Positions 1-41,862 of a stretch of DNA of 41,862 nt are shown here, piece after piece. Under the pieces are notes generated by a model. It was not told where the DNA came from. It saw only the letters and a list, made by a program, of their open reading frames with translations, and did not search any database. The position numbers and the translations under genes were made by a program. How positions within the stretch are numbered: the first letter of the stretch is position 1; every line of letters begins with the position of its first letter. Where the stretch lies: contig JAVCCC010000006.1 of the NCBI GenBank assembly GCA_030765785.1, positions 1 to 41,862 of the forward strand. Direction: 5' to 3'. The DNA comes from Candidatus Aceula lacicola (GTDB lineage Bacteria; Omnitrophota; Gorgyraeia; Zapsychrales; Aceulaceae).

Positions 1-12
1 GATTCAACAGCA

Positions 13-38
13 ATGGCAGGGCTTAAAAACCCTGCCAT
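13..38. other. Perfect inverted repeat, possible terminator stem
   Basis: The 9-bp arms ATGGCAGGG (13-21) and CCCTGCCAT (30-38) flank an 8-nt loop. The stem lies 60 bp past the 3' end of the microprotein gene at 99-200, where a terminator for the hisG unit would be expected. No clear U-run follows the stem on either strand, although the loop read on the minus strand starts with five T. It could be a weak intrinsic terminator or belong to whatever lies left of the window. Confidence 0.45.
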
Positions 39-98
39 GCAAAGTCCTAACAAACTGACGCAAACAAAAATTCTACTAATTAAAAGTCGCATTAACGA

Positions 99-200
99 TT
101 ATTTTGTATCGCGTTTTTTCAAATGACGCAAAGATTTCTTTAATTTCTTTCTTTTATGCGTTGTAATCTTTTTTCTTTTTTTCTTTTTTCCGCAAGGCAT
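99..200 (-). CDS. AURKAIP1/COX24-domain-like basic microprotein (small-subunit ribosomal type)
   Basis: A 33-codon gene reads from ATG at 200 to TAA at 99. The product starts MPCGKKKKRKK and continues ITTHKRKKLKKSLRH, so it is almost entirely Lys/Arg. This matches the pattern of the tiny bacterial AURKAIP1/COX24-domain proteins (start MPCGKK, then an ATHKRKKRLRKNRH-type core), which are related to mitochondrial mS38 and mycobacterial bS22 and sit on the 30S subunit. A purine-rich stretch (GAAAGAAG) lies 7 nt upstream. It starts 22 bp after the hisG stop on the same strand and is probably co-transcribed with it. The family match is from memory of short motifs. Low-complexity Lys coding in AT-rich DNA is the main alternative, but the ordered MPCG...THKRKK...LRH pattern argues against chance. 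Confidence 0.72.
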   Translation of the reverse strand: MPCGKKKKRKKITTHKRKKLKKSLRHLKKRDTK

Positions 201-222
201 ATGACAACTTCTTTCTTCTTGT

Positions 223-1098
223 TTAATTAATCAACTTGTTTAATGGATATTCGATAATGCCGCATGCTCCAGCTGCTTTTAGCTTTGGAATCAAAATACG
301 AACAACGTTTTCTCGAATCACTGTCTCAACCGCAACCCAACCTTCTTTAGCCAATGGTGAAACCGTCGGGTTTTGAAGTGCTGGAAGCACTTTTAAAATT
401 TTGTTCAAATCTTTTTCCTTTGCATTCATTTTCACACCCACCATGCTCTCGGCATCCAAAGCACCCCTTAAAAGCATAACCACTTGTTCCATCTTTTTTC
501 TTTTCCAAGAATCTTTATATGCTTTTTTATTTGCAATAAACTGTGTCGTAGACTCACACACGGTTGAAACAATGCGAAGCTTGTTGGCTTTTAAGCTGCT
601 GCCTGTTTCGGTCAACTCAACAATCGCATCAACCAATCCAGAGGCCACTTTCGCTTCTGTGGCTCCCCAGCTAAACTCAACTTCCGCCTTCACTTTATTT
701 TTCTTTAAATATCTTTTTGTAGCATTCGCAAGCTCTGTTGCAACGCGTTTTCCCTGAAGACCTTTAACTGTCTTAATCGGTGATGACTCCGGAACAGCGA
801 CGACCCAACGCACCTTTGATGCACTTTGCTTGGCATAAAGAAGATCCGCTAAACGTACAACATCTGACCCATTTTCTTCAATCCAATCGTTACCTGTAAT
901 ACCACAATCAAGGGCTAGATCTTCCACATATCGCGACATTTCTTGTGCACGCAATAACACGATTTCAATCTCATCATCATCAATCACAGGAAAATATGAA
1001 CGACTTGACACTCGCACCTTAAACCCAGCACGCTCAAAAACGTTAATCGTTGACTCCTGAAGACTTCCTTTTGGTAATCCTAATTTAAGTTTTTTCAT
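223..1098 (-). CDS. hisG: ATP phosphoribosyltransferase, long form
   Basis: This enzyme catalyses the first step of histidine synthesis, condensing ATP and PRPP to phosphoribosyl-ATP in the cytosol. The 291-residue length fits the long HisG_L type, which carries its own C-terminal regulatory domain and needs no HisZ. Visible marks are the N-terminal LGLPKGSL, the GITGNDW segment (66-72), the PRPP-loop region [16 protein letters not shown] (157-172), and a C-terminal ACT-like domain from about 205 that contains [11 protein letters not shown] and ends near [10 protein letters not shown]. The ATG at 1098 is preceded by GAAGG. A strong promoter lies at 1165-1193. No other histidine gene is in the window, so the pathway genes are scattered or elsewhere. 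Confidence 0.95.
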
Positions 1099-1164
1099 TA
1101 TTTATGCCTTCTGTTAAATAGCTATAAATAGATTATTTATTATATCAGAAACAAAGTAGGTTGC

Positions 1165-1193
1165 ATTATACATTTGAGGTAATAAGTTGTAAA
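1165..1193 (-). promoter_or_regulatory. Sigma70-type promoter for hisG
   Basis: On the minus strand TTTACA (1188-1193) is followed by a 17-bp spacer and a perfect TATAAT (1165-1170). Transcription would start near 1158, giving a leader of about 60 nt before the hisG ATG at 1098. A second TATAAT lies at 1139-1144 but has no matching -35. Confidence 0.7.
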
Positions 1194-1213
1194 GAGGAAA
1201 GATTATATGACCC

Positions 1214-4200
1214 TTAAAGCAGGCTTAATTCCTTAGGCCTATCTGCTTTTTGTATCTCTTGAGCCCACTCGAAACCTTCTAAATCTTCGCCATTTAACCC
1301 TAAAATTGACAAAATATTTGTAATAGGCACAATATTAATGATAATCGGCACAAATCCTTGAATCGAATCAAAATCGATCCCTTGAAGCTCAGCTGGAATT
1401 TCAAATTCAATGCCTTCGCCTTTAGTCTCCAGTTCCCAGTTGTCTTTGACAAAATCGATACCACCGGTGTTTCCCGGGGCCTCTGTGTTTGATAAAATTT
1501 TCTTATCTGAAAGAGTAACTTCATAAATACTTACTCCATCGACAAGTCCCTTTTCGAATTCATAGTCAGATATAAGCTTGACTTCGGTATTTTCAAAATT
1601 TTCTTCCTGAAGAACCTGTATCATAACATTCTCGGCACCTGTTCTTTCAAAGGATGTCCAAAGTCCTATTGTTCCTGCAATCAATTTTCCGCCCGGCTTT
1701 ATAACGCGTAAAGCCTCTCTGAAAATTTCTTTCGCATCAGATTCTGGATACGGGTCTGATAGCGCTCCCGTTTCTATAACAACAATATCTTGGCTATGGT
1801 CAGGAATCTTCTTTGATACGGATTCTTTTCGATATGAAAATTCACCAAGAATATTTTTAACAGACCCACTCCTATCTTTACTAATATATTTTTCTGCAAT
1901 CCTTGATTTTGCCCATTGCTTTTCTAAACTATAACTGGTGTGCTGTAATCCCAGCAAAGCAGCAGCCGCACCAGAATAATCAACCTGATTTCCAACCTCT
2001 AAGATCTTTGACCCAGGCTTCACTTGACAAACTTCCTTTAGTATTGATAGCCTATCTAAAATTTCTTCAAAAAAGACATCAGAAGAGCTTAGGGCTCCAA
2101 CCCCGCTCGATGCGCTGGAGTCTTTGGCTGAATCAATACTGCTGGCAGCAGAAAAAGATTTTCCAAACTCCGTATCAAGGCGAACGACAAACTCGCTAGG
2201 ATTATTCACAAAATCCCGACCAACGGCTTCAGGGGTTAGGACTTCGGTTAAGGATTTAAATTTCTTCCAGTTGGCAAAAATCTTTTCAAGGGCTTTGGCA
2301 AATCTATAAGAATCTTTCATAAAAGCTTGGCCGACAGCTTCGGGGGTTAGAATTTCAGTTAAAAATTTAAACTTCTTCCCGTTAGCTAGAATCTCATCAA
2401 GGGCTTTAAAAAATCCATAAGAACCTTTCATAAAAGCTTGGCTGACAGTCTCAAAGCCCAGCAAAACTTGAAGCTTAATGATTATTTTCTTATAACTTCT
2501 CCATGCGAGAAAAAGCTCCTCAAGAGTACGAGCTAGCCAAAAAGAATTATTAGCAAGAGTCTGACTGACAGTCTCAGGGGTTAAAATTTCGATTAAAGAT
2601 TTAAATTTCTTCCAGTTGGCAAAAATCTTTTCAAGAATCCTAATAAATCCCTGATCATCATATGCGTGAGCCTGACTGATAGCTGAAAAAGTTAAAAAAG
2701 TTTCCAGTTCATAAAATTTAGCAAGATTATTTTTAACAACTGGTAATTTATAAAAAGAAGGACTGACGCTCGAGCTAATATCTCGCTGTGCTGGCGAAAA
2801 AATCTTCTTCTCTTTTTTTTGATTCCGCGCAACAATAAAATCTAACCATACAATGCTAGACGGAATCTGGGCAATTCTAATATCGCTAAACAATTCCTTA
2901 CTTAAGGCATCAAAAATTTCATCTCTTGAATAAGCCCGATACCCTGCTGTTTTAAGTTCAAAACTAGGACTACGAAAATACGTTGTAATCATAATGATTC
3001 CATCTGACCTAAGCACTCTTTTAGCTTCTTGTAATGCCGCCTGCATATCCATAGACCCTATGGCCTCATTAATAACAATTGAATCAAACGAATTATCCTC
3101 AAAAGGAAGGCTATATGCACTCGCCTGCTGAATATCAACATTGCGATTTTCTGCTGAAGCAACATTTTCTGAGCTAACATCAATAGCTTTGATTTTCTTA
3201 AACCCTTGATCCATTAAATCTCTTGCCAGATGCCCCTGTCCTGCACCATCAAAAAGAATATCTTTTTCCTTATAATTTTCTCCAAAAACATCTCTCAAGC
3301 TTCCCGAAACTTGCATTATCACCCTTTGACGCGTATCTTTATCTGCAGAAACAACACTAAGCATTATTCTCTCGCCAGTCCACCAGTTTTTTATCCTCGA
3401 AGGCTTTCCCTTTAATCGATCCCAATACTCCGCTTGATAATCTGCATCCGCTAAACCCGAAGCGTCATCTGATGAATCAATAGAGCTAGAGGAAATTGAA
3501 GACTTCTCTTCATCACCCCAATGGCTAATCAACTCTCTCATAAATGCTTTATATTTATACGCATCTCGAAGGTGCCCTTTAAATACTAAAGAATCCTCTT
3601 CATCTAAATCAAGACGTTGAAAACCTTCTGAAAGTGATTGAATCCGTCCCGTTGGTGTCCTTAAGTGGTGCGTCATAGGTTTATGATCCACACTCAAATA
3701 GTCAATAAAACTTAAAAGGGAACTTTTTTCTTTAAACAAGAATTCTAAGGATTCCATAACACGTCTTTTAACAAGACCAGCAAACACCTTCTCAAAACTA
3801 TAAAAATTCATACTTGAATATTCATTAGCATATTCTCGCTCTTCTTCAGATTCTATTAACCAAAGCCGAGGATCAACAAAAACTTCTTTGATATCAGTTC
3901 CCTCTGCCATCTCATTTATAACCTGATCAAATGTTTTGCCAAAAGAATTTAAAATATTATAATTTTTTTGAACAACATAATTCAAGAAAGAAAGAATCCC
4001 TTGTCTTGCCATAATAGCAGAATCAGTTATTTCATATATTCCTGTCCCCTGTTCGCTAACATATGCATGTGGAGTTGTTTGGTAGTAATCGTCAAAATGA
4101 CCTGTAATTCCAATTATCTGAGATCCTGGAAACCTAAAAACATCTTTTTTTCCTGATGCCTCAATAACATAATGAGCCCCTTCTCGAGCAAAATTTAAAA

Positions 4201-6784
4201 CAACATTTTTTGTTGCTAGATAAACTTTTAAAATATCAAAAAGATTTTTTGCCCTTAGCTGATCCTGCGTGTCTTGTCCTTTATATTTTTCTAACTCTTT
4301 AAGATTTAAAAGAGATACTCTATCCTGAGCATATATGGTTCTTCGATTAAAAATATAATCTGCTTTTCCATATGTCTCTCCAATAAATTTCATTCTTTTA
4401 GAATCAAGCATATCAACCTCTAGAAAATGAACGTCAAGATAAAAAGGTACATCATTTAGCAAAAATTTACTATCTTCTTTAGAATGAAAAATTTTTCCAA
4501 GTAGAGGTCGATCAAAATCACACACCATCATATCAACTTGCCATCTTGCACGCGCATGCGCCGGAATTACCTCTTGAAAAGCCTGCTTAAGAAGATTTAT
4601 GATTTCATTAAATTCAGTTGATTGTTCCCCAACGCCAATCTCATAAATTCTTAAATTCCAATCCCCCATTTTCTCCTTTTCTCTAAAAATATTTTTAAGA
4701 TCTTCCAAATACCCTTTAGAAAAATCAGCCGCTAAAGGATAGCTAAATTGCTGCGTCCTAAACTCATCGGCTAATGCTATTCTCATATTTTTTTCTTTCA
4801 GACCAAAATCTTCTAGCTCTTTAATCTCAGACTCTGTCATAAAATAATCAAGAGGAAAAAATTCTTGATTTCTTACGCTAAAATGATAGTTGTCATATCC
4901 CATATAATACTTCACCGAAGTCCCATGCTTGGTAACAAACACCTTTCCTGAATCGTCAAAAGAAATCTTTGTCCATTCGGCTAAACTGCTAGAACTTTTT
5001 TTGTCTCGATCCAAATCCCAGACATAAAGAAAATCATCTGAATCAAAATTTGTTGTCTCACCTTTCTTTATCTCAACACCTAAGATTTCTTTTGAACGCA
5101 CTGCTTCAAGTTCTCTAATTTCTTTAAGTTTCATTGCTCCCTTATAGGGCTCGTAATAAATCTTCCCGTCTTTTTTCATCTTCTTTTTAAGAAGGCTGTT
5201 ATCACGGTAAAATTCAAAATCATTCTCAACAGCCTTGGCAGGAGCAATCAAAGACATATAGTCAATAGAGTCATACGGCATATTCCAGAAAAATTTTCCA
5301 AAACTTGCTTTTAAAACAACCAAATTGTCTAAATTCTGTTTTTGAGCGTCTAGCTCTCTGTTTTTCCATTGATTCGCATAAAGATAATAAAACCCTTTAG
5401 AAGAATAAGAGTCAATAGTAATAACGCCAATCTTCGGATTTTTCTCAGCAATTTCTAAAGGAAGCCCTGCCTGTCCTGTTCCGACATCAATATATATTTG
5501 ATCGTAATTCTTTAAAATTAAAACAACCTTATTAATATCTTCCAAAGTATTTCCCTGCTTTATTAAATAACTAGCTAAATCATTTAATTTTTTATTTTTT
5601 ATACCAATAGGTGATGCGCTCATCACAGGCTTGAGATTAACTTCTACCCCCTGAATTCCCTGGCTCGTCACCCAGGCAGGCGAACGCGATGAAAAACTTG
5701 TTACATATTCAATATTGCTTGATGCCACCCACTCAATCCCTCCTGAAAAATACTTTCTCGGAATATTTTTATTCGTATAAGGATCATGCTCAACTTTAAT
5801 AAAATCACAAACACCCTTTTCAAAAGCTTTTAAATATTCTTCATAAATTTCTTGAGAAACTTTACTATCAACTAAATCAACACCCTCAATTTTCTTTTGA
5901 TCAGAATAAATGCGATTTACAATAAAACCTTTCAGCTTCTTCTTAAACCATGTCGCTAAAATCATAGACTGATAAATCTGACGAAGCTGAGAGAAATTCT
6001 TTCCGTAATTAACCTCTTTTTCTAACTCAGGAATAACAATCTCACGAACAATCTCAGAAGCTAATTTGTTATCAGAATCTGATTGAATCTTTGCCTCACC
6101 TTTAGAAAGGGCGACATAATCTTCTTCTAACATGACTTTTAGCGTACTCTCTAAAACAAAGGCTCTGTCTCCAACCTCATACACAACAGCCTTTTGAGGA
6201 ATAATCCAAACTTTGTTGAAAGTATCTACAGGAATCTGGGTCGTTCCATATTTGTCATAAGCGCTCTTATAGATTCGATCCCAAAAACCTTTTCCGATGT
6301 CTCCATCAGGATGAATCAAAGAAGCTGTAATTTGTTTAAGCAAATAGTCCTGAACAAGCATATCCTTACCCATCTCTGTCTTGCCAAGGGTATCTGGAAT
6401 AATACGATCTTGCTCATAAGGAGAGAGATTGACCCAAAGGTCTTTTTCCGGAATAGTAAGCGACGCCAGAAAATAACGAATTAATTTCTCAGTTTCCTGG
6501 GTGAATTCTTTATTCTTAAGCTCAGAATCAGCCCTATCAACAATAAAATCAAACCTTAAGGGATCCTTAGGAAAAACCTGAAGTCCCCGTAAAATTGCAG
6601 GCGTAAACTGTTGGCTCAAAGAAACGATCATCCCTGGTGCAGGAATCCCTAATGCACTCTGCGCCAATGCCTTAGGAATATACGAAGGCATAAGCACACT
6701 CTCCCCAAAAGCCAAAATAACAAATAAAGAGATAGCCCTCAAAAAGGATTTTCTTCCAATTCTTAAATTAATAGATATATTCAT
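1214..6784 (-). CDS. Giant exported multidomain protein with methyltransferase-like and DHp-like regions
   Basis: The protein has 1856 residues. Residues 14-31 are hydrophobic and are followed by a signal-peptidase-I-like KALA|QS site near 42. Residues 45-350 form a conserved-looking domain I cannot name. Residues 424-515 look like a Rossmann methyltransferase start (YIDVGTGQAG). Residues 708-915 resemble a CheR layout (IYEIGVGE, then EVDML, IFNRRTIYAQD, EGAHYVIE). Residues 1036-1088 carry MTHHLRTPTG, like a histidine-kinase dimerisation H-box, with no ATPase domain after it. Residues 1173-1318 are a class I methyltransferase (FDGAGQG, LPFEDNSFDSIV, AKRVLRSDGIIMI). Residues 1384-1535 hold four 37-41-residue repeats. 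Residues 1588-1757 are a second such methyltransferase (ILEVGN, ALRVIKPGGKLIAG). Ser-rich linkers lie near 1094-1105 and 1545-1568. The end (1805-1830) is hydrophobic. I recall similar proteins from Omnitrophota. Substrate is unknown. Confidence 0.85.
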   Translation of the reverse strand: MNISINLRIGRKSFLRAISLFVILAFGESVLMPSYIPKALAQSALGIPAPGMIVSLSQQFTPAILRGLQVFPKDPLRFDFIVDRADSELKNKEFTQETEKLIRYFLASLTIPEKDLWVNLSPYEQDRIIPDTLGKTEMGKDMLVQDYLLKQITASLIHPDGDIGKGFWDRIYKSAYDKYGTTQIPVDTFNKVWIIPQKAVVYEVGDRAFVLESTLKVMLEEDYVALSKGEAKIQSDSDNKLASEIVREIVIPELEKEVNYGKNFSQLRQIYQSMILATWFKKKLKGFIVNRIYSDQKKIEGVDLVDSKVSQEIYEEYLKAFEKGVCDFIKVEHDPYTNKNIPRKYFSGGIEWVASSNIEYVTSFSSRSPAWVTSQGIQGVEVNLKPVMSASPIGIKNKKLNDLASYLIKQGNTLEDINKVVLILKNYDQIYIDVGTGQAGLPLEIAEKNPKIGVITIDSYSSKGFYYLYANQWKNRELDAQKQNLDNLVVLKASFGKFFWNMPYDSIDYMSLIAPAKAVENDFEFYRDNSLLKKKMKKDGKIYYEPYKGAMKLKEIRELEAVRSKEILGVEIKKGETTNFDSDDFLYVWDLDRDKKSSSSLAEWTKISFDDSGKVFVTKHGTSVKYYMGYDNYHFSVRNQEFFPLDYFMTESEIKELEDFGLKEKNMRIALADEFRTQQFSYPLAADFSKGYLEDLKNIFREKEKMGDWNLRIYEIGVGEQSTEFNEIINLLKQAFQEVIPAHARARWQVDMMVCDFDRPLLGKIFHSKEDSKFLLNDVPFYLDVHFLEVDMLDSKRMKFIGETYGKADYIFNRRTIYAQDRVSLLNLKELEKYKGQDTQDQLRAKNLFDILKVYLATKNVVLNFAREGAHYVIEASGKKDVFRFPGSQIIGITGHFDDYYQTTPHAYVSEQGTGIYEITDSAIMARQGILSFLNYVVQKNYNILNSFGKTFDQVINEMAEGTDIKEVFVDPRLWLIESEEEREYANEYSSMNFYSFEKVFAGLVKRRVMESLEFLFKEKSSLLSFIDYLSVDHKPMTHHLRTPTGRIQSLSEGFQRLDLDEEDSLVFKGHLRDAYKYKAFMRELISHWGDEEKSSISSSSIDSSDDASGLADADYQAEYWDRLKGKPSRIKNWWTGERIMLSVVSADKDTRQRVIMQVSGSLRDVFGENYKEKDILFDGAGQGHLARDLMDQGFKKIKAIDVSSENVASAENRNVDIQQASAYSLPFEDNSFDSIVINEAIGSMDMQAALQEAKRVLRSDGIIMITTYFRSPSFELKTAGYRAYSRDEIFDALSKELFSDIRIAQIPSSIVWLDFIVARNQKKEKKIFSPAQRDISSSVSPSFYKLPVVKNNLAKFYELETFLTFSAISQAHAYDDQGFIRILEKIFANWKKFKSLIEILTPETVSQTLANNSFWLARTLEELFLAWRSYKKIIIKLQVLLGFETVSQAFMKGSYGFFKALDEILANGKKFKFLTEILTPEAVGQAFMKDSYRFAKALEKIFANWKKFKSLTEVLTPEAVGRDFVNNPSEFVVRLDTEFGKSFSAASSIDSAKDSSASSGVGALSSSDVFFEEILDRLSILKEVCQVKPGSKILEVGNQVDYSGAAAALLGLQHTSYSLEKQWAKSRIAEKYISKDRSGSVKNILGEFSYRKESVSKKIPDHSQDIVVIETGALSDPYPESDAKEIFREALRVIKPGGKLIAGTIGLWTSFERTGAENVMIQVLQEENFENTEVKLISDYEFEKGLVDGVSIYEVTLSDKKILSNTEAPGNTGGIDFVKDNWELETKGEGIEFEIPAELQGIDFDSIQGFVPIIINIVPITNILSILGLNGEDLEGFEWAQEIQKADRPKELSLL
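2180..2635 (-). repeat. Four tandem coding repeats of about 37-41 codons
   Basis: Within the giant gene, residues 1384-1535 contain four copies of a helical unit beginning LEKIFANWKKFKSL or a variant, followed by LTPEAVGQAF-type sequence. Copies start near residues 1384, 1421, 1462 and 1499. The DNA is also alike: the stretch encoding ANWKKFKSL is nearly identical near 2250-2290 and 2595-2640, while the second copy has diverged most. This points to recent duplication of some units. Confidence 0.85.
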
Positions 6785-6877
6785 ATTAGTTTATTTGGTG
6801 AAATTTTTTCAAGTATAGCATATTCTAAAGACTTTGCCATGAAACGACCATTGTCCCCGCTTTAAGCCTAAAACCCC

Positions 6878-6906
6878 TTGCCAAACATCATGGCTAAGGA
6901 TATACT
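6878..6906 (+). promoter_or_regulatory. Sigma70-type promoter for the SurA/PpiD-like gene
   Basis: TTGCCA (6878-6883), a 17-bp spacer and TATACT (6901-6906) form a good -35/-10 pair. Transcription would start near 6913, about 60 nt before the ATG at 6974. It lies inside the longest open frame for that gene, which rules out the upstream starts. Confidence 0.65.
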
Positions 6907-6973
6907 AATTCTTAATAAAAAATTTTATGCAATTTCTTTAATATTTTATCAAATCATTAATTTAGGAGCTTCC

Positions 6974-8473
6974 ATGTTAAAAACTTTACGAAAAAAAGGC
7001 ATCGCCAAAAAACTCTTGTGGGTTATGGCTGTTATGATCACCGTCTCTTTTGTTTTTTGGGGAATTTCTTCTTCGCTGTTAACCGAACCTGGCTCTATTT
7101 CTTGTGCTGGAAAAATTTTCGGAAAAAAAGTCTCTCTTGAAGACTTTCAGGATGCTTTGCTTCATGTTCAAAATCAAGCCATCATGCGCTATGGAGAAAA
7201 CTTTTTTAAAGTTAAAGATTTTCTTAATCTTGAATCTGAGGCATGGGATAGACTCATTCTTTTGCATGAAGGGAAAAAACGAAGAATTAAAATCTCAAAT
7301 GATGAGGTGATCAAAACCATTTCCACTCTTAGCTTCTTTAAACGAGATGAAATGTTTGATCCGGCTTTATATAATCAGATCGTGCAATATGTTTTTAAAT
7401 GTAAACCACGTAATTTTGAAGAAGGAATTAGGGGTTCTCTCATTTTTACAAAAATTTATAAACAAGAAACAAATCTCATCACCGTCTCTGACGAGGAAGC
7501 GCTTGAGGCCTATAAAAATAAGAATGAAAAAATCGACATTTCCTATGCTTCTTTTCCATTCTTAGACTATCAAAGAAATATTCAGCTAACCGATGAAGAA
7601 ATAGCCGACTACTATCAAGAACATTCAGATAATTTTAAAATTCCTCTTATGATTAACGTTGAATATTTGGCACTTGAATATCCAAAGGACGTAACGGACG
7701 AACAAAAAACAAATATTCAGAATCAAGCTGGCGATCTTGCGTTAGACCTTAATGCTGATAGCATCGAACTGCTTGATTTAGCTAAAAAATATAGCCTTAA
7801 AATTCAAGAAAGTGGATTTTTTAGCCAAGAACAGCCAAATCTTGATATCGGCTGGCCGTTAGAAATTTTTGAAGAAGCACTAAAATTGGAATCGAACACT
7901 GTCGTCGGCCCCATTGAAGCATCCAAAGGATTCTACGTCTTAAGACTTAAAGAGCAAAAAGAATCATATGTTCCGACACTAGACCAGACAAAAGACGAAG
8001 TTAAAGATGTTCTTGCTCACATTAAATCCAAAGAACTTGCAAAAAATAAAGCACAAAAAGATTTGGAAGAAATTAAGAAATCCTTTGAGAATAAATCTAA
8101 TCAAACATTTGATGCTGCGGCAAAGAAGCTTGGTCTAAAAATTGAAAAGCCAGAGCCCTTCGCCCGAGGTCAATACCTCTCTCATGTTGGCGCTGCCCCT
8201 GGATTTCACAAAGCCGCATTTGCTCTCACTGTAGGTAATCGCTTAAGCAATCCAGTCGAAACAAGCACCGCGTACTGTCTTTTACATCTAAACGCTTTTA
8301 TTCCGATTGATGAAAATGTCTTTGAGGAAAAAAAAGAAGAGTTGAAAACACGCTTACTTGAAGAAAAGAAAGAGAACACCTTTAGCAATTTCTTAATTCA
8401 ACTACGCCAAAAAGCAAATCTTGTTGATCACATTAAAAAACTTAAAGAAACACAAAGCGGAACTGCTCGATAA
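6974..8473 (+). CDS. SurA/PpiD-like membrane-anchored periplasmic folding protein
   Basis: The product is a 499-residue envelope chaperone of the SurA-N/PpiD peptidyl-prolyl isomerase class. Residues 1-13 are basic, residues 14-32 are one membrane helix (LLWVMAVMITVSFVFWGIS), and the rest should face the periplasm. The region after about 200 has the helical SurA-N layout with DEEIADYYQEH. A parvulin-like section follows, with GFFSQEQPNLDIGWPLEIFEEAL and VVGPIEASKGFYVLRL, which fit the end of a PPIC domain. I did not verify the catalytic residues, so isomerase activity is uncertain. The ATG at 6974 is chosen because AGGAG lies 5 nt upstream (6964-6968) and a promoter sits at 6878-6906. It ends 3 bp from the convergent tlpA-like gene. 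Confidence 0.8.
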   Translation: MLKTLRKKGIAKKLLWVMAVMITVSFVFWGISSSLLTEPGSISCAGKIFGKKVSLEDFQDALLHVQNQAIMRYGENFFKVKDFLNLESEAWDRLILLHEGKKRRIKISNDEVIKTISTLSFFKRDEMFDPALYNQIVQYVFKCKPRNFEEGIRGSLIFTKIYKQETNLITVSDEEALEAYKNKNEKIDISYASFPFLDYQRNIQLTDEEIADYYQEHSDNFKIPLMINVEYLALEYPKDVTDEQKTNIQNQAGDLALDLNADSIELLDLAKKYSLKIQESGFFSQEQPNLDIGWPLEIFEEALKLESNTVVGPIEASKGFYVLRLKEQKESYVPTLDQTKDEVKDVLAHIKSKELAKNKAQKDLEEIKKSFENKSNQTFDAAAKKLGLKIEKPEPFARGQYLSHVGAAPGFHKAAFALTVGNRLSNPVETSTAYCLLHLNAFIPIDENVFEEKKEELKTRLLEEKKENTFSNFLIQLRQKANLVDHIKKLKETQSGTAR

Positions 8474-8476
8474 CTT

Positions 8477-8974
8477 CTAAAAAAGACTTTCAAAATCTTC
8501 GAGCAGGTCATGGCCGACTGTTGCAACAATGCCGTTGGCATCAACATAATAAAAACTTGGAATTCCAGAGACCGAATACAGCTCTGCGACAGAAGATTCC
8601 TTGTCTAGAAAAACATTAAGGTTAATATCGTTTCTCTTAAAATAAGCTTCTACCTTAGCTCGGTTCTCCCCAATATCGACTAAAACAATCTTGATTTGCC
8701 TTTGCTTAATCATGTCCTGCTTTAAATTCAAATCTCTTAAAGCCGTTCGACAATGAGGACACCATATCGCCCAGAAGAATACAATCGCCCTTTTACCATT
8801 ACGATATTCAAAAAAATTAACAGAATCATTATCCAAAGTTGCAAGATTAAAATCAGGCGCCATTTCTCCTTCTAAAGGATTCTGAAAAATAAAAAACTGT
8901 CCTGACACCCGAGGAATACTAAAAACTAAAACAATAAACACGCAAACAAGAAAAATTCTTCCGAACATCTTCAT
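8477..8974 (-). CDS. TlpA/ResA-type envelope thioredoxin
   Basis: This is an exported or membrane-anchored thioredoxin-fold protein of about 165 residues, in the AhpC-TSA/Redoxin branch. A hydrophobic segment spans residues 7-20 (IFLVCVFIVLVFSI). The fold follows: MAPDFNL (38-44), the active-site WCPHC (71-75), and the cis-proline strand GIPSFYYVD (137-145). The CPHC centre is typical of reductive TlpA/DsbE-like proteins, though DsbA-type oxidases also use CPHC. The start at 8974 (or 8968) follows AAAGGA and AAAAAGG; a longer frame to 9013 would overlap cutA. It follows cutA by 16 bp. No cytochrome c maturation genes are in view, so the substrate is unknown. Confidence 0.85.
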   Translation of the reverse strand: MKMFGRIFLVCVFIVLVFSIPRVSGQFFIFQNPLEGEMAPDFNLATLDNDSVNFFEYRNGKRAIVFFWAIWCPHCRTALRDLNLKQDMIKQRQIKIVLVDIGENRAKVEAYFKRNDINLNVFLDKESSVAELYSVSGIPSFYYVDANGIVATVGHDLLEDFESLF

Positions 8975-8990
8975 CCTTTTTTTCCTTTCA

Positions 8991-9305
8991 TTACGCCTCA
9001 ACAGAAGTATCAATCCATTTTAAATAATTTTTATCCCCTGCAATAATTGGCAAAGCGATAATCTCGGGCGTTTCATAACTATGAAATTTTTTAACCAAAC
9101 TAACAATTTTCTGAAAAAGGTTTTTCTTTGTTTTTAAAACCAATAGCACTTCGCTCGCAGACTCAACCTTTCCCTGCCACCAAAAAAAAGACTTCACTCC
9201 TTTGATGATATTGCAACAAGCAATAAGCTTCTTCTCCAAAAGCTTGTTACTAATCTTTTTTGCTTCACGCTCGTTCTTTGCTACAACTAAAACAATGATG
9301 TTCAT
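8991..9305 (-). CDS. cutA: CutA1 divalent-cation tolerance protein
   Basis: CutA1 is a small trimeric protein (104 residues here) with a ferredoxin-like fold, first linked to copper tolerance; its bacterial role is poorly defined. The family marks are clear: IACCNII (about 29-35), the SFFWWQGKVE segment, EVLLVLKTKK, and the end YETPEIIALPI. The ATG at 9305 is preferred, with GGA 7 nt upstream. A TTG two codons earlier is an alternative. It sits between pgeF (90 bp upstream) and the TlpA-like gene. Confidence 0.93.
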   Translation of the reverse strand: MNIIVLVVAKNEREAKKISNKLLEKKLIACCNIIKGVKSFFWWQGKVESASEVLLVLKTKKNLFQKIVSLVKKFHSYETPEIIALPIIAGDKNYLKWIDTSVEA

Positions 9306-9395
9306 TACCAAGTCCGATTGTTAATCAATTTTATCTGCGCCTTATTTTATCGTAATGCTGCTATTTTACAAACGATTTCTTAACCGTTTTTGGAC

Positions 9396-10103
9396 TTACA
9401 CAAGCATCATCACAGAGGCTATTCTCCCAGAGAGAACATCTCCTCTACGATAAGAAAAGAAGCGATGATCGCAGCAAGTGCACATTTTGGAATCAAATAT
9501 ATTCTTTTGTTGAACGCCTAGACGCTTAAGCTGTTTTTTGACAATAGAAACAAGATCAATATAATATTTCCCACTCTTTCCTAAGGCCTGGTCTGGAAAA
9601 TTCTTCAGAAACTTTTTCTCAACTTCAAAACAACATGCTCGAATAGATGGCCCAAAAGCAATCTTAAGATCTTTTGCTTTTGTTTTATATTGATAACACA
9701 TTGTTTTTATTGTAGCGGCTATAATTTCCTTTTTAATTGATTTCCATCCTCCATGAATCACCCCAATGGCTTTATTCTTAGGATCAAACAAAAACAATGG
9801 AATGCAATCGGCTGTGCGAACAGCCAGAGCAACACCTCTATCATTTGTCACAAGCGCATCTGCCTTTGGAATTCTTTTTTGCTTATCAAAATTCTTTTTA
9901 TTAGCAAAAATCACGCGCTTCCCATGAATTTGCTGAATATTATAAAAATTATTAATACCTTTTATCTGATTCTGGATAAAAAACTTTTTTTGCTTGGAAC
10001 TTAATCTCGGCGTGCTTTCGGAAAAGAAAAAATCACACTTTCGATCAGTTGTGAGGGCAACAACTTGCTTTGAGAAAATTTTTGGATAACGAACAATCGA
10101 CAA
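9396..10103 (-). CDS. pgeF: Laccase-domain protein, YfiH/PgeF family
   Basis: Members of this family (235 residues here) have been described as purine-nucleoside phosphorylases/oxidases and as the editing factor PgeF, which removes L-Ser from UDP-MurNAc. The zinc-site residues are present: H60 in QQIHG, C100 in RTADC, and H117 in VIHGGWKS. The C-terminal CTCCDHRFFSYRRGD is also typical. Translation starts at TTG (10101-10103), supported by GAGGAG 6 nt upstream. That ribosome site overlaps the last codons of rmuC, only 3 bp away, so the two genes are probably coupled. Confidence 0.93.
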   Translation of the reverse strand: MSIVRYPKIFSKQVVALTTDRKCDFFFSESTPRLSSKQKKFFIQNQIKGINNFYNIQQIHGKRVIFANKKNFDKQKRIPKADALVTNDRGVALAVRTADCIPLFLFDPKNKAIGVIHGGWKSIKKEIIAATIKTMCYQYKTKAKDLKIAFGPSIRACCFEVEKKFLKNFPDQALGKSGKYYIDLVSIVKKQLKRLGVQQKNIFDSKMCTCCDHRFFSYRRGDVLSGRIASVMMLV

Positions 10104-10106
10104 AAC

Positions 10107-11195
10107 TTACTCCTCGTCTTTTGCAGCATCAATAACAAGAGGCTCCTCTGAAGAAGGCATTTTCCCTTTTTTAAAATCTTCAATACGGTTAATCTTTGTA
10201 TCCAAATTCTTAAAACTTTTATCTCGAATATCAGCATACAAATGAACAGTCTTTTTCATCGAATCCCCTAAAGACTGAAAGCGATCTTTAAATGTCGCAT
10301 ATGTTTTAATAAAAAGATCAATCATACGAATAATTTCTTTTGTAGCTTTTTCGTAATAAAAATTTTCAAATGCTTGACGAATGACAGAAAGCATCGAATA
10401 CAAAGTAAATGGTGAACATAAAACAACTTTTTGCTTTAGCGCTTCATCCATCAACCCTGGAAAATTTTCCTGAATAAAAGCAAAAACTTGTTCATTGGGA
10501 ATAAATACCAACACAAAATCAAGCGTTCCCTCTGCTGGGTTAATATAAGATCGATTCTGTATTTCTTTCAGACGCTGTTTCACATCAGACAAGAATTGTT
10601 TCTTGTATGCATCCTTCTGGCCAAGATCCTCTGCATTAACCATTTCCTGATAATTACTTAAAGGAAACTTTACATCCATATTGATTTTATGTTTATTAGG
10701 GAGCAAGAATGTGTAGTCTGGTTTGGTTCCAGTTGAATCAATTTTAGCCTGTTTTTTATAATTAATTCCTTCTTGAAGACCACAGAGTTGAATAATATCC
10801 TCGGCCATGCGCTCGCCCCACTCGCCACGCTTCTGATTGTTCCCCAAAACATTTGTTAATTGATTTGTCGTTTCCTGCAACCTAACTGTTGCCTGAGAAG
10901 TGTTCTTAAGTTCATTGGCAAGGCTTCCATATTTTTCATCTCGATCTTTTTCAAAACGATGCACTAACTCGGCATATTTCTCAATGGTCTGCTTTAAATC
11001 TTTGACTGAATTCTCGACCGCTTGTTTTCTTATTTCCATCTCAGCGGCTGATTTTTCCTCCAATTGCCCTCTCGAAAAATCAAACTCGTAACGCACTTCT
11101 TTTCGAATAATTTCTTTTAATAATAAAATCGATACAGCAAATGAAGCCACAATGGCAATCACAGACCCGACTAAAACCCATACAGAAATTTCCAT
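10107..11195 (-). CDS. rmuC: RmuC-family recombination-limiting protein
   Basis: RmuC proteins limit small-inversion recombination and carry a nuclease-like domain. The 362-residue product has one N-terminal membrane helix (about 5-27) and a coiled coil to about 125. The RmuC domain follows with RGEWGE, KPDYTFLLP and INMDVKFPLSNYQEM; the D..DxK pattern fits the PD-(D/E)XK fold. AAGGAG lies 5 nt before the ATG. The gene is 15 bp downstream of the cyclophilin-fold gene and two genes from dinB, forming a small DNA-maintenance group. Confidence 0.92.
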   Translation of the reverse strand: MEISVWVLVGSVIAIVASFAVSILLLKEIIRKEVRYEFDFSRGQLEEKSAAEMEIRKQAVENSVKDLKQTIEKYAELVHRFEKDRDEKYGSLANELKNTSQATVRLQETTNQLTNVLGNNQKRGEWGERMAEDIIQLCGLQEGINYKKQAKIDSTGTKPDYTFLLPNKHKINMDVKFPLSNYQEMVNAEDLGQKDAYKKQFLSDVKQRLKEIQNRSYINPAEGTLDFVLVFIPNEQVFAFIQENFPGLMDEALKQKVVLCSPFTLYSMLSVIRQAFENFYYEKATKEIIRMIDLFIKTYATFKDRFQSLGDSMKKTVHLYADIRDKSFKNLDTKINRIEDFKKGKMPSSEEPLVIDAAKDEE

Positions 11196-11210
11196 AAAAC
11201 TCCTTTTTCT

Positions 11211-11591
11211 TTATTTCTCATCTTCTTCAATTAAAACAGTTTCATTTTCCCCAACAGACTTTAAAACTCCCCAATCACCTTCAATCTTTCCGATAATATT
11301 AATATTACTTGCCGGACGAATCTCGCCTGGCTTGCTAATCGGCGTTGATCCAAAGAATATGCAGAAACAATCTCCTTCAGGCCAATATCCAAGATCTCCT
11401 ATTTCAGCAGTCTCAGATAAAAACCCTTCCTCCAAATCACATTTAACAGGTATCTGAAAATAAATTTCTTCACCCCAAATACTCGTAAAAGATTTGATAG
11501 GGAGCTTGTCCCAAACAAGACCCGCCGCTTGAGAACCATTTAGCTTAGCTCGAATCTCTAAAGTTCCAATACGAATAATAATATTTTTCAT
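11211..11591 (-). CDS. Cyclophilin-fold protein, TM1367/DUF369 type
   Basis: The 126-residue cytosolic protein matches the small prokaryotic cyclophilin-like family (Pfam Cyclophil_like). Signs are the N-terminal IRIGTLEIRAKLN, the helix AAGLVWDKLPI, the GEEIYFQIPV strand and the loop DLGYWPEGDCFCIFFG with TPIS following. Members generally lack proven isomerase activity and have no assigned role. It lies between dinB and rmuC in the same direction with short gaps (45 and 15 bp). Confidence 0.82.
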   Translation of the reverse strand: MKNIIIRIGTLEIRAKLNGSQAAGLVWDKLPIKSFTSIWGEEIYFQIPVKCDLEEGFLSETAEIGDLGYWPEGDCFCIFFGSTPISKPGEIRPASNINIIGKIEGDWGVLKSVGENETVLIEEDEK

Positions 11592-11636
11592 ATGATATAT
11601 AGTATCCTCAAACTCGCCTTTTCTGTAAAGGATTTT

Positions 11637-12797
11637 TTATGCTGCTCGATGAATAGATCTCTCTCCATATTTATCCTTAATAAAATCAACAGCTTTATGA
11701 ATACGCTCTTTTTTTTCTTTCGCTGTTTCCTCAAATAAACTCTCTTGAACATACAAATTCTTAAAATTCGAAACTTTAACACCGATTAAGCGCACCTTAT
11801 TCGCCGCAGAATAAAATCCTTCAAACAATTCTTTTGCCTTACCATAAATATTATCAACAAAATTTGTTGAAAACCCAAACGTTGCTGCGCGCGTATATGT
11901 CTGAAATCCCTCGTATCGCACTTTAATTGTAATTGTCTTGCCCTTTAGCCCTTCAAGCCTTAAACGACGCGAAGCTTTTTCACTTAGGCATAATAGCGTT
12001 TTATGCAAAACTTCTTTATCATTAACATCACGTTCGAATGTATGCTCATGGCTAATGGATTTTATTTCACTTTCTGTTTCAACAGAGCGAGGATCAATTC
12101 CATGAGATAAACAATAAAGGTGATCTCCAGATTCACCAAACTGTTCACAGAGTTCCTCTCTAGAACGCTTAGCTAAATCCTTGATTGTTCGAATGCCAAG
12201 ATTGTTTAAATAAGATTTTGTCTTAGGACCCACACCCCATAATTTTTCTACCGGAAGTGGCCACAAAAAATCAATAAGCTTGTCTTTTTTAATCTCAAGA
12301 ATGCCATCCGGCTTACAAAAATCTGATGCAATCTTCGCTGCCATTTTAATCGGGGCAATGCCAACAGAAGCAGTCAAACCTGTCTCCTTAGCAATCCTTT
12401 CCTTTATTTTCAAGCACACTCCAAAAGCAGGTCCATGCAGTCGCCTTGTTCCTGTGATATCCAAAAAGGCCTCATCAATACTAATCGGTTCAATATCCGG
12501 AGTAAAATCATAAAAAATTCTAAAAATACAATCTGAAATTTCATGATAACGAGACATCCGAACAGGTAAAAATACCGCATGAGGACACCTCTGGTATGCT
12601 TTGGATATAGGCATTGCTGAATGAATGCCAAACTTTCTTGCTTCGTATGAGCACGTCGAGACAACGCCGCGCCCCTTGCCGTTCTTAGGGTTTGCGCCAA
12701 TCACAACAGGCTTTCCTTTTAGCTCAGGATTATCAGCCTGCTCAACAGCTGCAAAAAAAGCATCCATATCAATATGTGCAATAATATTTACAGACAT
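11637..12797 (-). CDS. dinB: DNA polymerase IV (Y-family)
   Basis: This is a translesion polymerase of 386 residues. Catalytic motifs are IAHIDMDAFFAAVEQ near the start (first Asp) and SIDEAFLDIT (Asp-Glu pair, about 103-112). A helix-hairpin-helix region contains LWGVGPKTKSYLNNLGI, and the little-finger domain ends the protein. No C-terminal clamp-binding motif is obvious. The ATG at 12797 has no Shine-Dalgarno sequence, but it starts 16 bp after the stop of a small membrane-peptide gene, so re-initiation may drive its translation. No LexA-type box was recognised upstream. Confidence 0.95.
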   Translation of the reverse strand: MSVNIIAHIDMDAFFAAVEQADNPELKGKPVVIGANPKNGKGRGVVSTCSYEARKFGIHSAMPISKAYQRCPHAVFLPVRMSRYHEISDCIFRIFYDFTPDIEPISIDEAFLDITGTRRLHGPAFGVCLKIKERIAKETGLTASVGIAPIKMAAKIASDFCKPDGILEIKKDKLIDFLWPLPVEKLWGVGPKTKSYLNNLGIRTIKDLAKRSREELCEQFGESGDHLYCLSHGIDPRSVETESEIKSISHEHTFERDVNDKEVLHKTLLCLSEKASRRLRLEGLKGKTITIKVRYEGFQTYTRAATFGFSTNFVDNIYGKAKELFEGFYSAANKVRLIGVKVSNFKNLYVQESLFEETAKEKKERIHKAVDFIKDKYGERSIHRAA

Positions 12798-12813
12798 AAA
12801 TAAAATAAGAAAT

Positions 12814-12963
12814 CTATTGTTTCTTTTCTTCCATCAATTTTAAAATTTTATCAAGACGCCAAATAATCATCAAAGGTACAGCTAAAACCCACAAAACAAT
12901 TGCTGCCTTAAAAATAATCATATACACCATCATCTTTGGATCAAACATCATTGGACACATCAT
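12814..12963 (-). CDS. Small membrane peptide upstream of dinB
   Basis: A 49-codon gene starts MMCPMMFDPKMM and contains one hydrophobic helix, about residues 13-35 (VYMIIFKAAIVLWVLAVPLMIIW), ending in a charged tail KLMEEKKQ. GGAGGAG lies 4 nt before the first ATG (12963) and 7 nt before the second (12960); the second is the better start. The strong ribosome site and clean stop (TAG at 12814) argue that it is expressed. Eight methionines in the first 20 residues are unusual and recall metal-binding Met clusters, but no function can be assigned. It precedes dinB by 16 bp. Confidence 0.65.
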   Translation of the reverse strand: MMCPMMFDPKMMVYMIIFKAAIVLWVLAVPLMIIWRLDKILKLMEEKKQ

Positions 12964-13145
12964 ATTTCTCCTCCTTTTGTTTGCCTACTTATTATAAACA
13001 CTAAAATTACCTTTTAAAATATTTGTTTTAAACCTTAAATTTACCTCATCGATTGTCATAATCATGCTTTATTATTCATTAAAGCAACAAAGAGAAGGAG
13101 CGAGATGCAAAAAGATATTCATTCTTAAAAAACAGTTTAACATTG

Positions 13146-13639
13146 ATGGAAATCCGAAAACATAAATGGATTGAAAGCGAAAAACGTAAAAAAGAAATCG
13201 GGCTTGCAACAGCTGCTCTTGATTGGATCAAAAAATATGGCCATACCTGGAAACTAACTCGACTAAAATCTTCTCAAGAAATAAATATTTTCTTAAAAAA
13301 AAGACAGTATCAACGCTTTGACATAAATCTTCCTGTTGAAATTATATTTGATAATGTTGTCATTAAAACATCCTTAGAAAACATGAGTCTTCTTGACGTT
13401 TCATACGAAACCCGTTTTTGCCTAGAAAACATTTCTTCCATCGAAGTAAGAATTATTTTTCCTAGAAAACGACTCCAAAAAGGATTCGCTTCAAGGCGCA
13501 AATTCTTCGATCATCTCAAAAGAATACAACATCTATCAAACTCATTTATCAAACCGTTATCTTGTTTGATAAACGTCTAAGAGATGTCTTAAAAAAATAT
13601 TCTGCATCATCTAAAGATCAAGCACTTCTTGTTTCTTAA
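13146..13639 (+). pseudogene. Frameshifted PilZ-like domain gene
   Basis: The open part (13146-13580) reads EIRKHKWIESEKRKKEIG, then an RRQYQRFD-like element (KKRQYQRFDINLPVEI) typical of a PilZ start. The frame is lost near 13500. In the next frame ISKEYNIYQT appears, and after an imperfect 13-bp direct duplication (about 13531-13556) a third frame reads QTVILFDKRLRDVLKKYS to a stop at 13637. Removing one duplicate copy joins the last two frames exactly. A good ribosome site (AAGGAG, 13094-13099) precedes an ATG at 13105 whose frame stops after 7 codons, suggesting damage at the 5' end too. The PilZ assignment is moderate; the decay itself is directly visible. Confidence 0.6.
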
Positions 13640-14301
13640 ATCGTATGTGAAAAATCTCTTAAAGGACATTGTTTGCACAATGGCTTTTTAGATTTGCAAA
13701 ACGTTTTTGCGAGATGGACAATCAACGCGTGATATTCGTTGAATATAGCCACATTAGAATCTAAGCTCTCTAAAAATAAATTCTGAAGAGTCCGATAATC
13801 CTCAGTACCTTTTGCAAGCTTATGACGAGAGAAAATCCTCCTGGTATACGCATCTACTACAAAAATTGGCTTATTAAACGCATACAAAATAATTGAATCC
13901 GCAGTCTCCGGCCCAATGCCATTGACTGACAAAAGCTTTTGACGCAAAGCCCATGCTTCTTCTTTAGCCATCTTTTTCAGATCACCATCAAATTCTTTAA
14001 AAAGAAAATAAACAAAATTCTTTAATCTCTTTGTTTTAACGCGAAAATATCCAGACGGCTTAACCAACAAAGAAAGCTGTCGCGTACTTACAGATCTTAA
14101 TCTTTCTATGGACAATAAATTATGTTTGCGTAAATTCGAAATCGCTTTCTCAGTATTATTCCAATTAGTATTTTGAACCAAGATAGCGCCGACAATAATT
14201 TCAAGGCGAGTTTTGGCAGGCCACCATTTTTGCGGACCAAAAACAGAAAAAAGCGTCTTATAAATTTCTTTTATTGCGATGTGGCGGGTCGATGTTCCCA
14301 T
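13636..14301 (-). CDS. HhH-GPD DNA glycosylase, EndoIII/MagIII-like
   Basis: This base-excision repair glycosylase has 221 residues. The helix-hairpin-helix is LLSVNGIGPETADSI (123-137) and the catalytic Asp is D150 in FVVDAYTRRI. The bifunctional Lys of endonuclease III, expected within the hairpin, is replaced (GPETAD), as in monofunctional MagIII-type 3-methyladenine glycosylases; QNTNWNN (43-49) also fits that branch. The [4Fe-4S] loop shows C202, C209 and C212 with normal spacing, but the fourth position (218) is Ser. The start overlaps the preceding lipoprotein gene by 31 bp; GGAA lies 9-10 nt upstream. It is last in the nine-gene operon. Confidence 0.85.
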   Translation of the reverse strand: MGTSTRHIAIKEIYKTLFSVFGPQKWWPAKTRLEIIVGAILVQNTNWNNTEKAISNLRKHNLLSIERLRSVSTRQLSLLVKPSGYFRVKTKRLKNFVYFLFKEFDGDLKKMAKEEAWALRQKLLSVNGIGPETADSIILYAFNKPIFVVDAYTRRIFSRHKLAKGTEDYRTLQNLFLESLDSNVAIFNEYHALIVHLAKTFCKSKKPLCKQCPLRDFSHTI

Positions 14302-14657
14302 TTAGTTAAATTTCCTGCATCATCAAAATACAGATACACTTTCTCAGACCCGAACATCTTTTCACAATATCGATAAAGCCAAAGCTGAGAATATTTTTCT
14401 GGTTGCGAGAATTTCTTTTTAAAGATTGGATCACCAAATCCTTTAATAAAATCTTTTTGAGTCTTATATTGAGATATCTTTCCCTCTTTAATAACTTTTA
14501 AAAGTTTCTTAAATTCTTTATTCTTAGCTTGCACATACTTTTGCTGCTGATCCTGATTAGCAGATACAGATCGAATTCGCATAATCTCTGGAATATGAAT
14601 AATATTACAACCTGAAAATAAAAAACTAGCTAGTAAAACAAATACGATATGGCGCAT
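14271..14657 (-). CDS. Small lipoprotein of unknown function
   Basis: The 128-residue product begins with a lipoprotein signal: basic start, hydrophobic stretch, and lipobox LFSGC with Cys at 17. The mature part has a helical charged region and ends YLYFDDAGNLTKWEHRP. This strand pattern recalls SmpA/OmlA-like small envelope lipoproteins, but similarity is too short to assign. GGGGG lies about 9 nt before the ATG. It follows the Smr gene by 28 bp. Confidence 0.75.
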   Translation of the reverse strand: MRHIVFVLLASFLFSGCNIIHIPEIMRIRSVSANQDQQQKYVQAKNKEFKKLLKVIKEGKISQYKTQKDFIKGFGDPIFKKKFSQPEKYSQLWLYRYCEKMFGSEKVYLYFDDAGNLTKWEHRPATSQ

Positions 14658-14685
14658 CTTCTTTCCCCCTATTTATAATATAAAT

Positions 14686-14937
14686 CTATTTAAAGCGAAA
14701 GTGAACAAAAATTCGACCCCAATTTTTATCATCCTTTTCTATTCTATGATAAACGTTTTTGTAATTTTTTTCCAGAAATCTTAAAACATGTTTTTTAAGC
14801 TGTCCAGATCCCTTTCCTGGAATGATTTCAACAAGCTTTACTCGTTTCCTTTGAGCATCTTCCATGATACTGGTAAGCGCTTTTTCAAGTTTGCGATCAT
14901 CGGAAAAGATATCATGAAGATCAACTTTTAGCTTCAT
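14686..14937 (-). CDS. Stand-alone Smr-domain protein
   Basis: The 83-residue protein is just an Smr domain. It has VDLH at 5-8, the central IIPGKGSGQLKKHVLRFL and the end WGRIFVHFR. Smr domains of MutS2/SmrB type are nucleases; in SmrB-like proteins they cleave mRNA on collided ribosomes. The classical HGxGxG is altered to PGKGSG here, so the histidine is missing while the glycines remain. It starts 1 nt after the stop of the ABC-F gene, which fits a shared ribosome-associated role. Confidence 0.85.
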   Translation of the reverse strand: MKLKVDLHDIFSDDRKLEKALTSIMEDAQRKRVKLVEIIPGKGSGQLKKHVLRFLEKNYKNVYHRIEKDDKNWGRIFVHFRFK

Positions 14938-14938
14938 A

Positions 14939-16879
14939 TCAACTTTTAATTTCTCTATTCTCTTTAATCAAGCGTTCAATTAATGTCTCAATTTCTCGAA
15001 TACGCTTATAAATAAATTTCAAACGCTTCCCGTAGTTTTTAAGCGTTTCACTATCTCTTTGGCTATGTGAATCAGAAAGAACACGCGCTTTAATATAGCT
15101 TTCTGTTTCCAAATCTTGCTTTTCTTTCTCTAACTTCTTAATTTCTTTCTTATTCTCTTCAATCTTTTTCAAGGCCTCTTTATGTTTCTTATGAAGTTGC
15201 TCAATAGCAGGATTGGAATTCTCTTGTTTTTTCTTTTGTTTCTTTTCTTGTTTTTGTTCTTGTTTTATTTTCTTTTGTTTTTTCATCACTTCTTCTTGTG
15301 TCAATTCCCTTTTCTCAAGATAATAATCAAGACCCCCATGAAATTGCTTCAAGCACCCATGATCAACCTCTACAATATGATCTGCAATTTCTTTCACAAA
15401 GAATAAATCGTGACTAATAAAACACAGCGTGCCTTCATATGCGCAAAAGGCCTTTGTCAGCGCTTCGACCCCATCGATATCCAAATGCGTTGTCGGCTCA
15501 TCTAGCAAAATAAAGTTTGGAGGATCAATTAAAAGCTTTGCCAAAATAACGCGACTCTTTTCTCCTCCAGACAGAATTCGAATCGCTTTAAAAACATCAT
15601 CATCATGAAAATTAAAAAGCCCCAAAAGGCTGCGCACCTCTTGCGCGCGAACTCTTCCATGAGCAGTTGAAGCCACCTCATCTAAAACTGTGCTATTTGG
15701 ATTTAAAACATCCAATCGCGTCTGAGAAAAATATCCAATATCCACATTATGGCCAACCCTTCTAGTGCCACCATTACTTTTAATAACACCAGCGAACATC
15801 TTTAACAATGTCGATTTTCCAGCTCCGTTTTCTCCAACAAGGCAAACTCTTTGCCCTCGAATAATTTCAAAATTTAAGTTTTCGTAAACTTTTGTCTCAC
15901 CATATGATTTAGAAACTTTTTCTAAAGAAATCACATTATACCCACTCCGCTTTATGTCAGAAAATTCAAAATCTTTCATACTCTTTCGCCTATAATCAAT
16001 CTCAACATTTTCCATGCGTTCAATTATTTTTCTCTTATTGCGAACCGCTGATGCTCTGTTAGGCTGTGCATGAAAACGTTCGCAAAAACGTTCAAGCTGT
16101 TGTTTTTTCTTCTCAACAATACGTTGTCTTTTCTCGAGTGAAGCTTCACCCTGCATCTTTTGTGCTTCATACTCCGAATAATTTCCTTTAACCTTTACGA
16201 TACGCGCATTTTCAAGAACAATATTATAATTCGTAACATCATCTAAGAAAATTTTATCATGCGAAATAATAACAAACGTTCCCTGATAATTGCCCAAAAA
16301 ATCTTTAAGCCAAAGCGTCGCATTTAAATCCAGATAATTCGTAGGCTCATCTAGCAAAAGCAAATCATACTGATATGTCAAAAGTTTTGCCAAAAGTGTT
16401 CGCATCTGCCAACCACCACTCAACTGACGCACTGATTTATGAAAATCTTTTACATGAAATCCAAGTCCAGAAAGTATTTTTTCCGCCTTATGCTCAAGCT
16501 CATAGACGCCCAATTGTTCTAGATCGTGCAAAACATCACCATAGCGCATAGTATCTGCCCTATTTTCATCTTCAAGTTTTCTTTTTTCTTTCATCAACGC
16601 GATCATTCGGTCATCCCCAGAGGTCAACTCCTCCAAAACTGTTCGATCAGAAGAAAACAATGTCTCCTGAGGCAAATATCCAATATTAAGATTCTTTTGC
16701 ATCTGGATTTCTCCACCAGTCGGCTCCATCTCACCTCGAATAATGGAAAACAATGTTGTTTTACCAGCACCATTGGGGCCCGTCAGACCAATCTTTTCAT
16801 TACGATAGATGCTAATTGAAACATCGTTAAACAATGTCCGATTGGTAAAATTCTTTGAAAGATTTGTAATTGTAATCAT
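14939..16879 (-). CDS. ABC-F ribosome-associated ATPase (Uup/EttA class)
   Basis: The 646-residue protein has two ABC ATPase domains and no membrane segment. Walker A motifs are GPNGAGKTT (about 34-42) and GENGAGKST in the second half. Walker B regions are LLLLDEPTNYLD and FILLDEPTTHLD, with signatures LSGGW and LSGGE. The linker between them (about 230-310) carries charged helices typical of the ABC-F interdomain arm. A long Lys/Glu coiled coil (about 530-646) resembles the Uup/YheS C-terminal extension. ABC-F proteins act in the ribosomal E site to relieve stalling or resist antibiotics. It overlaps the pseudouridine synthase gene by 4 bp (ATGA). Confidence 0.95.
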   Translation of the reverse strand: MITITNLSKNFTNRTLFNDVSISIYRNEKIGLTGPNGAGKTTLFSIIRGEMEPTGGEIQMQKNLNIGYLPQETLFSSDRTVLEELTSGDDRMIALMKEKRKLEDENRADTMRYGDVLHDLEQLGVYELEHKAEKILSGLGFHVKDFHKSVRQLSGGWQMRTLLAKLLTYQYDLLLLDEPTNYLDLNATLWLKDFLGNYQGTFVIISHDKIFLDDVTNYNIVLENARIVKVKGNYSEYEAQKMQGEASLEKRQRIVEKKKQQLERFCERFHAQPNRASAVRNKRKIIERMENVEIDYRRKSMKDFEFSDIKRSGYNVISLEKVSKSYGETKVYENLNFEIIRGQRVCLVGENGAGKSTLLKMFAGVIKSNGGTRRVGHNVDIGYFSQTRLDVLNPNSTVLDEVASTAHGRVRAQEVRSLLGLFNFHDDDVFKAIRILSGGEKSRVILAKLLIDPPNFILLDEPTTHLDIDGVEALTKAFCAYEGTLCFISHDLFFVKEIADHIVEVDHGCLKQFHGGLDYYLEKRELTQEEVMKKQKKIKQEQKQEKKQKKKQENSNPAIEQLHKKHKEALKKIEENKKEIKKLEKEKQDLETESYIKARVLSDSHSQRDSETLKNYGKRLKFIYKRIREIETLIERLIKENREIKS

Positions 16880-17589
16880 AACGCTCTAAGGCTTCTCAGC
16901 TCTTGCGGCGTTAATCGTCGCCATTTTCCTAATTTCAGCGACCCTAATTTTAAAGGCCCCTGTTCTTCTCGTTTTAAATATCGAACAAAATGTTTCATCT
17001 TCCCAAACATAAGTCGCACTTGTCGCTTTCTTCCTTCATGAATCTTAATAAACAATGTTGTTTGATTAGTAGATATTCTAATATCAAAAATCTTGCAAGT
17101 TGCTGTCTTTTTTCCCTCTAAAACAATACCCTTTTCTAACGAAGAACGGGTCTCTGGTTTTAACTGTCCAATGATTGTCACCTTATAAACTTTATCAATA
17201 TTAAACTTCGGATGAGTTAACTTATAGGCAAGATCACCATCATTAGTAAAAAGCAACAATCCTTCGGTCTCTTTATCCAAGCGCCCAACAGGATTTAAGC
17301 CTTTGGATTCTTTTGGCAAAAGATCAAACACAGTCTTTTCTGCAAAAGGATCTTTTGACGTCGTTGTGTATCCATCTGGTTTGTTTAATAAAATATAATC
17401 ATATTGCTTTGATTTAATCAGCTTCTTATCAACGCATATACTATCTTTTTCTGGATTAATAGGCGTCGATGGCTCAGAAACAATCTGTCCATTCACAGAC
17501 ACCCTTTTAGACTGGATTATATCCATGGCATTTCGCCTTGAACAAACTCCAGAACGTGACAAAAAAACCTGTAGTCGAATATTATTCAC
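16876..17589 (-). CDS. RsuA/RluB-family pseudouridine synthase
   Basis: The enzyme isomerises uridine in rRNA. An N-terminal S4 domain (IRLQVFLSRSGVCSRRNA...VSVNG) is followed by the catalytic domain with GRLDKETEGLLLFTNDG, where the Asp is the nucleophile, and HEGRKRQVRLMF near the end. Length from the chosen GTG (17587-17589) is 237 residues, normal for RluB/RsuA. An ATG at 17610 is an alternative start. Neither has a clear ribosome site. The GTG overlaps the TrmH gene by 8 bp, so coupling is likely. RluB-type is the best guess; RsuA or RluF cannot be excluded. Confidence 0.9.
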   Translation of the reverse strand: MNNIRLQVFLSRSGVCSRRNAMDIIQSKRVSVNGQIVSEPSTPINPEKDSICVDKKLIKSKQYDYILLNKPDGYTTTSKDPFAEKTVFDLLPKESKGLNPVGRLDKETEGLLLFTNDGDLAYKLTHPKFNIDKVYKVTIIGQLKPETRSSLEKGIVLEGKKTATCKIFDIRISTNQTTLFIKIHEGRKRQVRLMFGKMKHFVRYLKREEQGPLKLGSLKLGKWRRLTPQELRSLRAL

Positions 17590-18388
17590 TTCGTTGACGG
17601 ACGGCTTCATAAAGCACAATTGATGTTGCGACAGAAACATTAAGAGAATCGGCTTTTCCTGCCATTGGAATAAAAACAAGATCATCGGCCGCTTGACGCC
17701 AAAAATCATCAAGCCCTTTTTGTTCGCTTCCCACAACAATCGCTATTGGTTTGCCCATATTGATCTGCGTATATTTCTTATCAGCTTCTAAAAATGTTGC
17801 GCAAATATTTATCTTTTTTTCTTTTAAAAATCGAACAGCTTCTTCACCTGTTGCTTTGACAATCGGTATCGAAAAAATAACCCCTGTGCTTGACCGAACA
17901 ACATTCGGGTTATAAATATCAGCTACCTGATCGCACACAATAACGGCTTCAACCCCAGCCCCATCACAAGTTCTTAAAATTGCACCTAAATTCCCTGGCT
18001 TTTCAAGCGATTCAACAATAACTACAAGAGGGTTTTGGGATAATTTTAAATCCGATATCTTACGTTTAGGTTGCTTACATGTAAACACAACGCCTTCGTT
18101 TCTTTTTCCAAAACAAACTTTCTCAAATACTTCATCCTTTACTACAAAGACATTTTCTGCCTTCTTTGTAATTTCCTTAACAAAACTATCTTCTTTATTC
18201 TGATCAAAAAAACTTTTAGAAAAATAAACATCTTGGCATACAACGCCAGCATCAAAAGCTCTTGTTGTTTCTCGCAATCCCTCAGCGATCATTAAACCCG
18301 TCTCATCACGAGCATCTCTTTCTCTAAGCTTGCCAACTTCCTTAATGCGAGGGTTACTAAAACTTGTAATTTCAACTACGGACGGCAT
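17582..18388 (-). CDS. SpoU/TrmH-family RNA 2'-O-methyltransferase
   Basis: This is an AdoMet-dependent ribose methyltransferase, probably acting on rRNA (RlmB/TsnR-like). Of its 268 residues, the N-terminal third is a substrate-binding domain (FSNPRIKEVGKLRERDAR). The knotted SPOUT domain follows with EKPGNLGAILRTCDGAGV (motif 1), IVVGSEQKGL (motif 2) and PMAGKADSLNVSVATSI (motif 3). The ATG at 18388 is preceded by GAGG with 8-nt spacing and overlaps the GH5 gene by 17 bp. A longer frame to 18424 is unlikely. Confidence 0.92.
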   Translation of the reverse strand: MPSVVEITSFSNPRIKEVGKLRERDARDETGLMIAEGLRETTRAFDAGVVCQDVYFSKSFFDQNKEDSFVKEITKKAENVFVVKDEVFEKVCFGKRNEGVVFTCKQPKRKISDLKLSQNPLVVIVESLEKPGNLGAILRTCDGAGVEAVIVCDQVADIYNPNVVRSSTGVIFSIPIVKATGEEAVRFLKEKKINICATFLEADKKYTQINMGKPIAIVVGSEQKGLDDFWRQAADDLVFIPMAGKADSLNVSVATSIVLYEAVRQRSE

Positions 18389-19574
18389 CTTTAAGAACCT
18401 CAACAACTTTTGTATTAGGATCAAAATGCTTTGTATCCCAAGATTGAATTATTTCCTTCTTCGCTTTTTCCCATAAATCTGAATATGTTTCCCAGCCAGT
18501 TTTTGGTCCTTCTCGATGAATCCAAGAATTATTTGGATGATAACTAAACATTCCGTCTGGAAAATGTGCATTCTTAATAGCTTTATACGTCCAATATGTC
18601 CAATGAAATTGATGCTTCTTAAAAAGCCCTAAGACATATTCGAGCCAATCCACTTCTCCGTATTGATTATAACGATAATTAACACCAAACTCTCCGACAA
18701 AAATCGGACAACCTCGTTTCTTAGCAAATTGGGCATATTGTTCGACAATATTTTTAAGCATTGTTTTGTTCCACATCGTTTTCAAAGGCAAGGATAACTT
18801 TGGCGTAAAATTAAAAACAAAATCAATCGGATGGTAAAAATGAACACTTAAAACCAAGTTATCGTCCTTAAAATTATCCAAACATGCAATATCCGTTGCC
18901 CAAAGATTACCCTCAACGAAAAGAATATGATTTTTATCAACAGAACGAATGCTCACGATAACTTTCTTATAAAAACTATTCAATTTTTTTGAGCTTTGAA
19001 TAACGGCTTCGTTTAAAATGTCATAACCAGCTACCATCGGATTATCGGCATATCGTTTTGCCAAAAGTTTCCAAAGAGCACATGTGCGGTCTTGAAAACT
19101 TTTATTATTCCACAGCTCGGCTTTTCCCAAGCTATCGGAATGCCAGTCATGATTTTGACATCCTGGAGCAGCATGCAAATCAAGAATGACATAAATATGA
19201 TATTTTTTTGCCCATGCAATAATCTGATCAATACACTGAAGACCTTTTTTGCTATATTGATAAGGCTTAGTTTCAATTAATCTATAATGAAACGGCAAAC
19301 GAATGCAATTAAACCCAAGTTGAACAATATTTTTAATATCCTTTTCCTGAATAAATATTTTCGTAAACTCCTTCTCAAATGCTTCTAACGATTTCAGGTT
19401 CAATCGTTTCGCAAAATTCTTCTTAAATTTCTGCACTCCCTCATTTGGCGCATGCAAAATATAGCCCTCCATCATAAGCCATCCGCCTAAATTGACACCT
19501 TTTAAAATAATTGGCTTAGAATCTGAGTCTAAAACTTTTGTTTTACATGTTCGTAAAAACTTATGATTTACCAA
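18372..19574 (-). CDS. Glycoside hydrolase family 5, apparently cytosolic
   Basis: The 400-residue protein carries the GH5 landmarks: GVNLGGWL (26-33), IRLPFHYRL (91-99), VILDLHAAPG (129-138), DILNEA with acid/base E189, HFYHP (245-249), and VGEFGVN with nucleophile E295. W326 and W328 (HWTYWTYK) would line the sugar site. The pattern resembles exo-1,3-glucanase/cellulase branches. No signal peptide is seen, so the enzyme probably acts on an internal sugar polymer or on imported oligosaccharides. Translation starts at TTG (19572-19574), supported by GGAGG 5 nt upstream, which lies inside the end of the hydrolase gene. Confidence 0.9.
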   Translation of the reverse strand: MVNHKFLRTCKTKVLDSDSKPIILKGVNLGGWLMMEGYILHAPNEGVQKFKKNFAKRLNLKSLEAFEKEFTKIFIQEKDIKNIVQLGFNCIRLPFHYRLIETKPYQYSKKGLQCIDQIIAWAKKYHIYVILDLHAAPGCQNHDWHSDSLGKAELWNNKSFQDRTCALWKLLAKRYADNPMVAGYDILNEAVIQSSKKLNSFYKKVIVSIRSVDKNHILFVEGNLWATDIACLDNFKDDNLVLSVHFYHPIDFVFNFTPKLSLPLKTMWNKTMLKNIVEQYAQFAKKRGCPIFVGEFGVNYRYNQYGEVDWLEYVLGLFKKHQFHWTYWTYKAIKNAHFPDGMFSYHPNNSWIHREGPKTGWETYSDLWEKAKKEIIQSWDTKHFDPNTKVVEVLKDAVRS

Positions 19575-20374
19575 ATCATCCTCCGTTCTCGTAAGAAATT
19601 CTTGATGCCATTATCATACGCCCCTTTAGACTCTCTGTATCCGTCATTATGACTACCCTGTATTTCTAAAAAAACTTTTGGCTCCTGCGCCGCATCAAAA
19701 AGCTTTTTTCCAAGACTTATCGGAACAATTTCATCATCAAAACTATGAATAAATAACTTTGGAATATTGATTGTCTTAATTTTATTTAAAGAATCCATCT
19801 TTGTCGATAACAAAAACCCTGGAATATGCGGATAAACAAGATTAGCCATGTCACCAACCCGAGGAAAAGCCGAATCAACAACTAAAACAGCAAGTTCGCG
19901 ATTTTGCGCTAAATCAACGACAACTGCTCCTCCTAAAGATTCTCCATAGCCGATAATTCTTCCATCCTGAACATCCTCGCGAGTCATAAGGTAATCGTAA
20001 GCAGCCTGGGCATCTCGATAAAGACCTTTTTCGCTTGGGACCCCTTCGCTTTGTCCATATCCACGATAATCAATAATAAAAACATTTAGCCCCATATTGT
20101 AAAACATCAAAAGTTTTTCCAGTCGATGACTTACATTTCCAGCGTTCCCATGAAAAAACAAAACCGTTGCTCTTGCCTTCTTATTCTTTAAAAACCATCC
20201 ATTTAAGACAATCCCATCCTTTGTTGTAAAATAGATATCTTGACCGCTAGGAAAAAAACGATGAGGCTGCATCACAAGCTCTTTGTCTGGAAAGAAAATG
20301 CTCTGCTTTTCAATATAGCGAACGAATAAGATAAAAATAAAAGAAATAATTAAAACAATAATAAACAATCTCAT
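19568..20374 (-). CDS. Membrane-anchored alpha/beta hydrolase, Bem46/ABHD13-like
   Basis: Residues 2-18 are a hydrophobic N-terminal anchor. The hydrolase core follows: FFHGNAGN (73-80, oxyanion region), DYRGYGQSEG (102-111), nucleophile S146 in GYGESLGG, acid D214 in SFDDEIVP, and H242 in GSHNDGY. This complete triad and the HGNAGN motif fit the Bem46/ABHD13 branch of serine hydrolases; the substrate is unknown. The ATG overlaps the receiver-protein stop (ATGA) and the 3' end overlaps the GH5 TTG, so translation of all three is linked. Confidence 0.9.
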   Translation of the reverse strand: MRLFIIVLIISFIFILFVRYIEKQSIFFPDKELVMQPHRFFPSGQDIYFTTKDGIVLNGWFLKNKKARATVLFFHGNAGNVSHRLEKLLMFYNMGLNVFIIDYRGYGQSEGVPSEKGLYRDAQAAYDYLMTREDVQDGRIIGYGESLGGAVVVDLAQNRELAVLVVDSAFPRVGDMANLVYPHIPGFLLSTKMDSLNKIKTINIPKLFIHSFDDEIVPISLGKKLFDAAQEPKVFLEIQGSHNDGYRESKGAYDNGIKNFLRERRMIW

Positions 20375-20781
20375 ATAATTTTGTTATCCTTGCTATTTTT
20401 CTGATCAATGGCCTCTCTCATCATTCGCAAAGCTTTTAAAACAGTCTCCATCGTACATGGCTTTGTAATATAATGATCCGCTTCAAGAGAAAATCCTTTT
20501 TTCACATCACCGAGCTCTCCTAAAGCAGAAATGATAATCACAGGTTGCCATTTATGGGGTAACGGATCTTCGCGAAGCTTTTTTAAAATAGTAAAACCAT
20601 GCATATCAGGCATAATCAAATCAAGTAAAATAATGTCTGGGTTCTCTTTTTTTATTTTATCCCAAGCCTCCTGACCATTTAAAGCCTTAACAACACGATA
20701 GCCTTCTCGCTCAACAGATCTTGCCATCACATTAAGAGTATCAGATTCATCATCTGCCATTAAAACTTTTATATCTTGCAT
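20371..20781 (-). CDS. Single-domain response regulator (CheY-like receiver)
   Basis: The 136-residue protein is only a receiver domain with a short charged tail. Acidic pocket D10/D11, phospho-acceptor D54 (ILLDLIMPD), S85 and K107 (ITKP) are all present, so it should be phosphorylatable. There is no DNA-binding output domain and no kinase nearby. It heads a nine-gene operon (GAGGAGAG before the ATG) right after a terminator. Confidence 0.93.
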   Translation of the reverse strand: MQDIKVLMADDESDTLNVMARSVEREGYRVVKALNGQEAWDKIKKENPDIILLDLIMPDMHGFTILKKLREDPLPHKWQPVIIISALGELGDVKKGFSLEADHYITKPCTMETVLKALRMMREAIDQKNSKDNKII

Positions 20782-20800
20782 TCTCTCCTCTTATACTAAA

Positions 20801-20833
20801 CAAGGCAACCTTATCTTTTTAGAGGTTGCCTTG
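20801..20833 (-). terminator. Intrinsic terminator after the dCMP deaminase gene
   Basis: Ten-bp arms CAAGGCAACC (20801-20810) and GGTTGCCTTG (20824-20833) form a perfect hairpin with a 13-nt loop. On the minus strand a T-rich stretch (TTGTTTAG) overlaps the stem base and follows it. It separates the deaminase gene from the receiver-led operon. Confidence 0.7.
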
Positions 20834-20871
20834 CATCAAATTAAAGCATATTAAGCAAAAATCGATTAAAA

Positions 20872-21348
20872 TTATTTCCTCGCTGAAGAATAACTGTCTA
20901 AATCATACCTAATTTCATTTGATGGCTTAGCAAGCTTATCAATAGTTATGTTTGCTTTTCTAAGAAATTGAACTGCCAGCGTGTCATGAAAATCTGAAAA
21001 CACAACAACCCTTTTAATACCAGAGGCAATAAGTGCTTTAGCGCAAGTTGTACAAGGCATATTTGTGACATAAACCGTCGATCCATCCACAGGATGACCT
21101 TTTTTAGCGGCTTGCATCAACGCGTTCATCTCCGCATGGTTTGTTCGAATGCAATGATTATCGACAACCCAGCAGCCCACGTCCTCACAGTGATCATCGC
21201 CAGGAATTGATCCATTGTACCCAGTGGCAATAACATTTTTATCTCTCACCAGAACGCACCCACAATGCATACGCGGACATGTCGCCCTTTCAGAGGCCAA
21301 CATAGCTAGTTTCAAGAAATATTCATCCCAAGATGGTCTTTGTTCCAT
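20872..21348 (-). CDS. dCMP/cytidine deaminase family protein
   Basis: The 158-residue enzyme probably converts dCMP to dUMP for thymidylate synthesis. The catalytic zinc site is H71-A-E73 and P98-C-T-T-C102. Extra Cys residues (C24, C29, C31, C54, C59, C66) match the second structural zinc of the T4/ComEB dCMP deaminase type. RPSWDEYFLKLAMLAS at the start and TGYNGSIPG are also typical. The ATG follows GGGGG with a short A-rich spacer. It is apparently a single-gene unit, ended by the hairpin at 20801-20833. Confidence 0.93.
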   Translation of the reverse strand: MEQRPSWDEYFLKLAMLASERATCPRMHCGCVLVRDKNVIATGYNGSIPGDDHCEDVGCWVVDNHCIRTNHAEMNALMQAAKKGHPVDGSTVYVTNMPCTTCAKALIASGIKRVVVFSDFHDTLAVQFLRKANITIDKLAKPSNEIRYDLDSYSSARK

Positions 21349-21434
21349 TTTTCCCCCTACTAATATGTATATAAATATGTAATAAGCATTACCATATTAT
21401 CAAATACAAAAAAGTTTGCAAGTCTATTCATCCA

Positions 21435-22619
21435 TCATACCTTTGAGATCAAATCAAGATAGGATACAACCCTCTCAAGCCCTTCTTGAAATATTTTCGG
21501 GTCTGTCAGAAGGCTAACAATCATATAAGGTTCATCTTCAAAATCAAAAAAATAGCCTGGATGAACAAAAACCTGTTTTTCTTTTAAAAGATTATAAACA
21601 AAGCTCTCTTCTTGGACATCCTTTAAAACTTTAATAACGCCATACCATCCGCCATCGGCTTTAAGTATTTGACATAGCTGACTTTTATCTGAAAAGATAT
21701 TCTTAAGAATATCTTTATTGCGCTCTAACCGAACTTTGATTTCTTTTTGTATATCTTTTTTAAAATCAAACCACTGCGCCAATGCATTCTGAGAAGGCGT
21801 TGAAACCGAAAGATACGTATCGGCAATCACCTCTAAACGATTCAAGGCCTCTTTCACTGTGGCTTCGGGCCCAGATGTTAAAATCCAAGATAATTTCATC
21901 TGAGGCAAACCTAACGCCTTTGATAACCCTCCTAAAACAAAAGTTAAAACCTCTTTATTTGAAGACACACTGCGCAAAGTGCTTTTTTTTTCTTCAAAAC
22001 CATAATCCGAGAAGACTTCATCGCAAATAAGAGAAAGATTATGTTTTTTGCATGTCCGATTAATCGCTTCTAATTCAAAAGGTCTTACAAAAGAGCCTGT
22101 CGGATTGTTAGGATTAACCAAAACAATGACTTTCGTGCTCTTTTTAACTAGACCTTCCAAAATATCACAGTCTATTTTCCACTCTTTATCATAAACAAAA
22201 GGATAAAAATCAATCTCAACATCATTTAGATTTGCCAAAAACTCAAACAAAGGATAACTTGGCCTAGGCAACAAAATATGTTCGCCTGGATTTAACAACA
22301 AACGGAATAAGAATGAATACGCTTCACTCGTGCTTGATGTCAAAACCACATGATTAAAATCTATAAATAGTCCTGATTTCTGATAATCAGATGCAACGGC
22401 TTTACGTGCGCTTAAAGCGCCAAACGATATCGGATCATAAGAAATATTTTTATCATTACAAAGTGCCTGCAAAATTTGCTCTTCGGGATAATGAATATTA
22501 CTTTTCGTGGGATTGGATACTGTTAAATCAAAAACTTCACAGTTTTTATTCTTAAAATCCTCAAGCAGGCAGGTGAGGGGATTCTTTTCTAAGGGCCAAT
22601 TGGTTCTTCTGGAAAACAT
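21435..22619 (-). CDS. PLP-dependent class I/II aminotransferase
   Basis: The 394-residue enzyme (from ATG at 22619) shows the fold-type I layout: YDPISFGALSARKAVA near the start, PRPSYPLFEFLA, VNPNNPTGS (Asn contacting PLP), CDEVFSDYGF (Asp pairing with the PLP nitrogen), and GGLSKALGLPQMKLSW with the Schiff-base Lys in SKALG. The C-terminus has ADGGWYGVIKV and the substrate-carboxylate region. Substrate cannot be told; alanine- or aspartate-type aminotransferases are nearest. It begins 5 bp after the coiled-coil gene stop and has no obvious ribosome site, so coupling is likely. A TTG at 22637 is an alternative start. Confidence 0.9.
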   Translation of the reverse strand: MFSRRTNWPLEKNPLTCLLEDFKNKNCEVFDLTVSNPTKSNIHYPEEQILQALCNDKNISYDPISFGALSARKAVASDYQKSGLFIDFNHVVLTSSTSEAYSFLFRLLLNPGEHILLPRPSYPLFEFLANLNDVEIDFYPFVYDKEWKIDCDILEGLVKKSTKVIVLVNPNNPTGSFVRPFELEAINRTCKKHNLSLICDEVFSDYGFEEKKSTLRSVSSNKEVLTFVLGGLSKALGLPQMKLSWILTSGPEATVKEALNRLEVIADTYLSVSTPSQNALAQWFDFKKDIQKEIKVRLERNKDILKNIFSDKSQLCQILKADGGWYGVIKVLKDVQEESFVYNLLKEKQVFVHPGYFFDFEDEPYMIVSLLTDPKIFQEGLERVVSYLDLISKV

Positions 22620-22624
22620 AAATG

Positions 22625-23323
22625 TTATCGACGCCAATCTTCTTGAAGCTTTTGAATCTCTTTTTCTTTTTCATTAAGAGCTTTTTCTAGTTTTAGAAAT
22701 TCAGATTTTGCAATCCATTGATTTTCTTCAATTTCTTTTTTCTTGAGCAATTGTTTGTTTGCTTTTTTAAGCTCAGCCGTCTCTTCTTTTTGTGCTTTAA
22801 GCTGAAACTCTAGCTCGGTGACTCTCAGAAGCAAATCTTTTCTTTCTTTATTAATTGCTCCCATATCTTTTTTTAGATCTCTCGTCTCGCGCTCAGTCCC
22901 AAGCCTTAGCGAATACTCTTTCTCGCGCTCAGTTTCAGCACGAGTGATTTCCATCTTTAATTCACGCATCTCTTTGGTACGCTGACCCAAAGACGCTTCT
23001 TGTTCAGAAAACCATTTCTTTTCTCTTTTTAGCTTTTCTTCAAACTTTAATGCCGCTTGCTTTTCTTCCTTAAGTCGACCCGATGCTTTCCTTTGCTCAA
23101 TCTTCAAAGAATTGATTTCTTGATTTAATTTTTCAATATGTTTTTTCAACTTAAAAGCAGCTTCCTGCCACTTTCTTTCATCTAGAGAAATCTGGTCTTC
23201 AAGTGTTTTTTTCTTCTTTTTCTTCTTTCTTTTTTCTTCAAAAGGAAAAAAGAATACAACAACAAAAAAGACAACTAAAACAAAAGCACTCAGTAAAATA
23301 ATTAAATTCTTTGTTGGAATCAT
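22625..23323 (-). CDS. Single-pass membrane protein with long coiled coil
   Basis: The 232-residue protein has one membrane helix (about 7-28, IILLSAFVLVVFFVVVFFFPF), a Lys-rich cytosolic anchor (KRKKKKKKK) and then an almost continuous Glu/Lys/Leu coiled coil to the end. By the positive-inside rule the coiled coil is cytosolic. No domain is recognisable; such proteins can be scaffolds or merely low-complexity. It shares a transcript with the aminotransferase gene downstream. GAGAG precedes the ATG. Confidence 0.7.
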   Translation of the reverse strand: MIPTKNLIILLSAFVLVVFFVVVFFFPFEEKRKKKKKKKTLEDQISLDERKWQEAAFKLKKHIEKLNQEINSLKIEQRKASGRLKEEKQAALKFEEKLKREKKWFSEQEASLGQRTKEMRELKMEITRAETEREKEYSLRLGTERETRDLKKDMGAINKERKDLLLRVTELEFQLKAQKEETAELKKANKQLLKKKEIEENQWIAKSEFLKLEKALNEKEKEIQKLQEDWRR

Positions 23324-23445
23324 ATTTGTTCTCTCGTAAATTTAAACATATCTTTATTATACTTCAAGAATATTGAAATAAAATCGAAAATGTCGCTTCT
23401 TTTAATCCAAATTTTACCAATGAAAAGATTAGGCTTAATTAAAAA

Positions 23446-23474
23446 CCCCGCCAGAGGAACCTCCCCTGGCGGGG
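23446..23474 (-). terminator. Strong intrinsic terminator
   Basis: A 9-bp GC-rich stem, CTGGCGGGG read on the plus strand at 23466-23474 pairing with CCCCGCCAG at 23446-23454, is followed on the minus strand by TTTTTAATT. This is a classic rho-independent terminator for the transporter and small-protein unit at 23603-26077. The surrounding 23324-23602 gap also holds a 16-bp perfect palindrome (23573-23588) next to the upstream gene's stop, followed by a T-run, and nothing else recognisable. Confidence 0.9.
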
Positions 23475-23602
23475 CTAGCAAAAAAATACCGAACTACAAC
23501 TACAAAGAACAATTACGACTACATAAAATATAGCATAAAAACAACAAAAAAGAAGGCTCAAAACAATCAAAAAAGAAAACGTTTTCTTACTCTTAAAACT
23601 TA

Positions 23603-23893
23603 TTATTTCTGTATCAAAATTTCTTCTTGAGTCAACACCCCATCTTGTGTAATTTCTCGTGTCGCTGACTGCAAAAGCGTCATAGCAGAAATAAGTCGCT
23701 TAGATAAAATCTGAGCATTCTGTTCTCGTATCGATATGCCTTCTTTTAATGCATTAATATATGTTTTTTGTGAAACTAGCGACGATTGCTGCCCATAAAT
23801 TAAAAGCCCTAAAAAAATAATCAAAACAAGTTGAACCAAAACAATAACTTGCCATAGGTTAAGTTTTTTGTTTATCTCTAACTCTTTCATCAT
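23603..23893 (-). CDS. Small single-pass membrane protein
   Basis: The 96-residue product has a short charged start, one membrane helix (about 14-34, LWQVIVLVQLVLIIFLGLLIYG) and a soluble helical tail ending in a TQEEILIQK-like segment. No family recognised. GGGGG lies just before two consecutive ATGs (23893, 23890); the second has the better spacing. It lies 72 bp downstream of the SLC12-like transporter on the same strand and is followed by a strong terminator, so it could be an accessory subunit, but that is speculation. Confidence 0.7.
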   Translation of the reverse strand: MMKELEINKKLNLWQVIVLVQLVLIIFLGLLIYGQQSSLVSQKTYINALKEGISIREQNAQILSKRLISAMTLLQSATREITQDGVLTQEEILIQK

Positions 23894-23965
23894 GCCCCCT
23901 TCAAGTAAATGATTAAGAAATTTATTCTATTATACTGTATTTAAAAAGAATGCATAGACCTTTTA

Positions 23966-26077
23966 TTATGCCGTCGCACTTTCCTGAGATGAATCTCTTA
24001 AAAATAAAACTGGCGTCTTAATAGCATCGGAAACTTTTCGAATAAGTCCTAGGTCTGGATTCTCCGCCATTCCAAAAATATTAATATCTGCAACAGGCGC
24101 TTGCTCTAAGATCGAAGGAAACTGACCAACCAAAACCTGAACATCAACTCCTTCTGGGAGACGCATGAGCTCTGCTAAACGTACCAGATAAGCAATCGAA
24201 TCATCCTCTGCCTCCTTAGAATCAACAATCTGTAAAATACGAATAAATCCATCCCAATTTTTCTGAAGTTGTAATGTTGTTAAAATCGAAAGATCGATAT
24301 TCGGACTTCCTTTTCGAATCCATAAATTAATCGCTCGATCTTCCCCATACTCAACCTCAATTCCTTCTTTTAAAATAATAACTCCAAAATTCTCAAGGCA
24401 GGCCTGCTTGATAATCTGAAATGCTTTTTCATCTCCCGGCGAATCATTAGATAATAAATAAAGGAATGTGTTCGGAGGAAAATGCGTGTCCTTAACCGTT
24501 TGCAAAACCGTAATCGCACCCGAAACGACATCAGCAGACTCCGCAACAAGGGCTTCTGTTAAAATACCATCCTCCTTAAAAGGCTCTAAGACTTCACAAA
24601 GCTTCTGACGATCTTTTCTTTTATTCTCCTTATCTGAGATTTGAAATGCCGTCAAGCGTCCACTAGGATAAATAATAGAGTGAATCAGAGGAACTGCAAA
24701 AAAAAAGTTTTCAATATCTTCGACCAGCACAACAACATTCGGTTTCCAAATTTTAGGATAATACGGTAGTCTGGATGCAGTTTTGGCCATTTGTTCGGCT
24801 AAAAAGATAAGAAGCCCGCTCCGAACATCTGGAGAATATTTTTTTGTCTCTTTTTGAATAAGCCATAAATACAAAATAACAATAGTGCCAATCGCAATCA
24901 AACTAAACAAAGAATTAATTAAAAACATAACAATCACACATCCCAAAGCTCCAATAAACGAAATAAGTTTTGAAACTCGAAAAGACGGACGGAAACTTGC
25001 AATACCAATGCTCTGCTCAATTAAGACTGAAAGATTAATCAATCCGTACGTAATTAAAAAAAACATCGTCAAAAGACTCGCAACCTGATTAAGGGTCCCT
25101 GCTAAAATTGTTATCAAAGCCACAAAGGAAGTCAGGAGAATCGCTGTGGTTGGCTCCCCTCCCTTATTGCGATAAATAAAAGGCTTTAAAATAGAAATAC
25201 CTGATTTTTGACTCAAAGCAAAAAGCGTTCTCGGAGCTGTCACGCACATATTCAAAGCCGAAGAAAGAGTTGCTCCCATGATCCCAGCAATAATAGGAAT
25301 ACGCCAGCGACCTAAGTCAATGATTAACGCTGTATTAGATGTCAGCGCCTCAGATGAAGCATGGCTCCAAAACCAAATGGTCAACGCTAAGTAAATAGCA
25401 ATGCTTACAAAAATCGCCCAAAGCGTCCCATTGGGGATGCCTTTTCTAGGGTCATTTAATTCACCAGACATTGAGAGTCCTGCCATGAATCCTGTAACCG
25501 CTGGAAAGAATACAGCAAAGGCTTTAAAAAAGTCACCTGAAAATTTTGGAAAATGCAACGCTCCCGGATTCCCTGCTGTCGATGTGCTTAAAAATATTGA
25601 AAAAAGTGATATGGCCACAATGACCAAAACACCATACTGCAAACGGAAAGCGAGCCGCGCGCTAAGATACGACACAAATAAAACACCAAACCAAACAATT
25701 AAAGATACCATCAAGAAATCATGCTGAGGAAATGTATAAATCCAAGATTCTGTAAAACCAACAATATAAAACGCTACAGAAATCGCTTGCGCAAAATAAA
25801 GTGGTAGACCAATCGCGCCACCAGCTTCCACGCCTAATGATTTTGTAATAATCGAATACGCGCCACCGTGACCGATGCGAATATTGGTCACAATGGAAGA
25901 AACGGACAATCCTGTCGATAAACTTATAACATTGCTAAGCAAAATGATGGCGATCGCACCAAACAAGCCAACTTGACCGACAACCCAGCCAAGTCGCAAA
26001 TACATAATGACGCCAAAAATGCTTAAAAGACTCGGAATAAAAACGCCTTCAAGTGTTGAAAACCTCTTTGTGGACAT
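23966..26077 (-). CDS. SLC12-like cation-chloride cotransporter homologue
   Basis: The 703-residue protein belongs to the APC superfamily and resembles the cation-chloride cotransporter branch. It opens with STLEGVFIPSLLSIFGVIMYLRLGWVVGQ-type sequence, the first transmembrane signature of SLC12 proteins (TFEGV.P...IFGVI.FLR..W..G). About 12 membrane helices fill residues 10-430. A soluble C-terminal domain (about 440-703) follows. It has TMSGELNDPRKGIPNGT-like sequence (here SMSGELNDPRKGIP) and ITAPRTLFALS-like sequence (VTAPRTLFALS), both conserved in the family. Bacterial members are poorly characterised; K+/Na+/Cl- or amino-acid transport is possible. AAAGGAG lies 6 nt before the ATG. Confidence 0.88.
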   Translation of the reverse strand: MSTKRFSTLEGVFIPSLLSIFGVIMYLRLGWVVGQVGLFGAIAIILLSNVISLSTGLSVSSIVTNIRIGHGGAYSIITKSLGVEAGGAIGLPLYFAQAISVAFYIVGFTESWIYTFPQHDFLMVSLIVWFGVLFVSYLSARLAFRLQYGVLVIVAISLFSIFLSTSTAGNPGALHFPKFSGDFFKAFAVFFPAVTGFMAGLSMSGELNDPRKGIPNGTLWAIFVSIAIYLALTIWFWSHASSEALTSNTALIIDLGRWRIPIIAGIMGATLSSALNMCVTAPRTLFALSQKSGISILKPFIYRNKGGEPTTAILLTSFVALITILAGTLNQVASLLTMFFLITYGLINLSVLIEQSIGIASFRPSFRVSKLISFIGALGCVIVMFLINSLFSLIAIGTIVILYLWLIQKETKKYSPDVRSGLLIFLAEQMAKTASRLPYYPKIWKPNVVVLVEDIENFFFAVPLIHSIIYPSGRLTAFQISDKENKRKDRQKLCEVLEPFKEDGILTEALVAESADVVSGAITVLQTVKDTHFPPNTFLYLLSNDSPGDEKAFQIIKQACLENFGVIILKEGIEVEYGEDRAINLWIRKGSPNIDLSILTTLQLQKNWDGFIRILQIVDSKEAEDDSIAYLVRLAELMRLPEGVDVQVLVGQFPSILEQAPVADINIFGMAENPDLGLIRKVSDAIKTPVLFLRDSSQESATA

Positions 26078-26243
26078 CTCAAACTCCTTTAAGATTAAAA
26101 TTCTGTATCAAGCCACTGTTTAATTTTATCGCGAATCTGATCTCGAATCACACAAATTTTCTTTATTTTTTCCTGACTTGTTCCTTGAAATTTAAGCAGA
26201 ATTATGGATACGAACAAATAAAACTTTTTTCTTCATCAATTCT

Positions 26244-27209
26244 CTATGGATGAACTAAAACTTCTTGTAAGAAATTAAAAAGATATCCCGTCAAAATAAT
26301 GCCAAGCGTTGTAATTCCAAAAAATATAGCAATAAGCTGCAACTTCATAGCTCGCCTTAAGATGACAGCCTCTGGAAGGCTTAAGGCAGATGTGGCCATC
26401 ATGAAAGCAAGCGCAGTTCCCAAAGGAACGCCTTTTCTAAAAAGAGCAACCGCAATCGGCACAATGGCCGCACAGCTTCCGTACATAGGAACACCCAAAG
26501 CCGTTGCAATCGGAACAGAAAAAATCCCTGTTTTGCTAAGCGCTGAATCGATAGCTTCTTTCGGAACATAATTATGAATAACCGCTCCAATACCAACGCC
26601 GACAACAATCCAAATCCATAATCTTTTTAAAATAGAATTAGCCTCATCGATGCCAAACAAAATTCTTTGTTTCATTCCGCTATATTCAACAACAGACGAA
26701 TCTTCCAATTCATTTCCGGCTAAATCTCTCACCAAATATTTTTCAAGCTTCATCTTTCCAAGGATTGCTCCCACAAAAATTCCAATAAACATCCCGCTAA
26801 CAATATAAATAGCTGTTATTTTCCACCCAAAAAACCCGAGCATTAAAACAACCAAATACTCATTAATCAAAGGAGATGTGATCAAAAAAGAAAACATAAC
26901 TCCTAAAGGAACACCAAGCTTTACAAAGCTTAAAAAAATCGGAATCGATGAACACGAACAAAAAGGTGTCAATGCTCCAAAAAGAGATGCAAAAAAATTA
27001 GCAAAAATCTTTTTGTCAACAAGCCATGCCTTAATTCGATTTTGATCTATAAAACTACGAAAGAACCCTAGAATCGCAATAAGAAAAAATAACAAAAGCA
27101 TAATCTTTACCGTATCATAAATAAAGAAATTCAATGCTTTTGCCCAATGTGACGCAGGATCTAAATTAAACAAAGAATAAACAATCCAATCAACAACTAG
27201 CTGCAGCAT
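26244..27209 (-). CDS. COG0701 permease (ArsP/YraQ, former DUF318)
   Basis: The 321-residue inner-membrane permease has about eight to ten helices in two related halves. The hallmark TPFCSCSSIP is at 81-90, and the mirrored GVPMYGSCAAIVPI is at 239-252. Family members include ArsP, which exports trivalent organoarsenicals through Cys residues, and many uncharacterised YraQ-type proteins near redox or metal genes. The ATG overlaps the stop of the Cys-rich peptide gene by 13 bp, with GAGGG upstream inside it. The pair is transcribed from the promoter at 27385-27413. Substrate is unproven; a thiophilic metal(loid) is the simplest reading. Confidence 0.88.
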   Translation of the reverse strand: MLQLVVDWIVYSLFNLDPASHWAKALNFFIYDTVKIMLLLFFLIAILGFFRSFIDQNRIKAWLVDKKIFANFFASLFGALTPFCSCSSIPIFLSFVKLGVPLGVMFSFLITSPLINEYLVVLMLGFFGWKITAIYIVSGMFIGIFVGAILGKMKLEKYLVRDLAGNELEDSSVVEYSGMKQRILFGIDEANSILKRLWIWIVVGVGIGAVIHNYVPKEAIDSALSKTGIFSVPIATALGVPMYGSCAAIVPIAVALFRKGVPLGTALAFMMATSALSLPEAVILRRAMKLQLIAIFFGITTLGIILTGYLFNFLQEVLVHP

Positions 27210-27346
27210 GAACCACCACCCTCTTTCTTATCTGAACAACAAGATTTCTTCTGAGCTTCCTTCTCCATCTTTTTATCCATTTTTTCAATAAGATTCTTAA
27301 ACCATTTAACAATAGAGCACTCTTTTTTCTGATCACAACAACCCAT
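27197..27346 (-). CDS. Cys-Cys-rich 49-residue peptide coupled to the permease
   Basis: The product starts MGCCDQKKEC, has an amphipathic Lys/Glu helix in the middle and ends KKSCCSDKKEGGGSCCS. It has seven Cys (3, 4, 10, 36, 37, 47, 48), six of them in CC pairs, and no signal peptide. AAGGAG (27353-27358) lies 6 nt before the ATG, and a consensus promoter precedes it. The stop TAG overlaps the permease start. Vicinal Cys pairs bind As(III), Cu(I), Hg(II) or Zn(II), so a metal(loid) carrier or sensor for the permease is plausible. I know no named family for it. Confidence 0.82.
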   Translation of the reverse strand: MGCCDQKKECSIVKWFKNLIEKMDKKMEKEAQKKSCCSDKKEGGGSCCS

Positions 27347-27384
27347 ATCACACTCCTTTTTATATTTATTAATATTATTAATTG

Positions 27385-27413
27385 ATAGTAAAAGCAAATA
27401 TGCACACTGTCAA
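27385..27413 (-). promoter_or_regulatory. Consensus promoter for the Cys-rich peptide-permease operon
   Basis: On the minus strand TTGACA (27408-27413, perfect -35) is followed by 17 bp and TACTAT (27385-27390). Transcription would start near 27378, giving a leader of about 30 nt. The AT-rich stretch between the promoter and the gene contains TAATATTAATAA but no ArsR-type operator that I can recognise. Confidence 0.75.
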
Positions 27414-27439
27414 CCGATTTCTAAAATACAAAATGCTTC

Positions 27440-27468
27440 TTGAAATGCACCTTTCTATCTACTACAAT
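27440..27468 (+). promoter_or_regulatory. Sigma70-type promoter for the PG-binding lipoprotein
   Basis: TTGAAA (27440-27445), a 17-bp spacer and TACAAT (27463-27468) precede the lipoprotein ATG by about 37 bp. It runs divergently from the promoter at 27385-27413, with only 26 bp between the two -35 elements. Confidence 0.7.
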
Positions 27469-27505
27469 CAGCATAAAGATTAAACCTCAACTCAAGGAGA
27501 TTCCA

Positions 27506-27973
27506 ATGAAAAAAACATTTCTTTTTCTTATTCTGTCAGTACTTATTTTTACTGGATGCCAAACAACACAAGGATATCGACCTCAAACCGATGAACTCAA
27601 CAACCGCATTCATCTTCTAGAAAATAATGTCGATAAAAAAGATCGAGAAATTACTCGTCTTTATGATGAAATCAGCGATCTTTCAAAACAGGTCGAAGAA
27701 AAAGATAGCGAACTAGCTAATCTGACTAAACCCAAAAAGCTTTCACTGGAAGTTCTTGAAGCCAAAGATGGATTAGGCATTATTCGCGTTAATGCAAGCC
27801 CTGCAGAAATCCAGACAGCTCTTAAAAATTCTGGATATTACGAAGGCACTGTAGACGGAAAGATCGGGCCTAATACAATTAATGCAATCGCTAAATTTCA
27901 AAAAGAACACGGGCTTGTGTCTGATAGCATTATTGGCAATCAAACTTGGGAGTTACTCAAAACTTTTAAATAA
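27506..27973 (+). CDS. Lipoprotein with coiled coil and peptidoglycan-binding domain
   Basis: The 155-residue product has a lipoprotein signal with lipobox LIFTGC (Cys 18), a coiled coil at about 28-75, and a C-terminal PG_binding_1 domain at about 98-153 (IQTALKNSGYYEGTVDGKIGPNT...FQKEHGL). It would tether an envelope membrane to the cell wall. The ATG at 27506 follows AAGGAG (27494-27499) at 6 nt; the longer frame from 27440 begins inside the promoter and is rejected. The perfect terminator at 27986-28022 follows immediately. Confidence 0.92.
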   Translation: MKKTFLFLILSVLIFTGCQTTQGYRPQTDELNNRIHLLENNVDKKDREITRLYDEISDLSKQVEEKDSELANLTKPKKLSLEVLEAKDGLGIIRVNASPAEIQTALKNSGYYEGTVDGKIGPNTINAIAKFQKEHGLVSDSIIGNQTWELLKTFK

Positions 27974-27985
27974 GGCAAAATTTGA

Positions 27986-28022
27986 GGAAAAGGGCTCTAC
28001 TTTTAAAGTAGAGCCCTTTTCC
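27986..28022. terminator. Bidirectional terminator, 18-bp perfect stem
   Basis: The inverted repeat is perfect around 28004: arms begin GGAAAAGGGCTC and end GAGCCCTTTTCC. T-rich tracts leave the stem on both strands, so it can end both the lipoprotein transcript (plus) and the Spy-like transcript (minus). Confidence 0.92.
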
Positions 28023-28048
28023 TTTCCTAAAATCCTCCTCCAAATATT

Positions 28049-28549
28049 CTATTCTTCAGAACGCGATCTAGGTCCGCCCTTTTCCCTAGATTTTTCTTTG
28101 CGAGAATGATTCTTCTTCGTTTTTTCCTTAAACTTCTCGTATTGTTCCGGCGTCAAAATTGATTTTACCGCCAAAATGCCATTAATGCGCTCATCAACAA
28201 GCTCGGACTGCACATTCTTTAACTCGCTGGCAACACCTTGAATAGATGATTCGCTTGCGTCTCCTTTTTCTAGCTCTTCTTTAAGCGCTTCGCGCTTTTC
28301 TTTTAATTCATTCTTAAGAGCTTTCATTTTTTCTTTATGCTCTATGCGATGCGCTTTGAGCTGTACAGACTGCTCCTCTGTGATTCCTAGTTTCTCTTCC
28401 ATCTTTTGAACCATCTCTTCGCTTGGCCCTTGCCCATCTTGCCGATCCCCTCGTCCATACCCTTCACCATGTCCCCTTGCTTGAGCAATGCTAGTCCAAA
28501 CAAAAACCATAACAACAACTGCTAACAACATTAATTTTTTATTTCTCAT
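28049..28549 (-). CDS. Spy/CpxP-like periplasmic stress protein (LTxxQ type)
   Basis: The 166-residue product has a signal peptide (about 1-24, ending AQA|RG), a Gly/Arg/His-rich segment, and a helical domain with two LTxxQ-like motifs (GITEEQ and ILTPEQYEKF). The tail is Arg/Lys-rich. CpxP and Spy hold misfolded periplasmic proteins, and CpxP also feeds back on stress signalling. The ATG at 28549 has GGAGG 7 nt upstream. Its own ECF-type promoter (28572-28600) is nearly identical to that of the sigma gene, so it is probably a main target of that sigma factor. Confidence 0.85.
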   Translation of the reverse strand: MRNKKLMLLAVVVMVFVWTSIAQARGHGEGYGRGDRQDGQGPSEEMVQKMEEKLGITEEQSVQLKAHRIEHKEKMKALKNELKEKREALKEELEKGDASESSIQGVASELKNVQSELVDERINGILAVKSILTPEQYEKFKEKTKKNHSRKEKSREKGGPRSRSEE

Positions 28550-28571
28550 AACTTTTCCTCCTTTCACTACC

Positions 28572-28600
28572 TTAGACACTTCTTCTAACAAAAAAGTTCC
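28572..28600 (-). promoter_or_regulatory. ECF-sigma promoter of the Spy-like gene
   Basis: On the minus strand GGAACTT (28594-28600) is followed by exactly 16 bp and GTCTAAG (GTCTAA at 28572-28577). The same elements with the same spacing, and the same following GRTAGT, occur at 29659-29687. It starts just after the anti-sigma stop. The mRNA leader would be only about 16 nt. Confidence 0.85.
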
Positions 28601-28606
28601 CTCATT

Positions 28607-29092
28607 TTACAAAAAATATTCCTCGATGCTTGTCCCAAATTCTCCAGGCTCAGAATCATCTTCTTCGTCTAGCATTGCAAGATAAACAATCGCCTGCTCT
28701 TCATTTTCAAGTGCTATTTTCTGACTTGATGTTCTTACAAAAGAAGTCACCGACAAAACAACGATTAAAATACTCACTAAAGCAATCGCAGGCCGAGGCA
28801 AGACAAAAACCTTCTTTATCTTTTCTAAAGAAAGAATATTCTCAGAAATGCTATCCTCCTTAGAAACCTCGACGATTCTCTCTTTGATGCTATGCCACAC
28901 GCTCTCTGGAGGTGAAAACCTCTCAGCATCAGAAAAAGGGTCAAAAGCTGCCTGCTTCGCCGCTAAAGCAAATTCTTTGCAGCTCTGACAGCTTACTAAA
29001 TGATCATCAATTGCTTTACGTGCTGACTCGTTGATCTCGCCATCCACGTAATCAGTTAATAACAATTCTCGAATGTCTTTACAATTCATCAT
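28607..29092 (-). CDS. Membrane anti-sigma factor with zinc-finger (ZAS type)
   Basis: The 161-residue protein starts with a zf-HC2 anti-sigma domain: MNCKDIRELLLTDYVDGE, then HLVSCQSC giving the H-x3-C-x2-C zinc site. A single membrane helix lies at about 104-123 (PAIALVSILIVVLSVTSF), and an acidic tail (LDEEDDSEPGEF) should be outside. It would hold the ECF sigma factor at the membrane until a signal releases it. GAGG lies 5 nt before the ATG at 29092 within the end of the sigma gene (14-bp overlap); ATG 29089 is an alternative. Confidence 0.92.
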   Translation of the reverse strand: MMNCKDIRELLLTDYVDGEINESARKAIDDHLVSCQSCKEFALAAKQAAFDPFSDAERFSPPESVWHSIKERIVEVSKEDSISENILSLEKIKKVFVLPRPAIALVSILIVVLSVTSFVRTSSQKIALENEEQAIVYLAMLDEEDDSEPGEFGTSIEEYFL

Positions 29093-29639
29093 GATCACCT
29101 CTTTTTCTATAACACTCGCTCATTTTTTCTCTAGCCCTTTTAAGTCGCGACCGAACAGTGTTGATGTTAATATGCAAAGTTTGAGCAATTTCTTCATAAC
29201 TTAAGCCTTCAATGTTTCTTAAAACCACGCACGCCTTTTGATCTGGATTAAGGCTATCCAAAAGGCGTTTAAGCAATCCAGCATCCGATTGATAACGATT
29301 AGTCTTTTGAGCCTCAAAATCAACTGCTTCCATTTGATAGTCACTTAAAACAACAGTTCTCTTCTTTTCCTTAATAATTCTTTTTGATCGATTGAGCGCT
29401 GCATTAATCGTAATTCGATAAATCCATGTTTTAAATGATGACCGAAACTCAAACTTTTTCAAATTTTTATACACGCTTACAAAAACATCCTGAGTCACCT
29501 CTTGAGCGTCTTCATGGCTATGAACAATGCGAAAAGCTACATTATAAACAAATCCACTACTAACTCTATAGAGACACTCAAATGCATCCAGATCGCCTTC
29601 AGCTGATCGCTCTAGGATGTCTTGTGCAATTTCTTGCAT
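29079..29639 (-). CDS. ECF RNA polymerase sigma factor (RpoE/SigW type)
   Basis: The 186-residue product has sigma region 2 (FECLYRVSSGFVYNVAFRIV, then EDAQEVTQDVFVSVYKNL and the -10 recognition part FRSSFKTWIYRITINAALNR) and region 4 (LNPDQKACVVLRNIEGLSYEEIAQTLHININTVRSRLKRAREKM). The ATG at 29639 is chosen because AAAGGA precedes it at 5 nt and the longer frame runs into the promoter. It is followed by a cognate anti-sigma gene and the Spy-like gene. The GGAACTT/GTCTAA promoter at 29659-29687 points to autoregulation. Confidence 0.95.
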   Translation of the reverse strand: MQEIAQDILERSAEGDLDAFECLYRVSSGFVYNVAFRIVHSHEDAQEVTQDVFVSVYKNLKKFEFRSSFKTWIYRITINAALNRSKRIIKEKKRTVVLSDYQMEAVDFEAQKTNRYQSDAGLLKRLLDSLNPDQKACVVLRNIEGLSYEEIAQTLHININTVRSRLKRAREKMSECYRKRGDHDEL

Positions 29640-29658
29640 AACGTTCCTTTCTACTATC

Positions 29659-29687
29659 TTAGACAAAAGAAAAATCTAAAAAGTTCC
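29659..29687 (-). promoter_or_regulatory. ECF-sigma promoter of the sigma/anti-sigma operon
   Basis: On the minus strand GGAACTT (29681-29687), 16 bp, then GTCTAA (29659-29664). The -35 matches the GGAACTT element used by RpoE-type sigma factors. Transcription should start about 13 nt before the ATG at 29639. Confidence 0.85.
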
Positions 29688-29784
29688 ATTCCTTCTGCTT
29701 TTGCCTAAGCCTTTATACGCCAAATACTTTTAGGTGGAGTGAAAAATGCAATACTTCCATTAGAATAGGATAAAATCCCAAATA

Positions 29785-29815
29785 ATTGCCTATTTTGGAC
29801 ATTTTGTGAGGCAAT
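29785..29815 (-). terminator. Weak terminator-like hairpin
   Basis: Seven-bp arms ATTGCCT (29785-29791) and AGGCAAT (29809-29815) flank a 17-nt loop just past the HicB-like gene stop. A T-rich stretch (TATTTGGGATTTTA) follows on the minus strand. It is the only hairpin seen in the 29688-29827 gap. Confidence 0.4.
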
Positions 29816-29827
29816 ATAAATTAATGT

Positions 29828-29995
29828 CTACTTCTTCTTTTTAAGTTTCCTATCCGTTCTTGCCAAGGCTTTTTCCATACGATCTAGTGCTTGATTCTGC
29901 GTGCTTCCCTCTGTTAAATGATCGCAACAAAGGGCAGCATATCCTTTACGATTTTTCATCCTAAAAACTTTTACTGCTCTTTTTCCTATTTCCAT
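29828..29995 (-). CDS. HicB-like 55-residue small protein
   Basis: The product is basic and small. Its core GYAALCCDHLTEGSTQNQALDRMEKAL follows the pattern of HicB/UPF0150 domains (GYxAxCPxLPGCxTQGxTxxEALxNxxEAL), so a small alpha/beta HicB-like fold is likely, ending in a Lys tail. No HicA toxin gene is adjacent and no DNA-binding domain follows. AAAGGAG (30001-30007) lies 5 nt before the ATG at 29995. A strongly structured leader (about 30015-30101) precedes it. Function is unknown; an orphan regulator or RNA-binding peptide is possible. Confidence 0.72.
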   Translation of the reverse strand: MEIGKRAVKVFRMKNRKGYAALCCDHLTEGSTQNQALDRMEKALARTDRKLKKKK

Positions 29996-30014
29996 ACAAT
30001 CTCCTTTTAAATGA

Positions 30015-30101
30015 ACGTCTGACTTGTGGAGCCTCGAGGCAAACATAAGTCAGCCACGTGAATTTATCCCGTGAGGCTGCGACCTAGCAGCCGAATAGGG
30101 A
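30015..30101 (-). ncRNA. Structured 5' leader of the HicB-like gene, possible cis-regulatory RNA
   Basis: Two consecutive compound hairpins are seen. On plus coordinates, ACGT+CTGACTT (30015-30025) pairs with AAGTCAG (30047-30053) and ACGT (30056-30059), enclosing an inner GCCTCGAGGC stem (30031-30040). Then TCCC (30067-30070) pairs with GGGA (30098-30101), enclosing GGCTGC (30075-30080) with GCAGCC (30087-30092). The inner loop CCTA (30083-30086) could also pair with TAGG (30096-30099), a pseudoknot option. On the minus strand the structure ends 8-14 nt before the ribosome site. It matches no riboswitch consensus I can recall. Strand is inferred from the gene behind it. Confidence 0.6.
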
Positions 30102-30228
30102 TTTCCTTATAAAGAAAACAATTTATATTTAAATATATATTTATTTTACTGCACGCCCTAATACGAAACAAGACAAAAACAAGAAAGTCTAAATTCTTAA
30201 GTTATGAATAATATCGCAAGAAAATATG

Positions 30229-30256
30229 TTGAGAAACAAAAAATGCATTATATAAT
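30229..30256 (+). promoter_or_regulatory. Promoter for yjbQ, probably leaderless
   Basis: TTGAGA (30229-30234), a 16-bp spacer and a perfect TATAAT (30251-30256) end only 6 nt before the ATG at 30263. The expected start of transcription coincides with the ATG, and no Shine-Dalgarno sequence is present. Confidence 0.65.
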
Positions 30257-30262
30257 TAATCT

Positions 30263-30664
30263 ATGCATATAATAAAAATCTCAACACATACTCGAAATCA
30301 AATTATTGATATCACATCTCAGCTTCAAAAATATATCTCTCAAAACAATTTTCAATCAGGACTGCTTACTGTCTTTTCTCCGCACACAACTGCTGGCATC
30401 ACAGTTAATGAAAATGCCGATCCAGACGTAAAAAACGACATTGTGTCATTCCTGCAAAAAACAATTCCTCAAAACAATCAGTTCGCACATGCAGAAGGAA
30501 ATTCTGATGCGCATATAAAGGGAAGCTTGGTTAACTTCTCCCAAAACTTCATTATTGAGAACAAACAAATTCAGCTAGGCACATGGCAAGGAATTTTCTT
30601 TATGGAATTTGATGGGCCTCGCTCAAGAGAAGTCTGGCTTAAATTTCTACCTGACAAAGGATAA
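30263..30664 (+). CDS. yjbQ: YjbQ/UPF0047 family protein
   Basis: The 133-residue cytosolic protein matches the secondary thiamine-phosphate synthase family. Conserved pieces are FSPHTTAGITVNENADPDV (about 39-57), HAEGNSDAHIKGSL (about 76-89), and LGTWQGIFFMEFDGPRSR near the end. Purified members show weak thiamine-phosphate synthase activity and a metal-binding site; the cellular role is unsettled. The ATG lies at the predicted transcription start. The phosphatase gene begins 2 nt after its stop and uses AAAGGA inside the last codons. Confidence 0.93.
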   Translation: MHIIKISTHTRNQIIDITSQLQKYISQNNFQSGLLTVFSPHTTAGITVNENADPDVKNDIVSFLQKTIPQNNQFAHAEGNSDAHIKGSLVNFSQNFIIENKQIQLGTWQGIFFMEFDGPRSREVWLKFLPDKG

Positions 30665-30666
30665 AA

Positions 30667-32049
30667 ATGTTTAAAAGAAATTTACTTATTCCTGATCAAT
30701 ATGCAAATGAATTTGCTCAAAAAAATATCTCTTTCTTCCGTGAGCGAATACGTCTTCTTTTTTATCTTGTCGTAGGATTTTATCTCGCTGCATACATTGT
30801 CCATGATATTTTATACTTTATCTATCGCTATGACTTTGCTTTCTATGCAATTGAATACGTTACTTTTTTAGCACTAGTACTTACAATATTTATTCTTTCA
30901 GTCGTGTCTAGAAAAACAACCAACCTTTCTCACGTCAAGCTCTATGGATACTGCGCAGTCTTTTCCATTATTAGTTTCATGTCATATCTGGATATCCTTT
31001 ATCCCACAACCATTGACGATGTTGTCTCTACACACTTATTTTCTTTGTTTGTTGGATGTTTTATTCTGCCATGGAGCGCTCTTGAAATTATTCCGATCAT
31101 TTCTGTTTATTTTATATTATACCTTTCTGTCAGCTCTTATATCTTTACGCATTATGCTTATCTTCAAACAAATTCTGAAATCAGCGAATCCTGGGTTATG
31201 GGACTTATTTTACTTTCCTTATCAGCACTTCTTTGTTTTGTTGTACGAAAAAAAGAAACAACTCGCGAGCTCGAAAACTTTTTACTTTTAAAAGAAGTTG
31301 AACAAAAAAATAAACAAATGCAAAACGAGCTCGAACTTGCAACGCGCATTCACAAAACACTTATCCCAAAATCAATCAGCACGAACCTAGCTGACATTGC
31401 TGTTAGCTATCTTCCTATGTCTTATATAGGTGGGGATTACGCTAAATTTCATTTTATTAATAACAATAAAATTCTATTTTTTATTAGCGATGTCACCGGT
31501 CACGGCGTTTCAGCCGCTCTTTTGGTCAACCGCATTCATTCTGAATTTGAAACACTTTCCAAAAAAACACAAGATCCAAATATTTTGCTTAAACACCTCA
31601 ATGACTTTATTAAAACTGATTTTAAAGACACCAATATGTTTTTAAGCGCCTTTTGCTGTCTCCTTGATTTTGAAGAAATGAAACTTGTTTACGCCAATCA
31701 TGGACACCCGAGTCAATATCTGTATCGATCACGTGATTCTAAGGTTGAACGGCTTGACCCAATGAATGCTCTCTTGGGCATTCCTCTTGAGAAAAAAGAT
31801 GAACACGGAGTTGAAAAAAAAATATCTTTTTTGAAAAAAGATAAGCTTATTCTTTTTACAGATGGCGTAACCGAAACAAGAAATGATAAAAGCGAAGAAT
31901 TTGGTGCAGAACGTTTTGAAAACTTTATTCAAAATCATTTTGATCTTCCAGCAGGAACTTTTAATCAAAAGCTTATTGAAGACCTCACCTTATTTACAGA
32001 TAAAGAATTTCAAGATGATATCTTTGTCCTTGCAATCGACATTAAATAA
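30667..32049 (+). CDS. Membrane SpoIIE-type PP2C serine phosphatase
   Basis: The 460-residue protein has five or six membrane helices in residues 30-193, a coiled-coil linker (ELENFLLLKEVEQKNKQMQNELELATRIHKTLIP, about 201-234) and a PPM phosphatase domain. Metal-binding residues are visible: D257 in GGDY, D275 in ISDVTGHG, the Asp in LFTDGVTE and the terminal QDDIFVLAI. The linker style is that of RsbU/SpoIIE proteins that act in partner-switching control of sigma or secretion systems. No anti-sigma antagonist or RsbW-like kinase is near. The membrane domain is not a known sensor class to me. Confidence 0.92.
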   Translation: MFKRNLLIPDQYANEFAQKNISFFRERIRLLFYLVVGFYLAAYIVHDILYFIYRYDFAFYAIEYVTFLALVLTIFILSVVSRKTTNLSHVKLYGYCAVFSIISFMSYLDILYPTTIDDVVSTHLFSLFVGCFILPWSALEIIPIISVYFILYLSVSSYIFTHYAYLQTNSEISESWVMGLILLSLSALLCFVVRKKETTRELENFLLLKEVEQKNKQMQNELELATRIHKTLIPKSISTNLADIAVSYLPMSYIGGDYAKFHFINNNKILFFISDVTGHGVSAALLVNRIHSEFETLSKKTQDPNILLKHLNDFIKTDFKDTNMFLSAFCCLLDFEEMKLVYANHGHPSQYLYRSRDSKVERLDPMNALLGIPLEKKDEHGVEKKISFLKKDKLILFTDGVTETRNDKSEEFGAERFENFIQNHFDLPAGTFNQKLIEDLTLFTDKEFQDDIFVLAIDIK

Positions 32050-32058
32050 AATCTTAAT

Positions 32059-32349
32059 TTAGCTTGTGCGAATAAGCGCTAACTTTTTTTCTCTCGAGAA
32101 TTTCTTAATTTCTCTTTCTCTCTTAAGCGCTTGCGCCCTACTTTTTCCACAAACTTCAGCATATAAAAACTTCTTAAACCCAAAGATGCGCGTAAAACGC
32201 GCACCTTTGCCCTCTTTGTGCATTATCATGCGACGATCAACATCATTAGTAATGCCTGTATAAAGCCTTTTATCTTTTGTCTCCAGGATATAGACGTACC
32301 ACGTACTTAACATTACTCTAAGGTGATTTTCTAAATTATTCATTTTCAT
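32059..32349 (-). CDS. GIY-YIG domain protein, UPF0213 type
   Basis: The nuclease-like domain is WYVYILETKDKRLYTGITNDVDRRMIMHKEGKGARFT, followed by KREREIKKFSREKK. Up to 96 residues from the ATG at 32349, which overlaps the flavoprotein stop by 4 bp (ATGA). An internal ATG at 32313 gives the usual family N-terminus, and either may be used. Members resemble the catalytic part of UvrC/SLX1 but most are uncharacterised. It is last in the rex-led operon and ends 9 bp from the convergent phosphatase gene. Confidence 0.9.
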   Translation of the reverse strand: MKMNNLENHLRVMLSTWYVYILETKDKRLYTGITNDVDRRMIMHKEGKGARFTRIFGFKKFLYAEVCGKSRAQALKREREIKKFSREKKLALIRTS

Positions 32350-33593
32350 ATAACCGCGTTCTTGCCAGCTAGATACCCTGTCGAAAAAGCAGCTTGCAAA
32401 TTAAAACCTCCCGTATCTCCATCGACATCAATAATCTCGCCAGCAAAATAAAGCCCTTTCACTTTTTTAGACTCCATCGTTCGAGGATTTATATCTCTCA
32501 ATGAAACGCCGCCACGAGTCACCATAGCTTCCTCTAAAGGTAAACTTTTGCTAATCTCAATAGAAAATCGCTTAAAAAGCAAAACAAGCTTTTCTCTTTC
32601 CTTTGGCGTAATCTGATTAACTCTTTTATCTGGCAAAATACCGCTACGCTCAAGAAAGATATCAATCAAACACTTAGGCAGAAAATCTTTTAAAGAATTC
32701 TTAATACTTTTTTTAGGAGATGCTTTAAAATCTTTTAAAAAACGCGCTTCAAGCTGCTCAAAAGAAAGTGCTGGCTTAAAATCAATACAAACAAAAGCTC
32801 CAATCCCCTCTTGGATCCAATCAACCACAACTCCACTCATAGACAAAATAAGCGGTCCAGAAATTCCAAATCCTGTAAATAAAAATTCTCCAATAGAAGA
32901 CGCGACTTCTTTTTTGCCAGCCTTAAAATACAGTCTTATATTCTTAAGAGCAACTCCAGATAACACCTTTAAATCTTTTTTCTTTGTCTTAAGTGCAATT
33001 AATCCTGGCCTCAAAGGAATAATTCGATGACCCAACCTTTCAGCAAACTTAAAACCTTCTCCTGTTGACCCAGTAAATTGATATGACAATCCACCCGTTG
33101 CCAAAATAACCTTATCTACTTTTATTTTTTTTCCATCAGATAACGAAACTCCTGCGACGCGGCCTTCTTCATCAGTCCAAATATTCTTAACTGTCGTACT
33201 AAAACAAACTTTTATATTCTTCTTTTGAAGCTCTTTGGCTAAAACTCTAATAACGCTACTCGATTTATCTGTTACAGGAAAAACTCTTTGCTGACGCTCT
33301 GTTCTCATCTCCAATCCACGATCTTCAAAAAAATCAATAAGATCTTCATTGAACAAAGCTTTAAAAGCATCACGCAGAAATTGCCCGCTATTTTTAGAAA
33401 AACGTTTTAAGAATTCTTCGAGAGAACATCTATTGGTGAGATTACATCGACCTTTGCCGGTTAAAAGAAGCTTGCGACCGAATACAGCATTTTTTTCAAT
33501 CAAAATAACATTGGCACCGGCACCACTAGCAGAAATAGCAGCCATCATGCCAGAGGGACCCGCGCCAATAATTACAATTTGATTTAAACTCAT
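32346..33593 (-). CDS. BaiN/HI0933-family FAD-dependent oxidoreductase
   Basis: The 415-residue flavoprotein starts with the dinucleotide-binding motif IVIIGAGPSGMMAAISAS (about 6-23). The family signature GRKLLLTGKGRCNLTN follows (about 39-54). It ends with LYFAGEIIDVDGDTGGFNLQAAFSTGYLAG, the FAD-binding tail. COG2081 members are dehydrogenases of largely unknown substrate. It begins 11 bp after serA and overlaps the GIY-YIG gene. Its place under a Rex-controlled promoter fits a redox role. Confidence 0.93.
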   Translation of the reverse strand: MSLNQIVIIGAGPSGMMAAISASGAGANVILIEKNAVFGRKLLLTGKGRCNLTNRCSLEEFLKRFSKNSGQFLRDAFKALFNEDLIDFFEDRGLEMRTERQQRVFPVTDKSSSVIRVLAKELQKKNIKVCFSTTVKNIWTDEEGRVAGVSLSDGKKIKVDKVILATGGLSYQFTGSTGEGFKFAERLGHRIIPLRPGLIALKTKKKDLKVLSGVALKNIRLYFKAGKKEVASSIGEFLFTGFGISGPLILSMSGVVVDWIQEGIGAFVCIDFKPALSFEQLEARFLKDFKASPKKSIKNSLKDFLPKCLIDIFLERSGILPDKRVNQITPKEREKLVLLFKRFSIEISKSLPLEEAMVTRGGVSLRDINPRTMESKKVKGLYFAGEIIDVDGDTGGFNLQAAFSTGYLAGKNAVI

Positions 33594-33604
33594 GAAAAAA
33601 CTCT

Positions 33605-34780
33605 CTATTTTTTTAAATTAATCGCTCTAACTTTTATAACCCCTTTAATGCCATAAAGCGATTTAATCAACTTCTCTGTCGGTTCATCAGAAATATCAAT
33701 AATATTGCAAGCATAGTCGCCCTTGCTCTTATTTAACATTTCAGTAATATTGATACTCGCCTTAGCTAAAATAGATGAAATCTGACCAACCATATTCGGA
33801 ATGTTTTCATTCATAATCACAAGACGAAAATCAGAACTCTGTTCAAGTTTACAGTTTGGGAAATTAACAGAATTCTTAATTTTTCCTGTTTCAATAAAAT
33901 CGCGCAATTGCTTTGCAATCATAGCTGCACAATTACCTTCGGCTTCTTCTGTTGATGCCCCAAGATGAGGAATCGCAATAACATTATCCATATTTAAAAG
34001 TTCATCATCTGGAAAATCCGTCACATAGCGTGCCACAATTCCTTTTTCTATGGCTGTGCGTAAATCATCGTTATTGACAATACCTCCACGTGAAAAATTT
34101 AGAATTCTTATATTTTTTTTCATGCGAGCAAATTTCTCAGCATCAATCATTCCGCGTGTTTCATCAGTCAAAGGTGTATGCAAAGAAATATAATCACTAT
34201 TAGCGATAAGCGCATCTAATCCATCGGCACGCTTAACTTCTCGAGATAATCCCCAGGCTGATTCAACCGAAATAAAAGGATCGTAGCCAATCACATCCAT
34301 GCCAAGATCCAGCGCACTGTTGGCCACCATAACACCAATCTTACCAAGGCCAACAACACCCAATATTTTTCCAGCAATTTCTTGTCCTGCAAACTTCTTT
34401 TTACTTTCTTCAACTAGCGCTGGAACTTCAACGCCTTTTTCTTTTAAAGTCTGTGCAAAACCAATGCCTGCAGCCACATCGCGAGAGGCTAAAAATAACC
34501 CCGTAATAACAAGCTCTTTAACGGCATTGGCGTTAGCCCCTGGCGTATTAAATACAACGATGCCTTTTTCAGAACATTTCTCAATTGGAATATTATTAAC
34601 ACCTGCTCCTGCACGACCAACAACAAGCAAAGAACAGGAAAGTTCCATATCATGCATCTTAAAACTTCGAAGAATAACCGCATCTGGTTGCGCAATTTCT
34701 GTTCCAATTTCATACTGATCCAAAGGAAATGCTGCTAACCCATCAGCGGCAATTTTGTTAAGTGTTTTTATTTTATACAT
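33605..34780 (-). CDS. serA: D-3-phosphoglycerate dehydrogenase
   Basis: This NAD-linked enzyme makes 3-phosphohydroxypyruvate, the first step of serine synthesis. Of 391 residues, the substrate domain has GRAGAGVNNIP and FNTPGANANAVKEL. The NAD domain has VGLGKIGVMVANSALDLGM (about 141-159), SRGGIVNNDDL with the catalytic Arg region, and IPHLGASTEEAEGNCA with the catalytic His. A C-terminal ACT domain (about 318-391) suggests feedback by serine. The next gene upstream is serC, 34 bp away. No serB was found in the window. Confidence 0.96.
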   Translation of the reverse strand: MYKIKTLNKIAADGLAAFPLDQYEIGTEIAQPDAVILRSFKMHDMELSCSLLVVGRAGAGVNNIPIEKCSEKGIVVFNTPGANANAVKELVITGLFLASRDVAAGIGFAQTLKEKGVEVPALVEESKKKFAGQEIAGKILGVVGLGKIGVMVANSALDLGMDVIGYDPFISVESAWGLSREVKRADGLDALIANSDYISLHTPLTDETRGMIDAEKFARMKKNIRILNFSRGGIVNNDDLRTAIEKGIVARYVTDFPDDELLNMDNVIAIPHLGASTEEAEGNCAAMIAKQLRDFIETGKIKNSVNFPNCKLEQSSDFRLVIMNENIPNMVGQISSILAKASINITEMLNKSKGDYACNIIDISDEPTEKLIKSLYGIKGVIKVRAINLKK

Positions 34781-34814
34781 TGTAAACCTCGCTAATTTTA
34801 AAAGTTAATAAAAC

Positions 34815-35897
34815 TTATCCGTTTGCAGCTTCAAACTCTTTCATAAGCTCTACCAAAGCCTTGACGCCTTGCGTCGGCATAGCATTATAAATACTTGCAC
34901 GCATGCCTCCAACCGTACGATGTCCCTTAAGAGTCTTAAATCCTTTTTTAGCAGCTTCTGCAATAAGCTTAGCGTCTAGCTCGTCGTTTCCAGTCACAAA
35001 AGGAATGTTCATCAGCGATCGGCTTGCCTTATCTACAGGACTACTAAAAAGCTTTGACTGATCTAAAAAATCATAAAGAATTGCTGCCTTCTCTTCATTG
35101 ATTTTCTTCGTCGCAACTAAACCACCTTTTTCTTTAATCCATTCAAACACAAGCCCTGCTATATAAATTGAATAACATGGAGGCGTATTAGCCATAGATC
35201 CGTTATCCGCTTGCACTTTATAATTAAGCAATGTTGGAATGTTCTCTACGGCATTGCCAATTAAATCCTCCCGGATAATCACAATCGTAAGTCCTGCTGG
35301 TCCGATATTTTTCTGAGCACCTGCGAAAATGACGCCGAATTTCTTAACATCAATTGGCTCAGATAAAATATTCGACGACATGTCCGCAACAATCGGCACA
35401 TCCCCTGTTTCAGGAATACTCTTGCAACATGTTCCATAAATAGTATTGTTCGTCACAATATAAAAATAATCTGCATCCTTCGAAAACGTTTTTGGGTCAA
35501 GCTCTGGAATATAAGTAAAATTATTATCTTCAGAGCTTGCCACTACGTTAACGATGCCAAATTTTTTAGCTTCGGCAATTGCTTTCTTCGTCCATTGACC
35601 GGTGTGTACATAATCTGCTTTTTTATTCTTTGTCATTAAATTTAGCGGGATCGCGGTAAACTGCATAGATGCCCCGCCCTGCAAAAAAAGAACCTTATAA
35701 TTATTAGGAATTCCCATGATTTCGCGCAAAGTCGCCTCAGCCGTATCAAAAATTTGCGTAAACTCTTTACCACGATGAGACAACTCCATCACAGACATAC
35801 CGCTTCCTTGATAATCAAGCATTTCTCCTGCAGCTTTCTTTAAAACTTCCTCTGGCAATGTTGCTGGTCCTGCACTAAAATTGTACACTCTTGTCAT
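34815..35897 (-). CDS. serC: Phosphoserine aminotransferase
   Basis: This PLP enzyme converts 3-phosphohydroxypyruvate to phosphoserine and has 360 residues, the normal length. It starts YNFSAGPATLPEEVL (about 5-19), has HRGKEF (41-46), the PLP-binding Lys196 in FAGAQKNIGPAGL, and the C-terminal GHRTVGGMRASIYNAMP. It follows rex by 15 bp and precedes serA. Confidence 0.97.
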   Translation of the reverse strand: MTRVYNFSAGPATLPEEVLKKAAGEMLDYQGSGMSVMELSHRGKEFTQIFDTAEATLREIMGIPNNYKVLFLQGGASMQFTAIPLNLMTKNKKADYVHTGQWTKKAIAEAKKFGIVNVVASSEDNNFTYIPELDPKTFSKDADYFYIVTNNTIYGTCCKSIPETGDVPIVADMSSNILSEPIDVKKFGVIFAGAQKNIGPAGLTIVIIREDLIGNAVENIPTLLNYKVQADNGSMANTPPCYSIYIAGLVFEWIKEKGGLVATKKINEEKAAILYDFLDQSKLFSSPVDKASRSLMNIPFVTGNDELDAKLIAEAAKKGFKTLKGHRTVGGMRASIYNAMPTQGVKALVELMKEFEAANG

Positions 35898-35912
35898 TTT
35901 AAACCTCCATGA

Positions 35913-36533
35913 TTATTGTTTAGTAATAAACTTTGCTGCAACAAAGCGCAAAGCATTTGTAAAATCCATATCCAAATAAATAATATTTTTAGGCACCACA
36001 ATTTTTGCCGGGGAAAAATTTAAAATTCCTTTTATTCCAGCTTCAATCAATTGATCGGCCACCTGCTGTGCTGATTTTGCCGGCACCGTAATAATCCCTA
36101 AATCAACCGACCTTCCCTTAATAATATTCTCAAGCTCACTCATTGGAAACACTTCGATATGAGTACGAATTCGCTCAAGTTTATTAATGCTACAATCAAA
36201 TCCTGCTACAACCTCAAATCCATCTTCCTTTGCTCTTTCATAATCCAAAAGCGCTGTGCCAAGTCGGCCCAATCCAATAATGCAAGCCTTTCGCTTTTTA
36301 TTAAGTTCAAGTTTTTTAGCCAATTCCTTTTTAAAAAATCGAACTGAATACCCTTTACGCGTATAACCTGTCATCCCTAAAAGGCTAATATCCTTTCGAA
36401 TCGTATGATCCGTAGTACCTAGCGCCTCAGCTAATTCTTTAGACGAAACAAAATCTACTCCTCTTTCCTCTAATGCATCAAGATATCCATATATTTTTGT
36501 AATTCTTTCAATTGTATTGTTAGATAAGTCCAT
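35913..36533 (-). CDS. rex: Redox-sensing transcriptional repressor Rex
   Basis: Rex senses the NADH/NAD+ ratio and leaves DNA when NADH is high. The 206-residue protein has an N-terminal winged helix (1-70; SSKELAEALGTTDHTIRKDISLLG, GYTRKGY), a Rossmann domain with IGLGRLGTALL (86-96), and a C-terminal swapped helix (FTNALRFVAAKF). The ATG at 36533 has GGAGG 5 nt upstream; a longer frame to 36545 is rejected. The operator-like palindrome at 36551-36570 in its own promoter suggests autoregulation of the whole rex-serC-serA-flavoprotein-GIY-YIG operon. Confidence 0.96.
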   Translation of the reverse strand: MDLSNNTIERITKIYGYLDALEERGVDFVSSKELAEALGTTDHTIRKDISLLGMTGYTRKGYSVRFFKKELAKKLELNKKRKACIIGLGRLGTALLDYERAKEDGFEVVAGFDCSINKLERIRTHIEVFPMSELENIIKGRSVDLGIITVPAKSAQQVADQLIEAGIKGILNFSPAKIVVPKNIIYLDMDFTNALRFVAAKFITKQ

Positions 36534-36550
36534 GAATTCCTCCACATTCC

Positions 36551-36570
36551 TTAGTGAATTATTTCACTAA
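36551..36570. promoter_or_regulatory. Probable Rex operator
   Basis: A perfect palindrome with arms TTAGTGAA and TTCACTAA and a 4-bp centre TTAT spans 20 bp, as Rex sites do (TTGTGAA-N6-TTCACAA type). It lies 18 bp upstream of the rex ATG and overlaps the -10 element by 2 bp, over the start of transcription. Confidence 0.8.
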
Positions 36571-36596
36571 TATAGCATTAATAATTACTTTGTCAA
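36569..36596 (-). promoter_or_regulatory. Sigma70-type promoter of the rex-ser operon
   Basis: On the minus strand a perfect TTGACA (36591-36596), 16 bp, and TATATT (36569-36574) lie just upstream of the palindrome. Repressor binding there would block initiation. Confidence 0.8.
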
Positions 36597-36688
36597 GAAA
36601 TTATTTTAATATTCTTTTATTATATTTGACTATAAATCATAAATATCTATACACCAATGACTTAAGATATCAGTAAATCACTCTAATG

Positions 36689-36704
36689 TGTGAAATAAAT
36701 CACA
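36689..36704. promoter_or_regulatory. CRP/FNR- or Rex-like palindromic site
   Basis: TGTGA, six A/T bases, TCACA matches the CRP core consensus exactly and also resembles a Rex half-site pair. It lies about 95 bp upstream of the rex -35 and beyond the 3' end of the decayed beta-helix gene. The gap 36534-36802 also has a 9-bp hairpin (GATTTCTTT at 36738-36746 with AAAGAAATC at 36760-36768). No gene starts rightward from it nearby. Confidence 0.4.
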
Positions 36705-36802
36705 GATGTAAAACCATATGGAAAAATGTCGGAGTAGGATTTCTTTGAAATAAAAAATAAAAGAAATCTCGTCGAAGAAAATAAAAATTGAAAAAATAAA
36801 AC

Positions 36803-37947
36803 TTATTTACGAATCATATTTACCGTCCCAATGCGCTTAAACTCAGGCAACATCTCATACGCTCTTCAATTTCATAAACACCCATATCAACAGCCGGCAG
36901 ATTAGGATTCGACCATTGTTGACCATTGTAACATTCATCAAATTAACTGCTATGCTTGGATCAGCAATACCAATATAAAAAGCTCCTCCATTAGATGCAA
37001 TGCCGCAGCCTCCAGGTGGCAACATTTTATTTTCAGCAATAAGAACATTAACAAAGAAATGAGGATGATTGCATGTCGTTGCAGGATTATTTATATAAAT
37101 TCCTCCAGCACTCGACGAAACATTCTTAACAATACAACATTTTGTTAAATCCAAGAAAGAATGACTACTATAAATTCCACCGCCAACAAACGTTGCTTCA
37201 TTGCTAACAATGTTGACATTCTCTAAGCCGAGATTCTCCGTTGAAACACAATGAATTCCAGCTCCAGCATTACCTGTATTTTGAGTAATCTTAACATTAT
37301 ATAATTTAGGAGACGGGCCGAGCTGTCCATAGAGAGAATTTTATGAAGAAACATACAAGGGCCATGAATCACAATAAATGCCTCCTCCGCTCATCGCGCT
37401 GTTATTGCGCACAATAAAATTTCTTAACATAAGCTTACTGTATTTACAAAAAAATGCCTCCGCCGTATGTTTGTCCAAGGTTTGTTCCCGATCCACTCTC
37501 AACAACAAATCCGTCAAAAACGACTTCATCGCTTTCTACATTAATAAAAGAAACAACACTTCCTTGTCCTCCGCCGTCAATTATCGTAAGGCTAGGATCC
37601 TGAGGCGATCCTACAATATCAATATCTTTTCCATCAACAACAATGTTCTCATAATAAATTCCAGGTCCAACAACAACCGTATCTCCAAATATTGCAATAT
37701 CTACCGCCTGCTGAATAAAAGAAACTGGATCCAATTGAGTTCCTGTGCCATTTGCAGATCCAGATACAGACACATGATAACTTACCCCTTTTGGAACAGG
37801 AACACCCAGGTCGCTATTCTCAAAAGGGCTTCCGGCTTTCATATTCTTCCCATAAGGAATATTTATTTCTCCACCTAGCGCCTGAGAAGAAAAAAACAAA
37901 GAAATTGCAACAATGCATATCCATGATGTTCTTAGGCTTCTTGTCAT
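36803..37947 (-). pseudogene. Decayed secreted parallel beta-helix protein gene
   Basis: The 5' part (ATG at 37947, AGGAG 5 nt upstream) encodes a signal peptide (to about ALGG) and a pectate-lyase-like start: SGTGT-type repeat region, FIQQAVDIAIFGDTVVVGPGIYYENI and DIDIVGSPQDPSLTIIDGGG. A seven-T run (37448-37454) breaks the frame after GQTYGGGIF. The next frame continues GGGIYC, meets an in-frame TAA (37341-37343), and goes on through GGGIYS and AGGIYINN turns. Near 36915-36930 the frame changes again to SNPNLPAVDMGVYE, the usual C-terminal motif of such proteins, possibly after a deletion. A third frame (EMLPEFKRIG) runs to a stop at 36803. At least three lesions make sequencing error alone unlikely. 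Confidence 0.85.
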
Positions 37948-38346
37948 AATGTCTCCTATGTTATATATCAATATTTTCTTATTCTTTTTTTATAAGCATA
38001 CATGTTATATACAAAAAACCTTAAAATTACACGCTTTCAAAGAAACATTTCCTTCAAAATAAATAAAATAGACTTTCAATGAATTTAGTGTTATTCTAGC
38101 GTTTTATTAAGAGAGATTCTTAATATAACGTAAAGTCATTGATCACGCCCTTTTTAATGAGATACATCATCAATATCGATCTCATTCATCCTTAAAGCAT
38201 CACTCCTGGATAGACAAAGAAGGTTTCGGCTTGGCCAAAGACTTTTGTTGATCTATCGTCTGCTTGATTCTTATTTTCTAGAAATAGATTAGAAGAATCT
38301 GGTGAAAATTTTATTTTAATTCTGTAAAGAAAGGCAGTGATTCATT
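37948..38346. other. 399-bp non-coding gap with possible helicase leader
   Basis: No gene was found here. A possible plus-strand promoter is TAGACT (38069-38074), 17 bp, TATTCT (38092-38097), which would give a leader of about 240 nt before the helicase ATG. That leader holds two perfect hairpins: ATTAAGA/TCTTAAT (38106-38112, 38118-38124) and AATGAGAT/ATCTCATT (38156-38163, 38179-38186). Long structured leaders are known for cold-induced DEAD-box genes; regulation here is only inferred. Confidence 0.4.
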
Positions 38347-40020
38347 ATGAAATCATTTGAAGAACTCGGTCTATCCGTAGACACATTAAAAACAATCAAA
38401 GCAAAAGGCTTTGAAGAACCTTCGCCCATTCAAGAAAAAACTATCCCTGTTATTTTGTCAGGAACCGAAGATGTTGTCGGACAAGCGCAAACAGGTACAG
38501 GAAAAACCGCTGCGTTCGGTCTTCCTTTAGTTGAGCTTTTAGAAGAGAAATCAAAACATGTTCAAGCTCTGGTTCTAACTCCTACGAGAGAGCTAGCCAT
38601 CCAAGTCGCTGAAGAAATCCATTCTTTGAGAGGAAAAAAACACCTAACCACTATTCCCATTTATGGCGGACAAGCTATTCAGCTGCAATTGCGTAGTCTT
38701 CAAAAAGGTATCGATATCGTCGTCGGAACACCAGGACGAATTCTAGATCACTTAAAACGCAAATCTTTAAATCTTAGCTCCATTACTCATCTTGTTTTAG
38801 ATGAAGCTGACGAAATGCTAAACATGGGATTCTTGGAAGACGTCCAAAAAATCATGAATCACACATCTAAAGAAAAACGCACAATGTTATTTTCCGCAAC
38901 AATGCCAAGCGCCATTATGCAAATTGCAAAAAAATATATGAACGACTATGTTATTTTAAAAATAACAAAAGATAAACCAACTTCTAACCTTACAGAACAA
39001 ATTTATTTTGAAGTTAATGAACAAAATAAATTCGAAGCCTTATGTCGAATTATTGATATCGAAGAAGATTTCTTTGGATTGATCTTCTGCCGTACCAAAA
39101 TTGATGTCGGTCGTGTCGCAAACCGATTAACAGAACGTGGCTACCAATCAGACGCCTTACACGGCGACATTAGCCAATCTTTAAGAGAAAAAATCTTAAA
39201 CCGATTCAAAAAACGAAAAATCAACGTCTTGGTCGCAACAGATGTAGCTGCTCGAGGCATTGACGTTCAAGACATTTCACATGTTATCAATTATGCCCTG
39301 CCACAAGACCCAGAAGCTTATATACATCGCATTGGACGCACAGGCCGTGCTGGAAAAACAGGCCATGCCATCACCTTCGTTACGCCTGCTGAGTATCGTA
39401 AGCTACAATTTATTCAACAAAAAGCCAAAACAGATATCCGTCGTGAGAAATTACCAAAAGTTAAAGATATTATTGAAATGAAAAAACAACGTATTCACTC
39501 TCGGCTTGAAGACATTATCGAAAAAGGGCCAAAGCAAGAATATCTTCAATTAGCAAAAGATTTACTCAATAAAAATGAATCCGAAAATTTGCTAGGAGCT
39601 CTCTTACAGCATTCTTTCCGAGGAGAACTAGACGAAAAAAGTTATACAGAAATTGTCAATACACCTCTAGATAATAGCGGAAAAACACGATTATTTGTTG
39701 GTTTTGGAAAAAGCAGCGGATTAACTCGCAAGAAATTAATCGATGTTGTTAAAGAACATTGTAATATCTCCACTGATAAAATTCATGATATTCAAGTCCG
39801 CGATAAATTCGCATTCATCAGCCTTCCTTTTAATGAAGCTGAACAAATTCTTGAATATTTTCAGAAAAATAGAAATCAATCAGGCCTTTATATTACAAAA
39901 GCAAAAAAAGATCAAGGGCAAGGAAATCAAAAAAGTTCAGGAAGACAAGACCGACCGAAAAGACAGGGACGATCAAGGGGACAAGAAAATTCAAGAAAAA
40001 GACATCGTCCTCAAAGATAA
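38347..40020 (+). CDS. DEAD-box RNA helicase with DbpA-type RNA-binding domain (DeaD/CsdA class)
   Basis: The 557-residue ATP-dependent RNA helicase has the Q-motif (GFEEPSPIQ), AQTGTGKT (47-54), PTRELA, TPGR, DEAD, SAT and HRIGRTGRAG. Residues about 446-519 (TRLFVGFGKSSGLTRKKLIDVV...VRDKFAFISLPFNEAEQIL) match the DbpA RNA-binding domain that targets 23S rRNA hairpin 92 in DbpA-like helicases. A basic RG/K-rich tail (520-557) follows. The length and layout fit DeaD/CsdA more than DbpA itself. It is preceded by AAAGG and a long gap, and ended by the stem at 40033-40073. Confidence 0.95.
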   Translation: MKSFEELGLSVDTLKTIKAKGFEEPSPIQEKTIPVILSGTEDVVGQAQTGTGKTAAFGLPLVELLEEKSKHVQALVLTPTRELAIQVAEEIHSLRGKKHLTTIPIYGGQAIQLQLRSLQKGIDIVVGTPGRILDHLKRKSLNLSSITHLVLDEADEMLNMGFLEDVQKIMNHTSKEKRTMLFSATMPSAIMQIAKKYMNDYVILKITKDKPTSNLTEQIYFEVNEQNKFEALCRIIDIEEDFFGLIFCRTKIDVGRVANRLTERGYQSDALHGDISQSLREKILNRFKKRKINVLVATDVAARGIDVQDISHVINYALPQDPEAYIHRIGRTGRAGKTGHAITFVTPAEYRKLQFIQQKAKTDIRREKLPKVKDIIEMKKQRIHSRLEDIIEKGPKQEYLQLAKDLLNKNESENLLGALLQHSFRGELDEKSYTEIVNTPLDNSGKTRLFVGFGKSSGLTRKKLIDVVKEHCNISTDKIHDIQVRDKFAFISLPFNEAEQILEYFQKNRNQSGLYITKAKKDQGQGNQKSSGRQDRPKRQGRSRGQENSRKRHRPQR

Positions 40021-40032
40021 AAAATGTTTACA

Positions 40033-40073
40033 ATAGAAAATGCCTGACTTCAAAAAAGTCAGGCATTTTCTAT
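40033..40073. terminator. Bidirectional terminator between convergent helicase genes
   Basis: Arms of 18 bp (40033-40050 and 40056-40073; core TGCCTGACTT with AAGTCAGGCA) pair perfectly around the loop CAAAA. A/T-rich flanks within the stem give U-runs in both directions. Confidence 0.92.
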
Positions 40074-40111
40074 GCATAATAAAACTTAGAAATAAAATCT
40101 AAATCAAAAAA

Positions 40112-41374
40112 CTATCGACGTTTTCCACCACCACGATAAGAATTAGTTGTTCGACGACGTCCATTAACCTTATGAGAACTAAACACCGTCTTTGGCTTAT
40201 CAAATTTCTCAGATGATCCATCGGGATGCGATGAAATCGGAAGCGTAATATTTAACAGTCTCTCAATCTTTTGAACATCTGCTCGCTGATCAGGTCTCGC
40301 AAACGAAATGGCATGACCGGCTTTTCCAGCACGGCCTGTGCGGCCAATACGATGAACATAATTTTCTGTATCATCTGGCAAATCATAATTAACAACTAAT
40401 TCAATTCCTACAACATCAATCCCTCTGGCCGCAATATCTGTTGCTGCTAAAATTCGATATTGGCCGTTTCGAAATCCCTCTAGTGCTTCTTTGCGTTGAG
40501 ACAAAGAACGATCTGAATGAATCTCCGCAGCCCGATGCCCTGCATTGCGAATTGCGCGAGCAATTCTTTTAGTCCCATGTTTTGTTCGACAAAATAACAA
40601 AACTGATCCTCGATACTGACGTAACAACTTTTCTAAAATCTCTAGTTTCTTTTCTTGTCGAATAATAAAGAATTCATGTGACACATCCTCAGCCGAAGTC
40701 CCTGAAGGAGCAACCTCCACCTGAACCGGAGACCTCATATAAGAAGTCGCTATACGAACAATGGTTGATGGCATCGTCGCTGAAAAAAGCATCGTTTGTC
40801 TTTGCGAAGACATCACTTTTAATATTTTTTCAATTTGCGGAGCAAATCCCATATCCAACATACGATCAGCCTCATCTAAAACTAAAACGCTCACCTTGTT
40901 TAATTGAACTTTGCGTTGCTGCATCAAATCAATCAAACGCCCTGGAGTCGCAATAATAATCCTCGGACGCTGATTCAACGCCTTTATCTGAGAATTAATT
41001 GGAGCGCCTCCGATTAAAACCACTGATTTCATTCCAAAAGGACGAGCAATCTTTGAGGCACTTTGTTCTACCTGCAATGCTAACTCCCGCGTTGGAACCA
41101 ATATGAGCGCCAAAGAATCATTTTTAGCAAGATTTTGAACAATAGGAATAACAAACGCCATGGTCTTTCCTGTTCCCGTCTGCGCAATACCAATAAAATC
41201 TTTACCCTCTAAAGCAATCGGTATCGCCTTGTGCTGTATAGGCGTAGCCTCCTTAAACCCTAGCTTAGCAATCGTCTCTATGCTTTTCGGGGCAATCCCT
41301 AATCCGTAAAAACTAAGCGGAGAATGCGCAGAATTTTGTAAAACATCATTTTTATTAATCATTTTATCCTTCAT
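40112..41374 (-). CDS. rhlE: DEAD-box RNA helicase, RhlE-like
   Basis: The 420-residue helicase has Q-motif (GFKEATPIQ), AQTGTGKT, PTRELALQ, TPGR, DEADRMLDMGF, SAT, and HRIGRTGRAG. A short basic tail rich in Arg/Gly/Ser (NGRRRTTNSYRGGGKRR) follows, as in RhlE. It has no DbpA-type domain, unlike the other helicase here. The ATG at 41374 has GGAG 6 nt upstream and overlaps the stop of the zinc microprotein gene as TGATG, so the two are translationally coupled. Confidence 0.93.
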   Translation of the reverse strand: MKDKMINKNDVLQNSAHSPLSFYGLGIAPKSIETIAKLGFKEATPIQHKAIPIALEGKDFIGIAQTGTGKTMAFVIPIVQNLAKNDSLALILVPTRELALQVEQSASKIARPFGMKSVVLIGGAPINSQIKALNQRPRIIIATPGRLIDLMQQRKVQLNKVSVLVLDEADRMLDMGFAPQIEKILKVMSSQRQTMLFSATMPSTIVRIATSYMRSPVQVEVAPSGTSAEDVSHEFFIIRQEKKLEILEKLLRQYRGSVLLFCRTKHGTKRIARAIRNAGHRAAEIHSDRSLSQRKEALEGFRNGQYRILAATDIAARGIDVVGIELVVNYDLPDDTENYVHRIGRTGRAGKAGHAISFARPDQRADVQKIERLLNITLPISSHPDGSSEKFDKPKTVFSSHKVNGRRRTTNSYRGGGKRR

Positions 41375-41526
41375 CAAGCACTCCTAGGCTGTGTCCTCTG
41401 CTCCTGCGATGAATGATCACAATGAACATTGCAATAATCACCCTCATTATAAATACTCAAGAGATGCTTACAATGAGGATGCTTGCATCGCCTTCCCTTT
41501 GCGGAAGTTTTTATTTTTTTGATAAT
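41374..41526 (-). CDS. Zinc-binding-type microprotein coupled to rhlE
   Basis: An open frame of about 50 codons ends in TGA (41374-41376), overlapping the rhlE ATG. It contains GRRCKHPHCKHLLSIYNEGDYCNVHC, i.e. C14-x4-C19 ... C32-x2-H35-C36, a compact zinc-site layout that I recall from small bacterial proteins of the type C-x4-C-LSxYN-x-DYC-x2-H. The start is unclear: AAAGGA is present (about 41530-41535), but the in-frame codons after it are ATT (41527-41529), ATT (41524-41526) and ATC (41521-41523), with no ATG, GTG or TTG. A rare ATT start or a mutated ATG are both possible. Role is unknown. Confidence 0.65.
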   Translation of the reverse strand: MIKKIKTSAKGRRCKHPHCKHLLSIYNEGDYCNVHCDHSSQEQRTQPRSA

Positions 41527-41660
41527 AATTCCTTTCTTAAAAAACAGACAAACTATACAACAAAAACCAAATTAAAAAAATATTGGCCTACTCTATTGTC
41601 CATGCCGAATAACTGTTGAGAAACAAATTGGAGTTTACCTTAGGAAAGGATCGCGAACAG

Positions 41661-41862
41661 TTACCTATTACCCTGAATACTTCTTAAATATTTATAATAA
41701 TCACTATCCGTATCCAAGATCAACGTTGTGTCAGGACCGATGGTTTTTCGATATGTTTCCATGGTCATAATGAAGGAATAAAATTCAGGATCCTTATTGT
41801 AGGCATTCGCATAAATTTTGATCGCTTCGGCATCGGCCTTACCTTTAATTTCTTGAGCTTTA
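41661..41862 (-). CDS. hflC: HflC protease-modulator, C-terminal part (cut by window edge)
   Basis: The last 66 or so codons are in the window. The translation reads IKGKADAEAIKIYANAYNKDPEFYSFIMTMETYRKTIG, then LILDTDSDYYKYLRSIQGNR and TAA (41661-41663). This matches the conserved HflC end (GDAEA...KDPEFYxFxRSLxAYxxxF, then a SPFH tail of S-DS-F-Y--). HflC partners HflK to modulate FtsH at the membrane. The 5' part, and any hflK, lie to the right of the window. Confidence 0.93.
   Translation of the reverse strand, partial: KAQEIKGKADAEAIKIYANAYNKDPEFYSFIMTMETYRKTIGPDTTLILDTDSDYYKYLRSIQGNR

Follow-up and report, generated by a model that had tools for sequence, protein, structure and literature searches.

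Methyltransferase-like domains in a predicted exported protein of Candidatus Aceula lacicola appear to be the cargo of a class-wide carrier family for cytosol-type enzymes in Omnitrophota

Within a 41,862-nucleotide stretch of the Candidatus Aceula lacicola genome (the window), a long open reading frame (ORF) encodes a protein with an N-terminal export signal followed by methyltransferase-like regions, which raises the question of what AdoMet-dependent folds might do outside the cytoplasm. An earlier note on this DNA counted up to four such folds and offered three ways out: the N-terminus merely anchors the chain and leaves the domains inside, the folds have a non-catalytic role, or AdoMet is imported. 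The puzzle itself is real, in that intact AdoMet motifs do occur in a chain with a cleavable-type export signal. Judged by domain layout, the four folds are one cargo set within a large carrier family that escaped the earlier note, and a class of uncultured Omnitrophota appears to export cytosol-type enzymes from the cytoplasm.

The ORF (6784..1214, minus strand, 1856 aa) is a real gene, and stop codons occur throughout the opposite (plus) strand across the same stretch; the previously claimed span of 1214-6784 holds, with the gene on the minus strand. Its base composition (GC 0.361, GC3 0.289) is similar to that of the neighboring genes, so a foreign insertion was rejected. The downstream gene, on the same strand, is hisG. 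On the other side, a divergent gene for a SurA/PpiD-like periplasmic chaperone starts 93 bp away; it could be a folding helper or a chance neighbor, and is given below as context rather than as a part of the system. At 5.6 kb, the ORF falls outside the >20 kb class of Omnitrophota giant ORFs. The features are as follows (borders marked "scan" come from a border-motif scan):

6947..8473 (also taken as 6878-8473), plus strand: SurA/PpiD-like periplasmic chaperone gene (context)
6662..6784, minus strand: signal peptide by sequence, residues 1-41
5738..6661, minus strand: N-module, residues 42-349, a conserved domain ending IPRKYFSGG
5606..5632, minus strand: border linker KPVMSASPI by sequence, residues 385-393
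4985..5584, minus strand: MT1, residues 401-600, an NpmA/TrmB-like AdoMet methyltransferase-like domain
4982..4996, minus strand: Ser-rich border SSSSL, residues 597-601 (scan)
3890..4867, minus strand: "CheR-like" region, residues 640-965, a conserved domain with its fold unconfirmed
3503..3889, minus strand: region 966-1094, with distant relatives in other giant ORFs (fragment "H5")
3455..3502, minus strand: Ser-rich border SSISSSSIDSSDDAS, residues 1095-1110 (scan)
2780..3379, minus strand: MT3, residues 1136-1335, a class I methyltransferase
2756..2785, minus strand: Ser-rich border DISSSVSPS, residues 1334-1343 (scan)
2159..2653, minus strand: four ~37-aa repeats, residues 1378-1542, period 37, 34% self identity
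2081..2152, minus strand: Ser-rich border AASSIDSAKDSSASSG, residues 1545-1568 (scan)
1514..2023, minus strand: MT4, residues 1588-1757, degenerate methyltransferase-like
1277..1465, minus strand: C-module, residues 1774-1836, GGIDF...GFVPIIINIVPITNILSILGL

The export signal that the earlier note described has a hydrophobic core at residues 14-31 and a predicted signal-peptidase-I site after A39-L40-A41, before Q42, i.e., the n-h-c organization and AxA motif expected of a Sec/SPase I exported protein. The same layout recurs in the relatives, scored by our own n-h-c/AxA scan rather than by SignalP: a hydrophobic h-region lies ahead of the N-module in 105/105 members tested, with an AxA-like site in 104/105 and a small residue (A, G, or S) followed by Gln in 99/105. 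This +1 Gln is near-invariant in an N-module alignment of 34 full-length relatives. An uncleaved N-terminal anchor, with the bulk of the chain staying cytosolic, would make the cofactor problem vanish at once. We nevertheless consider it very unlikely, because the cleavable-type site and the +1 Gln are kept family-wide and, after its signal, the window protein lacks any positively charged stop-transfer segment; nor does it have another transmembrane stretch, its one further hydrophobic segment (~1810-1830) being strand-like and within the C-module. Some sister cargo sequences also bring their own signal peptides, which again argues against an anchor. In about 12 members, a second signal-peptide-like segment lies directly behind the N-module (e.g., in L026, L029, L074, L086, L093, and L141, that of L141 with a lipobox-like LTSSGC). 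Simple one-step export does not explain these members, and the simplest reading is that the cargo was captured along with its own signal.

Among the four methyltransferase folds claimed for the window protein, two are supported by profile and motif evidence, one is degenerate, and one is unconfirmed. The best defined is that at 1173-1318 (MT3), which matches Methyltransf_11 (Pfam PF08241) over residues 1180-1266 at E=1.9e-22; its motifs DGAGQGH and IDVS, which align with those of its relatives, supply the glycine motif and acidic residue of a class I AdoMet methyltransferase. The fold claimed at 424-515 (MT1) is remote but also supported. The MT1 fragment alone gives weak Pfam matches (NpmA, E=3e-7; GidB, E=3.5e-4), whereas in the PDB the best matches of an 11-relative profile are 16S rRNA methyltransferases (E=1.8e-4), with HemK and TrmB also hit; an hhalign comparison of the MT1 and 1173-1318 families gives a probability of 94.6%. 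A survey of AdoMet-binding residues, as the earlier note had proposed, shows six invariant columns in the 11-member MT1 family, including the motif-I Gly and the AdoMet-binding Asp, and MT1 accordingly combines profile, glycine, and acidic-residue evidence for class I. The MT1 relatives found are all parts of ORFs 1277-9346 aa long, and wherever the N-terminus is in view, the N-module is present; ordinary homologs lacking a signal, which the earlier note had envisaged, were not among them.

The other two folds fared less well. The match of MT4 (1588-1757) to known structures is weak (best PDB E=0.06, to PIMT and spermidine synthase), and its motif I is degenerate (EVGNQVDYSG), the glycine motif having been lost. 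For the CheR-like fold claimed at 708-915, there was no methyltransferase match in Pfam or the PDB, a four-member profile included; the hhalign probability was <1% in a comparison that is insensitive because the CheR side was one sequence; PF01739 (CheR) had no match in the A. lacicola genome; and a single-sequence AlphaFold model was uninformative (pLDDT 38). The region may be a methyltransferase-like domain after all, because it keeps, by eye, a CheR-like motif order (EIGVGEQSTE ... VCDFD ... ADYIFNRRTIY), and G82, E89, D121, and R179 are invariant across four homologs. Its homologs (24-33% identity) lie in three giant ORFs, and no relatives of the domain were found in viral contigs. CheR (PF01739) matches in related genomes are inside ORFs of 21,496 and 25,804 aa (L208 on G003:C16, and G008:C13).

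The earlier note had overlooked the N-module, the C-module, the 37-aa repeats, and the Ser-rich borders. The repeats are helical-looking, lie between MT3 and MT4, and gave no convincing family match. The two modules define the family: an N-module of ~310 aa ending in PRKYFSGG and a C-module of ~62 aa (GGID...PVIINITPV..LGL) at the extreme C-terminus enclose middles that are unrelated to each other. The window protein has the signal, an N-module with the YFSGG end, and a C-module near its C-terminus. Across 34 full-length relatives, the N-module has dozens of invariant positions, and its end is exactly [IVL]PRKYFSGG in 82/108 cases. Among the 101 ORFs with an N-module and a stop codon in view, the C-module lies within 41 aa of the C-terminus in 86, mostly within 15 aa; in several of those lacking a terminal C-module, a frameshift interrupts the gene and the C-module is encoded by the following ORF. 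Family members are mostly 0.6-5 kaa, and a small one, L096 (748 aa), consists of the N-module, one methyltransferase, and the C-module.

Both modules look undescribed, because searches of Pfam and the PDB (for both), of NCBIfam (for the N-module), and by fold (likewise for the N-module) gave nothing convincing. The fold search used an AlphaFold model of L096 built with 34 relatives, in which the N-module is well folded (pLDDT mostly 80-95). Foldseek found no PDB match at E<=0.001, which is weak evidence for a new fold because the low-confidence middle of L096 was included in the query. Neither module is mentioned in the passages of the Omnitrophota literature consulted, those of PMC10066038 included.

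A search of the A. lacicola genome with the whole protein returned seven further long ORFs with 53-59% identity over the N-terminal ~310 residues; it also hit fragments at the edges of three contigs and, independently, sequences resembling the final ~90 residues. From these searches and contig-edge fragments, the genome probably holds about ten carrier-family members. Matches were present in 34/35 genomes of relatives. In a phylum-wide sample, the N-module occurs in 56/193 genomes, all of one class of Omnitrophota, and Candidatus Aceula meridiana, Zapsychrus exili, and Elulimicrobium are among the named records that carry it. Coinciding contig coordinates suggest that A. meridiana is one of the two other genomes of the genus. 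In 14 chosen genomes from other families of the class, N-modules are present at 30-38% identity in 1-3 copies each. One genome has up to ~75 first-look N-module candidates, 12 of which were scored. In G017, G014, and G023, whose genomes measure ~2.2-2.6 Mb, the ~60-75 first-look candidates would take up a very large part of the coding sequence.

The middles of the sister proteins in the A. lacicola genome are mutually unrelated and include PGK with an HMGL-like domain, a reordered enolase, two GAPDH domains with an acyl-CoA dehydrogenase, PPDK parts, and others. Methyltransferases head the recognizable cargo among 76 relatives (their commonest profile matches 4/48 and 4/28), and the 3160-aa chain of L122 contains three distinct ones. 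Further cargo comprises PPDK, glutamate and alanine dehydrogenase, radical SAM with B12-binding domains, adenylate kinase, deaminase, starch synthase, and HD and HAD enzymes, as well as non-enzymes (ankyrin, TPR, and beta-propeller repeats). One relative, L164 (L164:1984-10956, plus strand; 2991 aa), carries GAPDH, GAPDH, PGK, and enolase between the two modules, together with a class II aldolase-like domain recognized by eye; L165-L167 have PGK or enolase by profile, and TIM-, PGM-, PGI-, and aldolase-like parts by eye. In L024 (L024:7315-12033, plus strand), the order of enolase is reversed, the C-terminal barrel (946-1260) preceding the N-terminal domain (1279-1373), with the usual catalytic motifs present by eye. 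This is the sole enolase found in the A. lacicola genome; since the two other genomes of the genus each carry an ordinary enolase, its absence here most likely reflects a gap in the assembly.

Recurrent short motifs separate the cargo domains. In the window protein, Ser-rich borders (SASPI, SSSSL, SSISSSSID, ISSSVSPS, and AASSID) divide each domain from the next, and sister proteins likewise have SASP[IV] after their N-module. In the clade of the window protein these borders, apparently enriched in Ser, stand where other lineages have D-x-A-M. Outside repeats, D-x-A-M tops the short patterns enriched in cargo (93 observed vs. 12.4 expected), with 104 occurrences in a cargo set that takes in four sister chains, vs. 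31 in 271,113 aa of other ORFs; there are three in 41,086 aa of N-modules. In L164, D-x-A-M is at 1185 (the GAPDH/PGK gap), 1637 (the PGK/enolase gap), and 2896 (directly before the C-module). The cargo of L127 consists of tandem ~232-aa repeats, each edged by D-x-A-M (DKAMVSLEEAKDVL). The border motifs may be cleavage sites or simple hinges.

Active-site retention bears on whether the cargo could be catalytic. The exported PGK of A. lacicola, at residues ~919-1362 of L023, is 38% identical to standalone PGK and retains 14/14 active-site residues, and that of L164 retains 13/14 at 43% identity; exported GAPDH and enolase sequences have the usual motifs by eye. Some active-site residues are lost from the PGKs of L166 and L168, and because of these losses and the degenerate MT4, part of the cargo is probably inactive. 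Exported PGKs from four genomes cluster apart from standalone PGKs, a grouping that tentatively points to old, mostly functional cargo, the caution being due to the long branches. It is highly improbable, in our estimation, that the conserved N/C pair simply drags along randomly captured, drifting, functionless gene copies: the cargo is indeed divergent and shuffled, as in the enolase with reversed domains, and repeats have expanded in L127 and in the window protein, but the separate PGK group suggests cargo that was kept, catalytic residues are retained in MT1 and PGK, and the C-module remains in frame at the end of chains of 1000-3000 aa in the 86/101 cases above.

A weightier alternative, although we rate it as rather unlikely, is structural reuse, whereby the exported folds are building blocks or ligand-binding surfaces (coat, adhesin, or decoy) and catalysis is irrelevant. 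GAPDH, enolase, and PGK at the cell surface are well-known moonlighting proteins that act as binders; the degenerate cargo (MT4, and the PGKs of L166 and L168) and the ankyrin, TPR, and beta-propeller repeats would fit such a role as well. Giant Omnitrophota ORFs are also usually interpreted as adhesins or coats (PMC10066038). Against this, retention of the PGK active site far exceeds overall identity, and AdoMet residues are among the few invariant columns of MT1. The non-catalytic role suggested in the earlier note is disfavored on the same evidence (the invariant Gly and Asp of MT1, and the 14/14 PGK residues), while holding some ground insofar as other members do lose residues.

The chain of L164, in which GAPDH, GAPDH, PGK, enolase, and the aldolase-like domain are joined as if a pathway had been moved as a unit, suggests another possibility: that catalysis takes place in compartments of the bacterium itself (periplasm, vesicles, or surface layer), supplied by cofactors that are leaked, exported, or released there. 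The TIM-, PGM-, and PGI-like parts seen by eye in other chains and the retained catalytic residues are consistent with this, but ordinary PGK and GAPDH stay cytosolic, and to our knowledge there is no periplasmic pool of ATP, NAD, or AdoMet; we consider this reading unlikely. Normal PGK and GAPDH are kept beside the exported copies in nearly all genomes, and enolase likewise in nearly all; substitution of the cytosolic enzymes by exported ones was therefore rejected for PGK and GAPDH. Structural reuse and metabolism in the own periplasm are the main rivals, with anchoring and neutral drift less likely.

Import of AdoMet, the remaining option of the earlier note, would not solve the puzzle in general, because NAD-, ATP-, and PEP-dependent enzymes occur in sister proteins. 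The reading that we favor, tentatively and at somewhat less than even chances, is that these proteins are secreted modular carriers whose cytosol-type enzyme cargo is catalytically competent and would act in prey or host, in lysate, or in the periplasm. Its basis is what can be read from the sequences: a predicted Sec signal, an N-module, a C-module, exchangeable enzymes between them, and recurrent border motifs. The Sec signal would take the chain out of the cytoplasm; the N-module may then fold in the periplasm, giving all chains a shared part for docking or assembly, and the C-module may serve as a terminal sorting or capping signal. Exit could be via one of the genome-encoded secretins (four in the A. 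lacicola genome, and 4-7 per relative genome). The border motifs would be flexible, perhaps cleaved, joints, such that each enzyme works alone, active inside or close to a prey or host cell, or in lysate. Because AdoMet, ATP, and NAD are not free in the surroundings of the bacterium, the enzymes would act where another cell supplies these cofactors. Location of the chains outside the cell is predicted, and their entry into other cells is hypothetical. The boldest form of the proposal, in which the two modules export active methyltransferases and stretches of glycolysis as multi-enzyme chains, cut or flexibly joined at the border motifs, to remodel another cell's metabolites and macromolecules, is possible but doubtful.

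Host-dependent lifestyles and giant proteins have been proposed for Omnitrophota (PMC10066038). Aceula relatives are described as free-living fermenters (PMC8542988), which counts against a prey or host model. A search for an ATP/ADP translocase, taken as a marker of host dependence, gave no match, but neither did the control searches, so it carries no weight in either direction. If the carrier reading is true, a widespread uncultured group routinely exports cofactor-dependent metabolic enzymes by means of two undescribed modules, and there would be a concrete molecular mechanism for the predatory or symbiotic lifestyle proposed for Omnitrophota; alternatively, enzyme folds would have been reused on a large scale as extracellular building blocks. 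The YFSGG end and the GGID tail could serve as tags by which hundreds of "uncharacterised giant proteins" are recognized and sorted, and small members such as L096 make the function of Omnitrophota giant proteins directly testable.

Compared with known systems, MT3 and MT1 carry AdoMet motifs like those of UbiE/Methyltransf_11 and NpmA/TrmB methyltransferases but, unlike these, are embedded in an exported multi-domain chain, with MT1 relatives found in giant ORFs only. Like PEP-CTERM and LPXTG proteins, the carriers have a short C-terminal module with a hydrophobic segment; the C-module has GGID...PVIINITPV, without a PEP or LPXTG motif and without a basic tail. Type IX secretion cargo has a Sec signal and a short conserved C-terminal CTD, with unrelated passengers between them; the carriers share this layout, but their C-module has no CTD match in Pfam and a large N-module is always present. 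With polymorphic toxins and CDI proteins they share a conserved trafficking part and exchangeable enzymatic parts, whereas the carrier cargo lies mid-chain between conserved ends and consists of housekeeping-type enzymes rather than toxin/immunity pairs; the window protein ends in the C-module and is followed on the same strand by hisG, not in the arrangement of a polymorphic toxin. The nearest comparison within the phylum is with the Omnitrophota giant ORFs (Seymour et al., 2023; PMC10066038), also very long and with a proposed role toward other cells; in that paper they are called poorly conserved, with few annotated domains, whereas the carriers have two strongly conserved ends and recognizable metabolic-enzyme cargo. 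A class-wide exported carrier family for cytosol-type enzymes is apparently new, while its logic of shared ends and exchangeable passengers is paralleled in known secreted families.

Follow-up and report, generated by a model that had tools for sequence, protein, structure and literature searches.

A structured leader in Candidatus Aceula lacicola is probably one copy of a mobile-looking repeat family of Omnitrophota

The structured leader of a small basic gene in Candidatus Aceula lacicola probably belongs to a family of small, modular, non-coding and mobile-looking interspersed repeats found across the phylum Omnitrophota; the repeats would insert at purine-rich, Shine-Dalgarno-like sites. 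The family is structured and covarying and occurs in high copy number. Orthologous sites in congeners are filled in some cases and empty in others, and one genome has near-identical dispersed copies. The members lie for the most part in sense, immediately ahead of start codons. Within the window, that is, the whole 41,862-nt stretch of DNA analysed, the covariance model R1 matches the element at 100.9 bits (E 1.6e-23 in a search of the window), and a second strong R1 match is absent from the window. The features are collected in Table 1.

Table 1. Parts of the repeat copy, the adjoining gene and one comparison site, in window coordinates
Feature	Position	Strand	Basis
Structured interspersed repeat, one copy	30003..30104	-	R1 covariance-model match and alignments
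P1 5' arm TCCC, partner GGGA	30098..30101	-	Pairs 5-40, 6-39 and 7-38 (14-copy alignment); helix 1 96.9% paired (own-genome alignment)
P1 3' arm GGGA, partner TCCC	30067..30070	-	As for the P1 5' arm
P2 hairpin GGCTGC-TAGGTC-GCAGCC	30075..30092	-	Six pairs, of which five show compensatory double changes across the 14 aligned copies
Outer P3 helix 5' arm TAAAT, partner ATTTA at 30008-30012	30062..30066	-	14-copy alignment; helix 3 96.3% paired
Outer P3 helix 3' arm ATTTA, immediately 5' of the ribosome site	30008..30012	-	As for the outer 5' arm
P3 basal arm ACGT, partner ACGT at 30015-30018	30056..30059	-	Anchor-only complementarity test
Upper P3 hairpin CTGACTT ... AAGTCAG, conserved internal loops	30019..30053	-	Covariation alignments
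AAGGAG, Shine-Dalgarno-like site of the downstream gene	30001..30006	-	Sequence
Basic 55-aa gene, small conserved family of this order, matching no known family	29828..29995	-	Relatives in 21 of 54 genomes
Empty site around the start of the serC-like ORF 34815..35897; occupied in the congener G001; comparison site outside the copy	35890..35930	-	Cross-genome alignment; no second strong R1 match in the window

The element runs from 30104 to 30003 on the minus strand, reading AAATCCC...TTTAAAAGG, and its 3' end adjoins the AAGGAG that precedes the ATG at 29995 of the 55-codon gene. The initial annotation had placed a structured leader at 29828-30110, with about 90 nt of it before the ribosome site. 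The hairpins are indeed present on the minus strand, with covariation across the family far beyond chance, and the length was right, but the lower part of that interval, 29828..29995, is the gene itself. The description as two compound hairpins with perfect stems holds for the presence of hairpins and not for their build, since a 5' domain (P1 around P2) is followed by the conserved joint TAAATTC and then by one long bulged P3, which has a two-base bulge and internal loops and is closed beside the ribosome site by the short outer helix TAAAT/ATTTA. A pseudoknot proposed between CCTA and TAGG was rejected, as 71.4% of cells pair against 70.9% in shuffles and covariation is absent. The leader of 141 nt has a folding energy of -38.8 kcal/mol (z = -2.39), with three of 200 shuffles equally stable. 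The remark that it fits no riboswitch agrees with Rfam, where no family matched in the window at the gathering score and where a search of both leader strands up to E = 10 gave one weak CRISPR-repeat match outside the element and nothing else; the suggested covariance analysis, carried beyond Rfam, revealed true compensatory changes.

In the own genome, blastn recovered a second copy, which is 75% identical and lies inside a long reading frame, and many more copies were found in 35 related genomes. By R1, the own genome (G000, 1.5 Mb) carries at least 43 copies at E < 0.01, the congeners at least 82 (G001) and 42 (G002), and genomes of other families 75 (G219) and 27 (G126). In a survey that scored only 14 candidates per genome, R1 had matches at E <= 1e-4 in 171 of the 285 Omnitrophota genomes, and the 114 others, without a match, indicate that the model does not respond indiscriminately. 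When 84,980 species genomes were scanned with a sequence pattern, 10 stretches matched, all of them (10/10) in Omnitrophota records. The copies are about 80-140 nt long, modular and non-coding; extra hairpin-plus-linker modules are present in G000:C14 and G000:C56, and an extra hairpin in the copies of G030. A linker module, AACGTTC..AAACGTTAA, was also seen between the hairpin modules of composite copies (L009 at about 560-600, L116 and L054). The near copies analysed below number 137 (the complete G000 set of 43 at E < 0.01, 61 of the 82 in G001, 30 of the 42 in G002 and three in G003), of which 136 were used, one G002 copy having fallen outside the loci analysed.

The fold is documented by comparison of the copies. 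The consensus of the 14-copy alignment has 28 pairs, 15 of which show compensatory double changes. Across the 43 own-genome copies, 94.2% of the pair cells are standard, double changes affect 23 of the 28 pairs, and the double-changed cells number 193 against 55 in shuffles; when the partner was slid by 1-3 columns as a control, pairing fell to 30-44%. Because the alignment of these 43 copies had been fitted to the model, the test was repeated without it, using anchors only, such that the four bases after an (A/G)ATTC-like joint were compared with the four before a TCA-like tail. Both anchors are present in 127 of the 136 copies, and 102 of these 127 are fully complementary, whereas shuffled partners gave a mean of 25.2 and a maximum of 36. 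The anchored arms contain 24 G-T against 6 A-C (stricter anchors, 100 of the 136 copies, rows with fewer than three matching positions dropped, copies not independent of one another), and the folding strand is therefore the one reading toward the gene, either as RNA or as single-stranded DNA. This count replaces a GU bias in the model-fitted alignment (46 vs 29), which was discounted since the fit itself tends toward GU pairs.

An ATG frame of at least 100 aa starts in a 32-nt interval at the 3' end in 66 of the 136 copies from four genomes, as against 2/136 for the mirrored 5' interval, and the start distances peak twice, at -6 (the ATG of TTTATG) and at +4 to +8 behind AAGGAG. Three distant families gave 8/12, 6/12 and 7/15 in sense and 0 in antisense; G206 is an exception, with ATG frames at 0/15 in sense and 3/15 in antisense. 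In roughly a third of the 136, no ORF follows; both this class and that of the starts use mechanical ORFs, for which reason short genes such as the window's are counted as having none. The genes behind the elements include those for rubredoxin, DegT aminotransferase, ribulose-phosphate epimerase, aldolase, PFOR, TIM, DnaJ, a PlsX-type protein, FolE and SecA, and the 20 proteins scanned (19 behind own-genome copies and one ORF with an internal element) fall in diverse Pfam families with no functional theme among them.

Some copies lie elsewhere. Eight of the 136 are in open frames of at least 120 aa, five of these being ORFs of 782-999 aa. These five in-frame copies read ..FAQADLT..RKSGAH(L/S)K.. 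(L009 523..700; G001:C4:64850, C1:5745, C2:75195 and C17:30915), and such FAQADLT...RKSGAH(L/S)K stretches are protein inserts made by the repeat. Five copies in four genomes, observed incidentally and not from a systematic count, adjoin tRNA genes (three tRNA-Ser, one tRNA-Leu and one tRNA-Arg), and the three tRNA-Ser genes have GGAGAGG at their 5' ends. Copies that flank tRNA genes or are read in frame cannot serve translation initiation. As separate observations in G206, a copy at C6:3908 (L247) abuts the 3' end of a tRNA-Cys gene in antisense, and the 3' flank of L246 (C24) is, by eye, the reverse complement of a 23S rRNA end.

The comparison of orthologous sites is among the grounds for thinking that the family probably spreads as a non-autonomous mobile element. 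Eighteen of 42 cross-genome comparisons, made at loci enriched for filled sites, came out empty, two of these calls (targets at G001:C16:23252) being an artefact of the 80-nt cut-off, as the copy ends 85 nt away. Three of ten empty/filled alignments are clear; that of the window gene's leader with G001 is only rough, and several others are uninformative. The locus G001:C2:105049 is filled and the matching G000 site, AAGGA/AAGAGATATG, is empty, and the serC-like ORF and the gene starting at 11195 each have an empty site in the window and a filled one in G001; these are the well-aligned pairs. Further, G030 holds six closely related copies (five with the whole unit, one with the 3' part only) before six different genes, the flanks of the copies being unrelated outside TCCC...CTCAT. 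The genes downstream of the 97 copies with an ORF behind form 84 clusters, 74 single-member and 10 recurring.

Entry would take place at purine-rich AGG or GGAG, which are Shine-Dalgarno sites in mRNA and also occur at tRNA-Ser 5' ends. At the 5' edge, 47 of the 136 copies have AGG, against 4.8% at random positions, and a preference for inserting at AGG/GGAG would explain the starts, the sense orientation and the tRNA-Ser genes together, although AGG and GGAG near starts could in part be ordinary Shine-Dalgarno sequence. Once landed, the element would end flush with the ribosome site or supply a TTTATG start, such that the gene could stay translatable; in its RNA form, with P1/P2, the bulged P3 and the outer AU helix bordering the ribosome site, it may modestly tune translation or mRNA stability. 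The idea that a Shine-Dalgarno sequence at the 5' edge is bridged to the AUG at the 3' end was dropped, since SD-like 5' edges are not more frequent among copies of the TTTATG class (7/22) than among those with a 3' Shine-Dalgarno site and no TTTATG (30/71).

Could the family instead be a shared cis-regulatory RNA? A single trans-acting protein or RNA would then bind it as a translational leader, and the family would define a post-transcriptional regulon of about 3% or more of genes and would spread by copying because it is useful. The strong bias for the sense strand and the start codon, the ends fixed relative to the ribosome site, the compensatory changes between copies and the excess of G-T over A-C are all consistent with this account. 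Hosts that recur across species (tpiA, rubredoxin and rsmD, with the leader of a NUDIX gene likewise retained at its orthologous site) favour selection. However, copies inside frames, against tRNA genes and in tandem arrays without an ORF, together with the lack of a theme among the 20 scanned proteins and the fact that congeners do not share most sites, make it rather unlikely. It is also rather unlikely that a mobile RNA-folding cassette, inserting in sense at GGAG-type sites with its own start context (TTTATG or TTTAAGGAG), has by now come to serve the whole phylum as a shared translational leader, one that a single RNA-binding factor might read and that controls a few percent of genes, including essential ones.

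It is improbable that the repeat is a single-strand DNA element like REP/IS200-IS605, mobilised by a Y1 (HUH) transposase through recognition of the imperfect P3 palindrome. The palindrome with its conserved mismatches, the head-to-head copies in other families and the presence of Y1_Tnp in 26 of 35 relatives point that way, but Y1_Tnp was found 0 times in G000 (95.7% complete) and G002 and once in G001, despite 42, 41 and 81 copies, respectively, and G018 has 12 Y1_Tnp matches but one copy. Y1/RAYT was thus rejected as the current driver, being absent from the own genome. The lack of a mobilising gene in these counts also weighs against the favoured reading of a mobile-looking repeat, as do the recurring hosts, the copies with no ORF behind and the G206 exception. 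So does the result for a target-site duplication, which was not found among 115 loci, where the longest shared flank stretch averages 5.37 nt at the same locus vs 4.93 nt across loci; shared stretches of at least 8 nt occur in 7/115 vs 1.9%. The window's form has differing ends and no terminal inverted repeat; in G219 and G126, inverted ends arise from P3 copies arranged head to head. In the head-to-head composites L272, L274 and L270 (G219) and L269 (G126), the P3 units face outward around one central hairpin; a long ORF starts behind one side only in the first three and behind neither side in L269. Tandem arrays, which speak for mobility, also occur, some without an ORF, and at G001:C22:14689-15167 and C23:13926-14260 the tandem units include about 20 nt of flanking sequence, which is duplicated too.

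A leader specific to the 55-aa gene, whether as an autoregulatory site for its basic product or as a riboswitch, is almost certainly not the explanation in spite of the stable fold and the position right before the start, because the element is missing from that position in 20 of the 21 genomes that have a homologue, which refutes a conserved arrangement and led to the rejection of autoregulation by this gene, and because the same element precedes unrelated genes. The initial annotation had suggested a riboswitch or a protein-binding leader, perhaps bound by this product, and its riboswitch alternative fares no better: a ligand-specific switch is at odds with 43 or more copies preceding rubredoxin, secA, tpiA, dnaJ, folE and other unrelated genes, along with those in frames and at tRNA genes. 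The HicB-like label was also without support, as neither the query nor 15 aligned members of the gene family had a HicB-family match in Pfam, NCBIfam or PDB sequences. Among the 21 genomes (of 54) with a relative of the gene, only the window copy has the element in front by R1 search, and the homologues in G001, G002 and G003 are without it. On the favoured reading of a mobile-looking repeat, the element would have entered this leader in the lineage of this species only. The gene starts at the ATG at 29995 behind AAGGAG; a longer ORF start at 30046 falls inside the element, and the resulting 72-aa ORF is a false N-terminal extension created by it. In the modelled ensemble of the window leader, AAAAGGAG is mostly unpaired (0.40-0.95 per base) and the AUG about half so (0.52-0.55), which suggests that the 55-aa gene is probably still translatable after the insertion. 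The 15 aligned members share 14 invariant columns (F11, N15, R16, G18 and others).

Judged by its features, the family works most like the Rickettsia palindromic elements and the BOX repeats. The former are described in a review as small folded repeats in many unrelated genes, some of them in frame and translated (PMC10969869). In-frame insertion with a conserved peptide is found here too, as a minor fraction (8/136), but the Omnitrophota copies lie mostly before start codons with few in ORFs, belong to another phylum and are likened by features and not by sequence. The BOX elements of Streptococcus pneumoniae are modular interspersed repeats situated beside genes, with RNA stem-loops predicted for them, and are sometimes transcribed as part of 5' and 3' operon extensions (PMC3049150). 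The build from repeated hairpin units is shared, whereas the Omnitrophota copies sit hard against the ribosome site in sense and are likened to BOX by their build and not by boxA/B/C sequence. ERIC and Correia elements are non-autonomous, high-copy, folded and intergenic, and REP/BIME are imperfect palindromes with tandem and head-to-head copies. The present repeat shares the first set of traits with MITEs, ERIC/RU and Correia elements, yet the window's form has no terminal inverted repeats and no target-site duplication was found; it shares the second set with REP/BIME and their RAYT, yet its two-domain fold is larger and no Y1/RAYT gene was found in the own genome. It was filed neither as a MITE nor as REP/RAYT because target-site duplication and transposase were both looked for and not found. 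Like Rfam riboswitches and leaders, it is a covarying structured 5' leader, but it has no Rfam match and is spread over many unrelated genes, with coding and tRNA-flanking copies.

Rickettsia, pneumococcus, Neisseria and enterobacteria are known to carry small interspersed repeats. In Omnitrophota, a candidate phylum, such a repeat occurs at high copy number with an unusually tight seat at translation starts; searches of the literature on Omnitrophota, Omnitrophica or Aceula and on repeats at Shine-Dalgarno sites, in part weak as evidence, gave no description of such a family among the papers listed. If under selection, the family would amount to an extensive post-transcriptional regulon of uncultured bacteria; if selfish, to an element that lands at ribosome-binding sites and leaves translation running. 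In both cases it misleads annotation, since it produces false leader 'riboswitches', false N-terminal extensions and spurious protein inserts.

Two features of the neighbourhood may be added. On the minus strand, 28607..29666 holds an ORF for an ECF-type sigma factor with a zf-HC2 (anti-sigma type) ORF behind it. On the plus strand, a near-consensus promoter-like sequence, TTGAGA-16-TATAAT (11/12), lies at 30229..30256, directly before the UPF0047 gene at 30263..30664.
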